This document shows positions 1 to 64,000 of a stretch of 64,000 bases of DNA, piece by piece. This DNA is from Pseudomonas sp. B21-056 (GTDB lineage: Bacteria; Pseudomonadota; Gammaproteobacteria; Pseudomonadales; Pseudomonadaceae). How positions within the stretch are numbered: position 1 is the first letter of the stretch; each line of letters opens with the position of its first letter. The position numbers were made by a program, and so were the translations under genes. The stretch covers positions 620,001 through 684,000 of the forward strand of contig NZ_CP087203.1 of the NCBI RefSeq assembly GCF_026016325.1. The letters run 5' to 3'. The notes beneath the pieces are model-generated. The model searched no databases. It saw only the letters and a program-made list of their open reading frames with translations, and was not told the DNA's origin.

Positions 1-359
1 TTGAGCTGGCCCCGGCTGTCCGGACGACACAGCTCGGTGTGGCGCGGCAACTGTGCCACGATCACGCCAATGCCCTGGTTGCCGGCCCGCCAGACCACCT
101 GGTCGCCAGTGACCAGCGCCGGTAGGTTTGCACGCAGGTGGCAACGGAATACCTGGCCGGCCAGTTCGCCTTCACGGGCCTCGACCTCGACCTGCACACC
201 GAAGTGCGCGATCACCAGGCCGGTCTGTTCAGGACCCAGGTCGCCGCCTTCCAGGGCTTGCACCGCACTGGACTCGCGTTTGGCGGCGCGGGCAGCGCGC
301 TCGCCCTGGATCTTTTCGATGCGCCAGTTCTGACGACGATTGAGTTGGCGTTTGGCCAT
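1..359 (-). CDS. rsgA: Ribosome small-subunit-dependent GTPase RsgA, N-terminal part
   Basis: Read from the ATG at 359 on the minus strand, this encodes 119 residues starting [18 protein letters not shown] and running off the window edge. The basic start followed by an OB-fold-like stretch ([13 protein letters not shown], then [20 protein letters not shown]) is the N-terminal RNA-binding part of RsgA (YjeQ), the circularly permuted GTPase that helps late 30S subunit maturation. The GTPase and zinc domains lie outside the window. It is divergent from orn, with about 108 bases between the two starts, so both promoters must lie there. Identification rests on the N-terminus and on the rsgA/orn neighbourhood usual in gammaproteobacteria. 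Confidence 0.9.
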
Positions 360-467
360 GGGTGTTCCGTATTAAAAATGCAGCGATTAGGTAAAACGGC
401 GGCGAGTTTAGCACGCCCGCAGGCTTGCCTAGGCTAAACTGCGCAGCTACTCCGAGGAGCCCTTCCT

Positions 468-1010
468 ATGCAAAATCCGCAGAACCTGATCTGGATCGAC
501 CTGGAAATGACCGGTCTGAACCCCGACACCGACGTCATCATCGAAATGGCCACCATCGTCACCGACAGTGACCTCAACACCCTGGCCGAAGGCCCGGTGA
601 TCGCGATCCACCACAGCGACGAGATCCTGGCCGGCATGGACGACTGGAACACCCGCCAGCACGGCGGCTCGGGCCTGACCCAGCGGGTACGCGAGAGCAA
701 GATCAGCATGGCCGAGGCCGAGGCCCAGACCATCGCCTTCCTGGAACAGTGGGTGCCAAAGGGCAAGTCGCCGATCTGCGGCAACAGCATCTGCCAGGAC
801 CGACGCTTCCTCTATACCCACATGAAGTCCCTGGAAAGCTACTTCCACTACCGCAACCTCGACGTCTCCACCCTCAAGGAACTGGCCGCCCGCTGGGCAC
901 CCGAAGTGCGTGACAGCTTCCAGAAGGGCGGCAGCCACCTGGCCCTGGACGACATCCGCGAGTCCATTGCCGAGCTGCAGCACTACCGCAAGCATTTCAT
1001 CAAGTTCTGA
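468..1010 (+). CDS. orn: Oligoribonuclease
   Basis: This is a 180-residue 3'-5' exoribonuclease that degrades the di- to pentanucleotides left by other RNases. In Pseudomonas it also removes pGpG, the breakdown product of cyclic di-GMP. The DEDDh active site is visible: Asp11 and Glu13 in WIDLEMTGL, an Asp near 111 in CQDRRF, and His157/Asp162 in SHLALDD. Length and motifs are full and typical. The ATG at 468 follows a GAGGAG-like ribosome site at about 453-458. It is divergent from rsgA, and a 118-base inverted repeat follows its stop. Confidence 0.97.
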
Positions 1011-1019
1011 GGGCTCCCT

Positions 1020-1137
1020 GTAGGAGCTGCCGAGCGAAGCGAGGCTGCGATCTTTTCCCTGACAATTACGTCGTGAGCGAATGTCCGGAAGATCAAGATC
1101 AAAAGATCGCAGCCTCGCTTCGCTCGACAGCTCCTAC
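1020..1137. repeat. Intergenic inverted repeat, type B (TAGGAGCTGYCGAGCGAAGC)
   Basis: The two arms read TAGGAGCTG..GAGCGAAGCGAGGCTGCGATCTTTT and its near-perfect reverse complement ending in CAGCTCCTAC, separated by a short spacer. Transcribed, it would make a long hairpin just after the orn stop. The same element recurs at about 28986-29089, 37691-37802 and 61315-61405. Confidence 0.9.
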
Positions 1138-1167
1138 GGGTGCGTTCTCCTGCAAGGATCGTCGTCA

Positions 1168-1779
1168 ATGTTGCTGATGCTCTATCTGATCGCCATCACC
1201 GCCGAAGCCATGACCGGCGCCCTGTCCGCCGGGCGGCGGGGCATGGACTGGTTCGGCGTGGTGCTGATCGCCTGCGTCACGGCCCTGGGCGGCGGTTCGG
1301 TGCGTGACGTGCTGCTCGGTCACTACCCGCTCACCTGGGTCAAGCACCCGGAGTACCTGGTGCTGACCACTGCAGCGGCGATGCTGACGGTGTTCCTGGC
1401 GCGCTGGATGCGCCATCTGCGCTCGATGTTCCTGGTGCTCGACGCCGTGGGCCTGGTGGCGTTCACGCTGATCGGCTGCATGACGGCCCTGGAAATGGGC
1501 CATGGCATGTTGGTGGCGTCGGTCAGCGGGGTCATTACCGGGGTGTTCGGCGGCATCCTGCGGGATATCTTCTGTAACGATATTCCGCTGATCTTCCGTC
1601 GCGAGTTATATGCCAGCGTCTCGTTTGCCGCCGCATGGTGCTATCTACTCTGCGTTTATCTGCAATTACCGAGTGAACAGGCGGTGCTCATCACCTTGTT
1701 CGGCGGTTTCCTGCTGCGGCTCCTGGCGATCCGCTTTCACTGGGAAATGCCGAAGTTCGTCTATAACGACGAGATCTGA
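1168..1779 (+). CDS. TRIC/YicG-family (UPF0126) inner-membrane protein
   Basis: A 203-residue, very hydrophobic protein with about seven membrane segments. It shows two internal repeats, each with the glycine-rich GGGSVRD / GGILRD signature (LGGGSVRDVLLG near residue 50, FGGILRDIFCND near 130). This is the layout of the bacterial UPF0126 family, which is homologous to trimeric intracellular cation channels. The ATG at 1168 is used because an earlier in-frame ATG at 1081 lies inside the type B repeat. It converges with queG, and the last 19 bases overlap that gene's 3' end. The physiological ion is not known from sequence. Confidence 0.85.
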   Translation: MLLMLYLIAITAEAMTGALSAGRRGMDWFGVVLIACVTALGGGSVRDVLLGHYPLTWVKHPEYLVLTTAAAMLTVFLARWMRHLRSMFLVLDAVGLVAFTLIGCMTALEMGHGMLVASVSGVITGVFGGILRDIFCNDIPLIFRRELYASVSFAAAWCYLLCVYLQLPSEQAVLITLFGGFLLRLLAIRFHWEMPKFVYNDEI

Positions 1780-2840
1780 CGTTCAGCGTGCTGGCGCAGC
1801 GCCCATTCCACATGCTCGCGCACCAGGTCCGAGGGGTGATCGCGCCGTGCTTCCAGGGCCTGCATCACTGGAATCGTTGATGGCGCATTGCCCAGGCCTA
1901 CCGCCAGGTTGCGCAGCCAGCGTTCATAGCCCGCACGGCGCAGCGGCGAGCCTTCGGTGCTCTTGAGAAAGGTTTCCTCGTCCCACAGGAACAGTTCGGC
2001 CAGCCCGGCATTGTCCAGGTTGTGGCGTGGCTTGAAATCGTTTTCTCCGGACGGCCGGGCGAAACGGTTCCACGGACAGACGATCTGACAGTCATCACAA
2101 CCGAACACCCGGTTGCCGATCAACGGGCGCAGTTCTTCAGGGATGGCGCTTTTCAGCTCGATGGTCAGGTAGGAAATGCAGCGGCGGGCGTCCAGTACGT
2201 AGGGGCCGATGAAAGCATTGGTCGGACAGATGTCCAGGCACGCGGTGCATTTTCCACAATGTTCGCTGGCGTGGGGCGGGTCCACCGGCAATGGCAGGTC
2301 GACAAACAGCTCGCTCAGGAAGAAGTAGCTGCCGGCCTTGCGGTTCAGCACCAGGGTGTTCTTGCCGATCCAGCCGAGGCCGGCCTGTTCGGCGATGGCT
2401 TTCTCCAGGACCGGTGCGCTGTCGACGAAGGCGCGGTAGCCGAAGGGGCCGATGACCGCCTGGATTTTTTCTGCCAGTTGCTGCACGCGTTTACGGATCA
2501 ATTTGTGGTAATCGCGGCCCAACGCATAACGCGAGACGTAGGCTTTTTCCGGTTGGCCGAGCATCTGCGCCATGTGCGTGTCGCCCGGCAGGTAGTCCAT
2601 GCGCAGGGACACCACCCGCAGCGTGCCCGGCACCAGTTCCTCGGGGTGCGAGCGCTTGCTGCCGTGGGCGCCCATGTAGTCCATTTCACCGTGGTAGCCC
2701 GCATCGAGCCAGCGCTGCAGGTGTTGCTCATGCTCGCCAAGGTCCAGTCCGCTGATGCCGACTTGCTGGAAACCCAGCTCGCGGCCCCAGTCCTTGATGG
2801 ATTGGGCGAGGGCGGGGAGATCGGTGGGAATGGCAGGCAT
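1761..2840 (-). CDS. queG: Epoxyqueuosine reductase
   Basis: A 359-residue cobalamin-dependent iron-sulphur enzyme that reduces epoxyqueuosine to queuosine at the wobble base of tRNA Asp, Asn, His and Tyr. Two ferredoxin-like cysteine clusters are present: CGKCTACLDICPTNAF and CDDCQIVCPWNRF. The start MPAIPTDLPALAQSIKDWGRELGF fits the family; reading further upstream would add an unrelated extension. It is divergent from nnr with 63 bases between starts and overlaps the 3' end of the TRIC-family gene by 19 bases. Confidence 0.96.
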   Translation of the reverse strand: MPAIPTDLPALAQSIKDWGRELGFQQVGISGLDLGEHEQHLQRWLDAGYHGEMDYMGAHGSKRSHPEELVPGTLRVVSLRMDYLPGDTHMAQMLGQPEKAYVSRYALGRDYHKLIRKRVQQLAEKIQAVIGPFGYRAFVDSAPVLEKAIAEQAGLGWIGKNTLVLNRKAGSYFFLSELFVDLPLPVDPPHASEHCGKCTACLDICPTNAFIGPYVLDARRCISYLTIELKSAIPEELRPLIGNRVFGCDDCQIVCPWNRFARPSGENDFKPRHNLDNAGLAELFLWDEETFLKSTEGSPLRRAGYERWLRNLAVGLGNAPSTIPVMQALEARRDHPSDLVREHVEWALRQHAERQISSL

Positions 2841-2903
2841 GAGGCGAGAGAAACCGGAGCTGAGATGCGTATAATTCTGCCAGACATCGGAGCCCGAAGA
2901 CGC

Positions 2904-4403
2904 ATGCCGCACACTAAAGATGATTTTCCCGACGCGCTGTACAGTGCCGCGCAGGTCCGGGCCCTTGACGCACAGCTGATTGCGGCAGGCACCACCGGCT
3001 TCGAATTGATGCAGCGAGCGGCCCGCGCCACCTGGCGAGCGATCGTCCGGCGCTGGCCGGATGCTGGCGAACTGACCGTGCTCGCCGGCCACGGCAACAA
3101 CGCCGGCGACGGTTACCTGGTGGCGACCCTGGCCCGGCGTGGAGGCTGGTCGGTGCGGGTCCTGACGGTGGGGGAGCCCCGCCGTCTGCAGGGTGACGCC
3201 GCCAACGCCCACGCCGAGGCTGTCGCGGTGGGTGTGCCGGTGGAGCCGTGGTCGGACGAGTCCGAATTGCGTGGCGTGCTGCTGGATGCATTGCTCGGTA
3301 CGGGCTTGAGTGGCGAGGTGCGCGAGCCTTATGTCCGGGCTATCGACACGATCAACGTCAGTGGCCTTCCGGTCGCCGCGGTGGATATCCCCTCCGGGCT
3401 GTGTGCCGATACCGGTCGGGTGCTGGGCACGGCGGTGTCTGCTGACCTGACCGTAACTTTTATTGGTTTGAAGCTCGGCCTGTTCACTGGCGATGCGGCG
3501 GACCGGGTCGGTGAGTTGGTATTCAACGACCTCCACGCCGATCCGGACCTCGTTGAAGCGGCGCCGGTCAGTGCCCGACTGCTCTCACCCCATAATCTGC
3601 CGCGTCTGACGCCTCGCGTGCCTACTTCCCACAAAGGCTCCTTCGGGCACGTCCTGTTGATCGGCGGCGACCGGGGGTTTGGCGGCGCTATTCAGATGAG
3701 CGCCGAAAGCGCCCTGCGTTGCGGCGCGGGCATGGTTTCCATGGCGACCCGCAGCGAGCATGTCGGCGCTGCGCTGACCCGTTTGCCAGAGGTCATGGTG
3801 CAGGGCACCCATTCGGCGAACCAGTTGATGGGTTTGCTCGAGCAAGCCGATGTGTTGGTGGTCGGGCCGGGGTTGGGCCAGGCGGCGTGGGGCCGCAGCT
3901 TGCTGTCGGCGGCGGCCAATGCGCCGTTGCCACAGGTGTGGGACGCCGATGCGCTGAATCTGCTGAGTGCCGGTGCGGTCAGCCTGCCCGAAGATTGCGT
4001 GATCACCCCGCACCCGGGCGAGGCCGCGCGGCTTTTGGGGATCTCCACGGCCCAGGTGCAGGCTGATCGTCCGGCAGCGGTTCATGCATTGAGCAAAAAA
4101 TACACAGCCACGGTGATTCTCAAGGGCGCTGGCAGTCTGATTGCCAGCCCGGACGGTCGCCTGGCTATTTGCAGTCAGGGCCATCCGGCCATGGCCACCG
4201 CTGGTCTGGGGGATGTGCTGGCCGGGGTGATCGGCGCCTTGCTCGCCCAGGGGCTGGCGGGCTTCGAGGCCGCGTGCCTGGCCGTCTGGCTGCACGCCAA
4301 TGCCGGTGCGCAAGCCGGCCGGTCGGGCCGGGGGCTGGCGGCGACTGACCTGATCCCGGCCATTCGTCAGTTGTTGGAGGAGCAATCACCTTGTCTGAAG
4401 TAA
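2904..4403 (+). CDS. nnr: Bifunctional NAD(P)H-hydrate epimerase / ADP-dependent NAD(P)H-hydrate dehydratase
   Basis: A 499-residue repair enzyme that converts damaged hydrated NAD(P)H back to NAD(P)H. The N-terminal half is a YjeF-N epimerase domain (AGHGNNAGDGYLVA near residues 60-75). The C-terminal half is a ribokinase-fold dehydratase (GSFGHVLLIGGDRGFGGA, then VVGPGLGQ, then GHPAMATAGLGDVLAGVIGALLAQG). The start MPHTKDDFPDALYSAAQ at 2904 is taken because it aligns with the family; upstream codons overlap the queG start. The tsaE TTG start lies inside its last codons, so the two genes are translationally coupled. Confidence 0.96.
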   Translation: MPHTKDDFPDALYSAAQVRALDAQLIAAGTTGFELMQRAARATWRAIVRRWPDAGELTVLAGHGNNAGDGYLVATLARRGGWSVRVLTVGEPRRLQGDAANAHAEAVAVGVPVEPWSDESELRGVLLDALLGTGLSGEVREPYVRAIDTINVSGLPVAAVDIPSGLCADTGRVLGTAVSADLTVTFIGLKLGLFTGDAADRVGELVFNDLHADPDLVEAAPVSARLLSPHNLPRLTPRVPTSHKGSFGHVLLIGGDRGFGGAIQMSAESALRCGAGMVSMATRSEHVGAALTRLPEVMVQGTHSANQLMGLLEQADVLVVGPGLGQAAWGRSLLSAAANAPLPQVWDADALNLLSAGAVSLPEDCVITPHPGEAARLLGISTAQVQADRPAAVHALSKKYTATVILKGAGSLIASPDGRLAICSQGHPAMATAGLGDVLAGVIGALLAQGLAGFEAACLAVWLHANAGAQAGRSGRGLAATDLIPAIRQLLEEQSPCLK

Positions 4404-4858
4404 CCCTGTACGTGGCTGACGAACAAGCCATGACGGAATTGGGTGCCCGCATTGCGCGCATCACGGCGGGCCATGGCCTGGTTTTTCTCGTGGGCGACCT
4501 CGGTGCGGGGAAAACCACGCTGTCCAGGGGCATCATTCGCGGCCTCGGACACGTCGGTGCGGTAAAAAGCCCTACGTTCACCTTGGTCGAGCCCTATGAG
4601 GTCGGCGACATTCGCGCCTTCCATTTTGACCTGTACCGACTGGTGGACCCCGAAGAGCTGGAATTTCTCGGCATTCGCGATTATTTCGAAGATGACGCCT
4701 TGTGCCTGATCGAATGGCCCGACAAGGGTGCAGGCTTTTTGCCAAAGCCTGACCTGACCATTACCATTGGCGCGCAGAACGGCGGGCGTTCGCTGAAACT
4801 GACGCCGCAAGGCTCGCGAGGCGAGTCGTGGTGTGCCGCGTTGGCACTGGAAAACTAA
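4391..4858 (+). CDS. tsaE: tRNA threonylcarbamoyladenosine biosynthesis ATPase TsaE
   Basis: A 155-residue P-loop protein that works with TsaB and TsaD to make t6A37 in ANN-decoding tRNAs. The Walker A motif GDLGAGKTTLSRGI is near residue 36, followed by VKSPTFTLVEPY and HFDLYRL, both typical of TsaE. It starts at a TTG, 13 bases before the end of nnr, with a GGAGGAGC ribosome site just upstream inside nnr. The amidase gene follows with almost no gap, so nnr-tsaE-amiB-mutL-miaA form one operon. Confidence 0.95.
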   Translation: MSEVTLYVADEQAMTELGARIARITAGHGLVFLVGDLGAGKTTLSRGIIRGLGHVGAVKSPTFTLVEPYEVGDIRAFHFDLYRLVDPEELEFLGIRDYFEDDALCLIEWPDKGAGFLPKPDLTITIGAQNGGRSLKLTPQGSRGESWCAALALEN

Positions 4859-4864
4859 TTGATG

Positions 4865-6292
4865 ATGGGGTTTGGTATGCGCTTTCGCGCGGTGGTTGCT
4901 GTCGTAGGACTGTTGCTTACGGCACTGGCCGTCGATGCTGTGGCTGAGACAAAGGTCAACAGCGTTCGCCTCTGGCGAGCGCCGGACAACACTCGGCTGG
5001 TGTTCGACCTGACAGGGCCGGTGCAGCACAGCGTATTCACCCTGACGGCCCCGGATCGCCTGGTGATCGACATCAATGGCGCATCCCTTGGCGCGCCACT
5101 GAACGTGGCCACTGCCAACACGCCGATTACCGCGATGCGGTCGGCCCAGCGTACGCCGACCGACCTGCGGGTGGTCATCGACCTGAAAAAAGCCGTGACT
5201 CCGAAAAGTTTCACCCTGGCCCCGAATGCCCAGTACGGCAACCGGCTGGTGGTGGACCTGTTCGACAACCCGGCCGACGCCGCGCCACCCCCACCGGCGC
5301 CGACCAATGTCGCCACGGTACCGGCGGTGCCGGTCACGCCGACCGAGCCTGCGATCAAGCTGCCACCGGCTCCGGCCGGCAAGCGCGACATCATTGTGGT
5401 GATCGACGCCGGTCACGGCGGCGAAGACCCGGGTGCCTCCGGTTCGCGCGGCCAGCATGAAAAAGACGTGGTGCTGTCCATCGCCCGCGAGCTGCAGCGC
5501 CAGATCAATGGCATGAAAGGCTTCCGTGCCGAACTGACCCGTACCGGCGACTATTTCATTCCATTGCGTGGCCGTACCGAAATCGCCCGCAAGAAAGGCG
5601 CCGACCTGTTCGTTTCCATCCACGCCGACGCAGCCCCTTCGGCGGCGGCCTTCGGCGCCTCGGTGTTTGCTTTGTCCGACCGGGGCGCGACTTCCGAGAC
5701 CGCCCGCTGGCTGGCCGACAGCGAAAACCGTTCCGACCTGATCGGCGGTGCCGGCAACGTCAGTCTCGACGACAAGGACCGCATGCTGGCCGGTGTGTTG
5801 CTCGATTTGTCGATGACCGCCTCGTTGACCTCGAGCCTGAACGTCGGCCAGAAAGTCTTGAGCAACATTGGCCGCGTCACGCCCCTGCACAAACAGCGCG
5901 TCGAACAGGCCGGGTTCATGGTGCTCAAGTCCCCGGACATCCCGTCGATCCTGGTGGAAACCGGCTTCATCTCCAACTCCAACGAGGCCTCCAAGCTGTC
6001 GTCGTCCAGCCACCAGCAGGCACTGGCCCGTTCCATCAGCAGTGGCGTGCGCCAGTTCTTCCAGCAGAACCCACCGCCGGGCACCTACATCGCCTGGCTG
6101 CGTGATTCCGGCAAGATCGCCCAGGGGCCGCGGGACCATCGGGTCAGCGCCGGCGAAACCCTGGCGATGATCGCCGTGCGTTACCAGGTGTCGCCCGCGA
6201 CCCTGCGCAGCGCCAACAACCTCAAGAGTGATGAGCTGAAGATCGGCCAGACCCTGACCATTCCCGGCAACGAAGTGGCGTCCAAGCAATGA
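4865..6292 (+). CDS. amiB: N-acetylmuramoyl-L-alanine amidase with AMIN and LysM domains
   Basis: A periplasmic zinc amidase of about 475 residues that cuts the peptide stems from peptidoglycan during cell separation. In order it has a signal peptide ending near VDAVAETK, an AMIN domain (about 28-140), a proline-rich linker (PPPPAPTN), an Amidase_3 catalytic domain ([16 protein letters not shown], then SIHADA, then VETGFISN) and a C-terminal LysM domain ([27 protein letters not shown]). Starts at 4862, 4865 and 4877 are all possible; 4877 has the best-spaced upstream purine run. It overlaps mutL by four bases (ATGA). Confidence 0.94.
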
Positions 6293-8202
6293 GCGATGAA
6301 CTGATTGGCAGCAACGCCCGCATCGAGTTGCTCAGCCCCCGGCTGGCGAACCAGATCGCCGCCGGTGAGGTGGTGGAGCGCCCGGCGTCGGTCATCAAGG
6401 AGTTGCTGGAGAACAGCCTCGACTCCGGGGCCAAGCGCATCGATGTGGATGTCGAGCAGGGTGGCGTCAAGCTGCTGCGGGTGCGTGATGACGGTGGCGG
6501 TATTTCTTCCGACGACCTGCCGCTGGCCCTGGCGCGTCACGCCACCAGCAAGATCCGCGACCTGGAGGACCTCGAACGGGTCATGAGCCTGGGGTTTCGT
6601 GGTGAAGCGCTGGCCTCCATCAGTTCGGTGTCGCGCCTGACGCTCACCTCCCGTACCCGGGATGCCGAGCAGGCCTGGCAGGTCGAGACCGAAGGCCGGG
6701 ACATGGCCTCACGCGTCCAGCCCGCGGCCCACCCGGTGGGCACTTCGGTGGAAGTGCGCGACCTGTTCTTCAACACCCCGGCCCGGCGCAAGTTCCTCAA
6801 GGCCGAAAAGACCGAATTCGATCATCTGCAGGAAGTCATCAAGCGCCTGGCCCTGGCGCGTTTTGACGTAGCGTTCCACTTGCGCCACAACGGCAAGACC
6901 ATCCTCAGCCTGCACGAGGCCCGTGACGATGCGGCCCGTGCCCGGCGTGTAGGTGCGGTGTGCGGCGCGGGTTTCCTGGAACAGGCATTGCCCATCGAGG
7001 TGGAGCGCAATGGCCTGCACCTGTGGGGTTGGGTCGGGTTGCCGACGTTCTCCCGCAGCCAGGCGGACTTGCAGTATTTCTACGTGAATGGCCGGGCGGT
7101 GCGCGACAAGCTGGTGGCCCATGCGGTGCGCCAGGCCTATCGCGACGTGTTGTTCAACGGCCGGCATCCGACCTTCGTGTTGTTTTTCGAAGTCGATCCG
7201 GCGGTGGTGGACGTCAACGTGCACCCGACCAAGCATGAAGTGCGCTTCCGGGACGGGCGCATGGTTCACGATTTCCTCTACGGCACCTTGCACCGCGCCT
7301 TGGGCGACGTGCGTCCGGAAGACCAGCTCGCGGCACCGGCTGCGGTGGCGGGCATGGTTCGGCCGACAGGGCTGGATGCCGGCGAGTTCGGACCACAGGG
7401 CGAAATGAGCCTGGCGGCCAATGCCTTGCTCGAACAGCCTCAGGCCCAGCCGACTTACAACAGCCCTGGCGCGGGTGCCGGCAGCGGCTATCAGTACCAG
7501 TACACGCCGCGCCCGCAGTCGAACGTGCCGGCGGCCGAGGCCCAGGCGGCCTATCGCGAGTTCTTCAAGCCTTTGCCGGAAACCGGGGCCGCAGCATTGC
7601 CCGACGGCCAGGGCGATATCCCGCCCCTGGGTTATGCGCTGGCGCAGCTCAAAGGCATCTATATCCTTGCGGAAAATGCCCAGGGCCTGGTCCTGGTGGA
7701 CATGCACGCGGCCCACGAGCGGATCATGTACGAGCGGCTGAAGATCGCCATGGCCAGCGAAGGCCTGAGCGGCCAGCCGTTGTTGGTGCCTGAATCCCTG
7801 GCGGTCAGCCAGCGCGAAGCCGATTGTGCCGAAGAACACGTGAGCTGGTTCCAGCGCCTGGGCTTCGAACTGCAGCGCCTGGGCCCGGAAACCCTGGCGA
7901 TCCGGCAGATCCCGGCCTTGCTGAAACAGGCCGAGGCCAATCGACTGGTCAGCGACGTGCTGGCGGACCTGATGGAATACGGCACCAGCGACTGCATCCA
8001 GGCGCACCTGAACGAATTGCTCGGCACCATGGCCTGCCACGGCGCGATCCGTGCGAACCGGCGCCTGGCCCTGCCGGAAATGAACGGTTTGCTGCGGGAC
8101 ATGGAAAACACCGAGCGCAGTGGCCAATGCAACCATGGCCGGCCGACCTGGACCCAATTGGGCCTGGACGACCTGGACAAACTGTTCCTGCGTGGTCGCT
8201 GA
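6289..8202 (+). CDS. mutL: DNA mismatch repair protein MutL
   Basis: A 637-residue mismatch-repair matchmaker between MutS and the downstream machinery. The N-terminal GHKL ATPase motifs are all visible: [41 protein letters not shown] and [12 protein letters not shown] Gln/Pro/Ala-rich linker (about 370-430) leads to the C-terminal dimerisation domain. That domain contains [12 protein letters not shown], which fits the DQHAX2EX4E endonuclease motif with Met for Gln, as in other species lacking MutH. Start and stop overlap the neighbouring genes by four bases (ATGA) and one base. Confidence 0.97.
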
Positions 8203-9173
8203 TGAGCCCGCTGCCCCCCGCGATTTTCCTGATGGGCCCGACCGCCGCCGGCAAGACCGACCTGGCCATCGAACTGACCAAGGTCCTGCCGTGCGAGCTG
8301 ATCAGCGTCGATTCGGCACTGGTCTACCGCGGCATGGACATCGGCACGGCCAAGCCGTCGAAGGCGCTGCTGGCGGAATTTCCCCACCGGCTGATCGACA
8401 TCCTGGACCCGGCCGAAGCTTACTCGGCGGCGGATTTCCGGCGTGATGCCCTCCAGGCCATGGCCGACATCACCGCACGGGGCAAGATTCCGCTGCTGGT
8501 GGGCGGGACGATGCTGTATTACAAGGCCCTGATCGATGGGCTGGCCGACATGCCGGCGGCGGATCCCGAAGTACGTGCGCAAATCGAAGAAGAGGCTGCG
8601 CGCCTCGGCTGGCAGGCCCTGCACGCGCAATTGGCGGTCATCGACCCGGAGTCGGCGGCACGTATCCACCCCAACGATCCGCAGCGGCTGAGCCGGGCCC
8701 TGGAGGTTTATCGGGTCAGCGGCCAGAGCATGACGGCCCTGCGCCAGCGACAATCTGCGCAAAGTACTGAAGCAGCCGCTTCGGGACTGCAACAATTACC
8801 CTATACTGTCGCGAATCTGGCCATCGCCCCGGCGAACCGGCAAGTGCTGCACCGTCGAATTGAACAAAGATTCACATTGATGTTGGAACAGGGATTCATC
8901 GACGAGGTCGTAGCCCTGCGTGAGCGAAGTGACCTGCATGCCGGGTTGCCGTCTATACGTGCGGTGGGTTATCGACAAGTCTGGGATTATCTGGACGGCA
9001 AGCTGACGTCAGCCGAGATGCAGGAGCGTGGGGTCATTGCCACGCGCCAGTTGGCGAAGCGCCAGTTCACCTGGCTGCGTAGCTGGACTGACCTGCATTG
9101 GCTCGACAGTCTCGATTGCGACAATCTGCCACGCGCCTTGAAATACCTTGGGACCGTCTCCATATTGAGCTGA
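8202..9173 (+). CDS. miaA: tRNA dimethylallyltransferase
   Basis: A 323-residue enzyme that adds a dimethylallyl group to A37 of tRNAs reading UNN codons. The P-loop [11 protein letters not shown] is at residues 13-23, followed by [20 protein letters not shown] and the family motif [11 protein letters not shown]. The ATG at 8202 shares one base with the mutL stop. The last 400 bases are somewhat richer in A/T than the rest. hfq follows after 91 bases, the usual gammaproteobacterial order. Confidence 0.97.
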
Positions 9174-9264
9174 GTCCTTGCAATTGCCGTCTACCCTTGG
9201 GGGTGTGACGGCCAAAGCCATCTGATTCCGATTTTTATTATTGATCCTTAAAGGAGTGCGGCAC

Positions 9265-9525
9265 ATGTCAAAAGGGCATTCGCTACAAGACCCTTACTTG
9301 AACACTTTACGTAAAGAGAAAGTCGGGGTGTCCATCTATCTGGTCAACGGGATCAAACTGCAAGGCACGATCGAGTCTTTCGACCAGTTCGTCATCCTGC
9401 TGAAAAACACCGTCAGCCAGATGGTCTACAAGCACGCTATCTCGACAGTCGTGCCGGTTCGTCCAATTCGTCTGCCAAGCGCAACCGAATCCGAAGGCGG
9501 TGACGCTGAACCGGGTAACGCCTGA
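9265..9525 (+). CDS. hfq: RNA-binding chaperone Hfq
   Basis: An 86-residue Sm-like hexameric RNA chaperone that pairs small RNAs with mRNAs and, in Pseudomonas, represses catabolic mRNAs together with Crc. Sm1 ([25 protein letters not shown]) and Sm2 ([12 protein letters not shown]) are intact. The C-terminal tail is short, as usual in pseudomonads. It has an AAGGAG ribosome site at 9251-9255. hflX follows 12 bases after its stop. Confidence 0.98.
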
Positions 9526-9537
9526 TAGGAGTCTCCT

Positions 9538-10839
9538 TTGTTCTTTGAGCGCCACGGTGGTGGTGAACGGGCCATTCTCGTTCATCTGGATGGACAGGAC
9601 CCTGAGGCGCGCGAAGACCCGCAGGAGTTTCAGGAGTTGGCACTTTCGGCCGGCGCCGAGACCGTCGCGTTTTTCAACGTGCCGCGTCATCGGCCAACCG
9701 CCAAATTCCTGATCGGCAGCGGCAAGGTCGAGGAGTTGCGCGACCTGGTCAAGACCGAAGAAGCCGATCTGGTGATCTTCAATCACATCCTCACGCCCAG
9801 TCAGGAACGCAACCTCGAACGCGTATTCGAGTGTCGCGTGATCGACCGTACGGGCCTGATCCTCGATATCTTCGCCCAGCGCGCCCGTACCCATGAAGGC
9901 AAGCTCCAGGTCGAGCTGGCCCAGCTCGAGCATATGAGCACGCGGCTGGTTCGCGGCTGGACGCACCTTGAGCGGCAGAAAGGCGGTATCGGCCTGCGCG
10001 GTCCGGGTGAAACCCAGCTGGAAACCGACCGGCGCCTGTTGCGGATTCGCCTGCGCCAGATCAAGGGGCGCCTGGAAAAGGTCCGCAGCCAGCGCGAGCA
10101 GTCGCGACGCGGCCGCAAGCGCGCGGACATCCCGACGGTTTCCCTGGTGGGCTATACCAACGCCGGCAAATCGACGCTGTTCAATAACGTGACCCAATCG
10201 GACGTCTACGCCGCCGACCAGTTGTTCGCCACGCTCGACCCGACCCTGCGCCGGCTCGACCTGGACGACCTCGGGCCGATCGTACTGGCCGACACCGTGG
10301 GCTTCATCCGGCACCTGCCGCACAAACTGGTCGAGGCTTTCCGGGCTACGCTCGAAGAGTCGAGCAACTCCGACCTGCTGCTGCATGTGATCGATGCCGC
10401 CGAGCCGGACCGGATGCTGCAGATCGAGCAGGTCATGGTGGTGCTCGGTGAGATCGGTGCCCAGGACTTGCCGATCCTGGAGGTATACAACAAACTCGAT
10501 TTGCTCGAAGGCGTGGAGCCGCAGATCCAGCGCGATGCCGATGGCAAGCCGCAGCGGGTCTGGTTGTCGGCCCGGGACGGTACCGGCCTCGAACTGCTCG
10601 AGCAGGCCGTGGCGGAACTGTTGGGTAGCGACCTGTTTGTCGGCACCTTGAAGCTGCCGCAACGGTTCGCCCGCCTGCGTGCCCAGTTCTTCGAGCTGGG
10701 AGCGGTGCAAAAAGAAGAACACGACGAAGAAGGCACCTGCCTGCTGGCGGTTCGCCTGCCGCGGTCGGAGCTGAACCGGTTGGTCAGTCGTGAAGGGCTG
10801 AAACCGGTGGAGTTCATCGAGCAACACACTTTGCAATAA
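9538..10839 (+). CDS. hflX: Ribosome-associated GTPase HflX
   Basis: A 433-residue GTPase that splits or rescues stalled 70S ribosomes under stress. It has the HflX N-terminal domain with the GGIGLRGPGETQLETDRR signature, a coiled segment, then the G domain with G1 GYTNAGKSTLFN and G3 DTVGFI. The start is TTG at 9538, preceded by a TAGGAG site in the hfq-hflX gap, and gives MFFERHGGGERAILVHLDG. The hfq-hflX-hflK-hflC order is the conserved amiB-mutL-miaA superoperon. Confidence 0.96.
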   Translation: MFFERHGGGERAILVHLDGQDPEAREDPQEFQELALSAGAETVAFFNVPRHRPTAKFLIGSGKVEELRDLVKTEEADLVIFNHILTPSQERNLERVFECRVIDRTGLILDIFAQRARTHEGKLQVELAQLEHMSTRLVRGWTHLERQKGGIGLRGPGETQLETDRRLLRIRLRQIKGRLEKVRSQREQSRRGRKRADIPTVSLVGYTNAGKSTLFNNVTQSDVYAADQLFATLDPTLRRLDLDDLGPIVLADTVGFIRHLPHKLVEAFRATLEESSNSDLLLHVIDAAEPDRMLQIEQVMVVLGEIGAQDLPILEVYNKLDLLEGVEPQIQRDADGKPQRVWLSARDGTGLELLEQAVAELLGSDLFVGTLKLPQRFARLRAQFFELGAVQKEEHDEEGTCLLAVRLPRSELNRLVSREGLKPVEFIEQHTLQ

Positions 10840-10924
10840 AAGCCTGAGAAAGCTGTGTCAGGCATTCTGTAGCATTGGCCGGCGCGCCGTGGGTGCGTCT
10901 TTGCTTTATCAGATGGAGAGCGCT

Positions 10925-12097
10925 ATGGCTTGGAATGAGCCGGGTGGCAACTCGAATAACCAGGATCCCTGGGGCGGCAAGCGTCGTAACAACGGCGACC
11001 GCAAGGGGCCACCGGATCTCGACGAGGCCTTCCGCAAGCTGCAGGAAAGCCTGAACGGTTTGTTCGGTGGTGGTAGGAAACGCGGTGATGACGGCAGTGG
11101 TCGTCCGGGCAAGGGCGGCGGTTTCGGCCTGCTCGGCATCGGTCTGGTCGTGCTCGCGGCTGTCTGGCTGTACAGCGCGGTGTATGTCGTGGACGAGCAG
11201 GAGCAAGCCGTGGTGCTGCGCTTCGGCAAGTACTATGAAACCGTCGGCCCGGGCCTGAACATCTATTTCCCGCCGATCGATCAGAAGTACATGGAAAACG
11301 TCACGCGTGAGCGTGCCTACACCAAGCAGGGCCAGATGCTCACGGAAGACGAGAACATCGTCGAAGTACCGCTGACCGTGCAGTACAAGATCACCAACCT
11401 GCAGGACTTCGTACTGAACGTCGACCAGCCGGAAGTCAGCCTGCAGCATGCCACCGAGAGTGCATTGCGCCATGTGGTGGGTTCCACCGCCATGGACCAG
11501 GTGCTGACCGAAGGTCGTGAGCTGATGGCCAGCGAAATCAAGGAGCGCCTGCAGCGCTTCCTCGACACCTATCGCACCGGTATCACCGTCACCCAGGTCA
11601 ACGTGCAGAGCGCCGCGGCGCCGCGTGAAGTCCAGGAAGCCTTCGACGACGTGATCCGCGCCCGTGAAGACGAGCAGCGTTCGCGCAACCAGGCCGAAAC
11701 CTATGCCAACGGCGTCGTGCCGGAAGCCCGTGGTCAAGCCCAGCGCATCATCGAGGATGCCAACGGTTACCGCGACGAAGTGGTTTCCCGTGCCAAGGGT
11801 GAGGCCGATCGCTTCACCAAGCTGGTGGTCGAGTATCGCAAGGCCCCTGAGGTGACCCGTGAGCGTCTGTACCTGGACACCATGCAGGAAGTCTTCAGCA
11901 ACACCAGCAAGGTCCTCGTGACCGGCAACAAGAATGGCCAGAGCAATCTGCTGTACCTGCCGCTGGACAAGATGGTCGAGAGCGGTCGCAACACCAGCAC
12001 CCCTGCGACCAGCAGCACGGCAGCCGCCAGCAATGAAGCGAATGCTCGCGCCGCGGCGGAGCAGCAACAGCAAGCACGTACCAGGGAGAGTCGCTGA
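10925..12097 (+). CDS. hflK: FtsH protease modulator HflK
   Basis: A 390-residue SPFH/prohibitin-family protein that forms, with HflC, a large periplasmic cage around FtsH and controls access of membrane substrates. A glycine-rich cytoplasmic N-terminus (PGGNSNNQDPWGGKRR) is followed by one membrane helix at about residues 65-90 and the SPFH domain (VVDEQEQAVVLRFGKY). The C-terminus is Ala/Thr/Ser rich. The chosen ATG at 10925 gives the family start MAWNEPGG and has a GGAGAG site. The stop overlaps the hflC start. Confidence 0.97.
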   Translation: MAWNEPGGNSNNQDPWGGKRRNNGDRKGPPDLDEAFRKLQESLNGLFGGGRKRGDDGSGRPGKGGGFGLLGIGLVVLAAVWLYSAVYVVDEQEQAVVLRFGKYYETVGPGLNIYFPPIDQKYMENVTRERAYTKQGQMLTEDENIVEVPLTVQYKITNLQDFVLNVDQPEVSLQHATESALRHVVGSTAMDQVLTEGRELMASEIKERLQRFLDTYRTGITVTQVNVQSAAAPREVQEAFDDVIRAREDEQRSRNQAETYANGVVPEARGQAQRIIEDANGYRDEVVSRAKGEADRFTKLVVEYRKAPEVTRERLYLDTMQEVFSNTSKVLVTGNKNGQSNLLYLPLDKMVESGRNTSTPATSSTAAASNEANARAAAEQQQQARTRESR

Positions 12098-12966
12098 TGA
12101 GCAATAAATCGCTGATCGCCCTTATTGTCGGCGTCGTCGTGGCGATCGCTGCCTGGAACTGCTTCTACATCGTGTCCCAGACCGAGCGTGCAGTGTTGCT
12201 GCAATTCGGTCGCGTGGTCGAGACGGATGTCCAGCCAGGGCTGCATGTGAAAGTGCCTTACGTCAACAAGGTGCGTAAGTTCGACGCCCGCCTGATGACC
12301 CTGGATGCACCGACGCAACGCTTCCTGACGCTGGAAAAGAAAGCGGTCATGGTCGATGCCTATGCCAAGTGGCGCGTGAAGGATGCCGAGCGTTTCTACA
12401 CGGCGACTTCGGGTCTCAAGCAGATTGCTGACGAACGTCTGTCCCGGCGCCTGGAATCGGGCCTGCGCGACCAGTTCGGCAAGCGCACCCTGCATGAAGT
12501 GGTTTCCGGTGAGCGTGATGCGCTCATGGCCGACATTACCCGTTCGCTGAACGCCATGGCGGAAAAGGAACTGGGTATTGAAGTGGTCGATGTCCGGGTC
12601 AAGGCCATCGATCTGCCGAAGGAAGTGAACCGCAGCGTATTCGAGCGGATGAGCACCGAGCGCGAGCGTGAAGCCCGCGAGCATCGTGCGAAGGGTAACG
12701 AGCTGGCCGAAGGCATCCGTGCCGACGCCGATCGTCAACGTCGCGTGTTGCTGGCAGAAGCCTATCGTGAATCGGAAGAGGTTCGCGGTGACGGCGATGC
12801 CCAGGCCGCGGCGATCTATGCCAAGGCCTACGGTCAGGATCAGGAGTTCTATGCGTTCTACCGTAGCCTGCATGCCTACCGTGAAAGCTTCGCGCACAAA
12901 TCCGACGTAATGGTCCTGGACCCGAGCAGCGACTTTTTCCGCTACCTGGAAAAGGCCAAGCCTTGA
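12097..12966 (+). CDS. hflC: FtsH protease modulator HflC
   Basis: A 289-residue SPFH-family partner of HflK. An N-terminal membrane anchor (LIALIVGVVVAIAAWNCFYIV, residues 5-25) is followed by the band-7 domain (SQTERAVLLQFGRVV) and a long charged helix region (ERMSTEREREAREHRAKGNELAEG). The ATG lies in ATGA with the hflK stop, so the pair is coupled and should be made in equal amounts. In several pseudomonads a small DUF2065 gene follows; here only a terminator and a spacer are seen. Confidence 0.97.
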   Translation: MSNKSLIALIVGVVVAIAAWNCFYIVSQTERAVLLQFGRVVETDVQPGLHVKVPYVNKVRKFDARLMTLDAPTQRFLTLEKKAVMVDAYAKWRVKDAERFYTATSGLKQIADERLSRRLESGLRDQFGKRTLHEVVSGERDALMADITRSLNAMAEKELGIEVVDVRVKAIDLPKEVNRSVFERMSTEREREAREHRAKGNELAEGIRADADRQRRVLLAEAYRESEEVRGDGDAQAAAIYAKAYGQDQEFYAFYRSLHAYRESFAHKSDVMVLDPSSDFFRYLEKAKP

Positions 12967-13289
12967 TGCAGCGTTGACCTGAGACACTCCGCCCGGCGGC
13001 TAAAACGTCTGGCGGGGTGATCCTTTGGAAAAACGGGTGTATGATGCGGCAGCCGGGAAATTCCCGGCTTTTTTGCGTCTGCACGTTCGATTGCGGTTTT
13101 GGTTGCAGGCGTCGGGTTGAACGACTCGACAGGTTTTTCGAGGAAAGTGCGGACGAGGCCGGTTCAGGGCCATTCGTCACGTCGCTCTTGCGCGTTTTTT
13201 GCCCAGGCAGCGCGCAAGGCCCAGGCATTTTCTGCTTCACTCAAGGCCGGCCCGGAGGCTGGCCGCCCGGACCATAGGGGAATGGCGTA
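12967..13289. other. Intergenic spacer between hflC and hisZ
   Basis: A 323-base spacer. It holds a terminator near 13052-13074, a TATGAT hexamer at 13040-13045 with no convincing -35, and an AGGGGAA ribosome site for hisZ at about 13276. The 86-residue plus-strand ORF here has no protein-like composition. I looked for the small DUF2065 membrane protein I recall at this position in related genomes and did not find one in any frame. Confidence 0.6.
13052..13074 (+). terminator. Rho-independent terminator after hflKC
   Basis: A perfect 8-bp stem GCCGGGAA / TTCCCGGC around a single A, followed directly by TTTTTT. The one-base loop means the inner pairs open in practice. It would end the long amiB-to-hflC transcript. 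Confidence 0.8.
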
Positions 13290-14477
13290 ATGGCAACGGT
13301 AGACCGCTGGCTGCTGCCAGATGGCATCGAAGAAGTACTGCCACCGGAAGCTGCGCGTATCGAAGTAGCGCGTCGGCAGGTGTTGGATCTGTTCCAGAGC
13401 TGGGGTTACGAGTTTGTCGTCACCCCGCATATCGAGTACCTGGAATCCCTGCTGACCGGCGCGGGCCAGGATCTGGATCTGCGCACCTTCAAGGTTGTCG
13501 ATCCGCAGTCGGGCCGGCAGATGGGCTTTCGTGCCGACATCACGCCCCAGGTAGCGCGTATCGACGCCCATACCCTGCGCCGTGAAGGTCCAAGTCGCCT
13601 GTGCTATGCCGGCAGTGTGCTGCACGCCCAACCGCGTGCCCTGTCGTCTTCGCGCAGCCCGATCCAGCTGGGTGCCGAGTTGTACGGCGATGCCAGCCCG
13701 AGCAGCGATGTGGAAGTCATCAGCCTGATGCTGGCCATGCTGCAACTGGCTGATGTACCGGATGTCCACATGGACCTGGGCCATGTCGGCATCTATCGCG
13801 GCCTGGCCCGTGCGGCCGGTCTGTCCGGTGAAGTGGAGCAACAGTTGTTCGATGCCTTGCAGCGCAAGGCCATCGATGAAGTCATCAGCTTGACCGAAGG
13901 CTTGCCGGCCGATCTGTCCGACATGCTGCGGGCGCTGGTAGACCTGTGCGGCGGCCGTGAGGTGCTGACGGCGGCGCGTGAGCGCCTGGCCCATGCGCCG
14001 GCGCCCGTATTGGCGGCTCTGGACGATCTGCTGGCGATCGCCGAGCGGCTGTCGGTGCGTTTCCCCGAGTTGCCGTTGTATTTCGACCTGGGCGAGTTGC
14101 GCGGGTACCACTATCACACCGGCGTGGTGTTCGCCGTGTTCGTGCCGGGCGTGGGCCAGTCCATCGCCCAGGGCGGTCGCTACGACGATATCGGTGCCGA
14201 CTTCGGTCGCGCCCGTCCGGCGACCGGTTTCTCGACCGATCTGAAAACCCTGGTAACCCTGGGGCGTGCTGAAATCGAGCTACCGTCCGGCGGTATCTGG
14301 ATGCCTGACAGTACGGATGCGGCACTCTGGCAAGCTGTCTGCCAGTTGCGCAGTGAAGGCCAGCGTGTCGTCCAGGCCTTGCCTGGGCAGCCTTTGGCCG
14401 CCGCCCGTGAAGCGGACTGCGACCGGCAATTGATTCAGCAGAACGGGCTTTGGCAAGTATTGCCGCTGGCTTCTTGA
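13290..14477 (+). CDS. hisZ: ATP phosphoribosyltransferase regulatory subunit
   Basis: A 395-residue HisZ, a catalytically inactive histidyl-tRNA synthetase paralogue that binds the short HisG and is needed for the first step of histidine synthesis. The class II synthetase-like core is seen in [33 protein letters not shown] and [20 protein letters not shown]. Its presence predicts a short-form hisG elsewhere. purA follows after 54 bases and is probably co-transcribed. Confidence 0.96.
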
Positions 14478-15824
<1,347 letters not shown>

Positions 15825-15845
15825 TAACTTGCTGATGTAAAAGAC

Positions 15846-15871
15846 AAAGGACCCTCATTTGGGTCCTTTTT
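15846..15871 (+). terminator. Rho-independent terminator after purA
   Basis: Stem AAAGGACCC / GGGTCCTTT with a six-base loop and a T-run (TTTTT), 20 bases after the purA stop. It overlaps the upstream end of the longest open frame of the next gene, which argues for a later start there. Confidence 0.9.
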
Positions 15872-15972
15872 CGTTTATGCCTGCCGACGGCACAACACTT
15901 GCTATGCAACTCCATTACTGGCACATCTTGACGAGTGCCATCAATTTAATGGCGTTCGTAGAGGGATTTCCT

Positions 15973-17907
15973 GTGTCGGCCGTTCTCTCACTGTTACAAA
16001 GCCGTTTACTGCGGCCCGTGTTCGTTACCCTTGGTATCGCCCTTTTGGTGCAGGTGCTGGTGGCGGTTGCGCTGACCCGAAGCACGGTCACGGCGCTTGA
16101 AACCGATCTGGGCACGCGTCTGGGTGCTGACAGCCAGAAGCTCTCCGGTGAACTGGAGCAGGCCGGGCGTGAGGTCACCTCGAGCCTGGACAGTTTGTCC
16201 GCCAATACCCGTCAGCGATTGAACGCCGGCTTATCCACGCGCCTGAAAGATGAGCAGTCGCAGCTGCGGACGACGCTGGAAAAAGCGCTCAAGGACTCCG
16301 CCAATGATATGGCGCAGCTCCTGGCTTCCGTCGCCCCCCGCGCCATGTGGGACAGCGACATACCGACGCTCTCCGAATTCGCCCGTCGGGCCCAGCGCAA
16401 TCCCAACGTGTTGTTCGTCATCTATGACGATGCCAACGGCGAGCACCTGACCCGCTATTTGAACCGGGAAAACGCGATCAACAAGGCCCTGCTGGAAAAG
16501 GGCAAGGGCGAGCGGGCGCTGGACAAGGTGCTGGACGCGGCGAAGACCGATCCGTCGGTGTACTACCTCGAGGCGTCGATCAATCCCAATGGCGTGGAAA
16601 TCGGCAAGGTGCTGATGGGGGTCTCCACCGCTTCGGTGGAGTCCGATCTGAAGGCGCTGGATCAGCGCTTTTCCGCCTTGATCGCCAGCAGTGATCAACT
16701 GGTCGGTGACAGCCTCAAGGGTGCCGCCGCCGACAGTGCCACCGCGATGCGCGGCCGCTTGCAGTCGGCACAGGCCACGGCTACGCAGATGCAGACCAAT
16801 ACGTCCAGCACGGTACAGGAAGCGGCAAGTACCTTGCGCTGGCGAATTGGCTTCGGCCTGGCGCTGGTGGGCTTCGGCGTACTGCTGTTGTTGGCCGTGG
16901 TGCTGGGGCGTCGGGTGGTCAATCGCTTGAAGTTGCTGATCGTGGCCATGAATGATCTGGCAGCGGGCGAGGGTGATCTGACCAAGCGTGTGCAAATCAA
17001 CAGCAAGGATGAAATCGGCGACATGGCCTCGGCGGTCAATCGCTTTGTGGATAAGTTGCAACCCATCGTGCGCGAGGCGGGGGATGTTGCCCAGCGCACC
17101 GGCGTGGAAATCGGTGCAATGACCTTGCGCAACTCCGGCGCCGATGCGGCGGCCGGGATGCAGCGTGATGAGGTGGCCGAGAGCTTGCGCGCGCTGTCGC
17201 AAATGGCTGACGAGGCGCAGTCGGAAAGTCAGGCGATGCAGGCGGCCTTGCAGCAGGTGGTGGAGATTCGCCAGGCTACGGATGAAAATACGCGTACTTC
17301 GGCCAAGGTCAGTGGTTTGATCGAGGCGCTGGCCGGGCAGGTGGACACCGGGGCGAAGGTGATCGAGCGACTGGCGCAGCAGAGTGAGCAGATCGAAGTG
17401 GTGCTGACGGTGATTCATGGCATTGCCGAGCAGACCAACCTGCTGGCCCTGAACGCGGCCATCGAAGCGGCGCGGGCTGGGGAAACCGGGCGTGGTTTTG
17501 CGGTGGTGGCGGACGAAGTGCGGGCACTGGCGAGCAAGACCCAGAGTTCGACCGGTGACATCCAGGCCCATATTGTGGCGTTGCAGCAGGGGGCTCGCGA
17601 GGCGGTGGCCGCGATCGGCCAGGCGGGGCGGCAGGCCAGTGAAGGGCTGCTGGTGCTGCGCGACAGTGCTCGTTTGCAGCAGTCGGTGCAGGCTTCCGTA
17701 GAGCAAGTGCATGCGGCCATTGGCTTGGCGACTCAGGCGGCGGCTCATCAGGCCCAGGGGGCGCAGGCGGTGCGTGGGCGGGTCGAGACCATTCACGTCC
17801 AGGCCGAGAAAGCGGCCCAGGCTGTGGTCGAGACGACGGCCAGCGGCAAGGTGCTCGATAGTCTGGCGGCGCAGTTGAAGGCGAGTCTGGGGCAGTTCAG
17901 GGCTTGA
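15973..17907 (+). CDS. Methyl-accepting chemotaxis protein
   Basis: A 644-residue chemoreceptor. TM1 (about 14-34) and TM2 (about 290-314) bracket a 255-residue periplasmic sensor rich in helix-forming residues, with a short Cache-like stretch ([24 protein letters not shown]). A HAMP domain follows, then the signalling hairpin with the conserved tip [37 protein letters not shown] (about 480-520). The GTG at 15973 has a GAGGG site seven bases upstream; longer starts would begin inside the purA terminator. There is no C-terminal CheR-docking pentapeptide. The ligand cannot be told from sequence. Confidence 0.9.
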
Positions 17908-17925
17908 TCCGGTCCCCTTGTGGGA

Positions 17926-18205
17926 GCGAGTACATATCCATTCCTTCGGTAACGGCCACTTAAGGTTCCGCTCTTACAGCGGCTCACTTTTGAACAGCGC
18001 AAAAGTAAGCAAAACGCTTTTGCCCCACCACTCGGCACCTCGCTTAGGCTCGGTGTGCCCGAACGAAGGCATTGCTCCGTGGGCCCGCCGCGAAGGGCCA
18101 TCCATGGCCCAGCGCGGCTATCCCGGCATCCATGCCGGGATGCCCACTACGCAATACCTGCGTTCGGCCATCGTGGTTAACGGGGCGCCGAAATCAACGT
18201 CCACC
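17926..18205. repeat. Long intergenic repeat-type element, non-coding
   Basis: A stretch of about 280 bases holding a run of small inverted motifs, for example GCTTTTGC facing GCAAAACG-like arms, CGGCACCTCG, and a CCCGGCATCC/GGATGCCGGG palindrome near 18121-18142. From memory, stretches with these phrases occur many times between genes in fluorescens-group genomes and are often mis-called as short hypothetical proteins. The open frame here has no start or codon bias of a real gene. No ribosome site is seen. Confidence 0.5.
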
Positions 18206-18375
18206 GCGAGGCGGCCTTACAGCCGGCCTGACTCTTTCAGGTGTGCGCCAATTCCATTGTGGGAGCGAGCTTGCTCGCGAAGGCGGCCTTACAGCCGGCC
18301 TGGCTCTTTCGGGTGTACCTCAATCCCCCTGTGGGAGCGAGCCTGCTCGCGATGGCGGCCCGACAGCCGACCCAT
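18206..18375. repeat. Two tandem type A palindromic repeats (GTGGGAGCGAGCYTGCTCGCGA)
   Basis: A unit of about 76 bases, GAGGCGGCCTTACAGCCGGCCTG..TCTTTC..GTGGGAGCGAGC..GCTCGCGA, is present in tandem, with a further partial copy. Unlike the other type A pairs in this window, the two palindromes face the same way. GAGCGAGCYTGCTCGC is itself a hairpin. Confidence 0.8.
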
Positions 18376-18419
18376 ACCCTACGGCCTAGCGCTTTTGGAG
18401 TTTGCCCAGCCAAAAACGC

Positions 18420-18442
18420 AAAAACCCGCTTTCGCGGGTTTC
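18420..18442 (-). terminator. Terminator of the downstream tRNA-Leu gene
   Basis: Minus strand: stem AAACCCGCGAAAGCGGGTTTTTG, with ACCCGC pairing GCGGGT and a T-run, about 35 bases past the tRNA 3' end. A near-identical copy follows the second tRNA gene. Confidence 0.85.
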
Positions 18443-18476
18443 TGTGAGATTCAAGACCATGTCTTGAAGCTTGAAT

Positions 18477-18564
18477 TGGTGCCCAGAAGAAGACTCGAAC
18501 TTCCACGACCTTGCGGTCACCAGCACCTGAAGCTGGCGTGTCTACCAATTTCACCATCTGGGCA
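18477..18564 (-). tRNA. tRNA-Leu(CAG), copy 1
   Basis: On the minus strand the 88 bases (with encoded CCA) fold as a class II tRNA with a long variable arm. The acceptor stem TGCCCAG pairs CTGGGCA, the D-arm is GGTGAAATTGGTAGACAC, and the anticodon stem-loop CCAGC-TTCAGGT-GCTGG gives anticodon CAG, so it reads CUG leucine codons. The T-arm is GTTCGAGTC. CUG is the dominant leucine codon in this GC-rich genome. It has its own promoter and terminator and is the twin of the copy at 18742. Confidence 0.97.
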
Positions 18565-18597
18565 GCATCTTCAGCGTTGCCGCTGTTGATGTGGCGC

Positions 18598-18626
18598 ACT
18601 ATACGGAGCGCGTTTTGATCTGTAAA
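18598..18626 (-). promoter_or_regulatory. Sigma-70 promoter of tRNA-Leu copy 1
   Basis: Minus strand: -35 TTTACA, 17-base spacer, -10 TATAGT, followed by a G/C-rich start region (GCGCC) of the kind seen at stringently controlled stable-RNA promoters. The -10 is about 34 bases upstream of the mature tRNA 5' end. Confidence 0.85.
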
Positions 18627-18680
18627 CCCCTGTTTTTGTTTTAGTAATTGTGAAAGCGGATTTCAGGAGGATAGAAATGC

Positions 18681-18704
18681 AAAAACCCGCTTTCGCGGGT
18701 TTTT
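18681..18704 (-). terminator. Terminator of tRNA-Leu copy 2
   Basis: Minus strand stem ACCCGC-GAAA-GCGGGT followed by TTTTTG. It separates the two tRNA genes, so each is a single-gene transcription unit. Confidence 0.85.
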
Positions 18705-18741
18705 GGAGAGACTGGCAGATCGTTGATCTGTCGCTCGAAAT

Positions 18742-18829
18742 TGGTGCCCAGAAGAAGACTCGAACTTCCACGACCTTGCGGTCACCAGCACCTGAAGCTG
18801 GCGTGTCTACCAATTTCACCATCTGGGCA
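18742..18829 (-). tRNA. tRNA-Leu(CAG), copy 2
   Basis: Same 88-base sequence as the copy at 18477-18564 with anticodon CAG and encoded CCA. The flanks also match: promoter hexamers, spacer length and terminator are nearly the same, while the short linker sequences differ. This is a tandem duplication of a whole transcription unit with concerted sequence. Confidence 0.97.
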
Positions 18830-18864
18830 GTATCGGCAACGTGTGTGCGTCGTCGATGGCGCGC

Positions 18865-18893
18865 ACTATACGGAGCGTGTTTTTAACTGTAAA
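18865..18893 (-). promoter_or_regulatory. Sigma-70 promoter of tRNA-Leu copy 2
   Basis: Minus strand: -35 TTTACA, 17-base spacer, -10 TATAGT, again with a GCGC discriminator. It differs from the first copy only at a few spacer bases. It is divergent from rnr. Confidence 0.85.
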
Positions 18894-19054
18894 CCCCTCT
18901 TGATAAAAAAAACGGTAAATTTCACCAGCGGTACCTTTCTTCGCTTGAAGAGCAGGGTAAAAGACCTTTAGAAAGGCTTCGGATGCCTGAAATTTCCCGT
19001 TTCATTACGCCTATGCCAAACTAACCCGCATATAGACAAGGTGAAAACTCTCTA

Positions 19055-21673
19055 ATGGCCGATTGGCAGTCCCTCGATCCCGAGGCCGCTCGTGAAGCGG
19101 AAAAATATGAAAACCCTATTCCCAGCCGCGAACTGATCCTGGCGCATCTCGCCGATCGAGGTTCGCCTGCCAGCCGTGAAGAGCTGGTCGAAGAGTTCGG
19201 GCTGACGACCGAAGACCAGCTCGAAGCCCTGCGCCGCCGCCTGCGTGCCATGGAGCGCGATGCTCAACTGATCTACACCCGGCGCGGAACCTACGCGCCG
19301 GTGGACAAGCTCGACCTGATCCTGGGGCGTATCGCCGGTCACCGTGATGGCTTTGGTTTCCTGATTCCCGATGACGGCAGCGATGACCTGTTCATGAGCC
19401 CGGCGCAGATGCGCCAGGTGTTCGACGGTGATCGTGCCCTGGCCCGCGTGTCCGGCCTGGACCGCCGCGGTCGCCGTGAAGGCGTGATTGTCGAAGTGGT
19501 GTCCCGTGCCCACGAAAGCATCGTCGGCCGTTACTTTGAAGAGGGCGGCATCGGCTTTGTCGTCGCGGACAATCCGAAGATCCAGCAGGAAGTGCTGGTC
19601 ACCCCGGGCCGCAACGCCAACGCCAAGGTCGGTCAGTTCGTCGAGGTGAAGATCACCCACTGGCCCACCCCGCGCTTCCAGCCGCAAGGCGATGTGGTGG
19701 AAGTGGTCGGCAACTACATGGCGCCGGGCATGGAGATCGACGTTGCCCTGCGTACCTATGACATTCCCCACGTCTGGCCTGAGGCGGTCCTGAAAGAAGC
19801 CGCCAAGCTCAAGCCGGAAGTCGAAGAAAAGGACAAAGAGAAGCGCATCGACCTGCGTCACCTGCCGTTCGTCACCATCGACGGTGAGGATGCGCGGGAC
19901 TTCGACGACGCGGTCTATTGCGAAGCCCGGCCGGGCAAGCTGCGCCTGTTCTCCGGCGGCTGGAAGCTGTACGTCGCGATTGCCGACGTTTCCAGCTACG
20001 TGAAGCTCGGTTCGGCGCTGGATGCCGAAGCCCAGGTGCGTGGCAACTCGGTGTACTTCCCCGAGCGCGTTGTGCCGATGCTGCCCGAGCAGTTGTCCAA
20101 CGGCCTGTGCTCGCTCAACCCGCATGTCGATCGCTTGGCCATGGTTTGCGAGATGACCATCTCCAAGTCCGGCGAGATGACCGACTACTGCTTCTACGAA
20201 GCGGTGATCCATTCCCACGCCCGCCTGACCTACAACAAGGTCAGCGCGATGCTGGAAACGCCGAAGCTCGCCGAGTCGCGCAAGCTGCGCGGGGAGTACA
20301 ACGAGGTGCTGCCGGACCTCAAGCAGCTCTATGCGTTGTACAAGGTGTTGCTGGGCGCGCGTCATGTGCGTGGCGCCATCGATTTCGAGACCCAGGAAAC
20401 CCGGATCGTCTTCGGTTCCGAGCGCAAGATCGCCGAAATCCGTCCGACCGTGCGCAACGATGCGCACAAATTGATCGAGGAATGCATGCTGGCGGCCAAC
20501 GTCGCTACCGCTGAGTTCCTGAAAAAGCATGAAATCCCTGCACTGTACCGGGTCCACGACGGTCCGCCGCCGGAGCGCCTGGAAAAACTCCGGGCCTTCC
20601 TCGGTGAGCTCGGCCTGTCCCTGCACAAGGGCAAGGAAGGTCCATCGCCCAAGGATTACCAGGCATTGCTGGCCAGCATCAAGGATCGTCCGGATTTCCA
20701 CCTGATCCAGACCGTCATGCTGCGTTCGTTGAGCCAGGCGGTGTACAGCGCCGATAACCAGGGCCACTTCGGCCTGAATTACGAGGCCTATACCCACTTC
20801 ACTTCGCCGATCCGCCGCTACCCCGACCTGCTCACGCACCGGGCGATCCGCAGCGTGATCCATTCGAAGATGAACACCCCGCACGTCAAGCGTGCCGGTG
20901 CGATGACCATTCCCAAGGCGCGCATCTATCCGTACGACGAAGCGGCGCTGGAGCAGCTCGGTGAGCAGTGCTCGATGAGCGAACGTCGTGCCGACGAAGC
21001 GACTCGCGACGTGGTGAACTGGCTCAAGTGCGAGTATATGAAGGATCGTGTGGGTGAGTCGTTCCCTGGCGTGATCACCGCCGTGACCGGTTTCGGTCTG
21101 TTCGTCGAGCTGACCGATATCTACGTCGAAGGCCTGGTGCATGTCACCGCGCTGCCGGGTGATTACTACCACTTCGACCCTGTGCACCACCGCCTGGCGG
21201 GCGAGCGCACCGGGCGCAGCTTCCGTCTTGGCGATACCGTCGAAGTGCGGGTGATGCGCGTCGATCTCGACGAGCGCAAGATCGACTTCGAGATGGCCGA
21301 GAAAACCATCGAGGCCCCGATCGGTCGCAAGAAACGCGGTGCCGAAACGCCTGCGCCTGCGGCCAAGACCGCTGCCGAGCCGGCCTCGACCAAATCCGGG
21401 CGTCGCGGCCCGGCCAAGGAAAAAGCCGGCGAAGCCTATCGTCCGAGCGATGCGGCGGCGAAAAACGCCGAAGTGCGCAAGAGTCGTGAAATGAAGCAGG
21501 CGTTGCTGGCCGAAGCCAAGAAAGGTGGCAAAGCCGCGCCGGGAGGCAAGACCGGTCGGTCGGCCCCCGAAAGCGCCAGCAGCAAACCGAGCAAACACCG
21601 TAAAGGCCCGTCGAAAGCGGGCTCGGCCCCGGCTAAAAGTGGCGGTGCCCGTAAACCCAAGGCCAAGTCATGA
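19055..21673 (+). CDS. rnr: Ribonuclease R
   Basis: An 872-residue 3'-5' exoribonuclease that digests structured RNA and helps in rRNA and tmRNA maturation and cold growth. In order: an N-terminal winged-helix segment (LAHLADRGSPASREELVEEFGL), cold-shock domains, the RNB catalytic domain with the acidic cluster HLPFVTIDGEDARDFDDAVYC, an S1 domain (VGESFPGVITAVTGFGLFVELTDIYVEGLVH) and a Lys/Ala/Ser-rich tail of about 120 residues. The stop overlaps the rlmB start by four bases. Confidence 0.97.
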   Translation: MADWQSLDPEAAREAEKYENPIPSRELILAHLADRGSPASREELVEEFGLTTEDQLEALRRRLRAMERDAQLIYTRRGTYAPVDKLDLILGRIAGHRDGFGFLIPDDGSDDLFMSPAQMRQVFDGDRALARVSGLDRRGRREGVIVEVVSRAHESIVGRYFEEGGIGFVVADNPKIQQEVLVTPGRNANAKVGQFVEVKITHWPTPRFQPQGDVVEVVGNYMAPGMEIDVALRTYDIPHVWPEAVLKEAAKLKPEVEEKDKEKRIDLRHLPFVTIDGEDARDFDDAVYCEARPGKLRLFSGGWKLYVAIADVSSYVKLGSALDAEAQVRGNSVYFPERVVPMLPEQLSNGLCSLNPHVDRLAMVCEMTISKSGEMTDYCFYEAVIHSHARLTYNKVSAMLETPKLAESRKLRGEYNEVLPDLKQLYALYKVLLGARHVRGAIDFETQETRIVFGSERKIAEIRPTVRNDAHKLIEECMLAANVATAEFLKKHEIPALYRVHDGPPPERLEKLRAFLGELGLSLHKGKEGPSPKDYQALLASIKDRPDFHLIQTVMLRSLSQAVYSADNQGHFGLNYEAYTHFTSPIRRYPDLLTHRAIRSVIHSKMNTPHVKRAGAMTIPKARIYPYDEAALEQLGEQCSMSERRADEATRDVVNWLKCEYMKDRVGESFPGVITAVTGFGLFVELTDIYVEGLVHVTALPGDYYHFDPVHHRLAGERTGRSFRLGDTVEVRVMRVDLDERKIDFEMAEKTIEAPIGRKKRGAETPAPAAKTAAEPASTKSGRRGPAKEKAGEAYRPSDAAAKNAEVRKSREMKQALLAEAKKGGKAAPGGKTGRSAPESASSKPSKHRKGPSKAGSAPAKSGGARKPKAKS

Positions 21674-22428
21674 GTCAGTTGGAAAAGATCTACGGCGTGC
21701 ATGCCGTGGAAGCGCTGTTGCGTCATCACCCTAAGCGGGTCAAGCAGATCTGGCTGGCGGAAAGCCGCAGTGAGCCCCGGGTCCAGACCCTGGTCGAACT
21801 GGCCAACGAAAATCGCGTGGCGGTCGGTCAGGCCGAGCGGCGCGAGATGGACGCTTGGGTCGAAGGCGTGCACCAGGGCGTCGTGGCCGAGGTCAGCCCG
21901 AGCCAGGTCTGGGGCGAGGCGATGCTCGAAGAGCTGCTCGATCGTACCGAAGGCGCGCCTTTGCTGCTGGTGCTGGACGGCGTGACCGATCCTCACAACC
22001 TCGGCGCCTGCCTGCGTTCGGCGGATGCGGCCGGGGCACTGGCGGTAATCGTGCCCAAGGACAAGTCGGCAACCTTGACACCGGCCGTACGTAAGGTCGC
22101 CTGTGGCGCCGCGGAAGTGATTCCGCTGGTGGCCGTGACCAACCTGGCGCGCACCCTGGAAAAACTCCAGCAGCGTGGCTTGTGGGTGGTCGGCACGGCG
22201 GGCGAGGCCGAGCAGGACCTGTACCAACAGGACCTTACCGGCCCGACGATCCTGATCATGGGCGCCGAAGGCAAGGGCATGCGTCGCCTGACCCGCGAAC
22301 ATTGCGACTACCTGGTCAAGCTGCCGATGGCCGGCAGCGTCAGCAGCCTCAACGTCTCGGTCGCGACCGGTGTGTGCCTGTTCGAGGCGCTGCGCCAGCG
22401 TAGCGTCAAGGCTGCCGCCAAAAAGTAA
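21670..22428 (+). CDS. rlmB: 23S rRNA (guanosine(2251)-2'-O)-methyltransferase RlmB
   Basis: A 252-residue SPOUT-class enzyme that methylates the ribose of G2251 in the peptidyl-transferase P loop. The N-terminal L30e-like substrate domain (YGVHAVEALLRHHPKRVKQIWLAE) is followed by the knotted domain with LVLDGVTDPHNLGACLRSADAAG, ILIMGAEGKGMRRL and PMAGSVSSLNVSVATGVCLFEALRQR. It starts in ATGA with the rnr stop, so it is coupled to RNase R, the usual arrangement. Confidence 0.96.
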   Translation: MSQLEKIYGVHAVEALLRHHPKRVKQIWLAESRSEPRVQTLVELANENRVAVGQAERREMDAWVEGVHQGVVAEVSPSQVWGEAMLEELLDRTEGAPLLLVLDGVTDPHNLGACLRSADAAGALAVIVPKDKSATLTPAVRKVACGAAEVIPLVAVTNLARTLEKLQQRGLWVVGTAGEAEQDLYQQDLTGPTILIMGAEGKGMRRLTREHCDYLVKLPMAGSVSSLNVSVATGVCLFEALRQRSVKAAAKK

Positions 22429-22444
22429 GGCAGCTGCAAGTCCC

Positions 22445-22534
22445 TGTGGGAGCGAGCCTGCTCGCGATAGCGGTGTATCAGTCGGCATTTGTGCTGGATG
22501 ATCCACCGCTATCGCGAGCAGGCTCGCTCCCACA
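22445..22534. repeat. Type A inverted repeat pair
   Basis: Two facing TGTGGGAGCGAGCCTGCTCGCGATAGCGG arms with a 30-base spacer, 16 bases after the rlmB stop. Transcribed it forms a very long hairpin and probably ends or protects the rnr-rlmB message. Confidence 0.9.
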
Positions 22535-22577
22535 TTGTTTTGTGTTGTAGTGATTGTTCAAATAATCACCAATTGCC

Positions 22578-22606
22578 TTGCACCTGCCTCGACCCTTCTC
22601 TACAAT
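22578..22606 (+). promoter_or_regulatory. Sigma-70 promoter of the rpsF operon
   Basis: TTGCAC, a 17-base spacer, then TACAAT; the discriminator GCGCCCC is GC-rich, as expected for growth-rate-controlled ribosomal-protein promoters. The predicted start is near 22613, leaving a leader of about 110 bases before rpsF. Confidence 0.8.
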
Positions 22607-22678
22607 TGCGCCCCTTGCTGCGATGGCAGGCACTCATGTGTCTAGCGTCCACAAGTCCATAAGTGTCATTCACTCCTT

Positions 22679-22703
22679 GTCTGACCGTTTTTAAGCGGCA
22701 GGC
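22679..22703 (+). promoter_or_regulatory. Candidate S6:S18-binding leader hairpin of rpsF
   Basis: In the untranslated leader, GUCUG pairs CAGGC, an unpaired A bulges out, then CCG pairs CGG across an eight-base loop (UUUUUAAG). A paired CCG next to a bulge is the signature of the known rpsF-leader motif by which the S6:S18 complex represses its own operon. It lies 21 bases upstream of the rpsF ATG. No covariation was tested. Confidence 0.5.
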
Positions 22704-22724
22704 TACAACCCGTAAGGAGCATTC

Positions 22725-23153
22725 ATGCGTCATTACGAAATCATCTTTTTGGTCCACCCGGATCAAAGCGAGCAAGTCGGCGGCATGGTTGAGCGTTACA
22801 CCAAGCTGATCGAAGAAGACGGCGGCAAAATCCACCGCCTGGAAGACTGGGGCCGTCGTCAACTGGCCTACGCAATCAACAATGTTCACAAGGCTCACTA
22901 CGTGATGCTGAACGTTGAGTGCACCGGCAAGGCCCTGGCCGAGCTGGAAGACAACTTCCGCTACAACGATGCAGTGATCCGTAACCTGGTCATCCGTCGC
23001 GAAGAAGCCGTCACCGGCCAATCCGAGATGCTCAAGGCTGAAGAAAACCGCAGTGAGCGCCGTGAGCGTCGCGACCGTCCTGAGCACTCTGACAGCGCCG
23101 ATGGCGATGACAGCGATAGCGACAGCGACAACAGCGATAACGCTGACGAGTAA
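22725..23153 (+). CDS. rpsF: 30S ribosomal protein S6
   Basis: A 142-residue S6 with the usual ferredoxin-like fold ([54 protein letters not shown]). After about residue 120 the tail turns into an acidic Ser/Asp run ([22 protein letters not shown]). E. coli S6 is modified with glutamates at its C-terminus by RimK, so an acidic tail fits this position, though here it is encoded. It leads the operon rpsF-rpsR-DUF2232-rplI. Confidence 0.98.
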
Positions 23154-23181
23154 TCCACGGACCTTTTAAGGAGCCAATCAC

Positions 23182-23412
23182 ATGGCACGTTTCTTCCGTC
23201 GTCGTAAATTCTGCCGCTTCACCGCTGAAGACGTGAAAGAGATCGATTACAAAGATCTCAACACTCTGAAAGCCTACGTATCCGAGACCGGCAAAATCGT
23301 TCCAAGCCGCATCACCGGTACCAAAGCTCGTTATCAGCGTCAGCTGGCCACCGCTATCAAGCGCGCCCGCTTCCTGGCCCTGCTGGCCTACACCGACAGC
23401 CACGGCCGCTGA
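23182..23412 (+). CDS. rpsR: 30S ribosomal protein S18
   Basis: A 76-residue S18 ([47 protein letters not shown]) that binds 16S rRNA together with S6. A TAAGGAG ribosome site lies at 23168-23174. Length and sequence are typical of Pseudomonas. Confidence 0.99.
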
Positions 23413-23448
23413 GACCGGGCAGTCGACAAGTAGCAAAGGATTGAATGC

Positions 23449-24342
23449 ATGCGCGCCATAGCTGAGTTCATCATGCGCGGTCGTATGCAGGCCACTCTGG
23501 TAGTGGCTGGATGTGCGGCATTGCCGTTGTTGTATTGGTTGGGTGCTGCCGCCGGGAGCCTTGTGCTCCTGCGGCGCGGATTGAGGGACGCCTCGGGCGT
23601 TCTTGCTCTGGGACTGCTGCCGGCCTTGCTCTGGTGGTTGTATTCCGCGGACCCGCGGGCACTGATGGTGCTGCTGGGGTCTTCGGCGCTGGCGCTGGTG
23701 TTGCGCGCCAGTGAATCCTGGAACCGCGTGCTGCTGGTCAGCATAGCGATAGGGGTGGTGTTTTCAGTGGTGCTCGGGGTGGCTTTCGCACCCCAGATCG
23801 AGATGCTGTCGCAGGCTTTGGTAAAAATCCTGCCCGAAGCCCTCGGTGATCTCTACCGGCAGATGTCGGCAGAGGAGCAGGCGCGTTTCGCGTCCCTGAT
23901 CGCACCGGTCCTGACCGGCCTGATTGCGGCCTTGTTGCAAATCGTCAGTGTGCTGAGCCTGATTGTCGGGCGCTACTGGCAGGCGTTGTTGTACAACCCG
24001 GGTGGTTTTGGTCGCGAATTTCGCGCCATCCGTTTCCCGCTTGGGCTGGCGATGTTGCTGCTGGCGGGCATGCTTCTGGGACCGAACTTCGGTCCGCAGA
24101 TGGCCATGCTCACGCCGTTGTGCAGCGTACCGCTGGTCTTCGCCGCCCTGGCCCTGATTCACGGGCTGGTGGCGCAAAAGCGACTGGCCAGGTTCTGGCT
24201 GGTGGGGTTGTACGTCACGTTGTTGCTGTTCATGCAACTGATCTATCCGTTGCTGGTGGTCCTGGCCATCGTCGACAGCCTGATTGATTTTCGCGGTCGT
24301 ATGGCGTCGAAAGACGCCGACAGCGCGAACGGTGAAGGTTAA
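23449..24342 (+). CDS. DUF2232-type inner-membrane protein
   Basis: A 297-residue protein with about eight membrane helices (for example LVVAGCAALPLLYWLGAAAGSLVLL, FASLIAPVLTGLIAALLQIVSVLSLIVG, LGLAMLLLAGMLLGPNF and LVGLYVTLLLFMQLIYPLLVVLAIV). It sits between rpsR and rplI, the place where pseudomonads carry this family. Function is unknown; co-transcription with ribosomal proteins ties its level to growth rate. The start MRAIAEF follows an AAAGGATTG site. Confidence 0.85.
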   Translation: MRAIAEFIMRGRMQATLVVAGCAALPLLYWLGAAAGSLVLLRRGLRDASGVLALGLLPALLWWLYSADPRALMVLLGSSALALVLRASESWNRVLLVSIAIGVVFSVVLGVAFAPQIEMLSQALVKILPEALGDLYRQMSAEEQARFASLIAPVLTGLIAALLQIVSVLSLIVGRYWQALLYNPGGFGREFRAIRFPLGLAMLLLAGMLLGPNFGPQMAMLTPLCSVPLVFAALALIHGLVAQKRLARFWLVGLYVTLLLFMQLIYPLLVVLAIVDSLIDFRGRMASKDADSANGEG

Positions 24343-24360
24343 AAGTTAGAGGATTTTCAC

Positions 24361-24807
24361 ATGCAACTGATCCTTCTGGAAAAAATCGCCAACCTGGGCA
24401 ACCTGGGCGACAAAGTAAACGTTAAGGCCGGTTACGGCCGTAACTACCTGCTGCCTTTCGGCAAGGCCACCGCTGCGACCGCTGCCAACCTGGCTGCGTT
24501 CGAAGAGCGTCGCGCCGAGCTGGAAAAAGCCGCCGCAGACCGTAAGGCATCGGCTGAAAGCCGTGCTGCCCAACTGGCCGAGCTGGAAGTGACCATCACT
24601 GCCACCGCTGGCGACGAAGGCAAGCTGTTCGGTTCGATCGGTACCCACGACATCGCTGACGCACTGACCGCCTCTGGCGTTGAAGTCGCGAAGAGCGAAG
24701 TTCGTCTGCCGAACGGCACCATCCGCAACGTAGGCGAATTCGACGTAGCCGTGCACCTGCACGCCGAAGTTGAAGCCACCGTACGCGTTGTCGTGGTAGC
24801 AGCCTAA
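24361..24807 (+). CDS. rplI: 50S ribosomal protein L9
   Basis: A 148-residue L9. The N-terminal RNA-binding domain ([36 protein letters not shown]) is joined by a long helix ([28 protein letters not shown]) to the C-terminal domain. It is the last gene of the rpsF operon and a hairpin terminator follows. Confidence 0.99.
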
Positions 24808-24852
24808 GCAATACCTGTCGGCTGGCACCCTCGGGTACTAGTCGGTAACATC

Positions 24853-24890
24853 GGGCACGATCCTGTTTACAGGTCGTGCCCTTTGTCTTT
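24853..24890 (+). terminator. Terminator of the rpsF-rpsR-rplI operon
   Basis: Stem GGGCACGA..CCTG / CAGG..TCGTGCCC with a short TTTA loop, followed by a T-rich stretch (TTTGTCTTT). The single mismatch region in the middle does not break the 12-pair stem. Confidence 0.8.
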
Positions 24891-24943
24891 CTGCAATTCC
24901 TGATTTTCATAACCCCCTGGGTTTCCCAAAGAATCAAGTGGCC

Positions 24944-26341
24944 ATGAACGAAATCACCGCTCCCGAGCAATACGATCTGCAAACCGCTGCCCTGAAGGTG
25001 CCGCCGCATTCCATCGAGGCCGAACAGGCCGTGCTCGGTGGCTTGATGCTGGACAACAACGCCTGGGAGCGCGTGCTGGATCAGGTCTCCGACGGCGATT
25101 TCTATCGACACGACCACCGCCTGATCTTCCGTGCGATCGCCAAGCTGGCCGATCAGAACCTGCCGATCGACGTGGTCACCCTGTCCGAGCAACTGGACAA
25201 GGAGGGCCAGACCTCCCAGGTTGGCGGCCTTGGCTACCTGGGTGAGTTGGCGAAAAACACCCCGTCCGTCGCCAACATCAAGGCCTATGCGCAAATTGTC
25301 CGCCAGCGGGCCACGTTGCGTCAGTTGATCGGTATCAGCAACGAAATCGCCGACAGCGCCTTCAATCCTGAGGGCCGTACCGCCGAAGAGATCCTCGACG
25401 AAGCCGAACGGCAGATCTTCCAGATCGCCGAAGCCCGGCCGAAGACCGGCGGTCCGGTGGGGGTCAACGAGTTGTTGACCAAGGCCATCGACCGTATCGA
25501 CACCCTGTTCAACACCGACAACGCCATCACCGGCCTGTCGACCGGCTACACCGACCTCGATGAGAAGACCAGCGGCCTGCAACCGGCCGACCTGATCATC
25601 GTCGCCGGCCGTCCTTCCATGGGTAAGACCACCTTCGCGATGAACCTGGTGGAAAATGCCGTGCTGCGCAGCGACAAGGCGGTGCTGGTGTACTCCCTCG
25701 AGATGCCAGGCGAATCGCTGATCATGCGTATGCTGTCGTCCCTGGGGCGTATCGACCAGACCAAGGTCCGTTCCGGCCAACTGGAAGACGACGACTGGCC
25801 GCGCCTGACCTCGGCGGTCAATCTGCTCAACGACCGCAAGCTGTTCATCGATGACACCGCTGGCATCAGCCCGTCGGAAATGCGCGCCCGTACCCGCCGC
25901 CTGGTGCGTGAGCACGGCGATGTCGCGCTGATCATGATCGACTACCTGCAACTGATGCAGATCCCGGGCTCCAGTGGCGATAACCGGACCAACGAGATTT
26001 CCGAAATCTCCCGTTCCCTCAAGGCTCTGGCCAAGGAATTCAACTGCCCGGTCGTGGCCTTGTCCCAGTTGAACCGCTCCCTGGAACAACGTCCCAACAA
26101 GCGCCCGGTGAACTCCGACTTGCGGGAATCCGGAGCGATCGAGCAGGACGCCGACGTCATCATGTTCGTGTACCGCGACGAGGTGTATCACCCCGAGACA
26201 GAGCACAAGGGCATCGCCGAAATCATCATCGGCAAGCAGCGGAACGGCCCGATCGGCTTTATCCGCCTGGCGTTCATTGGTAAGTACACGCGGTTCGAGA
26301 ACCTGGCGCCGGGTAGCTACAACTTCGATGATGACGAATGA
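24944..26341 (+). CDS. dnaB: Replicative DNA helicase
   Basis: A 465-residue hexameric helicase that unwinds DNA at the replication fork. The N-terminal primase-interacting domain (PPHSIEAEQAVLGGLMLDNNAWERV) is followed by the RecA-like motor with Walker A GRPSMGKTTFAMN, LMIDYLQLM-type Walker B (IMIDYLQLMQ) and DLRESGAIEQDADV. No intein interrupts it. The ATG at 24944 gives the family start MNEIT; a GTG six bases earlier is in frame and cannot be excluded. Confidence 0.98.
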   Translation: MNEITAPEQYDLQTAALKVPPHSIEAEQAVLGGLMLDNNAWERVLDQVSDGDFYRHDHRLIFRAIAKLADQNLPIDVVTLSEQLDKEGQTSQVGGLGYLGELAKNTPSVANIKAYAQIVRQRATLRQLIGISNEIADSAFNPEGRTAEEILDEAERQIFQIAEARPKTGGPVGVNELLTKAIDRIDTLFNTDNAITGLSTGYTDLDEKTSGLQPADLIIVAGRPSMGKTTFAMNLVENAVLRSDKAVLVYSLEMPGESLIMRMLSSLGRIDQTKVRSGQLEDDDWPRLTSAVNLLNDRKLFIDDTAGISPSEMRARTRRLVREHGDVALIMIDYLQLMQIPGSSGDNRTNEISEISRSLKALAKEFNCPVVALSQLNRSLEQRPNKRPVNSDLRESGAIEQDADVIMFVYRDEVYHPETEHKGIAEIIIGKQRNGPIGFIRLAFIGKYTRFENLAPGSYNFDDDE

Positions 26342-26362
26342 TTTGTAGCGTTTGACAGGCCC

Positions 26363-26431
26363 CCATCGCGAGCAGGCTCGCTCCCACCCTGGAATGCGTT
26401 CCAATGTGGGAGCGAGCCCTGCTCGCGATGG
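26363..26431. repeat. Type A inverted repeat pair
   Basis: Arms CCATCGCGAGCAGGCTCGCTCCCAC and its inverse, with a 16-base spacer. This pair points outwards (CATCGCGAGC first) compared with the pair after rlmB. The second arm has one extra C. It lies just after dnaB and ahead of the ygiQ leader. Confidence 0.9.
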
Positions 26432-26528
26432 CGCCACCGCCGATTTCCGACCATAGCCGTCGGACTTGATCATTTTTTGTGCTATATTCCGCCCCCGCGA
26501 TTTTTCATCTTTTATACCGGTCATCGAC

Positions 26529-28829
26529 ATGCAAGCAGCCAAGCCGTTATTTGACTATCCCAAGTACTGGGCCGAATGTTTCGGCCCGGCGCCGTTCCTG
26601 CCCATGAGCAGGGAGGAGATGGATCAGCTCGGCTGGGATTCGTGCGACATCATCATCGTGACCGGCGATGCCTACGTCGATCACCCGTCGTTCGGCATGG
26701 CGATCATCGGCCGGTTGCTGGAAGCCCAGGGCTTTCGCGTCGGGATCATTGCCCAGCCGAACTGGCAGTCCAAAGACGACTTCATGAAGCTCGGCGAGCC
26801 GAACCTGTTCTTCGGTGTCGCGGCCGGCAACATGGACTCGATGATCAACCGCTACACCGCCGACAAGAAAATCCGTTCCGATGACGCTTACACGCCGGGC
26901 GGCCTGGCGGGCAAGCGGCCGGACCGTGCGAGCCTGGTCTACAGCCAGCGCTGCAAGGAAGCCTACAAGCACGTGCCGATCGTGCTCGGCGGTATCGAGG
27001 CGTCCCTGCGTCGCATCGCCCATTACGATTACTGGCAGGACCGGGTGCGCAACTCGATCCTGATCGACGCCAGCGCCGACATCCTGCTCTACGGCAACGC
27101 CGAGCGGGCAATTGTCGAAGTCGCCCAGCGCCTGTCCTACGGCCACAAGATCGAAGACATTACCGACGTGCGCGGCACTGCGTTCATCCGTCGTGACACG
27201 CCCCAGGGCTGGTACGAGGTGGACTCCACCCGTATCGACCGCCCGGGCAAGATCGACAAGATCATCAACCCTTACGTGAACACCCAGGACACCGCCGCCT
27301 GCGCCATCGAGCAGGAGAAGGGGCCGGTTGAAGACCCGAGCGAAGCCAAGGTCGTGCAGATCCTGGCGAGCCCGAAAATGACCCGCGACAAGACCGTGAT
27401 CCGCCTGCCATCGGTGGAAAAGGTCCGTAACGACGCGGTGCTGTACGCCCACGCCAACCGCGTGCTTCACCTGGAAACCAACCCAGGCAATGCCCGGGCC
27501 CTGGTGCAGAAGCACGGTGAGGTCGATGTCTGGTTCAACCCGCCGCCCATTCCGATGACCACCGAGGAAATGGACTACGTGTTCGGCATGCCTTACGCAC
27601 GTATTCCCCACCCGGCCTACGGCAAGGAAAAGATTCCGGCCTACGAGATGATCCGTTTCTCGGTGAACATCATGCGCGGCTGCTTCGGCGGCTGTACGTT
27701 CTGCTCGATCACCGAGCATGAAGGCCGGATCATCCAGAACCGCTCCGAAGAGTCGATCATTCGCGAGATCGAAGAGATCCGCGATAAGGTTCCAGGCTTC
27801 ACCGGGGTGATTTCCGACCTCGGCGGCCCGACCGCGAACATGTACCGCATCGCCTGTAAGAGCCCGGAAATCGAATCCGCGTGCCGCAAGCCATCCTGCG
27901 TGTTCCCTGGTATCTGCCCGAACCTGAACACCGACCATTCCTCGCTGATCCAGCTGTACCGCAGCGCCCGGGCATTGCCTGGGGTGAAGAAAATCCTGAT
28001 CGCCTCCGGCCTGCGTTACGACCTGGCGGTCGAGTCGCCGGAGTACGTCAAGGAACTGGTGACCCACCACGTCGGCGGTTACCTGAAGATCGCCCCGGAG
28101 CACACCGAGGAAGGTCCGCTCAACCAGATGATGAAACCGGGCATCGGCACCTATGACCGGTTCAAGCGGATGTTCGAGAAGTACACCAAGGAAGCCGGGA
28201 AAGAGCAGTACCTGATTCCGTACTTCATCGCTGCTCACCCGGGCACCACCGACGAAGACATGATGAACCTGGCGCTGTGGCTCAAGGGCAACGGTTTCCG
28301 GGCTGATCAGGTGCAGGCGTTCTATCCGTCGCCGATGGCCACCGCCACGGCCATGTACCACTCGGGCAAGAACCCGTTGCGCAAGGTCACCTACAAGAGC
28401 GACGGGGTGACCATCGTCAAGAGCGAAGAGCAGCGCCGCCTGCACAAGGCCTTCCTGCGCTATCACGATCCCAAGGGCTGGCCGATGCTGCGTGAAGCAC
28501 TGACCCGCATGGGCCGTGCCGACCTGATCGGGCCGGGCAAGCATCAGTTGATCCCGCTGCACCAGCCGGCCACCGACAGCTACCAGAGTGCCCGTCGCAA
28601 GAACTCGACGCCGGCCGGCAGCCACAAGGTGGGCAAGGACACCACCAGGATCCTGACCCAGCACACCGGCCTGCCGCCACGTGCCAGCGATGGCGGTAAC
28701 GCGTGGGACAAGCGCGAGCAGGCCAAGGCCGCTGCGTTCGCCCGCAACCAACAGGCGGCCAAGGAGCGTAAGGACGCGGCCAAGGGCAAAGGGCCGAAGC
28801 CGGCGCGCAAGCCGGTCGTACCTCGCTAA
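26529..28829 (+). CDS. ygiQ: YgiQ-family radical SAM protein
   Basis: A 766-residue radical SAM protein. The N-terminal UPF0313 domain ([31 protein letters not shown]) is followed by the radical SAM core with the iron-sulphur motif [16 protein letters not shown] near residue 387, and by a C-terminal basic Lys/Ala-rich tail. The B12-less, HPSFG-bearing N-domain is specific to this family. The substrate is not established. The ATG at 26529 ([14 protein letters not shown]) is chosen over longer frames. A terminator follows. Confidence 0.92.
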
Positions 28830-28852
28830 AATCGCCCAAGCCCTATCGCAAA

Positions 28853-28876
28853 CGCCAGCCTGAGTGCTGGCGTTTT
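28853..28876 (+). terminator. Rho-independent terminator after ygiQ
   Basis: CGCCAGC / GCTGGCG stem with a six-base loop, then TTTTG, 24 bases after the ygiQ stop. Confidence 0.8.
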
Positions 28877-28955
28877 GCTTTCTAGCGGCAGTGCTACTCC
28901 TTTGCTATCGTTGCGCCCGCCCATGCTCCGGGGGCAATGAAACCGGCGATGCCCG

Positions 28956-29127
28956 TGTGGCGAGGGAGCTTGCTCCCGCTGGGCCTGTAGGAGCTGTCGA
29001 GCGAAGCGAGGCTGCGATCTTTCCCCTGCCAATTGAGTCGCAAGCGAAAGATCAAAATCAAAAGATCGCAGGCTTCGCCAGCTCCTACAATTACCGCCGC
29101 CGAGCGCAAGCAAGCTCCCTCGCCACA
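28956..29127. repeat. Nested inverted repeats upstream of the toxin-like gene
   Basis: An outer pair (GTGGCGAGGGAGCTTGCTCC at 28957 and GCAAGCTCCCTCGCCACA ending at 29127) encloses a complete type B pair (28986-29089). The outer arms resemble type C elements at their ends. Together with the ygiQ terminator this fills the 348-base gap before the next gene, and no further gene is seen in it. Confidence 0.8.
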
Positions 29128-29177
29128 GGGGCCGTGTTGATAAAGCGTTGACCTTCAGATTCCCAAGGACGATTGAT

Positions 29178-30098
29178 ATGAGCACCCCGTTACCCGGCAT
29201 CGGCATGGACTACAGCCCCTCCCAATTCATGGCCCGCCAACGCATCGAAAGCCAGATCAACCTGCCAAGGCTGTTCGCCGCCATTGACGCCGACCCCGGC
29301 ATCGTCGGCGCGGGGGGGGTGTATATCGATGCTGAGTTCAACGTGGTGACCCTGCGCGAGTTCAAGCCGATCTGCAGCATCAAGCCCAAGCGGATCATCT
29401 TGCGCGAGGCGCAGAAGTACATCGCCCCGGCCCAGTTTGCCCAACAGGTACAGGACAATCCTCGGGAGTCGCGTTTGGTCGGGGAGGCAATTAACACCAG
29501 TTTATCGTGTGCCGGAGCCGTTATCGGTTGGGTCGTGGTACTTAGCGGTTCTGTTGCCGTCCCGTTTTCAGCAGGCGCCAGCAGTGTGATCGCTGCTCTC
29601 GGCTATACGGCTGCCGTCGCCAGTACTGCTCAGTGTTTTGCGAGCGGCTATCGCGTAAGCAATGAAATAAGCAATCCTGCCCGAAATGATCAGCTCGACA
29701 GTGAAGAGTGGTATCAGTACACGATGATTGCGCTGGACGCCGCGTCCCTGGTTGGGGTGGGTGCGTCTTCGCTGACGACTCTCAAGCTGGTCAGATTGAA
29801 TAAAGCTACGACAGGTAAAAGTGTGCGGGAGGTGCTCAGGGGGCTCAATCGACAAGAGCGGGCCAAATTGACCAAGGAGTTGTTGAGTATCAATGACCCT
29901 CGTTTGACTTCAAAACTGCTCAAGCTGAAGCAGTTGTCCGGTGAACTCCCCAAACGCTTCACATCGACTCAGCTCAAGCATGCAACGGTCACGCAGATAC
30001 GGGACGCTTTGGGGGCTGCTATCGGCCTCACCGGAAGCGCAATTTCCGGAAATGTCCGCACCATTGCCGTAGGCCTGTATGAAGAGATTGACCAATGA
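29178..30098 (+). CDS. Putative membrane-active toxin with conserved N-terminal domain
   Basis: A 306-residue protein with no enzyme motif I recognise. Residues 1-100 are polar (MSTPLPGIGMDYSPSQFMARQRIESQI; YIDAEFNVVTLREFKPICS) and use the GC-rich codons of the chromosome. Residues about 106-158 form a Gly/Ala/Ser/Val-rich hydrophobic region (CAGAVIGWVVVLSGSVAVPFSAGASSVIAALGYTAAVAST) long enough for two membrane helices. A basic helical stretch and a second Gly/Ala-rich segment near 275-300 follow. No signal peptide. From about 29480 on, base composition drops towards AT. The next gene overlaps by four bases and encodes a membrane protein. Toxin/immunity is inferred from this layout, not shown. 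Confidence 0.45.
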   Translation: MSTPLPGIGMDYSPSQFMARQRIESQINLPRLFAAIDADPGIVGAGGVYIDAEFNVVTLREFKPICSIKPKRIILREAQKYIAPAQFAQQVQDNPRESRLVGEAINTSLSCAGAVIGWVVVLSGSVAVPFSAGASSVIAALGYTAAVASTAQCFASGYRVSNEISNPARNDQLDSEEWYQYTMIALDAASLVGVGASSLTTLKLVRLNKATTGKSVREVLRGLNRQERAKLTKELLSINDPRLTSKLLKLKQLSGELPKRFTSTQLKHATVTQIRDALGAAIGLTGSAISGNVRTIAVGLYEEIDQ

Positions 30099-30556
30099 AG
30101 GATCAACCCAGTATCCGCAGTTTTCTATTCAGATATTTTCCCGTTTTCATCGGGGCGATATTGGCATCGATCTTTGCTTTGGCATGTGCGATTCCGCTGT
30201 TCTTTGACAGCTATTTTCGCAACCTTCCCCTGGCCGAAGGTGCGAAGTGGTCTTTCCTGAGTGGGATTGCCCTCACCCTTGTCATCGTGCATTGCAATTT
30301 CATGATTGCGCGCGGACGTCCTCGCTGGGTGGTGCCGTTGGTAATAGTGCTGGGGCTTTGCTTTTTATGTGTACTGCCTACGATTGAATATCGTCCCAAC
30401 AGACTGATCTACAGTTTAAGTCTGCTTTTTTCATTGCTTGCTCTGCTCCTTCTCAACAGCAAACGCCATCGGGAAATGCGCAGCAAACTCGTCGAAATTC
30501 GCCGCCAGCGTGAACGCCTCACCCAAGCGATAAAGACCTCGCGCCCCCGCCGCTGA
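30095..30556 (+). CDS. Small membrane protein, putative immunity partner
   Basis: A 153-residue protein with four predicted membrane helices: about residues 11-34 (RYFPVFIGAILASIFALACAIPLFF), 48-67, 77-93 (VVPLVIVLGLCFLCVLP) and 102-120. A basic cytoplasmic tail (NSKRHREMRSKLVEIRRQRERLTQAIKTSRPRR) follows. It starts in ATGA with the stop of the gene before, so its synthesis is coupled to it. Codon use is AT-rich like the second half of that gene. Small multi-helix inner-membrane proteins are the usual immunity partners of pore-forming effectors; that role here is an inference. Confidence 0.45.
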   Translation: MKDQPSIRSFLFRYFPVFIGAILASIFALACAIPLFFDSYFRNLPLAEGAKWSFLSGIALTLVIVHCNFMIARGRPRWVVPLVIVLGLCFLCVLPTIEYRPNRLIYSLSLLFSLLALLLLNSKRHREMRSKLVEIRRQRERLTQAIKTSRPRR

Positions 30557-30731
30557 GTCGATTCGCTACGATCCCCGCCACATTTATGTGCACCTCTGTG
30601 CACAGGAACTCGAGCAACGTCCGGTTTTAGTGCTCTACTGCCTTGAGTAGACGCAGAAAGTGTCCGGCCAGCCTGCATGGCATAAGTCTTGCGCCGCTTT
30701 CTATTCCGCCCAGGTTTGCAGGAGGCACGCC

Positions 30732-33700
30732 GTGTCGATCCATGTCGCATTGCATCACGTCACGCATTACCGCTACGACCGCGCCGTCGAGCTTGGCCCA
30801 CAGATCGTTCGTCTGCGCCCCGCGCCCCACAGCCGTACGCGGATTCTGTCCTACGCGCTGAAGGTCTCGCCTGAGCAGCATTTCATCAACTGGCAGCAGG
30901 ATCCCCAGGGCAACTACCTGGCGCGGTTGGTGTTCCCCGAGAAAACCGAAGAGCTGCGGATCGAGGTCGATCTGCTGGCGGAAATGGCGGTGTTCAATCC
31001 GTTCGACTTTTTCCTCGAACCCTACGCCGAGCAGATTCCGTTCGCCTATGGAGCCGATGAGAAGCACGAGCTGATGCCGTACCTGGAAACGTTGCCGCTG
31101 ACGCCGAAATTCAAGGCCTACCTGGATGGTATCGACCGCACGCCGCTGCCGGCGGTGGATTTCCTGGTGGCGCTCAACCAGCGTCTGCACGACGACATCA
31201 GCTATTTGATCCGCATGGAACCCGGCGTCCAGACCCCGGAGCACACCCTGGAGCAGGCGTCCGGTTCCTGCCGCGACTCGGCCTGGCTGCTGGTGCAACT
31301 GTTGCGTCACCTGGGCCTGGCCGCGCGGTTTGTCTCCGGCTACCTGATCCAGCTGACCGCCGATGTGAAAAGCCTCGATGGCCCGTCCGGTACCGAAGTG
31401 GATTTCACCGACCTGCATGCCTGGTGCGAGGTCTACCTGCCCGGCGCCGGTTGGATCGGCCTGGATGCGACGTCCGGCCTGTTTGCCGGCGAGGGGCATA
31501 TTCCCTTGGCGTGCAGCCCGGATCCTTCATCGGCGGCACCGATCACGGGGCTGGTGGAGCCTTGCGAGTGCGAATTCAGCCACGACATGTCTGTCGAGCG
31601 GGTCTGGGAAGCACCGCGGGTGACCAAGCCCTACACCGAAGAGCAATGGCAGGCGATCCAGGCGTTGGGCCGACAGATCGACGCCGACCTGCTGGAGGGT
31701 GACGTGCGGCTGACCATGGGCGGTGAGCCGACCTTCGTTTCCATCGATGACCCGGACGGCGCCGAGTGGAACACGGCGGCGCTCGGCCCGGACAAGCGCC
31801 GGCTCTCCGCCGAGCTGTTCCAGCGCATGCGCAAGCACTATGCGCCCGAGGGGCTGGTGCATTTCGGCCAGGGCAAGTGGTACCCCGGCGAACAGTTACC
31901 GCGCTGGTCGCTCAACTGTTATTGGCGGCGTGACGGCGTGCCGATCTGGCATAACAGCGCCTTGATCGCGGACGAGCAGCAGGACCACGGTGCCGATGGC
32001 GAGATGGCCGGGCGTTTTTTGACAAGCGTCGCTGAGCGTTTGAACATTCCTGCGCGCTTCGTGTTTCCGGCCTACGAAGACAACTTCTACTACCTCTGGC
32101 GCGAAGGCGCGTTGCCTTCGAATGTCAGCGCCCAGGACCCACGCCTGGACGATGCCCTGGAGCGGGCCCGGTTGCGCAAGGTCTTCAGCCAGGGCCTGGA
32201 TAAGGTGATCGGTCAGGTCCTGCCACTGGCCCGCACCGCCAAGGGCGATCAATGGCAGAGCGGTCGCTGGTACCTGCGGGACAATCACTGCCGATTGGTG
32301 CCGGGGGATTCACCCCTGGGCTATCGCTTGCCGCTGGCATCCCAGCCCTGGGTGACGGCAGCCGAATATCCGTTCATCCACCCCACCGACCCGAATCAGG
32401 ATTTGCCCGAGCTGCCCGACGCTGAACAACTGGCGTGTCACGGCGAGGCGCTGATCGAACCGGATCGCGTACCGGAAATCGACGTGTCCGCCGACTGGCT
32501 GACCCGCACCGCATTCTGCGCCGAGGCCCGCGAAGGTCGCCTGTATCTGTTCATGCCGCCGCTGGAACGGGTCGAGGATTACCTTGAACTGGTCAGCGCT
32601 ATCGAGGCCACTGCCGAGGAACTGCAATGTCCGGTGTTGCTGGAGGGCTATGAGCCGCCGAGCGATCCACGCCTGGGCAACTTCCGCATCACGCCCGATC
32701 CGGGGGTGATTGAAGTGAACGTGCAACCGTCGGCGTCCTGGGACGAGTTGGTCGAGCGCACCGAGTTCCTCTACGAGCAGGCACGACAAACCCGACTGAC
32801 CACCGAGAAGTTCATGATCGACGGTCGACACACCGGCACGGGCGGCGGTAACCATTTCGTCCTCGGCGGTGCGACGCCGGCTGACTCGCCGTTCCTGCGC
32901 CGCCCCGATCTGCTGCGCAGCCTGATCAGCTACTGGCATAACCATCCGTCCTTGTCCTACCTGTTTTCCGGATTGTTCATCGGCCCGACGTCCCAGGCGC
33001 CCCGGGTGGACGAAGCGCGTAACGATGCGTTGTACGAACTGGAAATCGCCTTCGCGCAAATGCCGGAGCCTGGTGAGGAGTGCCCGCCGTGGCTGGTTGA
33101 CCGGTTGTTGCGCAACCTGCTGATCGATGTGACCGGCAACACCCACCGTGCCGAATTCTGCATCGACAAGCTGTACTCGCCGGACGGCGCCACCGGGCGC
33201 CTCGGCCTGCTGGAGCTGCGTGCCTTTGAAATGCCTCCCCACGCCCGCATGAGCCTGGCCCAGCAATTGTTGCTGCGGGCGCTGGTGGCGCGGTTCTGGC
33301 GCGAACCTTATGCGCCGGCAAAACTGGCGCGCTGGGGCACCGAGCTGCATGACCGGTTTCTGTTGCCCCACTTCATCGAACAGGACTTTACCGATGTCAT
33401 CGATGAACTGAATGCCGCCGGTTACCCGCTGCGGGCCGAGTGGTTCGCGGCGCACCTGGAGTTCCGTTTCCCCAAGGTGGGCGATTACGCGGCAGGCGGT
33501 ATCGAGCTGCAACTGCGCCAGGCCCTGGAGCCTTGGCATGTATTGGGCGAGGAGGGCGCAGTCGGTGGCACCGTGCGCTATGTGGATTCATCCCTGGAGC
33601 GCTTGCAGGTCAAGCTCAGCGGCCTGGCACCGCAACGGTATCTGCTGACGTGCAACGGTGTGCCGGTGCCGCTGCAACCCACCGGTCGGGTTGGGGAGTT

Positions 33701-34016
33701 CGTCGCCGGGGTGCGTTTCCGTGCCTGGCAGCCAGCCAGTTGCCTGCAGCCGACCATCCCGGTCCACGCGCCGCTGGTCTTCGATCTGCTCGATACCTGG
33801 ATGCAACGTTCGGTGGGCGGTTGCCAGTACCACGTCGCCCACCCGGGCGGGCGCAACTACGACAGCCTGCCGGTCAATGCCAACGAGGCCGAGAGCCGGC
33901 GGATGGCGCGGTTCTTCCGTCTGGGACATACACCTGGGAAACTGCCGATACCCAATCTGGAGGTGGATGACGAGTTTCCTCTGACGCTCGATCTGCGGCG
34001 TTTTCAGGGGGCCTGA
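30732..34016 (+). CDS. Transglutaminase-like protein with DUF2126 domain
   Basis: A 1094-residue protein. The N-terminus (HVALHHVTHYRYDRAVELGPQIVRLRPAP) is the bacterial transglutaminase N-domain. The transglutaminase-like peptidase core has Cys180 (ASGSCRDSAWLL), His229 (DLHAWCEVYLPG) and Asp245 (IGLDATSG) as the triad. The remaining 750 residues are the long DUF2126 region with GEPTFVSIDDPDG, HTGTGGGNHFVLGG and FRITPDPGVIEVNVQPS. The GTG at 30732 has an AGGAGG site seven bases upstream. It begins a three-gene cluster with an ATP-grasp/alpha-E protein and a second transglutaminase, a set proposed from comparative genomics to make or process a peptide. The product is unknown. Confidence 0.88.
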   Translation: MSIHVALHHVTHYRYDRAVELGPQIVRLRPAPHSRTRILSYALKVSPEQHFINWQQDPQGNYLARLVFPEKTEELRIEVDLLAEMAVFNPFDFFLEPYAEQIPFAYGADEKHELMPYLETLPLTPKFKAYLDGIDRTPLPAVDFLVALNQRLHDDISYLIRMEPGVQTPEHTLEQASGSCRDSAWLLVQLLRHLGLAARFVSGYLIQLTADVKSLDGPSGTEVDFTDLHAWCEVYLPGAGWIGLDATSGLFAGEGHIPLACSPDPSSAAPITGLVEPCECEFSHDMSVERVWEAPRVTKPYTEEQWQAIQALGRQIDADLLEGDVRLTMGGEPTFVSIDDPDGAEWNTAALGPDKRRLSAELFQRMRKHYAPEGLVHFGQGKWYPGEQLPRWSLNCYWRRDGVPIWHNSALIADEQQDHGADGEMAGRFLTSVAERLNIPARFVFPAYEDNFYYLWREGALPSNVSAQDPRLDDALERARLRKVFSQGLDKVIGQVLPLARTAKGDQWQSGRWYLRDNHCRLVPGDSPLGYRLPLASQPWVTAAEYPFIHPTDPNQDLPELPDAEQLACHGEALIEPDRVPEIDVSADWLTRTAFCAEAREGRLYLFMPPLERVEDYLELVSAIEATAEELQCPVLLEGYEPPSDPRLGNFRITPDPGVIEVNVQPSASWDELVERTEFLYEQARQTRLTTEKFMIDGRHTGTGGGNHFVLGGATPADSPFLRRPDLLRSLISYWHNHPSLSYLFSGLFIGPTSQAPRVDEARNDALYELEIAFAQMPEPGEECPPWLVDRLLRNLLIDVTGNTHRAEFCIDKLYSPDGATGRLGLLELRAFEMPPHARMSLAQQLLLRALVARFWREPYAPAKLARWGTELHDRFLLPHFIEQDFTDVIDELNAAGYPLRAEWFAAHLEFRFPKVGDYAAGGIELQLRQALEPWHVLGEEGAVGGTVRYVDSSLERLQVKLSGLAPQRYLLTCNGVPVPLQPTGRVGEFVAGVRFRAWQPASCLQPTIPVHAPLVFDLLDTWMQRSVGGCQYHVAHPGGRNYDSLPVNANEAESRRMARFFRLGHTPGKLPIPNLEVDDEFPLTLDLRRFQGA

Positions 34017-34043
34017 ACACATAAGGAAACTGAAGAGGTTTAC

Positions 34044-34219
34044 CTGTAGCGAGGGGATTTTCTGTGGTGAGGGGATTTATTGTGGCGAGGGGATTCATCC
34101 CCGTTGGGGGCGAAGCCCCCCATAATTAATGCCTGCTACACCGCGGTGCCTGGATTGGGGCCGCTGCGCAGCCCAGCGGGGATAAATCCCCTCGCCACAG
34201 AAAATCCTTCTCACAGAGG
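34044..34219. repeat. Type C inverted repeat with tandem half-copies
   Basis: The core is TGTGGCGAGGGGATTCATCCCCGTTGGGGGCGAAGCCCCC facing CCAGCGGGGATAAATCCCCTCGCCACA. On the left, the first 17 bases are repeated three times in a row with small changes (TGTAGCGAGGGGATTTT, TGTGGTGAGGGGATTTA, TGTGGCGAGGGGATT), and a matching degenerate half lies on the right. It fills the 305-base gap between the DUF2126 gene and the next gene, which otherwise shows no clear promoter. Confidence 0.85.
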
Positions 34220-34321
34220 TATTGCGCCGGTCATGCCGTTCACATGCCCAGCCATGGCATCTATCCGCGCATCACACCCTTGCGCTAGTCTCACCTTTCA
34301 CTGCCGTCTGCCGAGTTTTCC

Positions 34322-36808
34322 ATGCCTGACCTGCTTGACCGTTACCCGCTGACACCGGGCACCTATCACGAATTGCTGGACGACAGCGGCGCGGTGCGTC
34401 CGCACTGGCGACGGTTGCTTGACCAGTTGCAGCGCAGCACGCCGGCGCAGTTGATGCAGCGTCAGGCATTGTTGGCGCGACAGATCCAGGAAAACGGCGT
34501 CACCTATAACGTCTATGCCGATCCGAAGGGCGCCGACCGGCCGTGGGAGCTGGACCTGTTGCCCCACGTCGTCGATGCGCAGGAGTGGAAACAGCTGTCG
34601 GCCGGTATTGCCCAACGTGCCCGGTTGCTCAACGCGGTGCTGGCCGACCTCTACGGGCCGCAACGGCTGATCAGCGAGGGCCTGTTGCCGGCGGAGCTGG
34701 TATTCGGGCACAACAATTTCCTCTGGCCCTGCCAGGGCATCAGCCCGCCGGACGGGATTTTCCTGCATTTGTATGCCGTGGACCTGGCGCGCACGCCCGA
34801 TGGTCGTTGGTGGGTCACGGCGGATCGGACCCAGGCGCCTTCCGGAGCCGGTTATGCGTTGGAAAACCGCATGATCGTCTCCCGCGCTTTTCCCGATCTG
34901 TATCGGGACCTGAAGGTTCAGCACCTGTCCGGTTTCTTTCGCACCTTGCAGGAAACCCTCGCCCGGCAGGCCCCCAGCGATGGCGAGCCGCCCCTGGTGG
35001 TGCTGTTGACGCCGGGGCGCTTCAACGAAAGCTATTTCGAACACCTTTACCTCGCGCGCCAGCTTGGCTATCCGCTGGTGGAAGGGGGCGACCTGACCGT
35101 TCGCGACGCCACGGTCTACCTCAAGACCCTCAGCGGGCTGCGTCGGGTCCACGCGATCATGCGCCGGCTCGACGATGATTTTTGCGATCCGCTGGAGCTG
35201 CGCACCGATTCGGCCCTGGGTGTGCCGGGGTTGCTGGAGGCGGTGCGCCAGGGCCGGGTGCTGGTGGCCAACGCCTTGGGCAGTGGCGTGCTGGAGTCGC
35301 CGGGTCTGTTGGGGTTCCTGCCGAAGATCTGCCAATTCCTGTTTGGCGAAGACTTGCTGCTGCCTTCCATCGCCACCTGGTGGTGCGGCGAGCCGCCGGT
35401 GCTGGCCCAGGCCCTGGAGAAGCTGCCTCACCTGTTGATCAAGCCGGCGTTCCCTTCCCAGAGCTTCAGGCCGGTGTTCGGTCGTGACCTGAACGAAGAG
35501 CAACGCGGCCGTCTGGCGGCACGGATCCAGGCGCGGCCCTACGCGTATATGGCCCAGGAGCTGCCGCAGCTGTCCCAGGCCCCGGTCTGGCAGGCCGAAG
35601 ACGGTCTGTTGCAGCCGCGGGCCATCGGTATGCGCGTGTATGCGGTGTCCGGTGAGGAGGATTATCGGGTGCTGCCGGGCGGCCTGACCCGGGTGGCGGC
35701 CGAGGCCGACGCCGAAGTGGTGTCGATGCAGCGCGGCGGCGCCAGCAAGGACACCTGGGTGCTGGGAGAGCAGGCGCCAGGCAGTGAACAATGGAAGGCC
35801 CAGCGCACCGTGGGTGTTCACGACCTGGTCCGGCGGGATCCGTACCTGCCGTCCCGGGTGGTGGAAAACCTGTTCTGGTTCGGTCGCTATTGCGAGCGCT
35901 GCGATGACAGCGCGCGTCTGCTGCGGATCATGCTGGCGCGTTATGTCGATGGCGATGATCCGCAGGCCCTGCAATCGGCAGTGTCCCTGGGTGAAAGCCT
36001 GATGCTGCTGCCCGAAGAGGGTGAGCTGCCCGAGCGTCTGCTGGCGGCGTTGCTGGGCGACGACTGGTCGTTCAGCCTGCGCTCCAACCTGCAGCGCTTG
36101 CAGTGGGCGGCCTCGCAGGTGCGTGGCAAATTGTCCCGGGAGAACTGGCAGGCGTTGGTGGAGTTGCAGCGCGAGGCTCTGGAGCTGGAAACCGAAGAAG
36201 CGGATTTCGGTGAACTGCTGGATTTTCTCAACCGACTGGTGATGTCCCTGGCGGCGCTTTCCGGCTTCGCCCTGGACGACATGACCCGCGATGAGGGTTG
36301 GCGCTTCCTGATGATCGGCCGGCGCCTGGAGCGCCTGCAATTTCTCAGCAGCAGCCTGGCCGCGTTCCTGCGAGGCGAAGCGGTGTTCGATCAGGCCGGG
36401 CTGGAATGGCTGCTGGAGCTGGGCAACAGCAGCATTACTTACCGCTCACGCTACCTGGCGGTCGCCCAGTTGATCCCGGTGCTCGACCTGTTGCTGCTGG
36501 ACGAGCAGAACCCCCACGCGGTGCTCTTCCAGTTGAAACTGGTGACCCGTACCCTCAAGCGCTTGAACGATGACTTTGGCGCGCCCAGGGAAACCGCATT
36601 GCCGGAGTTGGTGACGCGTCTGTCACGCTTTGACCTGCGTTGCCTGGAGAATCCGCTGTTTGGCGAAGCCAGCCTGCGCGCAGCGCTCGATGGTCTGGCC
36701 GAGCTGTTGCAGGAAGTGGCCGATGTCAGCGGTCAGGTGTCGGATCGCCTGGCCTTGCGTCACTTTGCCCACGTCGATGACGTCAGCCAGCGCACGGTGT
36801 CCGTATGA
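34322..36808 (+). CDS. Circularly permuted ATP-grasp protein fused to an alpha-E domain
   Basis: An 828-residue fusion. Residues about 1-480 are the circularly permuted ATP-grasp type 2 domain (AYPVDLARTPDGRWWV-like: LYAVDLARTPDGRWWVTADRTQAPSGAGYALENR; LTPGRFNESYFEHLYLARQLGYPLVEGGDL). From about residue 505 the all-helical alpha-E domain begins (YLPSRVVENLFWFGRYCERCDDSARLLRIM). In many bacteria these are two separate proteins; the fused form is also known. ATP-grasp enzymes join a carboxylate to an amine through an acyl phosphate, so a peptide-bond-forming role is likely. The substrate is unknown. It overlaps the next gene by four bases. Confidence 0.88.
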   Translation: MPDLLDRYPLTPGTYHELLDDSGAVRPHWRRLLDQLQRSTPAQLMQRQALLARQIQENGVTYNVYADPKGADRPWELDLLPHVVDAQEWKQLSAGIAQRARLLNAVLADLYGPQRLISEGLLPAELVFGHNNFLWPCQGISPPDGIFLHLYAVDLARTPDGRWWVTADRTQAPSGAGYALENRMIVSRAFPDLYRDLKVQHLSGFFRTLQETLARQAPSDGEPPLVVLLTPGRFNESYFEHLYLARQLGYPLVEGGDLTVRDATVYLKTLSGLRRVHAIMRRLDDDFCDPLELRTDSALGVPGLLEAVRQGRVLVANALGSGVLESPGLLGFLPKICQFLFGEDLLLPSIATWWCGEPPVLAQALEKLPHLLIKPAFPSQSFRPVFGRDLNEEQRGRLAARIQARPYAYMAQELPQLSQAPVWQAEDGLLQPRAIGMRVYAVSGEEDYRVLPGGLTRVAAEADAEVVSMQRGGASKDTWVLGEQAPGSEQWKAQRTVGVHDLVRRDPYLPSRVVENLFWFGRYCERCDDSARLLRIMLARYVDGDDPQALQSAVSLGESLMLLPEEGELPERLLAALLGDDWSFSLRSNLQRLQWAASQVRGKLSRENWQALVELQREALELETEEADFGELLDFLNRLVMSLAALSGFALDDMTRDEGWRFLMIGRRLERLQFLSSSLAAFLRGEAVFDQAGLEWLLELGNSSITYRSRYLAVAQLIPVLDLLLLDEQNPHAVLFQLKLVTRTLKRLNDDFGAPRETALPELVTRLSRFDLRCLENPLFGEASLRAALDGLAELLQEVADVSGQVSDRLALRHFAHVDDVSQRTVSV

Positions 36809-37695
36809 TGAACGCCCGTTACCAGATTCTTCACGACACCCACTACCACTACGACAGCCCGGTGTCCCTGGCCCAGCAGCTTGCCCACCTGTGGCCACGG
36901 TCCTGTGATTGGCAGCGCTGCACCGATCAGCAGTTATTGATCAGCCCGGAACCGACGACCCGCCGGGATGAACTGGATGTGTTCGGTAACCCGCTGACCC
37001 GCCTGGCCTTCGAGCGGCCCCATGACGAGTTGCTGGTCAACGCCCGCCTGAGCATCGAGGTGCTGGCCCGTCCCGAGCTGGATTTCAACCTGTCGCCGGC
37101 CTGGGAGTCGACTTGCCAGGCGCTGACCTACAGCAGCCGGCCGCTTTCCGAGGCGTTGCTGGACGCGTGTCGCTACCGCTTCGAGTCACCCTACGTGCAC
37201 CTCAAGCGCAGCTTCGTCGAGTTTTCCGAAAGCTGCTTCCCAGCGGGACGCCCGCTGATGTTGTGCATCCGGGCGCTGATGGAGAAGATTTTCGATGAAT
37301 TCACCTTCGATGCCGAGGCGACCCAGGTGGCGACGCCGCTGGTGGAGGTGCTGGAGCGGCGGCGGGGCGTGTGCCAGGACTTTGCCCACCTGATGCTGGC
37401 CTGCGTGCGCTCCCGTGGGCTGGCGGCGCGTTACGTCAGCGGCTACCTGCTGACCCAGCCACCGCCCGGCCAGCCACGGCTGATTGGCGCCGATGCGTCC
37501 CACGCCTGGATCTCGGTGTTTTGCCCGGCGCTGGGCTGGGTGGATTTCGACCCGACCAATAATGTGCAGCCGGCCCTGGAGCACATCACCCTGGCCTGGG
37601 GGCGGGATTTTTCCGACGTGTCGCCGTTACGCGGGGTGATCCTGGGGGGCGGTAATCACGACCCTGAGGTGCGGGTGACCGTGATGCCGTTGTAG
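36805..37695 (+). CDS. Transglutaminase-like cysteine peptidase family protein
   Basis: A 296-residue protein with a transglutaminase N-domain (YQILHDTHYHYDSPVSLAQQLAHLWPR) and a core with Cys190 (GVCQDFAHLMLACVRSRGLAARYVSGYL), His233 (ASHAWISVF) and Asp249 (WVDFDPTNN). The N-terminal motif resembles that of the large DUF2126 protein two genes upstream (HVTHYRYDRAV against HDTHYHYDSPV), suggesting they are paralogues. The start overlaps the ATP-grasp/alpha-E stop (ATGATGA), so the two are coupled. The stop codon TAG lies in the first bases of a type B repeat. Confidence 0.9.
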   Translation: MMNARYQILHDTHYHYDSPVSLAQQLAHLWPRSCDWQRCTDQQLLISPEPTTRRDELDVFGNPLTRLAFERPHDELLVNARLSIEVLARPELDFNLSPAWESTCQALTYSSRPLSEALLDACRYRFESPYVHLKRSFVEFSESCFPAGRPLMLCIRALMEKIFDEFTFDAEATQVATPLVEVLERRRGVCQDFAHLMLACVRSRGLAARYVSGYLLTQPPPGQPRLIGADASHAWISVFCPALGWVDFDPTNNVQPALEHITLAWGRDFSDVSPLRGVILGGGNHDPEVRVTVMPL

Positions 37696-37802
37696 GCGCC
37701 GCCGAAGGCTCGGGCCGCGTTCGGACGATCTTTTGATCTTTCGCTTTGGGACTCAAGCGTCAGGAGAAGGATCGCAGCCTTGCTTCGCTCGGCAGCTCCT
37801 AC
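37691..37802. repeat. Type B inverted repeat overlapping two gene ends
   Basis: The left arm (TGTAGGCGCCGCCGAAGGCTCG..GATCTTTTGATC) is degenerate; the right arm (GATCGCAGCCTTGCTTCGCTCGGCAGCTCCTAC) is good. Its left end contains the stop codon of the transglutaminase gene and its right end reaches the stop codon of the convergent LOG gene. Confidence 0.75.
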
Positions 37803-38374
37803 ACGACCCATTTCGGCTGTACCGAGGGCTGCCATTCATCCAGTGCATCGAGCAGGTCATGGGCTGACTCGCTCACTTGCAGCATGTCGCGATGGGCTGC
37901 GCGGACGAAACCTTCGTCGACAATATGGTCGAGGAAAGCGGTGAGTTTGCTGTAGAAGCCATTCACTTCCAGCAGACCCAGCGGCTTGCCGTGATAGCCG
38001 AGCTGGCCCCAGGTCCAGACTTCGAACAGTTCTTCCAGGGTACCGAGGCCACCGGGCAGGGCGATGAAAGCATCGCTGAGTTCGGCCATGCGCGCCTTGC
38101 GAGCGTGCATGCCGTCCACCACTTCCAGGCGGGTCAGGCCGCTGTGGCCGATTTCCTTGTCCTTCAGGCTTTGCGGAATGATGCCGATGACCTCGCCTCC
38201 GGCCGCCAGCGCTGCGTCGGCAACGATGCCCATCAGGCCGACGGCACCGCCGCCATAGACCAGGGTGAGCCTGCGTTCGGCCAATGCCCGCCCCAGCGCC
38301 TGCGCCGCTTCACGGTAGGCGGGATCGGTGCCGGTGCTGGCGCCGCAAAATACACAAACAGACGCGATGGACAT
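37799..38374 (-). CDS. LOG-family phosphoribohydrolase (TIGR00730)
   Basis: A 191-residue Rossmann-like protein of the Lonely Guy family, which splits N6-modified or plain nucleoside monophosphates to base plus ribose 5-phosphate. The nucleotide-binding signature [10 protein letters not shown] and the catalytic [22 protein letters not shown] are both present. In bacteria such proteins are often called TIGR00730 or AMP nucleosidase-like. It converges with the transglutaminase gene and is followed upstream by a tiny secreted-peptide ORF on the same strand. Confidence 0.9.
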
Positions 38375-38446
38375 GCTTAACTCCAGAGTCGATGACCGCA
38401 GCAGAGTAAAGCCTGGCCGCTGTTGTGTGCAAAGGGCGCGCAGGCA

Positions 38447-38536
38447 TCACGCCTCGCGCGCGGGTTTCTCGTAGGTGCCACTGGCGCCGCAGGCGTAGGC
38501 GGCGAGCAAGCTGCATAACAGGCTGTTGAGGTTCAT
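38447..38536 (-). CDS. Candidate small secreted or lipoprotein peptide, 29 residues
   Basis: Reads MNLNSLLCSLLAAYACGASG then TYEKPAREA, with a GGAG ribosome site eight bases before the ATG. A short hydrophobic core (LLCSLLAAYAC) followed by Cys-Gly-Ala-Ser resembles a minimal lipoprotein signal of the entericidin kind, though the Tyr at -2 and lack of an N-terminal Lys/Arg are poor matches. It may be a real small gene between LOG and azurin or a chance frame. Confidence 0.35.
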   Translation of the reverse strand: MNLNSLLCSLLAAYACGASGTYEKPAREA

Positions 38537-38641
38537 GACCGGCGCTCCAGTTGAGTTGATGGGGCCGATCATAGGCGGACGTCGTGCGTCTGGCCGGTTG
38601 ATTGTGTCCATCAGGCTGATAGTCTCAAGTTGTATACAATT

Positions 38642-38655
38642 TTGATTCAGGTCAT
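38642..38655 (+). promoter_or_regulatory. Possible ANR/FNR-type site upstream of azurin
   Basis: TTGAT-TCAG-GTCAT resembles the ANR consensus TTGATNNNNATCAA in its left half and in three of five bases of the right half. Azurin genes of Pseudomonas are known to be under anaerobic ANR control. A small palindrome TTGTATACAA at 38630-38639 lies just before it. Confidence 0.4.
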
Positions 38656-38726
38656 AGGAACTTGTCTGAAATTAAGGCAGTCTCCCCCTTTGAAGGAATT
38701 TTCTAACCATGCCTTGGAGATTCATG

Positions 38727-39173
38727 ATGTTCGCCAAACTTGTAGCAGTATCCCTGTTGACACTGGCCAGCAGCCAACTGATGGCAGCGGAGTGCAAGAC
38801 CACCATCGACTCGACCGATCAGATGTCCTTCAGCACCAAGGCCATCGAGATCGACAAGAGCTGTAAGACCTTCACCGTTGAGCTGACGCACTCGGGCAGC
38901 TTGCCGAAAAATGTCATGGGCCATAACTGGGTGCTGAGCAAAGAGGCTGACATGCAGCCGATCGCGACCGATGGCCTGGGCGCCGGTATCGACAAGAACT
39001 ATCTGAAAGACGGCGATGCTCGCGTCATCGCCCATACCAAGATCATTGGTGCCGGCGAGAAAGACTCGGTGACCTTTGACGTGTCGAAGCTCGATGCCGC
39101 CGAAAAATACGGCTTCTTCTGCTCGTTCCCAGGCCACATCTCGATGATGAAAGGCACCGTGACCCTGAAATAA
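38727..39173 (+). CDS. azu: Azurin precursor
   Basis: A 148-residue periplasmic blue copper protein that carries electrons, for example in denitrification and oxidative stress. A 20-residue signal peptide ([20 protein letters not shown]) precedes the mature start AECKTTID. The type 1 copper ligands are present: His in VMGHNWVLS (His46-type), and Cys, His and Met in [14 protein letters not shown] (Cys112, His117, Met121-type). The second ATG of ATGATG is chosen because it gives the family length and better spacing to the GGAGA site. Confidence 0.97.
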
Positions 39174-39192
39174 TCGACGTTGGACGCAGTTC

Positions 39193-39282
39193 TGTGGGAG
39201 CGAGCCTGCTCGCGATGACGGAGTGTCAGTCAACTTCAATACCGGCTGACCTGACGCCATCGCGAGCAGGCTCGCTCCCACA
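39193..39282. repeat. Type A inverted repeat pair
   Basis: TGTGGGAGCGAGCCTGCTCGCGATGACG and its inverse, lying between the ends of the convergent azu and nadE genes, where it can serve as a bidirectional terminator. Confidence 0.9.
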
Positions 39283-39299
39283 GGGGCTTCTGGTGTCGG

Positions 39300-40127
39300 C
39301 TATGGGGCGTACGGCATCACTCGCTTGTGCTCGGTCTTGCGATAGGTCTCGCAGATGATCCGGGCTGCTTCTTCGCGAATGGTCTGGCCGTGCAAAAAGG
39401 CATCGATTTCGCCATAGGTCACGCCATGAGCGGCCTCGTCGGGTTTGCCCGGGGACAGGTCTTCGAGGTCGGCGGTGGGGACTTTTTCCACCAGCGATTC
39501 CGGTGCGCCGAAGTCGCGGGCGATGGACCGGACCTGGTTCTTCACCAGGCCGCTCAGGGGCGCCAGGTCACAGGCGCCGTCACCGAACTTGGTGAAGAAA
39601 CCCATCACGGCTTCAGCCGCATGATCGGTACCGACCACCAGGCCTTGCTCGGCACCGGCGATGGCGTACTGCGCGACCATGCGCATCCGTGCCTTGGAGT
39701 TGCCCAGCACGAAATCCCGCGCGCCCGGCGCCTTGCCTTCGAATGCCAGCACCTCCTTGGCCAGGGCCTTGACCGCCGGGCCGATGTTGACGGTGTGGCG
39801 TTCGTCCGGTTCGATGAAATCCACGCAGGCTTGTGCTTCGTGTTCATCGAACTGGGTTTCGTACGGCAGGCGCACGGCGATGAACTTGTAGGCCGGGTTA
39901 CCGGTTTTTTCCCGCAGCTCGCGCATGGCGCGCTGGGCCAGCAGGCCGGCGGTCAACGAGTCGACCCCGCCACTGATCCCGAGCACCAGGCTCTTGAGCC
40001 CGGAATTGACGAGACAGTCCTGGATGAAGCTCACCCGGCGAGCGATTTCGGCCTTGAGGGCGGCGTCGTCGGCGAACGGTGGCTGGACGTTGAGCTGTTC
40101 AGCAATCTCACGCTGTACGGCTTGCAT
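39300..40127 (-). CDS. nadE: NH3-dependent NAD+ synthetase
   Basis: A 275-residue enzyme that amidates nicotinic acid adenine dinucleotide to NAD+. The PP-loop [14 protein letters not shown] (GISGGVDS) near residue 52 and [26 protein letters not shown] are diagnostic; there is no glutaminase domain, so ammonia is the donor. It starts four bases after pncB ends, and its ribosome site (AAGGAG) is made by the last codons of pncB, giving a tightly coupled salvage operon. Confidence 0.97.
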
Positions 40128-40131
40128 GAAT

Positions 40132-41358
40132 TCACTCCTTGCTTGATGTGCCAGAAAGGTCGGCAGGTACTTGGAAAACGTGTCGCATGTAGGCGACGAA
40201 ATTCGGGTCCTTGCAGTGGGTCTTGCCGGGCTCGTCTGAAATCTTGGCCACGGGTTGCCCGGCACAGCTGATCATCTTGAGTACGATGCTCATGGGCTCG
40301 ACGCCCGGGATGTCGCAGGTCAGGTTGGTGCCAATACCGAAGCTGACATTGATGCGACCACGCAATGCACGGAAAATCTCCAGGCATTTGGGCAACGTCA
40401 GACTGTCGGAGAACACCAGGGTCTTGCTCATCGGGTCGATGCCGAGCTTGTGGTAGTGGGCGATGGCTTTCTCGGCCCAGATCACCGGGTCGCCCGAGTC
40501 GTGGCGCAGGCCGTCGAACAGCTTGGCGAAGAACAGATCGAAGTCGCTCAGGAAGGCGTCCATGGTGATGCAGTCGGTCAGCGCGATCCCCAGCAGGCCC
40601 CGGTACTCGCGCACCCAGCAATCGAGGGCGGCGATCTGGCTGTCGATCAGCCGCGGGCCCAGTTGCTGGTGGGCCATGATCCATTCATGGGCCATGGTTC
40701 CCAGGGGTTTCATGTCCAGTTCCCGGGACAAGTGCACATTGCTGGTGCCGACGAAACGCCCGGGGAAATCGTGCTTGAGCACGTTCACCACTTCTTCCTG
40801 GGTGCGGTAGGAAAACCGGCGCCGGGTACCGAAATCCGCCACTTGCAGGTCGGACAGTTCCTCGGCGCTGGCGTTGGCCGTCAGCCAGTCGAACTTGCGG
40901 TACAACTGCTCCCGGGCCTGCTCGAGGATGACATCACGGTAGCGATAGCGATTGCGCACTTCACTGACGATGGCCAGCAGCGGCACTTCGAACAGGATCA
41001 CATGCAACCATGGCCCGCGCAGGCGGATGAACAGCTCGTCGTTTTCGATGCCGGTGTACACGTAGCGCAGGTTGAAGCGAAACAGGCCCAAAAAGCGCAG
41101 GAAATCCGGTTTCAGGAAGCTGATGCGCTCCAGGAAGCTCAACTGATCGGCGCTCAGGCTGAGCTCGGCCAGGCGCTCGATCTGGAAGCGGATCTCCGCC
41201 AGATAGGGGCGCAGGTCTTCGCTGTTGCGGCAACGAAACTCCCATTCGACTTCGACGTTGGGGTAGTTGTGCAGCACCGCCTGCATCATCGTCAACTTGT
41301 AGAAGTCGGTGTCGAGCAGGTTCTGCACGATGCGATCGGCAAACACACTCTCGCTCAT
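40132..41358 (-). CDS. pncB: Nicotinate phosphoribosyltransferase
   Basis: A 408-residue enzyme that makes nicotinate mononucleotide from nicotinate in NAD salvage. It starts [39 protein letters not shown]. The core includes [17 protein letters not shown] (with the His phosphorylated in this family) and a terminal [17 protein letters not shown]. An upstream extension of the frame is unlikely. With nadE it supplies two steps of the same pathway; the middle step (nadD) is elsewhere. Confidence 0.97.
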
Positions 41359-41495
41359 GACGGGTATCTCCAGACAGGTCGCTGCAGCGGGCAGCGTCGG
41401 ACAGCGGTTTGTAGTGGAAGGGCTAGTGGCGCATAACCCTTGGGGTGATTGCCAGTGTTTTTTGGTCACAGAAGGCTTGGTGGCAGCGGATTATC

Positions 41496-41629
41496 TGTGG
41501 CGAGGGGATTTATCCCCGCTGGGCTGCGAAGCAGCCCCTGAAGCCAGACAACCCGGTGTATCAGGCAGATTGAGTTGTCAGTATTGGGGCTGCTGCGCAG
41601 CCCAGCGGGGATAAATTCCCTCGCCACAG
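41496..41629. repeat. Type C inverted repeat
   Basis: TGTGGCGAGGGGATTTATCCCCGCTGGGCTGCGAAGCAGCCC facing GGGGCTGCTGCGCAGCCCAGCGGGGATAAATTCCCTCGCCACA. Each arm also contains smaller hairpins. It lies between pncB and the LysR gene, both read on the minus strand. Confidence 0.9.
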
Positions 41630-41648
41630 GGCTTTGTGCCGGTAGCTC

Positions 41649-42557
41649 CTACTGTGGTGCATCAGGGTTAGCCATCTGCTCTAGCATCCACTCCACAAAC
41701 AGTTTCACCTTGGGCACCTCTGCCGAGTGCTCGGGATAGGCCATGTAATAGGCATTGATGCTGGGCATCGCATGCTGCCACGGGATGATCAGTTTGCCGT
41801 CTGCCAGTTCTTCCTCCACCAGAAAACGCGGCAGCAGGGCGACGCCGCAGCCGACCTGGGCAGCGCGGATGCACATGTAGAACGTTTCGAAGCGCGGCCC
41901 GTGGTAGCTGTGTTCGGTGTGATAACCCTGGTCGGCGAACCAGTCATGCCAGGCCTGGGGGCGTGACGCGTTCTGCAACAACACCAGGTCGGCCAATTGC
42001 GTCGGGTCGGTGAAGGGCGTATCCGGCAAGCAGCCCGGCGCGCAGACGGGCACCAATTCTTCGCCAAACAGCTCCAGGGATTCGGTGCCGGGTCGTGAGC
42101 CCTGGCCGAAGTAGAAGGCCATGTCGCTGCGTCCTTGCAGCAAATCGTCGGGCTCCTGTTCGCTGCACAGGTCCAGATGAATCTTCGGATGCCGCAGGCG
42201 CCAGCCTTTGAGCCGCGGCACCAGCCAGCGGGCGCCGAAGGTCGGCGGTGTGGACACGCGCAGGACTTCGGTGTCGCCGCCATAGGAGCGCAGGTAGTGG
42301 GTGGACATTTCCACCTGGGTGAGGATTTTCCGAACCTCCCCCAGGTACAGGTCGCCAGCCGGCGTCAGTTGCAAGCGACGGCGCACGCGGCGGAACAGCA
42401 GGTGCTGCAAGAGCTCCTCGAGCTGCGCGACCTGCTTGCTGACGGCGCTCTGGGTCAGGTGCAGCTCCTCGGCGGCACGGGTGAAGCTCAAGTGACGGGT
42501 CACCGCTTCGAAACATTGCAATGCCGTAATCGATGGTAGGTAGCGTTTGTTGAGCAT
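41649..42557 (-). CDS. LysR-family regulator, GcvA-like, next to pipecolate genes
   Basis: A 302-residue LysR-type activator. The N-terminal helix-turn-helix (LPSITALQCFEAVTRHLSFTRAAEELHLTQSAVSKQVAQLEELLQHLLFRRV) is followed by a substrate-binding-like effector domain. It is divergent from amaB, with 176 bases between, the classic arrangement for a regulator of its neighbour. In Pseudomonas putida a LysR gene sits in the same place beside amaB/amaA, so control of lysine/pipecolate breakdown is likely. The start at 42557 gives the family form MLNKRYLPSI; a start 36 bases further upstream is open too. Confidence 0.85.
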   Translation of the reverse strand: MLNKRYLPSITALQCFEAVTRHLSFTRAAEELHLTQSAVSKQVAQLEELLQHLLFRRVRRRLQLTPAGDLYLGEVRKILTQVEMSTHYLRSYGGDTEVLRVSTPPTFGARWLVPRLKGWRLRHPKIHLDLCSEQEPDDLLQGRSDMAFYFGQGSRPGTESLELFGEELVPVCAPGCLPDTPFTDPTQLADLVLLQNASRPQAWHDWFADQGYHTEHSYHGPRFETFYMCIRAAQVGCGVALLPRFLVEEELADGKLIIPWQHAMPSINAYYMAYPEHSAEVPKVKLFVEWMLEQMANPDAPQ

Positions 42558-42733
42558 GGTGGGGCCTATTTGCGGTTGCTCGATGTAGCCGTTCATGGGC
42601 AGCATGAATAAACGGAATGATATCTCGCTTAAAGGTCGTTTGTTGGCAAGACGCGGGCCAGCTACAACTACAGTCCTGATCAGCCGTGTTCGTCCGGCTG
42701 CCGATCCTTTGTCTTTCGCTTGAGGAATTAACC

Positions 42734-44224
42734 ATGGTTGCTGCATTGCTTGATCGTCTGGGTGTGAGCCCGGCCCTGTACCAGAACGGCACACAGCCGG
42801 TGCATTCGCCCATTGATGGCAGTCGCATCGGCGCCGTGAACTGGGAAGGCGCGGCCGAAGTCGAGCAGCAGGTCAGCCGCGCTCAACATGCCTTCGATCT
42901 GTGGCGCCAGGTCCCGGCCCCGCGTCGCGGCGAGCTGGTGCGTCAGTTTGGCGACCTGTTGCGCGAATACAAGGCCGATCTCGGCGAGCTGGTGTCCTGG
43001 GAAGCCGGCAAGATTACCCAGGAAGGCTTGGGTGAAGTGCAGGAGATGATCGACATCTGCGATTTCGCCGTCGGCCTGTCCCGTCAACTGTACGGCCTGA
43101 CCATCGCCTCCGAGCGTCCGGGTCACCACATGCGTGAATCCTGGCATCCGCTGGGTGTGGTCGGGGTGATCAGTGCGTTCAACTTCCCCGTCGCGGTCTG
43201 GGCCTGGAACACCACGCTGGCCCTGGTGTGCGGCGACTCGGTGATCTGGAAACCTTCGGAAAAGACCCCGCTCACCGCCCTGGCGTGCCAGGCGCTGTTC
43301 GAGCGGGCCTTGAAGAATTTCAGCGATGCGCCTGAGTACCTGTGCCAACTGATCATCGGCGGTCGCGATGCCGGTGAAGCGCTGGTGGATGACCCGCGCG
43401 TGGCGTTGATCAGCGCCACCGGCAGCACCCGCATGGGCCGCGAAGTGGCGCCGAAAGTCGCGGCGCGTTTTGCTCGCAGCATCCTCGAACTGGGTGGCAA
43501 CAACGCCATGATCCTGGCGCCGAGTGCCGACCTGGACATGGCCGTGCGCGCCATCCTGTTCAGCGCCGTCGGCACCGCCGGCCAGCGTTGCACCACCCTG
43601 CGCCGCCTGATTGCCCATGAGTCGGTGAAAGAAGAAATCGTCACCCGCCTCAAGGCGGCCTATTCGAAAGTGCGCATTGGCCATCCGCTGGAAGGCAACC
43701 TGGTTGGGCCACTGATCGACAAGCACAGCTTCGACAACATGCAGGACGCTCTGGAGCAGGCCTTGAGCGAAGGCGGACGGGTATTCGGCGGCAAGCGCCA
43801 GCTCGAAGACCAGTTCCCGAATGCCTATTACGTGTCCCCGGCCATCGTCGAGATGCCGGAGCAGAGCGACGTGGTCCGCCACGAAACCTTCGCGCCGATC
43901 CTGTACGTGGTCGGCTACAAGGACTTCGCCGAAGCCCTGCACTTGAACAACGCCGTGCCACAAGGCCTGTCGTCCTGCATCTTCACCACCGACGTGCGTG
44001 AAGCCGAGCAGTTCATGTCCGCGGTGGGCAGCGATTGCGGCATTGCCAACGTCAACATCGGCCCGAGCGGCGCGGAAATCGGCGGCGCCTTCGGTGGCGA
44101 GAAAGAAACCGGCGGCGGTCGCGAATCCGGCTCCGACTCGTGGCGCGCCTACATGCGTCGCCAGACCAACACCGTGAACTACTCGCTGGAGTTGCCATTG
44201 GCCCAGGGGATTACGTTCGACTGA
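42734..44224 (+). CDS. amaB: L-piperidine-6-carboxylate (aminoadipate semialdehyde) dehydrogenase
   Basis: A 496-residue NAD(P)-dependent aldehyde dehydrogenase that oxidises 2-aminoadipate 6-semialdehyde to 2-aminoadipate in lysine/pipecolate breakdown. The catalytic Cys286 (GTAGQRCTTLRR) and general-base Glu (ILELGGNN) are present, with the nucleotide motif FNFPVAVWAWNTTLALVCGDSVIWKPSEKTPL. The family match is antiquitin (ALDH7), whose members carry this reaction. It is divergent from a LysR gene and followed by amaA. A type A repeat separates the two genes, so they may not be equally expressed. Confidence 0.92.
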   Translation: MVAALLDRLGVSPALYQNGTQPVHSPIDGSRIGAVNWEGAAEVEQQVSRAQHAFDLWRQVPAPRRGELVRQFGDLLREYKADLGELVSWEAGKITQEGLGEVQEMIDICDFAVGLSRQLYGLTIASERPGHHMRESWHPLGVVGVISAFNFPVAVWAWNTTLALVCGDSVIWKPSEKTPLTALACQALFERALKNFSDAPEYLCQLIIGGRDAGEALVDDPRVALISATGSTRMGREVAPKVAARFARSILELGGNNAMILAPSADLDMAVRAILFSAVGTAGQRCTTLRRLIAHESVKEEIVTRLKAAYSKVRIGHPLEGNLVGPLIDKHSFDNMQDALEQALSEGGRVFGGKRQLEDQFPNAYYVSPAIVEMPEQSDVVRHETFAPILYVVGYKDFAEALHLNNAVPQGLSSCIFTTDVREAEQFMSAVGSDCGIANVNIGPSGAEIGGAFGGEKETGGGRESGSDSWRAYMRRQTNTVNYSLELPLAQGITFD

Positions 44225-44272
44225 GGTCGGGTGAGCCGGGTCTTTCTTTCATGAAGATCCACTGTGGGAGCG

Positions 44273-44351
44273 GGCCTGCTCGCGATGGCAATGGTTCAGC
44301 TGGCATCTGCGTCGACTGACCCCCGCTATCGCGAGCAGGCTCGCTCCCACA
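44273..44351. repeat. Type A inverted repeat pair between amaB and amaA
   Basis: TGTGGGAGCGGGCCTGCTCGCGATGG with one change (GCGGGC for GCGAGC) facing CGCTATCGCGAGCAGGCTCGCTCCCACA. Confidence 0.9.
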
Positions 44352-44392
44352 TCTAACTAAGTGTTTGTTGGGTTTCTGGTTGGAGTCTGGCA

Positions 44393-45676
44393 ATGCCGTT
44401 ACGCGAAGAATGTCTGTGGGAAAAACTGACGCCGCAAAGGCCTGAAAACACTGCGCTCAGCGGTGAGGTCACGGTGGATGTCTGTGTGATTGGTGCAGGC
44501 TTCACCGGGTTGTCGGCGGCGGTGCATTTGCTGGAACAAGGCAAGCGCGTCGCGGTGCTGGAGGCTCATCGGACCGGGCATGGCGGCTCGGGGCGCAATG
44601 TCGGGCTGGTGAACGCTGGCCTGTGGATCCCACCGGACGAGATCGAGGCCGGCTTCGGCGAAGCCGTCGGCAGCCAGCTCAACCGCATGCTGGGGGCCGC
44701 GCCGGCACTGGTGTTCAGCCTTGTCGACAAATACAACATCGATTGCCAGTTGCGCCGCGAAGGCACGCTGCACATGGCCCATAACGCCCGGGGCGAGGCG
44801 GACCTGCGCAGTCGCGAAGCACAGTGGAAGCGCCGTGGCGCGCCGGTGGAACTGCTCACCGGCCAGGCCTGCATCGAAGCCACCGGCACACCGAAAATCG
44901 CCGCGGCCTTGTTGGATCGGCGCGCCGGCACGCTCAACCCAATGGCTTATGTCAGTGGGCTGGCCAAGGCTGCCTCGGACCTGGGTGCTCAGATGTTTGA
45001 CCACTCCCCCGTGACACGCCTGGAGCGCCAGGGCCAGCGCTGGTCGGTACAGACGGCCCAGGGTTCGGTACTGGCCGAGCAGGTGGTGATCGCCTCCAAT
45101 GCCTACACCGAAGGCGAATGGACCGAACTGCGGCGCAATTTCTTCCCCGGTTATTACTACCAGGTGGCGTCCGTCCCGTTGACCGGCGAGGCGGCGCAAC
45201 GCATCTTGCCGGGCGGCCAGGGATCGTGGGATACCCGCCAGGTATTGAGCAGCATCCGCCGCGACAAGGACGGGCGCCTGTTGCTGGGCAGCCTGGGTAA
45301 TGGCAACCGCAAGCCCACCTGGTTCCTCAAGGCCTGGGCGGATCGGGTACAGCAGCACTACTTCCCCTACCTCAAGTCGGTGGAGTGGGAGTCGACCTGG
45401 ACCGGCTGTATCGCTTTCACCCCCGACCATCTGATGCGCCTGTTCGAGCCGGCACCCGGATTGGTGGCGGTTACCGGTTACAACGGGCGGGGCGTGACCA
45501 CCGGAACGGTGGTGGGCAAGGCCTTTGCCGATTACCTGTGCCATGGCGACGCGAAAGCGTTACCGATCCCCTTTGCGCCGATGCAGCCGGTGACCGGGGC
45601 GGGTGTGCGCAGTTGTCTGTATGAGGCTGGGTTCTCGCTGTATCACGCGGGCCAGTGCCTGCGGATCGTCATTTGA
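44393..45676 (+). CDS. amaA: L-pipecolate oxidase
   Basis: A 427-residue FAD-dependent oxidase of the DAO family. The dinucleotide-binding motif VCVIGAGFTGLSAAVHLLEQGKRVAVLEAHRTGHGGSGRNVGLVN opens the protein. TWTGCIAFTPDHLMRLFEPAPGLVAVTGYNGRGVTTGTVVGKAFADYL closes the FAD site. Together with amaB it forms the pipecolate branch of lysine catabolism: AmaA oxidises L-pipecolate to piperideine-6-carboxylate. The family assignment rests largely on the amaB neighbourhood. Confidence 0.88.
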   Translation: MPLREECLWEKLTPQRPENTALSGEVTVDVCVIGAGFTGLSAAVHLLEQGKRVAVLEAHRTGHGGSGRNVGLVNAGLWIPPDEIEAGFGEAVGSQLNRMLGAAPALVFSLVDKYNIDCQLRREGTLHMAHNARGEADLRSREAQWKRRGAPVELLTGQACIEATGTPKIAAALLDRRAGTLNPMAYVSGLAKAASDLGAQMFDHSPVTRLERQGQRWSVQTAQGSVLAEQVVIASNAYTEGEWTELRRNFFPGYYYQVASVPLTGEAAQRILPGGQGSWDTRQVLSSIRRDKDGRLLLGSLGNGNRKPTWFLKAWADRVQQHYFPYLKSVEWESTWTGCIAFTPDHLMRLFEPAPGLVAVTGYNGRGVTTGTVVGKAFADYLCHGDAKALPIPFAPMQPVTGAGVRSCLYEAGFSLYHAGQCLRIVI

Positions 45677-45738
45677 GTGTTGAAAATTGTTGCCGGAACC
45701 GGTTTTTTCCGGCACAGCGTCTAGCCTGTTATGGTGCG

Positions 45739-45896
45739 GGTTGTAGCAGTTGCGCACCGGCAGTGTGCAGTTCGGTGACGCAGGTTGTTACAGGCTGGTT
45801 GCACGCCGTTTCGTGCGATGGTTGCAATGATGGCTCATGGAAGGTTGTACTCATTTAAGCGACAGGTTGCACCTTGCGCGGTTTAGACGGTTGCAC
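45739..45896. promoter_or_regulatory. Helically phased array of GGTTGYA direct repeats
   Basis: Seven copies of GGTTGYAN start at 45739, 45783, 45797, 45820, 45843, 45865 and 45889. The last five are 23, 23, 22 and 24 bases apart, i.e. about two helical turns, so the repeats face the same side of the DNA. The first is 44 bases before the second. They end 72 bases upstream of the sigma-54 promoter at 45969. This is the layout expected for an enhancer-binding protein's upstream sites. The binding protein is not known to me. The remainder of the 366-base gap between amaA and the liv genes has no gene. Confidence 0.55.
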
Positions 45897-45968
45897 GCCC
45901 TGTGAAAAAGGGTCCGAAACAGTCGAAATAACAATAAAGCAGCGACTTTTTTCAGAATAAAAAACCGA

Positions 45969-45984
45969 TGGCACGGCCCTTGCT
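45969..45984 (+). promoter_or_regulatory. Sigma-54 (RpoN) promoter of the liv operon
   Basis: TGGCACGGCCCTTGCT matches the sigma-54 -24/-12 consensus TGGCACGNNNNTTGCW at every fixed base, with the right spacing between GG and GC. The predicted start is about 12 bases downstream, leaving a leader of about 47 bases before the substrate-binding-protein gene. Confidence 0.85.
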
Positions 45985-46042
45985 CTGAGCTTTTCAGTGA
46001 AGTCGCAGTGCCAACTAAAAAAAAACCTTGGAGCACCACCTC

Positions 46043-47179
46043 ATGTCCCAGACGTTTTACAAGAAAGGCTTTCTGGCCCTCGCCGTTACCGCGGCAATGG
46101 GTGTTTCCGCGTTTGCCCATGCAGACTTCAAGATCGGTGTAGCGGGTCCCATGACTGGCGCCAACGCAGCATTTGGCGAGCAGTACATGAAAGGGGCGCA
46201 GGCGGCAGCGGACGAAATCAACGCCAAGGGCGGTGTGAACGGCGAGAAGATCGTGCTGGTGAAGGGTGACGACGCTTGCGAGCCGAAGCAGGCGGTGGCC
46301 GTGGCCAACCGTTTCGTCGACCAGGACAAGGTGAACGCCGTGGTCGGTCACTTCTGCTCCTCCTCGACCATCCCGGCCTCCGAGGTCTACGGTGACGCCG
46401 ATATCATGGCCATCACCCCAGGTTCCACCAACCCGGCTGTGACCGAGCGCGGCCTGAATGCGATGTTCCGCATGTGCGGTCGTGACGACCAGCAGGGCAT
46501 CGTCGCCGGCGACTACATCGTCGACGTGCTCAAGGGCAAGAAAGTCGTGGTGCTGCATGACAAGGACACCTACGGCCAGGGTCTGGCGGATGCCACCAAG
46601 GCACAGTTGAGCAAGCGCGGCGTGACGCCGGTGCTGTACGAAGGCCTGACCCGTGGCGAGAAAGACTTCAGCGCCGTGGTCACCAAGATCCGCGCTGCTG
46701 GTGCCGACGTGGTCTACTTCGGCGGCCTGCACCCGGAAGCCGGCCCACTGGTTCGCCAATTGCGTGAGCAAGGCCTCAAGGACGTGAAGTTCATGTCCGA
46801 CGACGGCATCGTGACCGACGAACTGGTGACCACCGCTGGCGGCGCGCAATACGTCGATGGCGTGTACATGACCTTCGGTGCCGACCCACGCCTGCTGCCG
46901 GACAGCAAGTCCGTGGTAGACGCGTTCCGCGCCAAGGGCACCGAGCCGGAAGGCTACACCCTGTATGCCTACGCTTCCGTCCAGACCCTGGCCGCCGCTT
47001 TCAACGGTGCCAAGTCGAACAAGACCGACGCCGCGGCCGAGTGGCTCAAGGCCAACACGGTGCAGACAGTGATGGGCAAGAAGGAGTGGGACAAGAAGGG
47101 CGACCTGAAGATCTCCGACTACGTGGTCTACCAGTGGGACAAGGACGGCAAGTACCATCAGCTGGAAAAACAAAAGTGA
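46043..47179 (+). CDS. livJ: Branched-chain amino acid ABC transporter, periplasmic binding protein
   Basis: A 378-residue LIVAT/Leu-Ile-Val-binding protein. A signal peptide (MSQTFYKKGFLALAVTAAMGVSAFAHA) is followed by the mature start DFKIGVAGPMTGANAAFGEQYMKGAQAAADEINAKGGVNG and two Rossmann-like lobes. It may bind leucine, isoleucine, valine and perhaps alanine. It is first in a five-gene transporter operon, 171 bases ahead of the permease genes. A stem-loop lies in that gap. It resembles BraC/LivJ; which paralogue it is cannot be told here. Confidence 0.95.
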   Translation: MSQTFYKKGFLALAVTAAMGVSAFAHADFKIGVAGPMTGANAAFGEQYMKGAQAAADEINAKGGVNGEKIVLVKGDDACEPKQAVAVANRFVDQDKVNAVVGHFCSSSTIPASEVYGDADIMAITPGSTNPAVTERGLNAMFRMCGRDDQQGIVAGDYIVDVLKGKKVVVLHDKDTYGQGLADATKAQLSKRGVTPVLYEGLTRGEKDFSAVVTKIRAAGADVVYFGGLHPEAGPLVRQLREQGLKDVKFMSDDGIVTDELVTTAGGAQYVDGVYMTFGADPRLLPDSKSVVDAFRAKGTEPEGYTLYAYASVQTLAAAFNGAKSNKTDAAAEWLKANTVQTVMGKKEWDKKGDLKISDYVVYQWDKDGKYHQLEKQK

Positions 47180-47194
47180 CATGAGCGGTTGATC

Positions 47195-47219
47195 TGCCTG
47201 GCGCCATGGGTGCCGGGCA
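47195..47219 (+). other. Stem-loop between binding-protein and permease genes
   Basis: TGCCTGGCGCC and GGTGCCGGGCA form an 11-pair stem (two G-U) around an ATG loop, without a T-run. Such intercistronic hairpins usually stabilise the upstream message, so the binding protein can be made in excess over the permease. Confidence 0.6.
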
Positions 47220-47349
47220 GTTCATCACGTCCATGCAGTACCTGCCTTTTTCTCCCGAAAGCTGTGCGCCCACCGTGTAGCCTCGGCGGCTGAACCCCGG
47301 TCCGTCGCTGCGGTGTGCGTGCAGTCTTTCAAATCCGTGAGATTGCGTT

Positions 47350-48264
<915 letters not shown>

Positions 48265-48267
48265 GTA

Positions 48268-49548
48268 ATGTCTGCTGCCAATAAACCGATTGATATCAAA
48301 CAGAGCGCCGTCGACGCGATCCTGGCGGGCCTGATCTCGCTGATCGTGTTCGGGCCGATTGTCGGCGTGGTGCTCGACGGCTACAGCTTCAACCTGCAAC
48401 CGGCCCGCGTCGGCTGGCTGGTGGCGATCGTAATGGTCGGGCGTTTTGCCTTGAGCCTGTTCCTGCAAACGTCCAAGGGCCTGAAGGTGCTCCAGGGCTT
48501 CGAAAGTCCCGGTTCCGGCGTGCACGTCCTGCCACCGGACTACAAGTCGCGCCTGCGCTGGATCATCCCGGCGCTGATCGTGATTGCCATCGTGTTTCCG
48601 ATCTTTGCCAACAAATACGTGCTCACCGTGGTCATCCTCGGGTTGATCTATGTACTGCTGGGGCTGGGTCTGAACATTGTGGTCGGCCTCGCCGGGCTGC
48701 TCGACCTGGGTTACGTGGCGTTCTACGCCATCGGCGCCTATGGCCTGGCGCTGGGTTATCAATACCTGGGGCTGGGTTTCTGGACCGTGCTGCCGCTGGC
48801 GGCAATCGCGGCGGCGATGGCGGGATGCATATTGGGTTTCCCCGTGTTGCGAATGCACGGTGACTACCTGGCAATCGTGACCCTGGGCTTCGGTGAAATC
48901 ATCCGGCTGGTGCTCAATAACTGGCTGTCGTTCACTGGCGGTCCGAACGGTATGCCGGTGCCGTCGCCGACCTTTTTCGGCCTGGAGTTCGGTCGAAGGG
49001 CGAAGGACGGTGGCGTGCCGTTCCATGAGTTCTTCGGCATCGATTACAACCCCAACCTGAAATTCCTGTTCATCTACATCGTGCTGTTCATCGTTGTGCT
49101 GCTGGTGCTCTACATCAAGCATCGCCTGACCCGCATGCCGGTCGGGCGTGCCTGGGAAGCCCTGCGCGAAGACGAGATCGCCTGTCGTTCCATGGGCCTG
49201 AACCACGTGCTGGTCAAGCTCTCGGCGTTCACCCTTGGCGCTTCCACGGCCGGCCTGGCCGGGGTGTTCTTCGCCAGTTACCAGGGTTTCGTCAATCCGT
49301 CGTCGTTCACCTTCTTCGAGTCGGCGCTGATCCTGGCGATCGTGGTCCTGGGCGGCATGGGTTCGACAGTGGGCGTGGTGATCGCGGCATTCGTGCTCAC
49401 CGTGGCGCCGGAACTGCTGCGCAGCTTCTCCGAATACCGCGTGCTGCTGTTCGGCGTACTGATGGTGTTGATGATGATCTGGCGACCTCGCGGCCTGATC
49501 CGCATCAGCCGTACCGGTGTGACGCCGCGTAAAGGAGTAGCGCCATGA
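48268..49548 (+). CDS. livM: Branched-chain amino acid ABC transporter permease LivM
   Basis: A 426-residue permease; longer at the N-terminus than LivH, with about ten membrane helices. LGLNIVVGLAGLLDLGYVAFYAIGAYGLAL and AGLAGVFFASYQGFVNPSSFTFFESALILAIVVLGGMGSTVGVV are characteristic. The stop overlaps livG by four bases, so LivM and LivG are coupled. Confidence 0.95.
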   Translation: MSAANKPIDIKQSAVDAILAGLISLIVFGPIVGVVLDGYSFNLQPARVGWLVAIVMVGRFALSLFLQTSKGLKVLQGFESPGSGVHVLPPDYKSRLRWIIPALIVIAIVFPIFANKYVLTVVILGLIYVLLGLGLNIVVGLAGLLDLGYVAFYAIGAYGLALGYQYLGLGFWTVLPLAAIAAAMAGCILGFPVLRMHGDYLAIVTLGFGEIIRLVLNNWLSFTGGPNGMPVPSPTFFGLEFGRRAKDGGVPFHEFFGIDYNPNLKFLFIYIVLFIVVLLVLYIKHRLTRMPVGRAWEALREDEIACRSMGLNHVLVKLSAFTLGASTAGLAGVFFASYQGFVNPSSFTFFESALILAIVVLGGMGSTVGVVIAAFVLTVAPELLRSFSEYRVLLFGVLMVLMMIWRPRGLIRISRTGVTPRKGVAP

Positions 49549-50417
49549 GCGAAGTCGTACTCTCAGTCGAAAACCTGATGATGCAGTTTGGTGGCATCAA
49601 GGCCCTCAGCGACGTCAGTCTGCAGGTCAAGCGCAACTCGATCTTCGCCCTGATCGGCCCCAACGGTGCGGGCAAGACCACGGTGTTCAACTGCCTGACC
49701 GGTTTCTACAAGGCCTCGGGCGGCAAGATCGAGCTCAACGTGCGCGGTGAGCGGACCAACGTCATCAAACTGTTGGGCGAAGCCTTTCGCCCCACGGACT
49801 TCGTCTCGCCGAAATCCTTCGCCAGCCGGCTGTACTACAAGATGTTCGGCGGGACCCACCTGGTGAACCGCGCCGGCCTGGCCCGTACCTTCCAGAACAT
49901 TCGCCTGTTCCGGGAAATGTCGGTGCTGGAAAACCTGCTGGTGGCCCAGCACATGTGGGTCAACCGCAGCCTGGTGGCCGGCATCCTCAATACCAAGGGT
50001 TATCGCAAGGCTGAAAGCGACGCGTTGGATCACGCCTTCTACTGGCTCGAAGTCGTGGACCTGGTGGATTGCGCCAACCGCCTGGCGGGTGAGCTTTCCT
50101 ACGGTCAGCAGCGACGCCTGGAAATTGCCCGGGCCATGTGCACCCGTCCGCAGGTCATCTGCCTCGACGAACCGGCCGCCGGCCTCAACCCTCAGGAAAC
50201 CGAAGCGCTGAGCGCGATGATCCGGCTGCTGCGCGACGAGCACGATCTGACCGTGGTGCTGATCGAACACGACATGGGCATGGTAATGAGCATTTCCGAC
50301 CACATCGTGGTGCTGGACCACGGCAACGTGATCGCCGAGGGCGGTCCGGAGGCGATTCGCAACGATCCGAAGGTGATCGCGGCCTACCTGGGTGCCGATG
50401 AAGAGGAACTGGTATGA
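49545..50417 (+). CDS. livG: Branched-chain amino acid ABC transporter ATPase LivG
   Basis: A 290-residue ATPase. Walker A GPNGAGKTT, the signature LSYGQQRRLEIARAM and Walker B VICLDEPAAGLNPQE are intact. An insert of about 50 residues between Walker A and the Q-loop (VRGERTNVIKLLGEAFRPTDFVSPKSFASRLYYKMFGG) is longer than in many LivG proteins. It starts in the livM stop and ends in the livF start. Confidence 0.96.
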   Translation: MSEVVLSVENLMMQFGGIKALSDVSLQVKRNSIFALIGPNGAGKTTVFNCLTGFYKASGGKIELNVRGERTNVIKLLGEAFRPTDFVSPKSFASRLYYKMFGGTHLVNRAGLARTFQNIRLFREMSVLENLLVAQHMWVNRSLVAGILNTKGYRKAESDALDHAFYWLEVVDLVDCANRLAGELSYGQQRRLEIARAMCTRPQVICLDEPAAGLNPQETEALSAMIRLLRDEHDLTVVLIEHDMGMVMSISDHIVVLDHGNVIAEGGPEAIRNDPKVIAAYLGADEEELV

Positions 50418-51130
50418 GTGGACCTATCCTCGAACTCAAGGAACTGGACGTGTTCTACGGGCCGATCCAGGCCCTGAAGAAAGTCTCGATGCACATTGAG
50501 GAAGGCGAAACCGTCAGCCTGATCGGCTCCAACGGTGCCGGCAAATCCACGTTGCTGATGTCGATCTTCGGTCAGCCGCGTGCAGCGAGCGGGCAGATCA
50601 TCTATCAGGGGGTGGATATCACCCACAAGTCGTCCCACTACATCGCGTCCAACGGCATTGCCCAGTCGCCGGAAGGGCGGCGGGTGTTCCCCGACATGAC
50701 CGTCGAGGAAAACCTGCTGATGGGCACCATCCCCATCGGTGACAAGCATGCCAGCGAAGACATGCAGCGCATGTTCGAGCTGTTCCCGCGGCTCAAGGAG
50801 CGGCGCAACCAGCGGGCCATGACCATGTCCGGTGGTGAGCAGCAGATGCTCGCCATTGCCCGGGCATTGATGAGCCGGCCGAAGTTGTTGCTGCTCGATG
50901 AACCGAGCCTGGGGCTGGCGCCGATCGTGGTGAAACAGATCTTTTCCACCCTGCGAGAACTGGCATCCACCGGGATGACCATCTTCCTGGTGGAGCAGAA
51001 CGCCAACCACGCCCTCAGGCTGTCGGACCGGGCCTATGTGATGGTCAACGGCGAAATCCGCCTGACCGGCACCGGCAAGGAGCTGCTCGCCAACGAAGAG
51101 GTGCGCAACGCGTATCTGGGCGGACACTGA
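50414..51130 (+). CDS. livF: Branched-chain amino acid ABC transporter ATPase LivF
   Basis: A 238-residue ATPase, the partner of LivG. Walker A GSNGAGKSTLL, signature MSGGEQQMLAIARALM and Walker B LLLLDEPSLGLAP are present. It overlaps livG by four bases and ends the operon. A strong terminator follows 16 bases after the stop. Confidence 0.96.
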   Translation: MSGPILELKELDVFYGPIQALKKVSMHIEEGETVSLIGSNGAGKSTLLMSIFGQPRAASGQIIYQGVDITHKSSHYIASNGIAQSPEGRRVFPDMTVEENLLMGTIPIGDKHASEDMQRMFELFPRLKERRNQRAMTMSGGEQQMLAIARALMSRPKLLLLDEPSLGLAPIVVKQIFSTLRELASTGMTIFLVEQNANHALRLSDRAYVMVNGEIRLTGTGKELLANEEVRNAYLGGH

Positions 51131-51146
51131 CGCGTATGCTGCAATG

Positions 51147-51179
51147 AAAAAAACCGGCGAGTGATCGCCGGTTTTTTTA
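51147..51179 (+). terminator. Rho-independent terminator of the liv operon
   Basis: Stem AAAAACCGGCGA / TCGCCGGTTTTT around a GTGA loop, then a run of T. The A-run on the left makes it work from either side, though no gene reads in from the right. Confidence 0.9.
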
Positions 51180-51200
51180 TCCCTTCAGAACACCACCGAA

Positions 51201-51296
51201 CCCATGTGGGAGCGAGCCTGCTCGCGATCGCGGTAGATCAGTGATATTTCGATACCTGATGCACCGCTATCGCGAGCAGGCTCGCTCCCACATGGG
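51201..51296. repeat. Type A inverted repeat pair
   Basis: CCCATGTGGGAGCGAGCCTGCTCGCGAT and its inverse; the outermost ten bases also pair (CCCATGTGGG with CCCACATGGG), extending the usual palindrome. Confidence 0.9.
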
Positions 51297-51317
51297 ATTT
51301 TGTGTGCAGCAGTGAAT

Positions 51318-51805
51318 TGTGGACAACAATCCCCAGCCCTTATCAAACCGCGACATAAAGTCGCCGCAAATAGTTGTTTTGTCACAGTTTTGACTTGTCC
51401 CCGTTTGCTGTGGAGCCGGCTGTGGGTAACGTGGGAGTATCTGGCTGGAAGCCTTTGGATACTTGGCTTGCAGGGGTGTGATCATTTTCTGATCAGGCGT
51501 TTTTTGGTGGGCATGGGCGTGGGTTGTCAACCCTTTTCTGAGGGTTGGTGCAGGCTGGTAAATCGGTGGGCAAGCCTGTGGATAAGTCTGTGACTAAACT
51601 CTGGAAAGACCGCTCTGAGGGCCGTAGTTGCTGGCTTCGCGCCATCGCCTCTATTGCTTCGGCTTATAGCAGAGAATCCGATCTGCACAACCTCACATGC
51701 AGGGTCAAGGGAAAAAAGTTTCCATACATCCCCGCAAAGCCTTATGCACAGCGGCCTGCGACGTTTTGACTTGCCCCCGATTACTGTGGACGTGGCTGTG
51801 GATAA
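51318..51805. other. Non-coding stretch with DnaA-box-like sites and a duplicated module
   Basis: There is no gene between 51297 and 51983. Within it, TGTGGATAA (the complement of the DnaA box TTATCCACA) occurs at 51577 and 51797, TTATGCACA at 51742, and one-mismatch forms at 51318 (TGTGGACAA) and 51421 (TGTGGGTAA). A module GTTTTGACTTGYCCCCG..CTGTGG..TGTGGRTAA is present twice, at 51387-51429 and 51763-51805, with the same 34-base offset. The pattern may mark a DnaA-titrating or replication-control site. This is a guess from site density. Confidence 0.4.
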
Positions 51806-51857
51806 GGTGCGGGCAACAGGCTGCAGCCCTTATCCTGCAAGGGCTGAAGGCGTTTGA

Positions 51858-52748
<891 letters not shown>

Positions 52749-52759
52749 AGGCAATCCCC

Positions 52760-52904
52760 TGTGGCGAGGGGATTTATCCCCGTTGGGCTGCGAAGCAGCC
52801 CTGAAATCAGCCGACTCGGTGTCAGGTAGATTGAGGTGGGTGCTTTGGGGCTGCTTCGCAACCCAGCGGGGCGGTGCGACGTTTCGCTAAATCCCCTCGC
52901 CACA
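52760..52904. repeat. Type C inverted repeat with a short insert
   Basis: TGTGGCGAGGGGATTTATCCCCGTTGGGCTGCGAAGCAGCCC faces a right arm that is broken: between CAGCGGGG and AAATCCCCTCGCCACA stand about 17 extra bases (CGGTGCGACGTTTCGCT) in place of the usual AT. The right end reaches the stop of the convergent AGE gene. Confidence 0.85.
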
Positions 52905-52911
52905 AACAGCC

Positions 52912-54045
52912 TCAGCCCAGGTAATCGGCCAACCCGCGATAGCAGGTCATCAGGTGATACGGGGTGGTCGAGGGCATGTCTCGGCGGCTGACGAGGCCGT
53001 CGGCGTCCAGGCATTCGTTCCAGCCCTTGGCGTGAAGGAAATGCTGTTGCAGGGCCTTCAATTGACGCAGCAACGCGTCCTGACTTCCCGGGCGTAAGGT
53101 GAGGGCGCGCAGGTACTCGGCCTGGGCCCAGATGCGCTGGGTAGCGTCGCGGGCGACAGCATCCGGCGCCGGGCCCAGCATGGCGCACACCGCGCCGGAC
53201 TGTGGGTTCACGCCTTGTTGCTCGGTATAGCCAAAGCTTCGCTCTAGGGCGGCGTGCAATTTGCCGCCCTGCAGCAGGGGCGATGAGGCCAGCAGGAAAT
53301 ACCATTCGAACTGGTGTCCCGGCTCAAACCAGTTATCCACAGCCTTGAGCGGCTTCTCCATCATCACGCCTTGCTTCGGCTCAGTGAAGCGTTTGAACAT
53401 CCCGTCACACAGGCTCAGCAATGCCTGGCGAACGTTGGCGTCTTCGCGGACCGAGAGCGTGGCGAGGAAGGCTTCGGCCAAATGCATCAGCGGGTTCTGC
53501 AACGGGCCGGATCCGAGCGTTGACCAATCGCGCTTGAGGCTGGCTTCGTAGAGACCGTCGCCCGTGGCAAAACGCCGGGCAATGACTTCCAGGGCCGCAT
53601 TGAGCACCGATTCCACCAACGGCTCGCGAACCTTGCCCCAGTAATGGGCGCAGGCGAACAGGATGAAGGCGTGGGTGTAGAGGTCCTTGCCGCTGTCCAG
53701 CGGTGCGCCTTGCGGGTCGATGCTGTAGAACCAGCCACCGTGCTCGGCATCGTGGAAATGCCGTTGCAACGAGCGGAACAGCGCCGCGGCCCGTTCTTCG
53801 GCCTCTGTGACTTCGCCGATCAGGCTGGCGAACACATACAGCTGCCGCGCACAGGCCATCGCCCGATAGCGCTGGGGCGGCAGCGGCGTGTGGGTGGCAT
53901 CGAGGGATTCGTAGGGCAGTGCCAGCTCGGCATTCCAGCCCGGGCCTTGCCACATGGGCACGATCACCTCGTGAAAATGCTGGCGCACCGTTGCGAACAG
54001 GGCGATCAATTCAGGCGAGGGAGCGGGGCGGGATGCATCGGGCAT
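52912..54045 (-). CDS. AGE-family epimerase/isomerase
   Basis: A 377-residue protein of the N-acylglucosamine 2-epimerase family, an (alpha/alpha)6 barrel acting on sugars such as mannose/glucose or N-acetyl sugars. The conserved pattern is clear: RQLYVFASLIGEV, GGWFYSIDPQGAPLDSGKDLYTHAFILFACAHY, NPLMHLAEAFLA and FEPGHQFEWYFLL. The exact sugar cannot be told. It stands alone on the minus strand and converges with the SDR gene. Confidence 0.9.
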   Translation of the reverse strand: MPDASRPAPSPELIALFATVRQHFHEVIVPMWQGPGWNAELALPYESLDATHTPLPPQRYRAMACARQLYVFASLIGEVTEAEERAAALFRSLQRHFHDAEHGGWFYSIDPQGAPLDSGKDLYTHAFILFACAHYWGKVREPLVESVLNAALEVIARRFATGDGLYEASLKRDWSTLGSGPLQNPLMHLAEAFLATLSVREDANVRQALLSLCDGMFKRFTEPKQGVMMEKPLKAVDNWFEPGHQFEWYFLLASSPLLQGGKLHAALERSFGYTEQQGVNPQSGAVCAMLGPAPDAVARDATQRIWAQAEYLRALTLRPGSQDALLRQLKALQQHFLHAKGWNECLDADGLVSRRDMPSTTPYHLMTCYRGLADYLG

Positions 54046-54130
54046 GGGCGGGCGTCGTCACGGCAGGGGGCGATTGCGCGATATGGTAGCAGAGTGACCG
54101 ACTTCAGATAGGTAGCGCCTGTAAGTCTGT

Positions 54131-54202
54131 CATCGCGAGCAGGCTCGCTCCCACATGGACGATGTACAACCATCAACTGTGGGAGCGAGCCTGCTCGCGA
54201 TG
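54131..54202. repeat. Type A inverted repeat pair
   Basis: CATCGCGAGCAGGCTCGCTCCCACA and TGTGGGAGCGAGCCTGCTCGCGATG with a 22-base spacer, in the outward-pointing orientation. It lies between the AGE gene's start and the hupE-like gene's end. Confidence 0.9.
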
Positions 54203-54224
54203 AGGCCCGCACAGGCGCCGAGAA

Positions 54225-54797
54225 TCAACCGGCCAACAACCAGACCCCAGCCCCCGCCGAAGCCGCCCCCGCCAGCCGCACCAACGGCGCAGCCGCCCGC
54301 GGCAACACGCGCACCAGGGCGAAACCTGCGCCATGCAGGGCCGCCGTGGCAGCGACGAATCCCGCCGCATAAGCCCACGGGCTCGACATGTCCGGCAGTT
54401 CCAGCCCATGGGCCACGCCGTGGAACAGCGCAAACAGTGCCGTCGCGGCAATCGCCAGGCTCAATGGCGGACGCACCGCCAGCGCCACCGCCAGGCCCAG
54501 GGCCAATACCGAGGCGGCAATCCCGCTTTCCAGCGCCGGCAACTGCAGGCCTTCGAAACCTAGCAAGCCGCCGATCAGCATGGTGCCGACGAAGGTGCAT
54601 GGCAGCGCCCAGCGTGCAGTGCCTTGCTGTTGTGCCGCCCACAAGCCGACCGCCAGCATGGCGAGCAGGTGATCCAGCCCGCCGATGGGATGGCCGAGGC
54701 CGGCGATCAGGCCGTTATCACCATGGCCGGGGTGGGCGAAGGCCAGGGCCGGGGTCAGCAGCAGGGCGAGGGTGCCGAGGATGCGTTTGAATGTCAT
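54225..54797 (-). CDS. HupE/UreJ-family nickel permease
   Basis: A 190-residue protein with a signal-like first helix (MTFKRILGTLALLLTPALAFA) and the family motif HPGHGDNGLIAGLGHPIGGLDHLLAMLAVGLWAA, whose His residues bind metal. About six helices follow. HupE/UreJ proteins carry Ni(2+) into or across the envelope for hydrogenase or urease. Its place just downstream of ureG supports nickel delivery to urease. ureG ends 31 bases upstream. Confidence 0.92.
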   Translation of the reverse strand: MTFKRILGTLALLLTPALAFAHPGHGDNGLIAGLGHPIGGLDHLLAMLAVGLWAAQQQGTARWALPCTFVGTMLIGGLLGFEGLQLPALESGIAASVLALGLAVALAVRPPLSLAIAATALFALFHGVAHGLELPDMSSPWAYAAGFVAATAALHGAGFALVRVLPRAAAPLVRLAGAASAGAGVWLLAG

Positions 54798-54828
54798 GAA
54801 GAAGCTTCCTTGTTGATTGTTCGAAAAA

Positions 54829-55443
54829 TCAGGCGGCAGTCAGCAGGCCCTGGCGTTCGATGAAGGCGATGATCTCGTCCAGGCCCTGACCGGTCTTCTG
54901 GTTGCTGAACACGAACGGCTTGCCGTTGCGCATCCGCCGGGTGTCGCTGTCCATCATCTCCAGGGAGGCGCCGACCAGGGGGGCCAGGTCGATTTTATTG
55001 ATCACCAGCAAGTCGGACTTGCAGATGCCCGGCCCACCCTTGCGTGGCAACTTGTCCCCGGCCGATACGTCGATCACGTAGAGGGTCAGGTCCGACAGTT
55101 CCGGGCTGAAGGTCGCCGAGAGGTTGTCGCCACCGGACTCCACCAGGATCAGGTCCAGCCCCGGGAAGCGCCGGTTCAGTTGGTCCACCGCTTCGAGGTT
55201 GATCGAGGCATCTTCGCGAATGGCCGTGTGCGGGCAGCCGCCGGTTTCCACACCGATGATCCGCTCCGGCGCCAGGGCTTCGTTGCGCACCAGGAAGTCG
55301 GCGTCTTCGCGGGTGTAGATATCGTTGGTGACCACCGCCAGGTTGTAGCGCTCGCGCAGGGCCAGGCACAGGGCCAGGGTCAGGGCGGTCTTGCCGGAGC
55401 CCACCGGGCCACCGATGCCGACGCGCAGGGGTTGTGTGTTCAT
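54829..55443 (-). CDS. ureG: Urease accessory GTPase UreG
   Basis: A 204-residue SIMIBI GTPase that powers nickel insertion into urease. The P-loop [11 protein letters not shown] (residues 11-20), [16 protein letters not shown], the metal-binding Cys-Pro-His motif ([14 protein letters not shown]) and [11 protein letters not shown] are all present. It works with UreF and UreH(D). ureF precedes it, 9 bases away, on the same strand. Confidence 0.97.
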
Positions 55444-55452
55444 GGTTGTCTC

Positions 55453-56127
55453 CTAGGAACGGAACAGACGGCTGTACTGGCGCTCATGGGCCATACACGC
55501 CAGGGACAGGCCAAACGCGGCGCTGCCGTAATGCTCGGGGTCGATGTTCGAGGCGTTGTGCTGGGCTTGTTGCAGCAGCGGCAGCAGTTCGCTGGTCAGG
55601 CGCTGGGCGGCTTGCTGGCCCAGCGGCAGGGTTTTCATCAGCACCGCCAGTTGGTTTTCCAGCCAGCTCCACAGCCAGGCGGCGAGGGCGTCCTGGGGGC
55701 TGATGTTCCAGGCGCGGGCGGCCAGGGCCCAGCCCAGGGCCAGGTGGGGTTCGCTGCGTTGTTCGAGGAAGGTCCGGGCGGCGCCATCGAGTTCCGGCAG
55801 GCCGCCGAGCAGTTGCTGCAACGAATAGCCCATCTGCCGGCTTTCCTGATACAGCTCGCGGGTTTCCCGGCTGGCGCGGTGTGCTTCGCAGTGTTGCAAC
55901 AGGATGTCCCAATCGTCGGCCGCGGCGGCGGTGCAATGCGCGAGCAGCAGGGGCGCCTCGAAGCGTGCCAGGTTCAGCAGCAACTGATCGCCGATCCAGC
56001 GACGGGCTTCGTCGGAGGTCCTGACCTGGCCGCTATCCACCGCCATCTCCAGCCCTTGGGAATAGCTGTAGCCGCCAATCGGCAATTGCGGACTGGCCAG
56101 GCGCAACAGCGCCCAGGCCGGGTTCAT
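55453..56127 (-). CDS. ureF: Urease accessory protein UreF
   Basis: A 224-residue helical protein that connects UreG to the urease apoprotein. It begins MNPAWALLRLASPQLPIGGYSYSQGLEMAVD, typical of UreF. Length is normal. It overlaps the end of ureE by four bases. Confidence 0.96.
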   Translation of the reverse strand: MNPAWALLRLASPQLPIGGYSYSQGLEMAVDSGQVRTSDEARRWIGDQLLLNLARFEAPLLLAHCTAAAADDWDILLQHCEAHRASRETRELYQESRQMGYSLQQLLGGLPELDGAARTFLEQRSEPHLALGWALAARAWNISPQDALAAWLWSWLENQLAVLMKTLPLGQQAAQRLTSELLPLLQQAQHNASNIDPEHYGSAAFGLSLACMAHERQYSRLFRS

Positions 56128-56624
56128 GTGCGCACGCCGAACTGATGCAGGCGCGGCGCATAGTTGAAGTCTTCGTCGCCATGCCGCGAATGATGATGAC
56201 CACCGCCGTAGGCGCCGTGCTCAGGTTGGAACGGCGCTTCGATAGCGGCGACGCTGGCACCCAGTTGTTCGAGCATTGCCTTGAGCACGTAATCGTCCAA
56301 CAGGCGCAACCAGCCGTCGCCGACTTGCAGGGCGACATGGCGATTGCCCAGGTGATAGGCCGCGCGCGTCAGCTCGAAGCCATTGGCGCAGGTGACATGC
56401 AGCAGTTGTTCGGGGCGGGCACAGACCCGCACGATACGTCCGTCTTCGGCCTGGAGGTATTCGCCGTCGTAAAGCGGCGGCTGGCCCCGCTCCAGGAACA
56501 ATCCCACGTCTTCGCCCTCGGCACTGAAACAGCGCAGGCGACTTTTGCTGCGGGCATCGAACGTCAGATGGAGTTCGGCGTCCCAGCGGGGTTGAGTGTC
56601 GATTCTGCGATGGATCACCAGCAT
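56124..56624 (-). CDS. ureE: Urease accessory nickel chaperone UreE
   Basis: A 166-residue dimeric nickel carrier. The peptide-binding N-domain is followed by the metal-binding domain (LTRAAYHLGNRHVALQVGDGWLRL) with the conserved His, and a His-rich tail (HGAYGGGHHHSRHGDEDF) near residues 140-157. The ATG at 56624 gives MLVIHRR, which matches the family; a longer frame to 56765 is unlikely. The structural urease genes and ureD are not in the window, so this is the accessory half of a split locus. Confidence 0.95.
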   Translation of the reverse strand: MLVIHRRIDTQPRWDAELHLTFDARSKSRLRCFSAEGEDVGLFLERGQPPLYDGEYLQAEDGRIVRVCARPEQLLHVTCANGFELTRAAYHLGNRHVALQVGDGWLRLLDDYVLKAMLEQLGASVAAIEAPFQPEHGAYGGGHHHSRHGDEDFNYAPRLHQFGVRT

Positions 56625-56786
56625 CGGAGTGCTTCCAGCAATGAACAGTGCTGTGTTTAGAGCAAGGGGCTTGCCAATCGAAGATGGCGTAGGAAATGGG
56701 CGTGGGATGCTTGGGTCAGCCTTGTTGCTCGCTCCGAACCAGTGCGCGACGCAAGGGGCTTGCACTGTATTGTGGCGTGAGGCGAA

Positions 56787-56880
56787 CCTGTGGGAGCGAG
56801 CCTGCTCGCGATGGCGGCGGCATCAGTCGACGTCTATGCGTCTGATGCACCGCCATCGCGAGCAGGCTCGCTCCCACAGG
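56787..56880. repeat. Type A inverted repeat pair
   Basis: CCTGTGGGAGCGAGCCTGCTCGCGATGGCGG and its inverse, lying between ureE and the regulator gene, both on the minus strand. The right arm ends three bases before the regulator's stop. Confidence 0.9.
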
Positions 56881-56883
56881 GGA

Positions 56884-57516
56884 TTACTCTGTGCTGCCCA
56901 GGCCCTGCCAATGCTTGAGGCCGATAAAGATAAACCGCAGTTGCTGGGTGATCTTCGCCTGGGGCGTGAGGTGTTCGGGGGGCGCTTCGGCGGGAGGGTC
57001 GGTGATGTCGGGCAGGGTGGCGAACACGCTCTTGACGATGAGGTCGGCCATCACGCTCAGCCCAGCAAGGTCCAGGTGCTGCAGTTTCGGCATCAACGCC
57101 AGGTCGGCGGCCAGGTCCGAGCTGATGGCTTCGCGCAGTTGTGCGATGGCCTGGCGTACCGGCAGGGAGCCGCCGTATTGTTCGCGGGCGAGGAACAGGA
57201 ACTGCGATCGGTTGGCTTGCACCACGTCGAGGAAAATCCGCACCGACGCATCAATGATGCCGCCCATGACGAATTCATTGTGACGCACCAGCCGGATGGT
57301 TTCGCGGAAGGTCTGGCCCACTTCGCTGACCAGTGCCAGGCCCAATTGATCCATGTCGTCGAAGTGCCGGTAGAAACCTGTGGGTACAATGCCCGCTGTC
57401 TTGGCAACTTCCCGCAGGCTCAGGCTGCCGAACCCCCGGCCGCTTTCCATTAAATGACGGGCCGCATCCATCAGGGCAATTCGGGTCTGTTGTTTCTGTT
57501 CGGCGCGGGGCAACAT
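56884..57516 (-). CDS. desT: TetR-family fatty-acid regulator, DesT/FabR type
   Basis: A 210-residue TetR regulator. The helix-turn-helix (GFGSLSLREVAKTAGIVPTGFYRHFDDMDQLGLALVSEV) is the form seen in DesT of Pseudomonas aeruginosa and FabR of E. coli, which sense the ratio of unsaturated to saturated acyl chains and repress desaturase or fab genes. In P. aeruginosa desT lies next to ureE in the same way. No acyl-CoA desaturase gene is found beside it in this window. A desT or fabR label is equally fair. Start MLPRAEQKQQTR. Confidence 0.88.
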   Translation of the reverse strand: MLPRAEQKQQTRIALMDAARHLMESGRGFGSLSLREVAKTAGIVPTGFYRHFDDMDQLGLALVSEVGQTFRETIRLVRHNEFVMGGIIDASVRIFLDVVQANRSQFLFLAREQYGGSLPVRQAIAQLREAISSDLAADLALMPKLQHLDLAGLSVMADLIVKSVFATLPDITDPPAEAPPEHLTPQAKITQQLRFIFIGLKHWQGLGSTE

Positions 57517-57626
57517 CGCAGGACTGACTTCCGAGTCATGGGAGCGACGCACTTTAGCAAATCGGCTTTGCCAACGTCGAACGGTAGAAAAAGGTAGGTC
57601 AGGAAAAGAGGTGCTTGAGAAAGTCA

Positions 57627-57657
57627 AAAGCCCGATTGCAGGAATCGGGCTTTTTTT
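57627..57657. terminator. Bidirectional terminator between the repeat-protein and regulator genes
   Basis: AAAGCCCGATT and AATCGGGCTTT form an 11-pair stem with a five-base loop. TTTTTTT follows on the plus strand and TTTT on the minus strand; the minus direction ends the repeat-protein message. Confidence 0.8.
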
Positions 57658-57672
57658 CGGGCCACCATGGGC

Positions 57673-58122
57673 TCAGCTCACTTTGCTGTTGCGTTCGAGG
57701 GCTCGCTCACTGCCGTCTTCAACCAGACCTTTTTCTTCCAGGCGACTACGACCACCTTCGGCGAGTTGGCCTTGAGGGGTGTTGTTGTAGCCGTCTTCGG
57801 CGAGTTGGCCTTGAGGAGTGTTGTTGTAGCCGTCTTCGGCGAGCTGGCCTTGAGGGGTGTTGTTGTAGCCGTCTTCAGCGAGTTGGCCTTGAGGAGTGTT
57901 GTTGTAGCCATCTTCGGCGAGTTGGCCTTGAGGGGTGTTGTTGTAGCCATCTTCGGCGAGTTGACCTTGACGGGTTTGGTTATAACCGTCTTCGGCAACA
58001 GTCTGGCTATACACGGAGTGGCTGTCCTTGACCTGTGGTGTAGCCTGCTCGGAAGCTGGCAGGGCGAAAGCGGTGGAGGCCAGCAGTGACAGGGATAGGC
58101 TCATCAGTAATTGGCGTTTCAT
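57673..58122 (-). CDS. Secreted protein of 13-residue tandem repeats
   Basis: A 149-residue protein. The signal peptide (MKRQLLMSLSLSLLASTAFA) is cleaved before LPASEQ. After a 20-residue linker come six near-perfect copies of (L/V)AEDGYN(N/Q)T(P/R)QGQ, then two degenerate units of the same length (LAEGGRSRLEEKG, LVEDGSERALERN) and a short tail. The mature form is acidic and polar with no Cys. It starts behind a GAGGAGC site (minus strand). I do not recognise a function. The regular Asp/Gly/Tyr/Asn-rich unit might bind calcium or form a stiff fibre; that is a guess. Confidence 0.8.
   Translation of the reverse strand: MKRQLLMSLSLSLLASTAFALPASEQATPQVKDSHSVYSQTVAEDGYNQTRQGQLAEDGYNNTPQGQLAEDGYNNTPQGQLAEDGYNNTPQGQLAEDGYNNTPQGQLAEDGYNNTPQGQLAEGGRSRLEEKGLVEDGSERALERNSKVS
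57760..57993. repeat. 39-bp tandem repeat inside the repeat-protein gene
   Basis: Six 39-base units, one per 13-residue block. Third-position differences alternate along the array (GGGGTGTT and GGAGTGTT in the plus strand), pointing to growth by doubling of a 78-base pair of units. Copy number is likely to vary between strains. Confidence 0.9.
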
Positions 58123-58285
58123 GATCGTTGCTCCTCGGGAGGGCTAAAAAGTGGGTACGAGGGCAATGCTACTCTCGATAAGTCGATATAAAAGTTCATA
58201 AACGCAATGGTAATAATCAACGGAATTGATTGTTCTGCGGGAGGGCTCTAGAACGGGCGTTTCCGAGGTACGGTTTCGCACCATG

Positions 58286-58304
58286 GTGGGTATTTTGTAC
58301 CCAC
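58286..58304. promoter_or_regulatory. Perfect palindrome GTGGGTA-N5-TACCCAC
   Basis: Seven-base arms around TTTTG, in the 361-base gap between the divergent repeat-protein and AsmA genes. A half-site GTGGGTAC also stands at 58151. It looks like a dimeric repressor's operator but no partner is known. The rest of the gap shows an AT-rich stretch (58180-58235) that may hold the promoter of the repeat protein, and no gene. Confidence 0.4.
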
Positions 58305-58483
58305 TGGCGCCACGCAAATGTGCGGAGGCGGTAACAGCTTGCTGGCGGATCGGTCAGGTTTTTTGCCCCGGGTGGTAAACCTGTCGCTCGTTTCACCAGT
58401 CCCACTATTACAACGAGCCGACGACAGGTTCGATTTTCAGGTGTTGCGGTACGGACGCCAATTTGTCATCAGGAGCCTTGTGC

Positions 58484-60559
58484 ATGACACGCACTTCAAA
58501 AATCCTTGCCTGGAGCCTGGCCAGCCTTGTTGTCTTGCTGGCCGTGTTGGTGCTGGTCATCGTGTTCTTCGATTGGAACCGGATCAAGCCGACGCTCAAC
58601 GCCAAGGTGTCCGAGGAGTTGCATCGCTCGTTCGCCATCAACGGCAACCTGGCCGTGGTCTGGCAGCGCGAGTCGGAAGAGGGCGGCTGGCGGGCCTGGC
58701 TGCCGTGGCCCCATGTGGTGGCCGAGGATTTGAGCCTGGGTAATCCCGATTGGTCGAAGAAGCCGCAGATGGCCACGCTCAAGCGTGTCGAGTTGCGCAT
58801 CTCCCCCCTGGCCCTGCTGGCCCGGCGAGTGACCATTCCCCGTATCGACCTGACCGAACCCGACGCCAACTTGCAGCGCCTGGCTGACGGACGTGCCAAC
58901 TGGACCTTCCAGTTCGATCCGAAAGACCCGGACGCCGAACCGTCGAGCTGGGTAGTGGACATCGGCGCCATCGGTTTCGACAAGGGGCACGTCACGCTTG
59001 ACGACCAGACCCTGAAGACCCGACTCGACCTGCTGATCGACCCGCTGGGAAAATCCATTCCGTTCAAGGACATCGTCGGCGAAAAGGCCGCGAAAAAGGT
59101 CCAGGACCAGGGAGCGACCCCTCAGGACTACGGGTTTGCCTTCAAGGTCGAGGGGCAGTATCACGGACAGAACCTCAGTGGCTCCGGCAAGGTCGGTGGC
59201 CTGCTGGCCTTGCAGAATGCATCGCAACCCTTTCCCTTGCAGGCCCAGGTAAAGACCGCCGACACCCGTGTCGAACTGGCCGGTACCCTCACCGACCCAA
59301 TGAATCTCGGTGCCCTGGACCTGCGCCTGAAACTGGCCGGTACCAGCCTGGCTCATCTGTATCCATTGACCGGCGTGACCCTGCCGGATTCACCGCCCTA
59401 TGAAACCGACGGTCATCTGATCGCCAAACTCCATGAGCCGGAGGGCGCGCTGTTTCGCTACGAAGCATTCAACGGCAGGATCGGCGACAGCGACATCCAC
59501 GGTGACCTGGCCTACGTCGCCAGCCAGCCCCGGCCGAAACTCAGTGGCACGCTGGTGTCCAATCAAGTGTTGTTCAGCGATCTGGCGCCGCTGATCGGCG
59601 CCGATTCCAACGCCGAACAGAAGGCCCGGGGCAGCGCCAGCAAGCAGCCGTCGGACAAGGTATTGCCCGTGGAGGAGTTCCGCACCGAGCGCTGGAGCGC
59701 GATGGACGCCGATGTGGAGTTCACCGGCAAACGTATCGTTCATAGTGCGCAGCTACCGTTCACCGACCTCTACACGCACCTGGTGCTCAACGACGGCCAA
59801 TTAAGCCTCGAACCCCTGCGTTTCGGCGTCGCCGGTGGCCGACTCGATGCGCAGATCCGCCTCAACGGCCAAGCCCATCCCCTCGAGGGCCAGGCGAAGC
59901 TGACGGCGCGGGGCTTCAAGCTCAAACAGTTGTTCCCCGGCTTCGAGCCGATGAAAACCAGTTTCGGTGAGCTCAATGGAGACGCTGATATCAGCGGTCG
60001 CGGCAATTCGGTCGCGGCCTTGCTGGGCACCTCCAACGGTACGCTGAAAATGCTCATCAACGACGGCGCCATCAGTCGCGAACTGATGGAGCTGGCGGGG
60101 TTGAACGTGGGCAACTACGTGATGGGGAAAATCTTTGGCGACAAGGAAGTGAAGATCAACTGCGCGGCGGCGGACTTCGACATCAAGACCGGCCTGGCAA
60201 CCACTCGCCTGTTTGTGTTCGACACTGAAAACGCGATCATCTATATCGACGGCACGGCGAACATGGCCACGGAACAACTGGACCTGACCATTTCACCGGA
60301 GTCCAAGGGCTGGCGGCTGATTTCCCTGCGCTCGCCCCTGTACGTGCGGGGCAAGTTCGCCAAGCCCTCTGCCGGAGTCAAGGCCGTACCGCTGATATTG
60401 CGCGGCGCCGGGATGGTGGCGCTGGGTGTGATCGCCGCGCCGGCGGCAGGTTTGCTGGCCCTGGTGGCCCCTAGCGGTGACGAGCCGAACCAGTGTGCGC
60501 CGTTGCTCGAGCAAATGAAGGCGGGCAAGGCGCCGGTGACTGTGAAGCCGACGCGGTAA
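58484..60559 (+). CDS. AsmA-family protein
   Basis: A 691-residue envelope protein with one N-terminal membrane helix (ILAWSLASLVVLLAVLVLVIVFF) and a long periplasmic part that starts DWNRIKPTLNAKVSEELHRSFAI, the AsmA signature, and ends with the C-terminal AsmA domain (KINCAAADFDIKTGLATTRLFVFDTENAIIYIDGTANMATEQLDLTISPESKG). Such proteins are thought to bridge the periplasm and move phospholipid to the outer membrane. The ATG at 58484 has AGGAG eight bases upstream. Single-gene unit. Confidence 0.9.
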   Translation: MTRTSKILAWSLASLVVLLAVLVLVIVFFDWNRIKPTLNAKVSEELHRSFAINGNLAVVWQRESEEGGWRAWLPWPHVVAEDLSLGNPDWSKKPQMATLKRVELRISPLALLARRVTIPRIDLTEPDANLQRLADGRANWTFQFDPKDPDAEPSSWVVDIGAIGFDKGHVTLDDQTLKTRLDLLIDPLGKSIPFKDIVGEKAAKKVQDQGATPQDYGFAFKVEGQYHGQNLSGSGKVGGLLALQNASQPFPLQAQVKTADTRVELAGTLTDPMNLGALDLRLKLAGTSLAHLYPLTGVTLPDSPPYETDGHLIAKLHEPEGALFRYEAFNGRIGDSDIHGDLAYVASQPRPKLSGTLVSNQVLFSDLAPLIGADSNAEQKARGSASKQPSDKVLPVEEFRTERWSAMDADVEFTGKRIVHSAQLPFTDLYTHLVLNDGQLSLEPLRFGVAGGRLDAQIRLNGQAHPLEGQAKLTARGFKLKQLFPGFEPMKTSFGELNGDADISGRGNSVAALLGTSNGTLKMLINDGAISRELMELAGLNVGNYVMGKIFGDKEVKINCAAADFDIKTGLATTRLFVFDTENAIIYIDGTANMATEQLDLTISPESKGWRLISLRSPLYVRGKFAKPSAGVKAVPLILRGAGMVALGVIAAPAAGLLALVAPSGDEPNQCAPLLEQMKAGKAPVTVKPTR

Positions 60560-60589
60560 GTCGGGGATTTGCAGGAAGGTTACTGGCCT

Positions 60590-60661
60590 CATCGCGAGCA
60601 GGCTCGCTCCCACATTGATGGCGGACACCTGTCGAGGGTGGGAGCGAGCCTGCTCGCGATG
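60590..60661. repeat. Type A inverted repeat pair
   Basis: CATCGCGAGCAGGCTCGCTCCCACA and GGTGGGAGCGAGCCTGCTCGCGATGC, outward orientation, between the ends of the convergent AsmA and ferritin-like genes. Confidence 0.9.
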
Positions 60662-60666
60662 CGGTC

Positions 60667-61197
60667 TTACAAATCGGCCAGGATATCGGCCATGTCATCG
60701 GCATGCTCTTCTTCCTGGGCCAGGATGTCTTCGAAGATGCGCCGGGTAGTCGGGTCTTTATCGCCGATGTACTGGATGATTTCCCGATAGCTGTCGATGG
60801 CGATCCGCTCGGCCACCAGGTCTTCGTAGACCATTTCCTTGAGGGTGTTGCCTGCCACGTACTGGGCGTGGGAATTGCGGGTCAACAGGTCGGGGTTGAA
60901 CTCCGGCTCGCCGCCCAGTTGCACGATGCGCTCGGCCAGTTTGTCGGCATGCTCGGCTTCCTGGTTGGCATGTTCGAGGAACTCGCTGGCCGCCACACTC
61001 GCCTTGAGGCCGGTGGCCATGAAGTAGTGGCGCTTGTAGCGCAGCACGCACACCAGCTCAGTGGCCAGTGCTTCGTTGAGCAGGCGCACGACTTCCTGTC
61101 GATCGGCGTTGTAGCCCTCGGTCACCGCGCCGTTCTGCACGTTCTGGCGCGCACGTTCGCGCAGGGTGGTTACATCGGATAAGTGCATGTCGCTCAT
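60667..61197 (-). CDS. Ferritin-like (bacterioferritin-related) protein
   Basis: A 176-residue four-helix-bundle protein. The diiron ligands Glu and ExxH appear in NEALATELVCVLRYKRHYFMATG, EFLEHANQEAEHADKLAERI, EMVYEDLVAERIAIDSYREII and ILAQEEEHADDMADIL. It is longer than Dps and lacks its start, so it is best called a bacterioferritin-like ferritin. It may store iron or protect against peroxide. An AGGAG site precedes the ATG. Confidence 0.88.
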   Translation of the reverse strand: MSDMHLSDVTTLRERARQNVQNGAVTEGYNADRQEVVRLLNEALATELVCVLRYKRHYFMATGLKASVAASEFLEHANQEAEHADKLAERIVQLGGEPEFNPDLLTRNSHAQYVAGNTLKEMVYEDLVAERIAIDSYREIIQYIGDKDPTTRRIFEDILAQEEEHADDMADILADL

Positions 61198-61314
61198 CTC
61201 GTTCTCCTGGAGGCTGATCCGGTTGGGGCGTCACGCTCTCGCGGCGTGATCGCTTACCAAGTTGGGAGTGATGAGCGAGGCAAAAGTTTTATGGGATGTG
61301 TTAAGGCAACTCCA

Positions 61315-61405
61315 TCGTAGGAGCTGCCGAAGGCTGCGATCTTTTGATTTTCACTTGAGATTCAATGGTCAGCGGAAAGATCGCAGCCTTCGGCAGCTCC
61401 TACAA
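61315..61405. repeat. Type B inverted repeat, short form
   Basis: CGTAGGAGCTGCCGAAGGCTGCGATCTTTTGA facing GAAAGATCGCAGCCTTCGGCAGCTCCTACA. The GAGCGAAGCGAGG part seen in the copy after orn is replaced by GAAGG, so it is a shorter variant, in the gap between the ferritin-like and lipase genes. Confidence 0.85.
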
Positions 61406-61483
61406 TGACGGTGGGGTGTCATGAAGAAGGCATAGACTTTCCCTTTCCCTCCAGCGCAACTCTCTGATCAAGGATGTCTGTCC

Positions 61484-62374
61484 ATGTCGCAACGCTGCAC
61501 CACCCGCTACCCGTTGGTATTGGTCCCGGGCATGCTCGGATTCATCCGCCTGGTGTTGTACCCCTACTGGTATGGGATCGTTTCGGCGTTGCGCCGGGGT
61601 GGTGCGGTGGTGGTGGCGGTGAAGGTCTCGCCGCTGCATTCGTCCGAGGTGCGCGGCGAGCAGTTGCTGGCACGGATCGAGGAGATCCTGCAGCAGACCG
61701 GCGCAACCAAGGTCAATCTGATCGGCCATAGCCAAGGCGCCCTCAGCGCCCGCTATGCGGCGGCCAGGCGCCCGGACCTGGTGGCCTCCGTCACCTCGGT
61801 AGCCGGCCCCAACCACGGCTCCGAGCTGGCCGACTACCTGCTGGCCCACTACCCGCCGAACAGCCTCAAGGGGCGCATGCTCAGCGCCGTGCTGCGATTG
61901 ATCAACGCGCTGATGTGCCTGCTCGAAACCGGCTATCGCGGCGCCAGGCTGCCGGTGGACCTTCACGCCTCCCATGACTCCCTTACCACCGCCGGGGTGG
62001 CGCGCTTCAATGCGTGTTATCCACAGGGGCTGCCTCAAACCTGGGGTGGTCAGGGGGCCGAGGAAGTCGATGGCGTGCGCTATTACTCCTGGTCGGGAAT
62101 CCTGCAGCCCGGCAAGACCGACCAGGGCCGCAACCTCTTCGACGGTACGAATCGTAGCTGCCGCCTGTTTGCCCGGACGTTCGTGCGTGAGGCGGGGCAG
62201 TGCGATGGCATGGTCGGGCGCTTCAGTTCCCACCTGGGTACGGTCATCGGCGATGACTATCCACTCGACCATTTCGACATCGTCAATCAATCCCTTGGGC
62301 TGGTGGGCAAGGGCGCCGAGCCGATCCGGTTGTTTGTCGAGCATGCAGAGCGTTTGAAAGCGGCCGGTGTATAG
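61484..62374 (+). CDS. Family I.1-type lipase/esterase (alpha/beta hydrolase)
   Basis: A 296-residue true-lipase-like hydrolase: RYPLVLVPGMLGF carries the oxyanion loop, Ser83 is the nucleophile in GHSQGAL, with Asp241 (CDGMVG) and His263 (LDHFDIVN) completing the triad. Two Cys (NACYPQG and NRSCRLF) are placed as the known disulphide of this family. There is no signal peptide, as in the P. fragi-type lipases, and no foldase (lif) gene beside it, so it may be cytosolic or exported some other way. The start ATG at 61484 is preceded by a weak site. Confidence 0.88.
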   Translation: MSQRCTTRYPLVLVPGMLGFIRLVLYPYWYGIVSALRRGGAVVVAVKVSPLHSSEVRGEQLLARIEEILQQTGATKVNLIGHSQGALSARYAAARRPDLVASVTSVAGPNHGSELADYLLAHYPPNSLKGRMLSAVLRLINALMCLLETGYRGARLPVDLHASHDSLTTAGVARFNACYPQGLPQTWGGQGAEEVDGVRYYSWSGILQPGKTDQGRNLFDGTNRSCRLFARTFVREAGQCDGMVGRFSSHLGTVIGDDYPLDHFDIVNQSLGLVGKGAEPIRLFVEHAERLKAAGV

Positions 62375-62437
62375 GGCTGCGTTGTCTACACTGGATTGAT
62401 CGCCGTCACGGTCGTGCGGCATTCAGGAGAAAACGTC

Positions 62438-62734
62438 ATGAAGATGTTGCGTGTCCCTTTGTTGATGATCGGTTTGCTGCTGTGCTCCCAGGGCTTCGCC
62501 GCGACGGCGCAGCAGACCAAGATGACCACCTGCAACGCCGACGCCACCGCCAAGGCGCTCAAGGGTGATGAGCGCAAGGCCTTCATGAGCACCTGTCTGA
62601 AGACCAAGCCGCCTCAAGTTCGGGGAGGAACGCCGCAGGAGCGCATGAAGACCTGCAATGCCGACGCTACCGCCAAGACGCTCAAGGGCGACGAGCGCAA
62701 GGCGTTCATGAGTGATTGCCTGAAGAACAAATAA
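62438..62734 (+). CDS. PsiF-family periplasmic protein
   Basis: A 98-residue protein with a signal peptide (MKMLRVPLLMIGLLLCSQGFA) and two copies of the PsiF repeat (MTTCNADATAKALKGDERKAFMSTCLK and MKTCNADATAKTLKGDERKAFMSDCLK), each with two Cys. psiF is phosphate-starvation inducible in E. coli; function is unknown. An AGGAGAAA site precedes the ATG. I see no clear Pho box upstream. Confidence 0.92.
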   Translation: MKMLRVPLLMIGLLLCSQGFAATAQQTKMTTCNADATAKALKGDERKAFMSTCLKTKPPQVRGGTPQERMKTCNADATAKTLKGDERKAFMSDCLKNK

Positions 62735-62750
62735 GGGAGCCGTGAGCGCC

Positions 62751-62825
62751 CATCGCGAGCAAGCTCGCTCCCACAATGGACCGAGCCATGCAAATCCCCC
62801 GTGGGAGCGAGCCTGCTCGCGATGG
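62751..62825. repeat. Type A inverted repeat pair
   Basis: CATCGCGAGCAAGCTCGCTCCCACA and GTGGGAGCGAGCCTGCTCGCGATGG, outward orientation, directly after the psiF-like gene. Confidence 0.9.
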
Positions 62826-62950
62826 AGCCCTTACAGGCGCCACAAAAATCCCCTGAACCCCGACCAAAGTCGGCCGATACAATCCCTAGTGCTGTCAGCG
62901 GAAGGCTGGCAGACTGCCGATCCTTTCACGCCGTTTTGTTCTGAGGCTGT

Positions 62951-63964
62951 ATGCCAACGTTTTCTCAGCGTCATGTGTTGTTGGTGATCAGTTGGGTGAT
63001 CATTTTTGGTGGGTTGTTGCTGGTGTTGCCGCTGCGCCTGTTACCAAGCCTGCTGGCCGGTCTGCTGGTGTTCGAGCTGGTCAACATGCTCACCCCGCAG
63101 TTGCAGCGGTTGATCGAAGGCCGCCGTGCCCGCTGGCTCGCGGTAGCGTTGCTGGGCACCCTGGTGGTGAGTGTCCTGAGTTTGATTTTCGCCGGTGCTA
63201 TCAGCTTTCTGCTGCATGAAGCGGAAAACCCCGGCGCGTCCCTGGACAAGTTCATGACGGTGGTCGATCGCGCCCGTGGACAGTTGCCACCCTTCATCGA
63301 TGCCTACCTGCCGGCCAGCGCCGCCGAGTTTCGGGTGGCGATCGGCGACTGGGTGAGCAAGCACCTGAGCGATCTGCAACTGGTGGGCAAGGACGCGGCC
63401 CACATGTTCGTGACATTGCTGATCGGCATGGTGCTGGGGGCGATCATTGCCTTGCAGCGCGTCCCCGACCTGACCAAGCGCAAACCCCTGGCCGCGGCAC
63501 TGTTCGATCGCTTGAACCTGTTGGTCAAGGCGTTCCGCAACATTGTCTTCGCCCAGATCAAGATTTCCCTGCTCAACACCTTCTTCACCGGGATTTTCCT
63601 GGCGGTGGTGCTGCCGCTGTTCGGCATCAAGCTGCCGTTGACCAAGACCCTGATCGTGATGACCTTCCTGCTGGGGTTGCTACCGGTCATCGGCAACCTG
63701 ATGTCCAACACCCTGATCACCATCGTCGGCCTGTCGCTGTCGATCTGGGTGGCGGTGGCGGCGCTGGGTTATCTGATTGTGATCCACAAGCTCGAATATT
63801 TCCTCAACGCTCGCATCGTGGGCGGGCAGATCAGCGCCAAGTCCTGGGAATTGCTCATGGCGATGCTGGTGTTCGAAGCCGCGTTCGGCCTGCCGGGGGT
63901 GGTGGCGGGGCCGATTTATTATGCGTACCTCAAGAGTGAGTTGAAGCAGTTGGGGATGGTCTGA
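62951..63964 (+). CDS. AI-2E-family membrane transporter
   Basis: A 337-residue protein with about seven membrane helices (VLLVISWVIIFGGLLLVLPLRLLPSLLAGLLVFELVNML; LGTLVVSVLSLIFAGAISFLL; FVTLLIGMVLGAIIAL; LLGLLPVIGNLMSNTLITIVG). The C-terminal PVIGNLMSN and FGLPGVVAGPIYYAYLK patterns are typical of the AI-2E/YdiK/PerM family, whose proven members include Na+/H+ antiporters and the AI-2 exporter TqsA. The substrate here is unknown. Confidence 0.9.
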   Translation: MPTFSQRHVLLVISWVIIFGGLLLVLPLRLLPSLLAGLLVFELVNMLTPQLQRLIEGRRARWLAVALLGTLVVSVLSLIFAGAISFLLHEAENPGASLDKFMTVVDRARGQLPPFIDAYLPASAAEFRVAIGDWVSKHLSDLQLVGKDAAHMFVTLLIGMVLGAIIALQRVPDLTKRKPLAAALFDRLNLLVKAFRNIVFAQIKISLLNTFFTGIFLAVVLPLFGIKLPLTKTLIVMTFLLGLLPVIGNLMSNTLITIVGLSLSIWVAVAALGYLIVIHKLEYFLNARIVGGQISAKSWELLMAMLVFEAAFGLPGVVAGPIYYAYLKSELKQLGMV

Positions 63965-63989
63965 TCCAGGAGTGGGTTGTCTGATCTGG

Positions 63990-64000
63990 CCCCATCGCGA
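63990..64000. repeat. Start of another type A repeat at the window edge
   Basis: CCATCGCGA begins an outward-oriented type A arm, cut by the end of the window. Confidence 0.5.

Follow-up and report, generated by a model that had tools for sequence, protein, structure and literature searches.

Closest described systems and the livJ upstream region

Sigma-54 promoters are the textbook cases of regulation through DNA looping, for which IHF is the standard loop-shaper. At glnAp2, NtrC governor sites lie between the enhancer and the promoter and limit maximal expression. The region upstream of livJ in Pseudomonas sp. B21-056 shares with IHF-assisted sigma-54 promoters a DNA-shaping element, putative here, between enhancer and promoter, and an IHF-like site occurs in most of its array-free relatives. 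Unlike those promoters, the window has no site within one mismatch of what we take to be the IHF consensus; neither have 79 of 80 related loci (the best 80 of 595), and array promoters hold IHF-like sites at chance level. The governor sites of glnAp2 are likewise additional sites in this interval, but the repeated boxes are not palindromic and share 6 of 8 positions with an NtrC half-site. Like NtrC-dependent promoters, of which glnAp2 is an example, the region has a -24/-12 element, an upstream GCAC-N7-GTGC, a probable enhancer more than 100 bp away and an NtrC encoded in the same genome; it differs from them in its single full palindrome, off at 4 of the 14 positions specified by the consensus in the consulted part of PMC8743547, and in five GGTTGCAC direct repeats between enhancer and promoter. 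The CbrB promoters crcZ, crcY and PP2810 are likewise sigma-54-dependent, with several short non-palindromic subsites 20-25 bp apart according to the consulted parts of PMC6296734 and PMC8871633. One such TGTTAC subsite is conserved here, whereas the array has GGTTGCAC for TGTTAC/GTAACA, in a single orientation and five copies, and does not follow the F-R-R pattern. The array is not described in the consulted parts of PMC3480352, PMC8871633, PMC8743547, PMC2820453, PMC9159945, PMC5715377, PMC7801951, PMC5427061, PMC3325844 and PMC6296734, and the literature match to GGTTGCA that was looked into, in the part of its source consulted, is a primer.

The window analysed is a 64-kb stretch of assembly GCF_026016325.1 (NZ_CP087203.1, 620,001-684,000, forward strand). 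Within it, a 366-bp gap between the end of amaA (45676) and the start of livJ (46043) holds the boxes and the sigma-54 site. By curated score cut-offs, the genes 5' of livJ (amaB-amaA) qualify as L-piperidine-6-carboxylate dehydrogenase and L-pipecolate oxidase. The first-pass annotation had assigned the operon to branched-chain amino acid uptake; this specificity is unproven and should be read as an assumption, because livJHMGF follows the pipecolate genes and LivJ, at 400 bits, falls below the cut-off of 477 for the LivJ/LivK subfamily. The nearest solved structures, 3ip5-3ipc, are annotated amino-acid binding proteins. An A-rich run, ACTAAAAAAAAACC (46014-46028), lies in the livJ leader just 5' of the ribosome site and presumably resembles Crc/Hfq motifs. 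The features discussed below are as follows; alignment values refer to 81 rows (best 80 of 595 loci).

44393..45676, + strand: amaA, L-pipecolate oxidase, the gene upstream of the gap (NF050086, 740.4 bits against a cut-off of 600)
45721..45727, + strand: conserved block CTAGCCT (0.94-1.0 identity), a possible sigma-70 -10 element or protein site, though a promoter scan gave no sigma-70 match
45733..45738, + strand: GGTGCG, NtrC-like half-site (GTGC conserved at 1.0; centre of the imaginary palindrome about 32 bp from the full site)
45739..45750, + strand: outlying box GGTTGTA with conserved GTAGCAGT (GTAGCA conserved at 0.98-1.0, the GGTT part less)
45754..45768, no strand: NtrC-type palindrome GCACCGGCAGTGTGC, GCAC-N7-GTGC, predicted from sequence and conservation to be the probable enhancer
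45771..45779, + strand: conserved TTCGGTGAC block in the alignment
45783..45793, + strand: GGTTGTTACAG, an imperfect box overlapping conserved TGTTACAG in the alignment and holding one CbrB F subsite, TGTTAC
45797..45804, + strand: array box 1, GGTTGCAC (this box and boxes 2, 3 and 5 from motif search and alignment)
45820..45827, + strand: array box 2, GGTTGCAA
45843..45850, + strand: array box 3, GGTTGTAC
45865..45872, + strand: array box 4, GGTTGCAC, which among relatives is the most degenerate of the five
45889..45896, + strand: array box 5, GGTTGCAC
45969..45984, + strand: sigma-54 promoter TGGCACGGCCCTTGCT (-24/-12), TGGCACG-GCCC-TTGCT
46043..47179, + strand: livJ, amino-acid ABC transporter binding protein, followed by livH, livM, livG and livF to 51130

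A regularly spaced array of GGTTGYA boxes

Six exact GGTTGYA boxes, all on the + strand, start at 45739, 45797, 45820, 45843, 45865 and 45889; the first of them starts 230 bp, and the last ends 73 bp, above the sigma-54 site. The first-pass annotation had counted seven, but the seventh, at 45783, reads GGTTGTT and matches imperfectly. Its five boxes 22-24 bases apart in a fixed orientation are confirmed, the successive spacings from 45797 on being 23, 23, 22 and 24. The motif itself is not enriched across the window, with 21 occurrences on both strands against 15.2 expected, but its clustering is not due to chance, since shuffling the 366-bp gap 200,000 times under a first-order Markov model gave at most 4 + strand boxes, a number reached once. 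A tandem-repeat finder did not detect the array.

A conservation check set beforehand found the boxes kept in close relatives. Among the best 80 of 595 loci (78 Pseudomonas, one Pantoea and one Paucimonas by title), 79 have at least two exact boxes and L022 has one; in the 81-row alignment of this set, the commonest base averages 0.93 in box columns against 0.62 in linkers, and GGTTGC is held at 0.89-1.0 in four of the five boxes. Spacing was followed in 102 promoters with at least three boxes, degenerate ones allowed (80 of them the best 80 of 595, the other 22 including this genome), where 343 of 390 successive pairs are 22-24 bp apart. In genus g14, two genomes carry five boxes at an exact 22-bp spacing, and two of the five read GGTTGCG. 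An array so regular, oriented and conserved appears best explained by protein binding.

The bound protein might be NtrC itself, if the boxes were low-affinity half-sites acting like the governor sites of glnAp2 and limiting maximal expression. Compared with the NtrC half TGGTGCAC, GGTTGCAC has two changes in eight positions, and the boxes occupy the same place between enhancer and promoter. This explanation is nonetheless improbable, given that the conserved GGTTGC has no conserved partner half in the linkers (mean 0.62 in the same 81 rows, best 80 of 595) and that direct repeats two turns apart ill suit a dimeric reader of palindromes. We consider it very improbable that the array is an RNA element or a leader transcribed from an upstream sigma-70 promoter. 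Conservation of CTAGCCT, which is present in g19 and g14 too, and a GGTGC/GCACC inverted repeat upstream would suit such an element, but Rfam has no match in the gap, and RNAalifold on 16 sequences gave double changes in 2 of 35 pairs and a covariation term of -0.59 kcal/mol, invariant pairs being uninformative. A structured leader with covarying helices was rejected on these results. A coding frame is hard to reconcile with spacings of 22, 23 and 24.

All boxes had also been placed on one face of the helix. This holds at a helical repeat near 11.3 bp and fails at 10.5 bp: phase coherence over the 102 promoters (80 of them the best 80 of 595) is highest, with a mean resultant of 0.93, at 11.3-11.4 bp per turn, against 0.32 at 10.5 bp. 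On relaxed B-DNA the boxes rotate by roughly 70 degrees per 23-bp step, and their location on a single face would therefore require underwound or wrapped DNA. For 9 arrays, a wedge curvature model yielded z values between -0.13 and -3.6, each toward more curved than shuffles; for 4 IHF-type gaps they ranged from -1.4 to +1.0. Intrinsic curvature may contribute, and as the whole cause it is neither favoured nor disfavoured by this model.

Among the places checked, which were samples of the matches listed, the array was found only at the livJ-type promoter. From the matches listed in 398 genus genomes, thirty places with two close boxes were fetched. A sigma-54 site and an exact palindrome mark 13 of these as livJ-type promoters; the other 17 have neither, 16 of them lying inside open frames of at least 163 codons. 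An open frame alone does not separate the two classes, because minus-strand frames cross some of the 13 promoters. A second sample, of 26 three-box places from this genome and 29 others (several places sharing one promoter), comprised 19 with a sigma-54 site, 16 of these also with an exact palindrome, and 7 in open frames of 163-1017 codons.

The palindrome and the likely activator

The perfect sigma-54 site reported before the liv operon is well founded, TGGCACG-N4-TTGCT being kept in 80 of 80 loci (best 80 of 595); the only other genome match to TGGCACRNNNNTTGCW precedes a gene resembling flgB by eye. The activator is another matter. The first-pass annotation had proposed an oligomer reading the direct repeats in place of the usual palindromes, but an NtrC-type palindrome stands shortly upstream of the five-box array and is kept where the array is absent. 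Exact GCAC-N7-GTGC occurs in 80 of 80 loci (best 80 of 595) against 2.3% expected in shuffles. In a further set of 59 LivJ-ortholog rows, it was found in 6/7 rows of g1, 11/12 of g19, 2/2 of g14 and 12/12 of g22 (31/33 together), and in 3/26 rows of the eight other genera (g16, g20, g12, g26, g27, g24, g18 and g21), those three lying more than 300 bp from the promoter. All nine array-free g22 promoters have the exact palindrome, and G010 has the array with a palindrome carrying one mismatch. The gap between palindrome and -24 element is 195-202 bp in 80 of 80 loci (best 80 of 595), 184-200 bp in the further array rows and 178-179 bp in array-free g22. Retention of palindrome and sigma-54 site in array-free relatives makes NtrC on the palindrome, rather than a repeat-reading protein, the likely activator of livJHMGF.

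The genome encodes NtrC (L214; TIGR01818, 795.8 bits, cut-off 558.6). This protein is 93-94% identical across the five genomes compared, and in its DNA-binding domain it can be aligned with that of NtrC in 1NTC. The window palindrome agrees with 10 of the 14 specified positions of the NtrC 17-mer, given as TGCACCAnnnTGGTGCA in the consulted part of PMC8743547. Elsewhere in the genome, two copies of GCAC-N7-GTGC are followed at 60-120 bp by a sigma-54 site; one of them lies before a gene that matches type III glutamate-ammonia ligase (glutamine-synthetase-like) over its first 198 residues. The GGTGCG half-site could fit a second, weak NtrC site. Strongly conserved words stand on both sides of the palindrome, namely CTAGCCT and GTAGCAGT (45721-45750) and TTCGGTGAC and TGTTACAG (45771-45793).

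A sigma-54 activator binding direct repeats as an oligomer, CbrB-like or other, accordingly has little room, and we consider it quite improbable. CbrB does provide a precedent in its non-palindromic 6-bp subsites 20-25 bp apart (consulted part of PMC6296734), and 76 of 81 upstream regions (best 80 of 595) carry its F subsite TGTTAC unchanged. The array-free relatives, however, retain the sigma-54 site and the NtrC palindrome, and every one of the 81 rows (best 80 of 595) departs from the CbrB pattern TGTTAC-N12-14-GTAACA-N15-19-GTAACA at 4 to 8 of 18 positions. The earlier statement that no described regulator has such a site thus needs qualifying, for CbrB is described with similarly spaced subsites, and stands insofar as the CbrB pattern does not match here. 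In the consulted table of PMC6296734, no liv or bra gene appears, by name, among the 61 CbrB ChIP targets. Extending CbrB control from P. aeruginosa braC (consulted part of PMC3480352) was rejected, the leader ACAACAAUGACAACA occurring in 0 of the 70 upstream stretches checked. These 70 include ten of a second paralog, about 46% identical. We take P. aeruginosa BraC to be this second paralog. The P. stutzeri gene PST2982, a 'braC' tabled with glnK and amtB1 in the portion of the source consulted, was set aside as its paralog is ambiguous.

A regulator linked to the array was looked for and none was found: PF00158, the sigma-54 activator domain profile, has no match within the 64-kb window, and the nearest regulator gene is a GcvA-type LysR gene beside amaB, presumably amaR. 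A survey covered 24 sigma-54 activator genes of this genome, 7 weak rows of 31 being left out. RtcR alone of the 24 combined reciprocal best hits in the two array genomes with absence from the two array-free sister genomes compared. By eye, the gene next to it resembles rtcB. RtcR was rejected on a survey of 38 genomes, in which 8 of the 22 with the array lack it and 1 of the 16 without the array has it.

A possible loop-shaping role for the array

Promoters without the array suggest what it might do. In g22 the array is absent from 9 of 12 rows, and the minus strand of these nine reads AATCAA-N4-TTR or near at -84/-85, with at most one mismatch in 6 and two in 3. In g19, row G470 has no array, a palindrome with one mismatch and, at -85, an IHF match free of mismatches; G542, also of g19, resembles it. 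Array-free promoters are enriched in IHF-like sites with at most one mismatch (7/10, all at -84/-85, against 18% in shuffles), and array promoters are at chance (7/102, 80 of them the best 80 of 595, against 12%); perfect matches number 2/10 and 0/102 in these same sets. The remaining 3 of the 10 say nothing, because two mismatches are reached in 83% of array-free shuffles (67% for array promoters). With 7% against 12%, array promoters are not clearly depleted, and 'mutually exclusive' would be too strong for array and IHF site. A LivJ tree was built from 48 rows, which simple patterns typed as 31 array, 15 IHF-type and 2 other; in it the IHF type arises twice, both switches being forced by well-supported branches. 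The two IHF-type sequences look alike, so that transfer of the segment is possible and independent events number two at most.

Our preferred reading, which we hold tentatively and with somewhat less than even confidence, is that of an NtrC-activated sigma-54 promoter whose DNA loop is shaped by a putative architectural protein on the array. Under nitrogen limitation, NtrC would bind the palindrome at 45754-45768 and reach RNA polymerase, 200 bp away, through looping of DNA that the GGTTGCAC array would fill. A putative DNA-binding protein would co-operatively occupy the five direct repeats and probably bend or wrap the DNA, letting NtrC meet the polymerase; in two lineages, an IHF-like bend site has seemingly replaced the array. 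From the sequence we infer that NtrC would occupy the palindrome, that an array-binding protein probably exists and that its role would be architectural rather than repressing. Against this reading stand the agreement of the palindrome with only 10 of 14 consensus positions, the mismatched palindrome of the array-bearing G010, the want of a clear depletion of IHF-like sites in array promoters, and the small number of IHF-type switches, two, one of them possibly transferred. In P. putida under nitrogen limitation, with orthology to livJHMGF not assumed, the ABC protein PP4864 was present only in N-limited cells, according to the consulted part of PMC3325844; PP4867 was 16.7-fold lower and transcripts were without significant change, which we count against.

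A bolder form of this reading is doubtful, though possible: an undescribed Pseudomonas protein would assemble on the 22-24 bp repeats and do IHF's loop-shaping job at one operon, arrays and IHF sites would interchange in evolution, and the 11.3-bp phase would reflect underwound or wrapped DNA. The strongest rival to the loop-shaper, rather unlikely in our judgement, is a repressor, anti-activator or second-signal regulator, sensing amino acids for instance, which would block or gate looping between NtrC and the promoter without being architectural. The position inside the loop suits it, as does confinement to the livJ-type promoter among the places checked (samples of the matches listed), occurrence at a single promoter being more what one expects of a dedicated regulator than of a general nucleoid protein. 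The excess of IHF-like sites in array-free promoters nevertheless suggests a positive bending role, and the search for a linked regulator gene had no success, the LysR gene mentioned above being the closest.

If the loop-shaper reading is right, a conserved repeat array may stand in for IHF at one promoter of a tractable genus, and array-type and IHF-type promoters would be natural replacements for testing the interchangeability of loop-shaping parts. The array may also lead to a new DNA-binding protein, and a widespread amino-acid uptake operon beside pipecolate catabolism is probably under nitrogen control.

Seven of the ten g16 rows (L181, L183, L185, L186, L187, L190 and L192) retain a sigma-54 site but have another layout, in which TGTTAC ... 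GTGCAACC ... GGTTGC ... GTAACA replaces palindrome and array; this layout is possibly of the CbrB type. Finally, repeats of other kinds occur around the operon. A REP-like inverted repeat, TGTGGGAGCGGGCCTGCTCGCGATGGC (44263-44351), lies between amaB and amaA, with arms 93% complementary and sub-threshold Rfam microRNA matches, and a longer one of the same kind, with 41-nt arms (93%), lies 3' of livF at 51201-51296. It is followed at 51318-51872 by degenerate repeats, GTGGATAAG and TGTGGACAA, which include a 110-nt pair 72% alike and are DnaA-box-like by eye.
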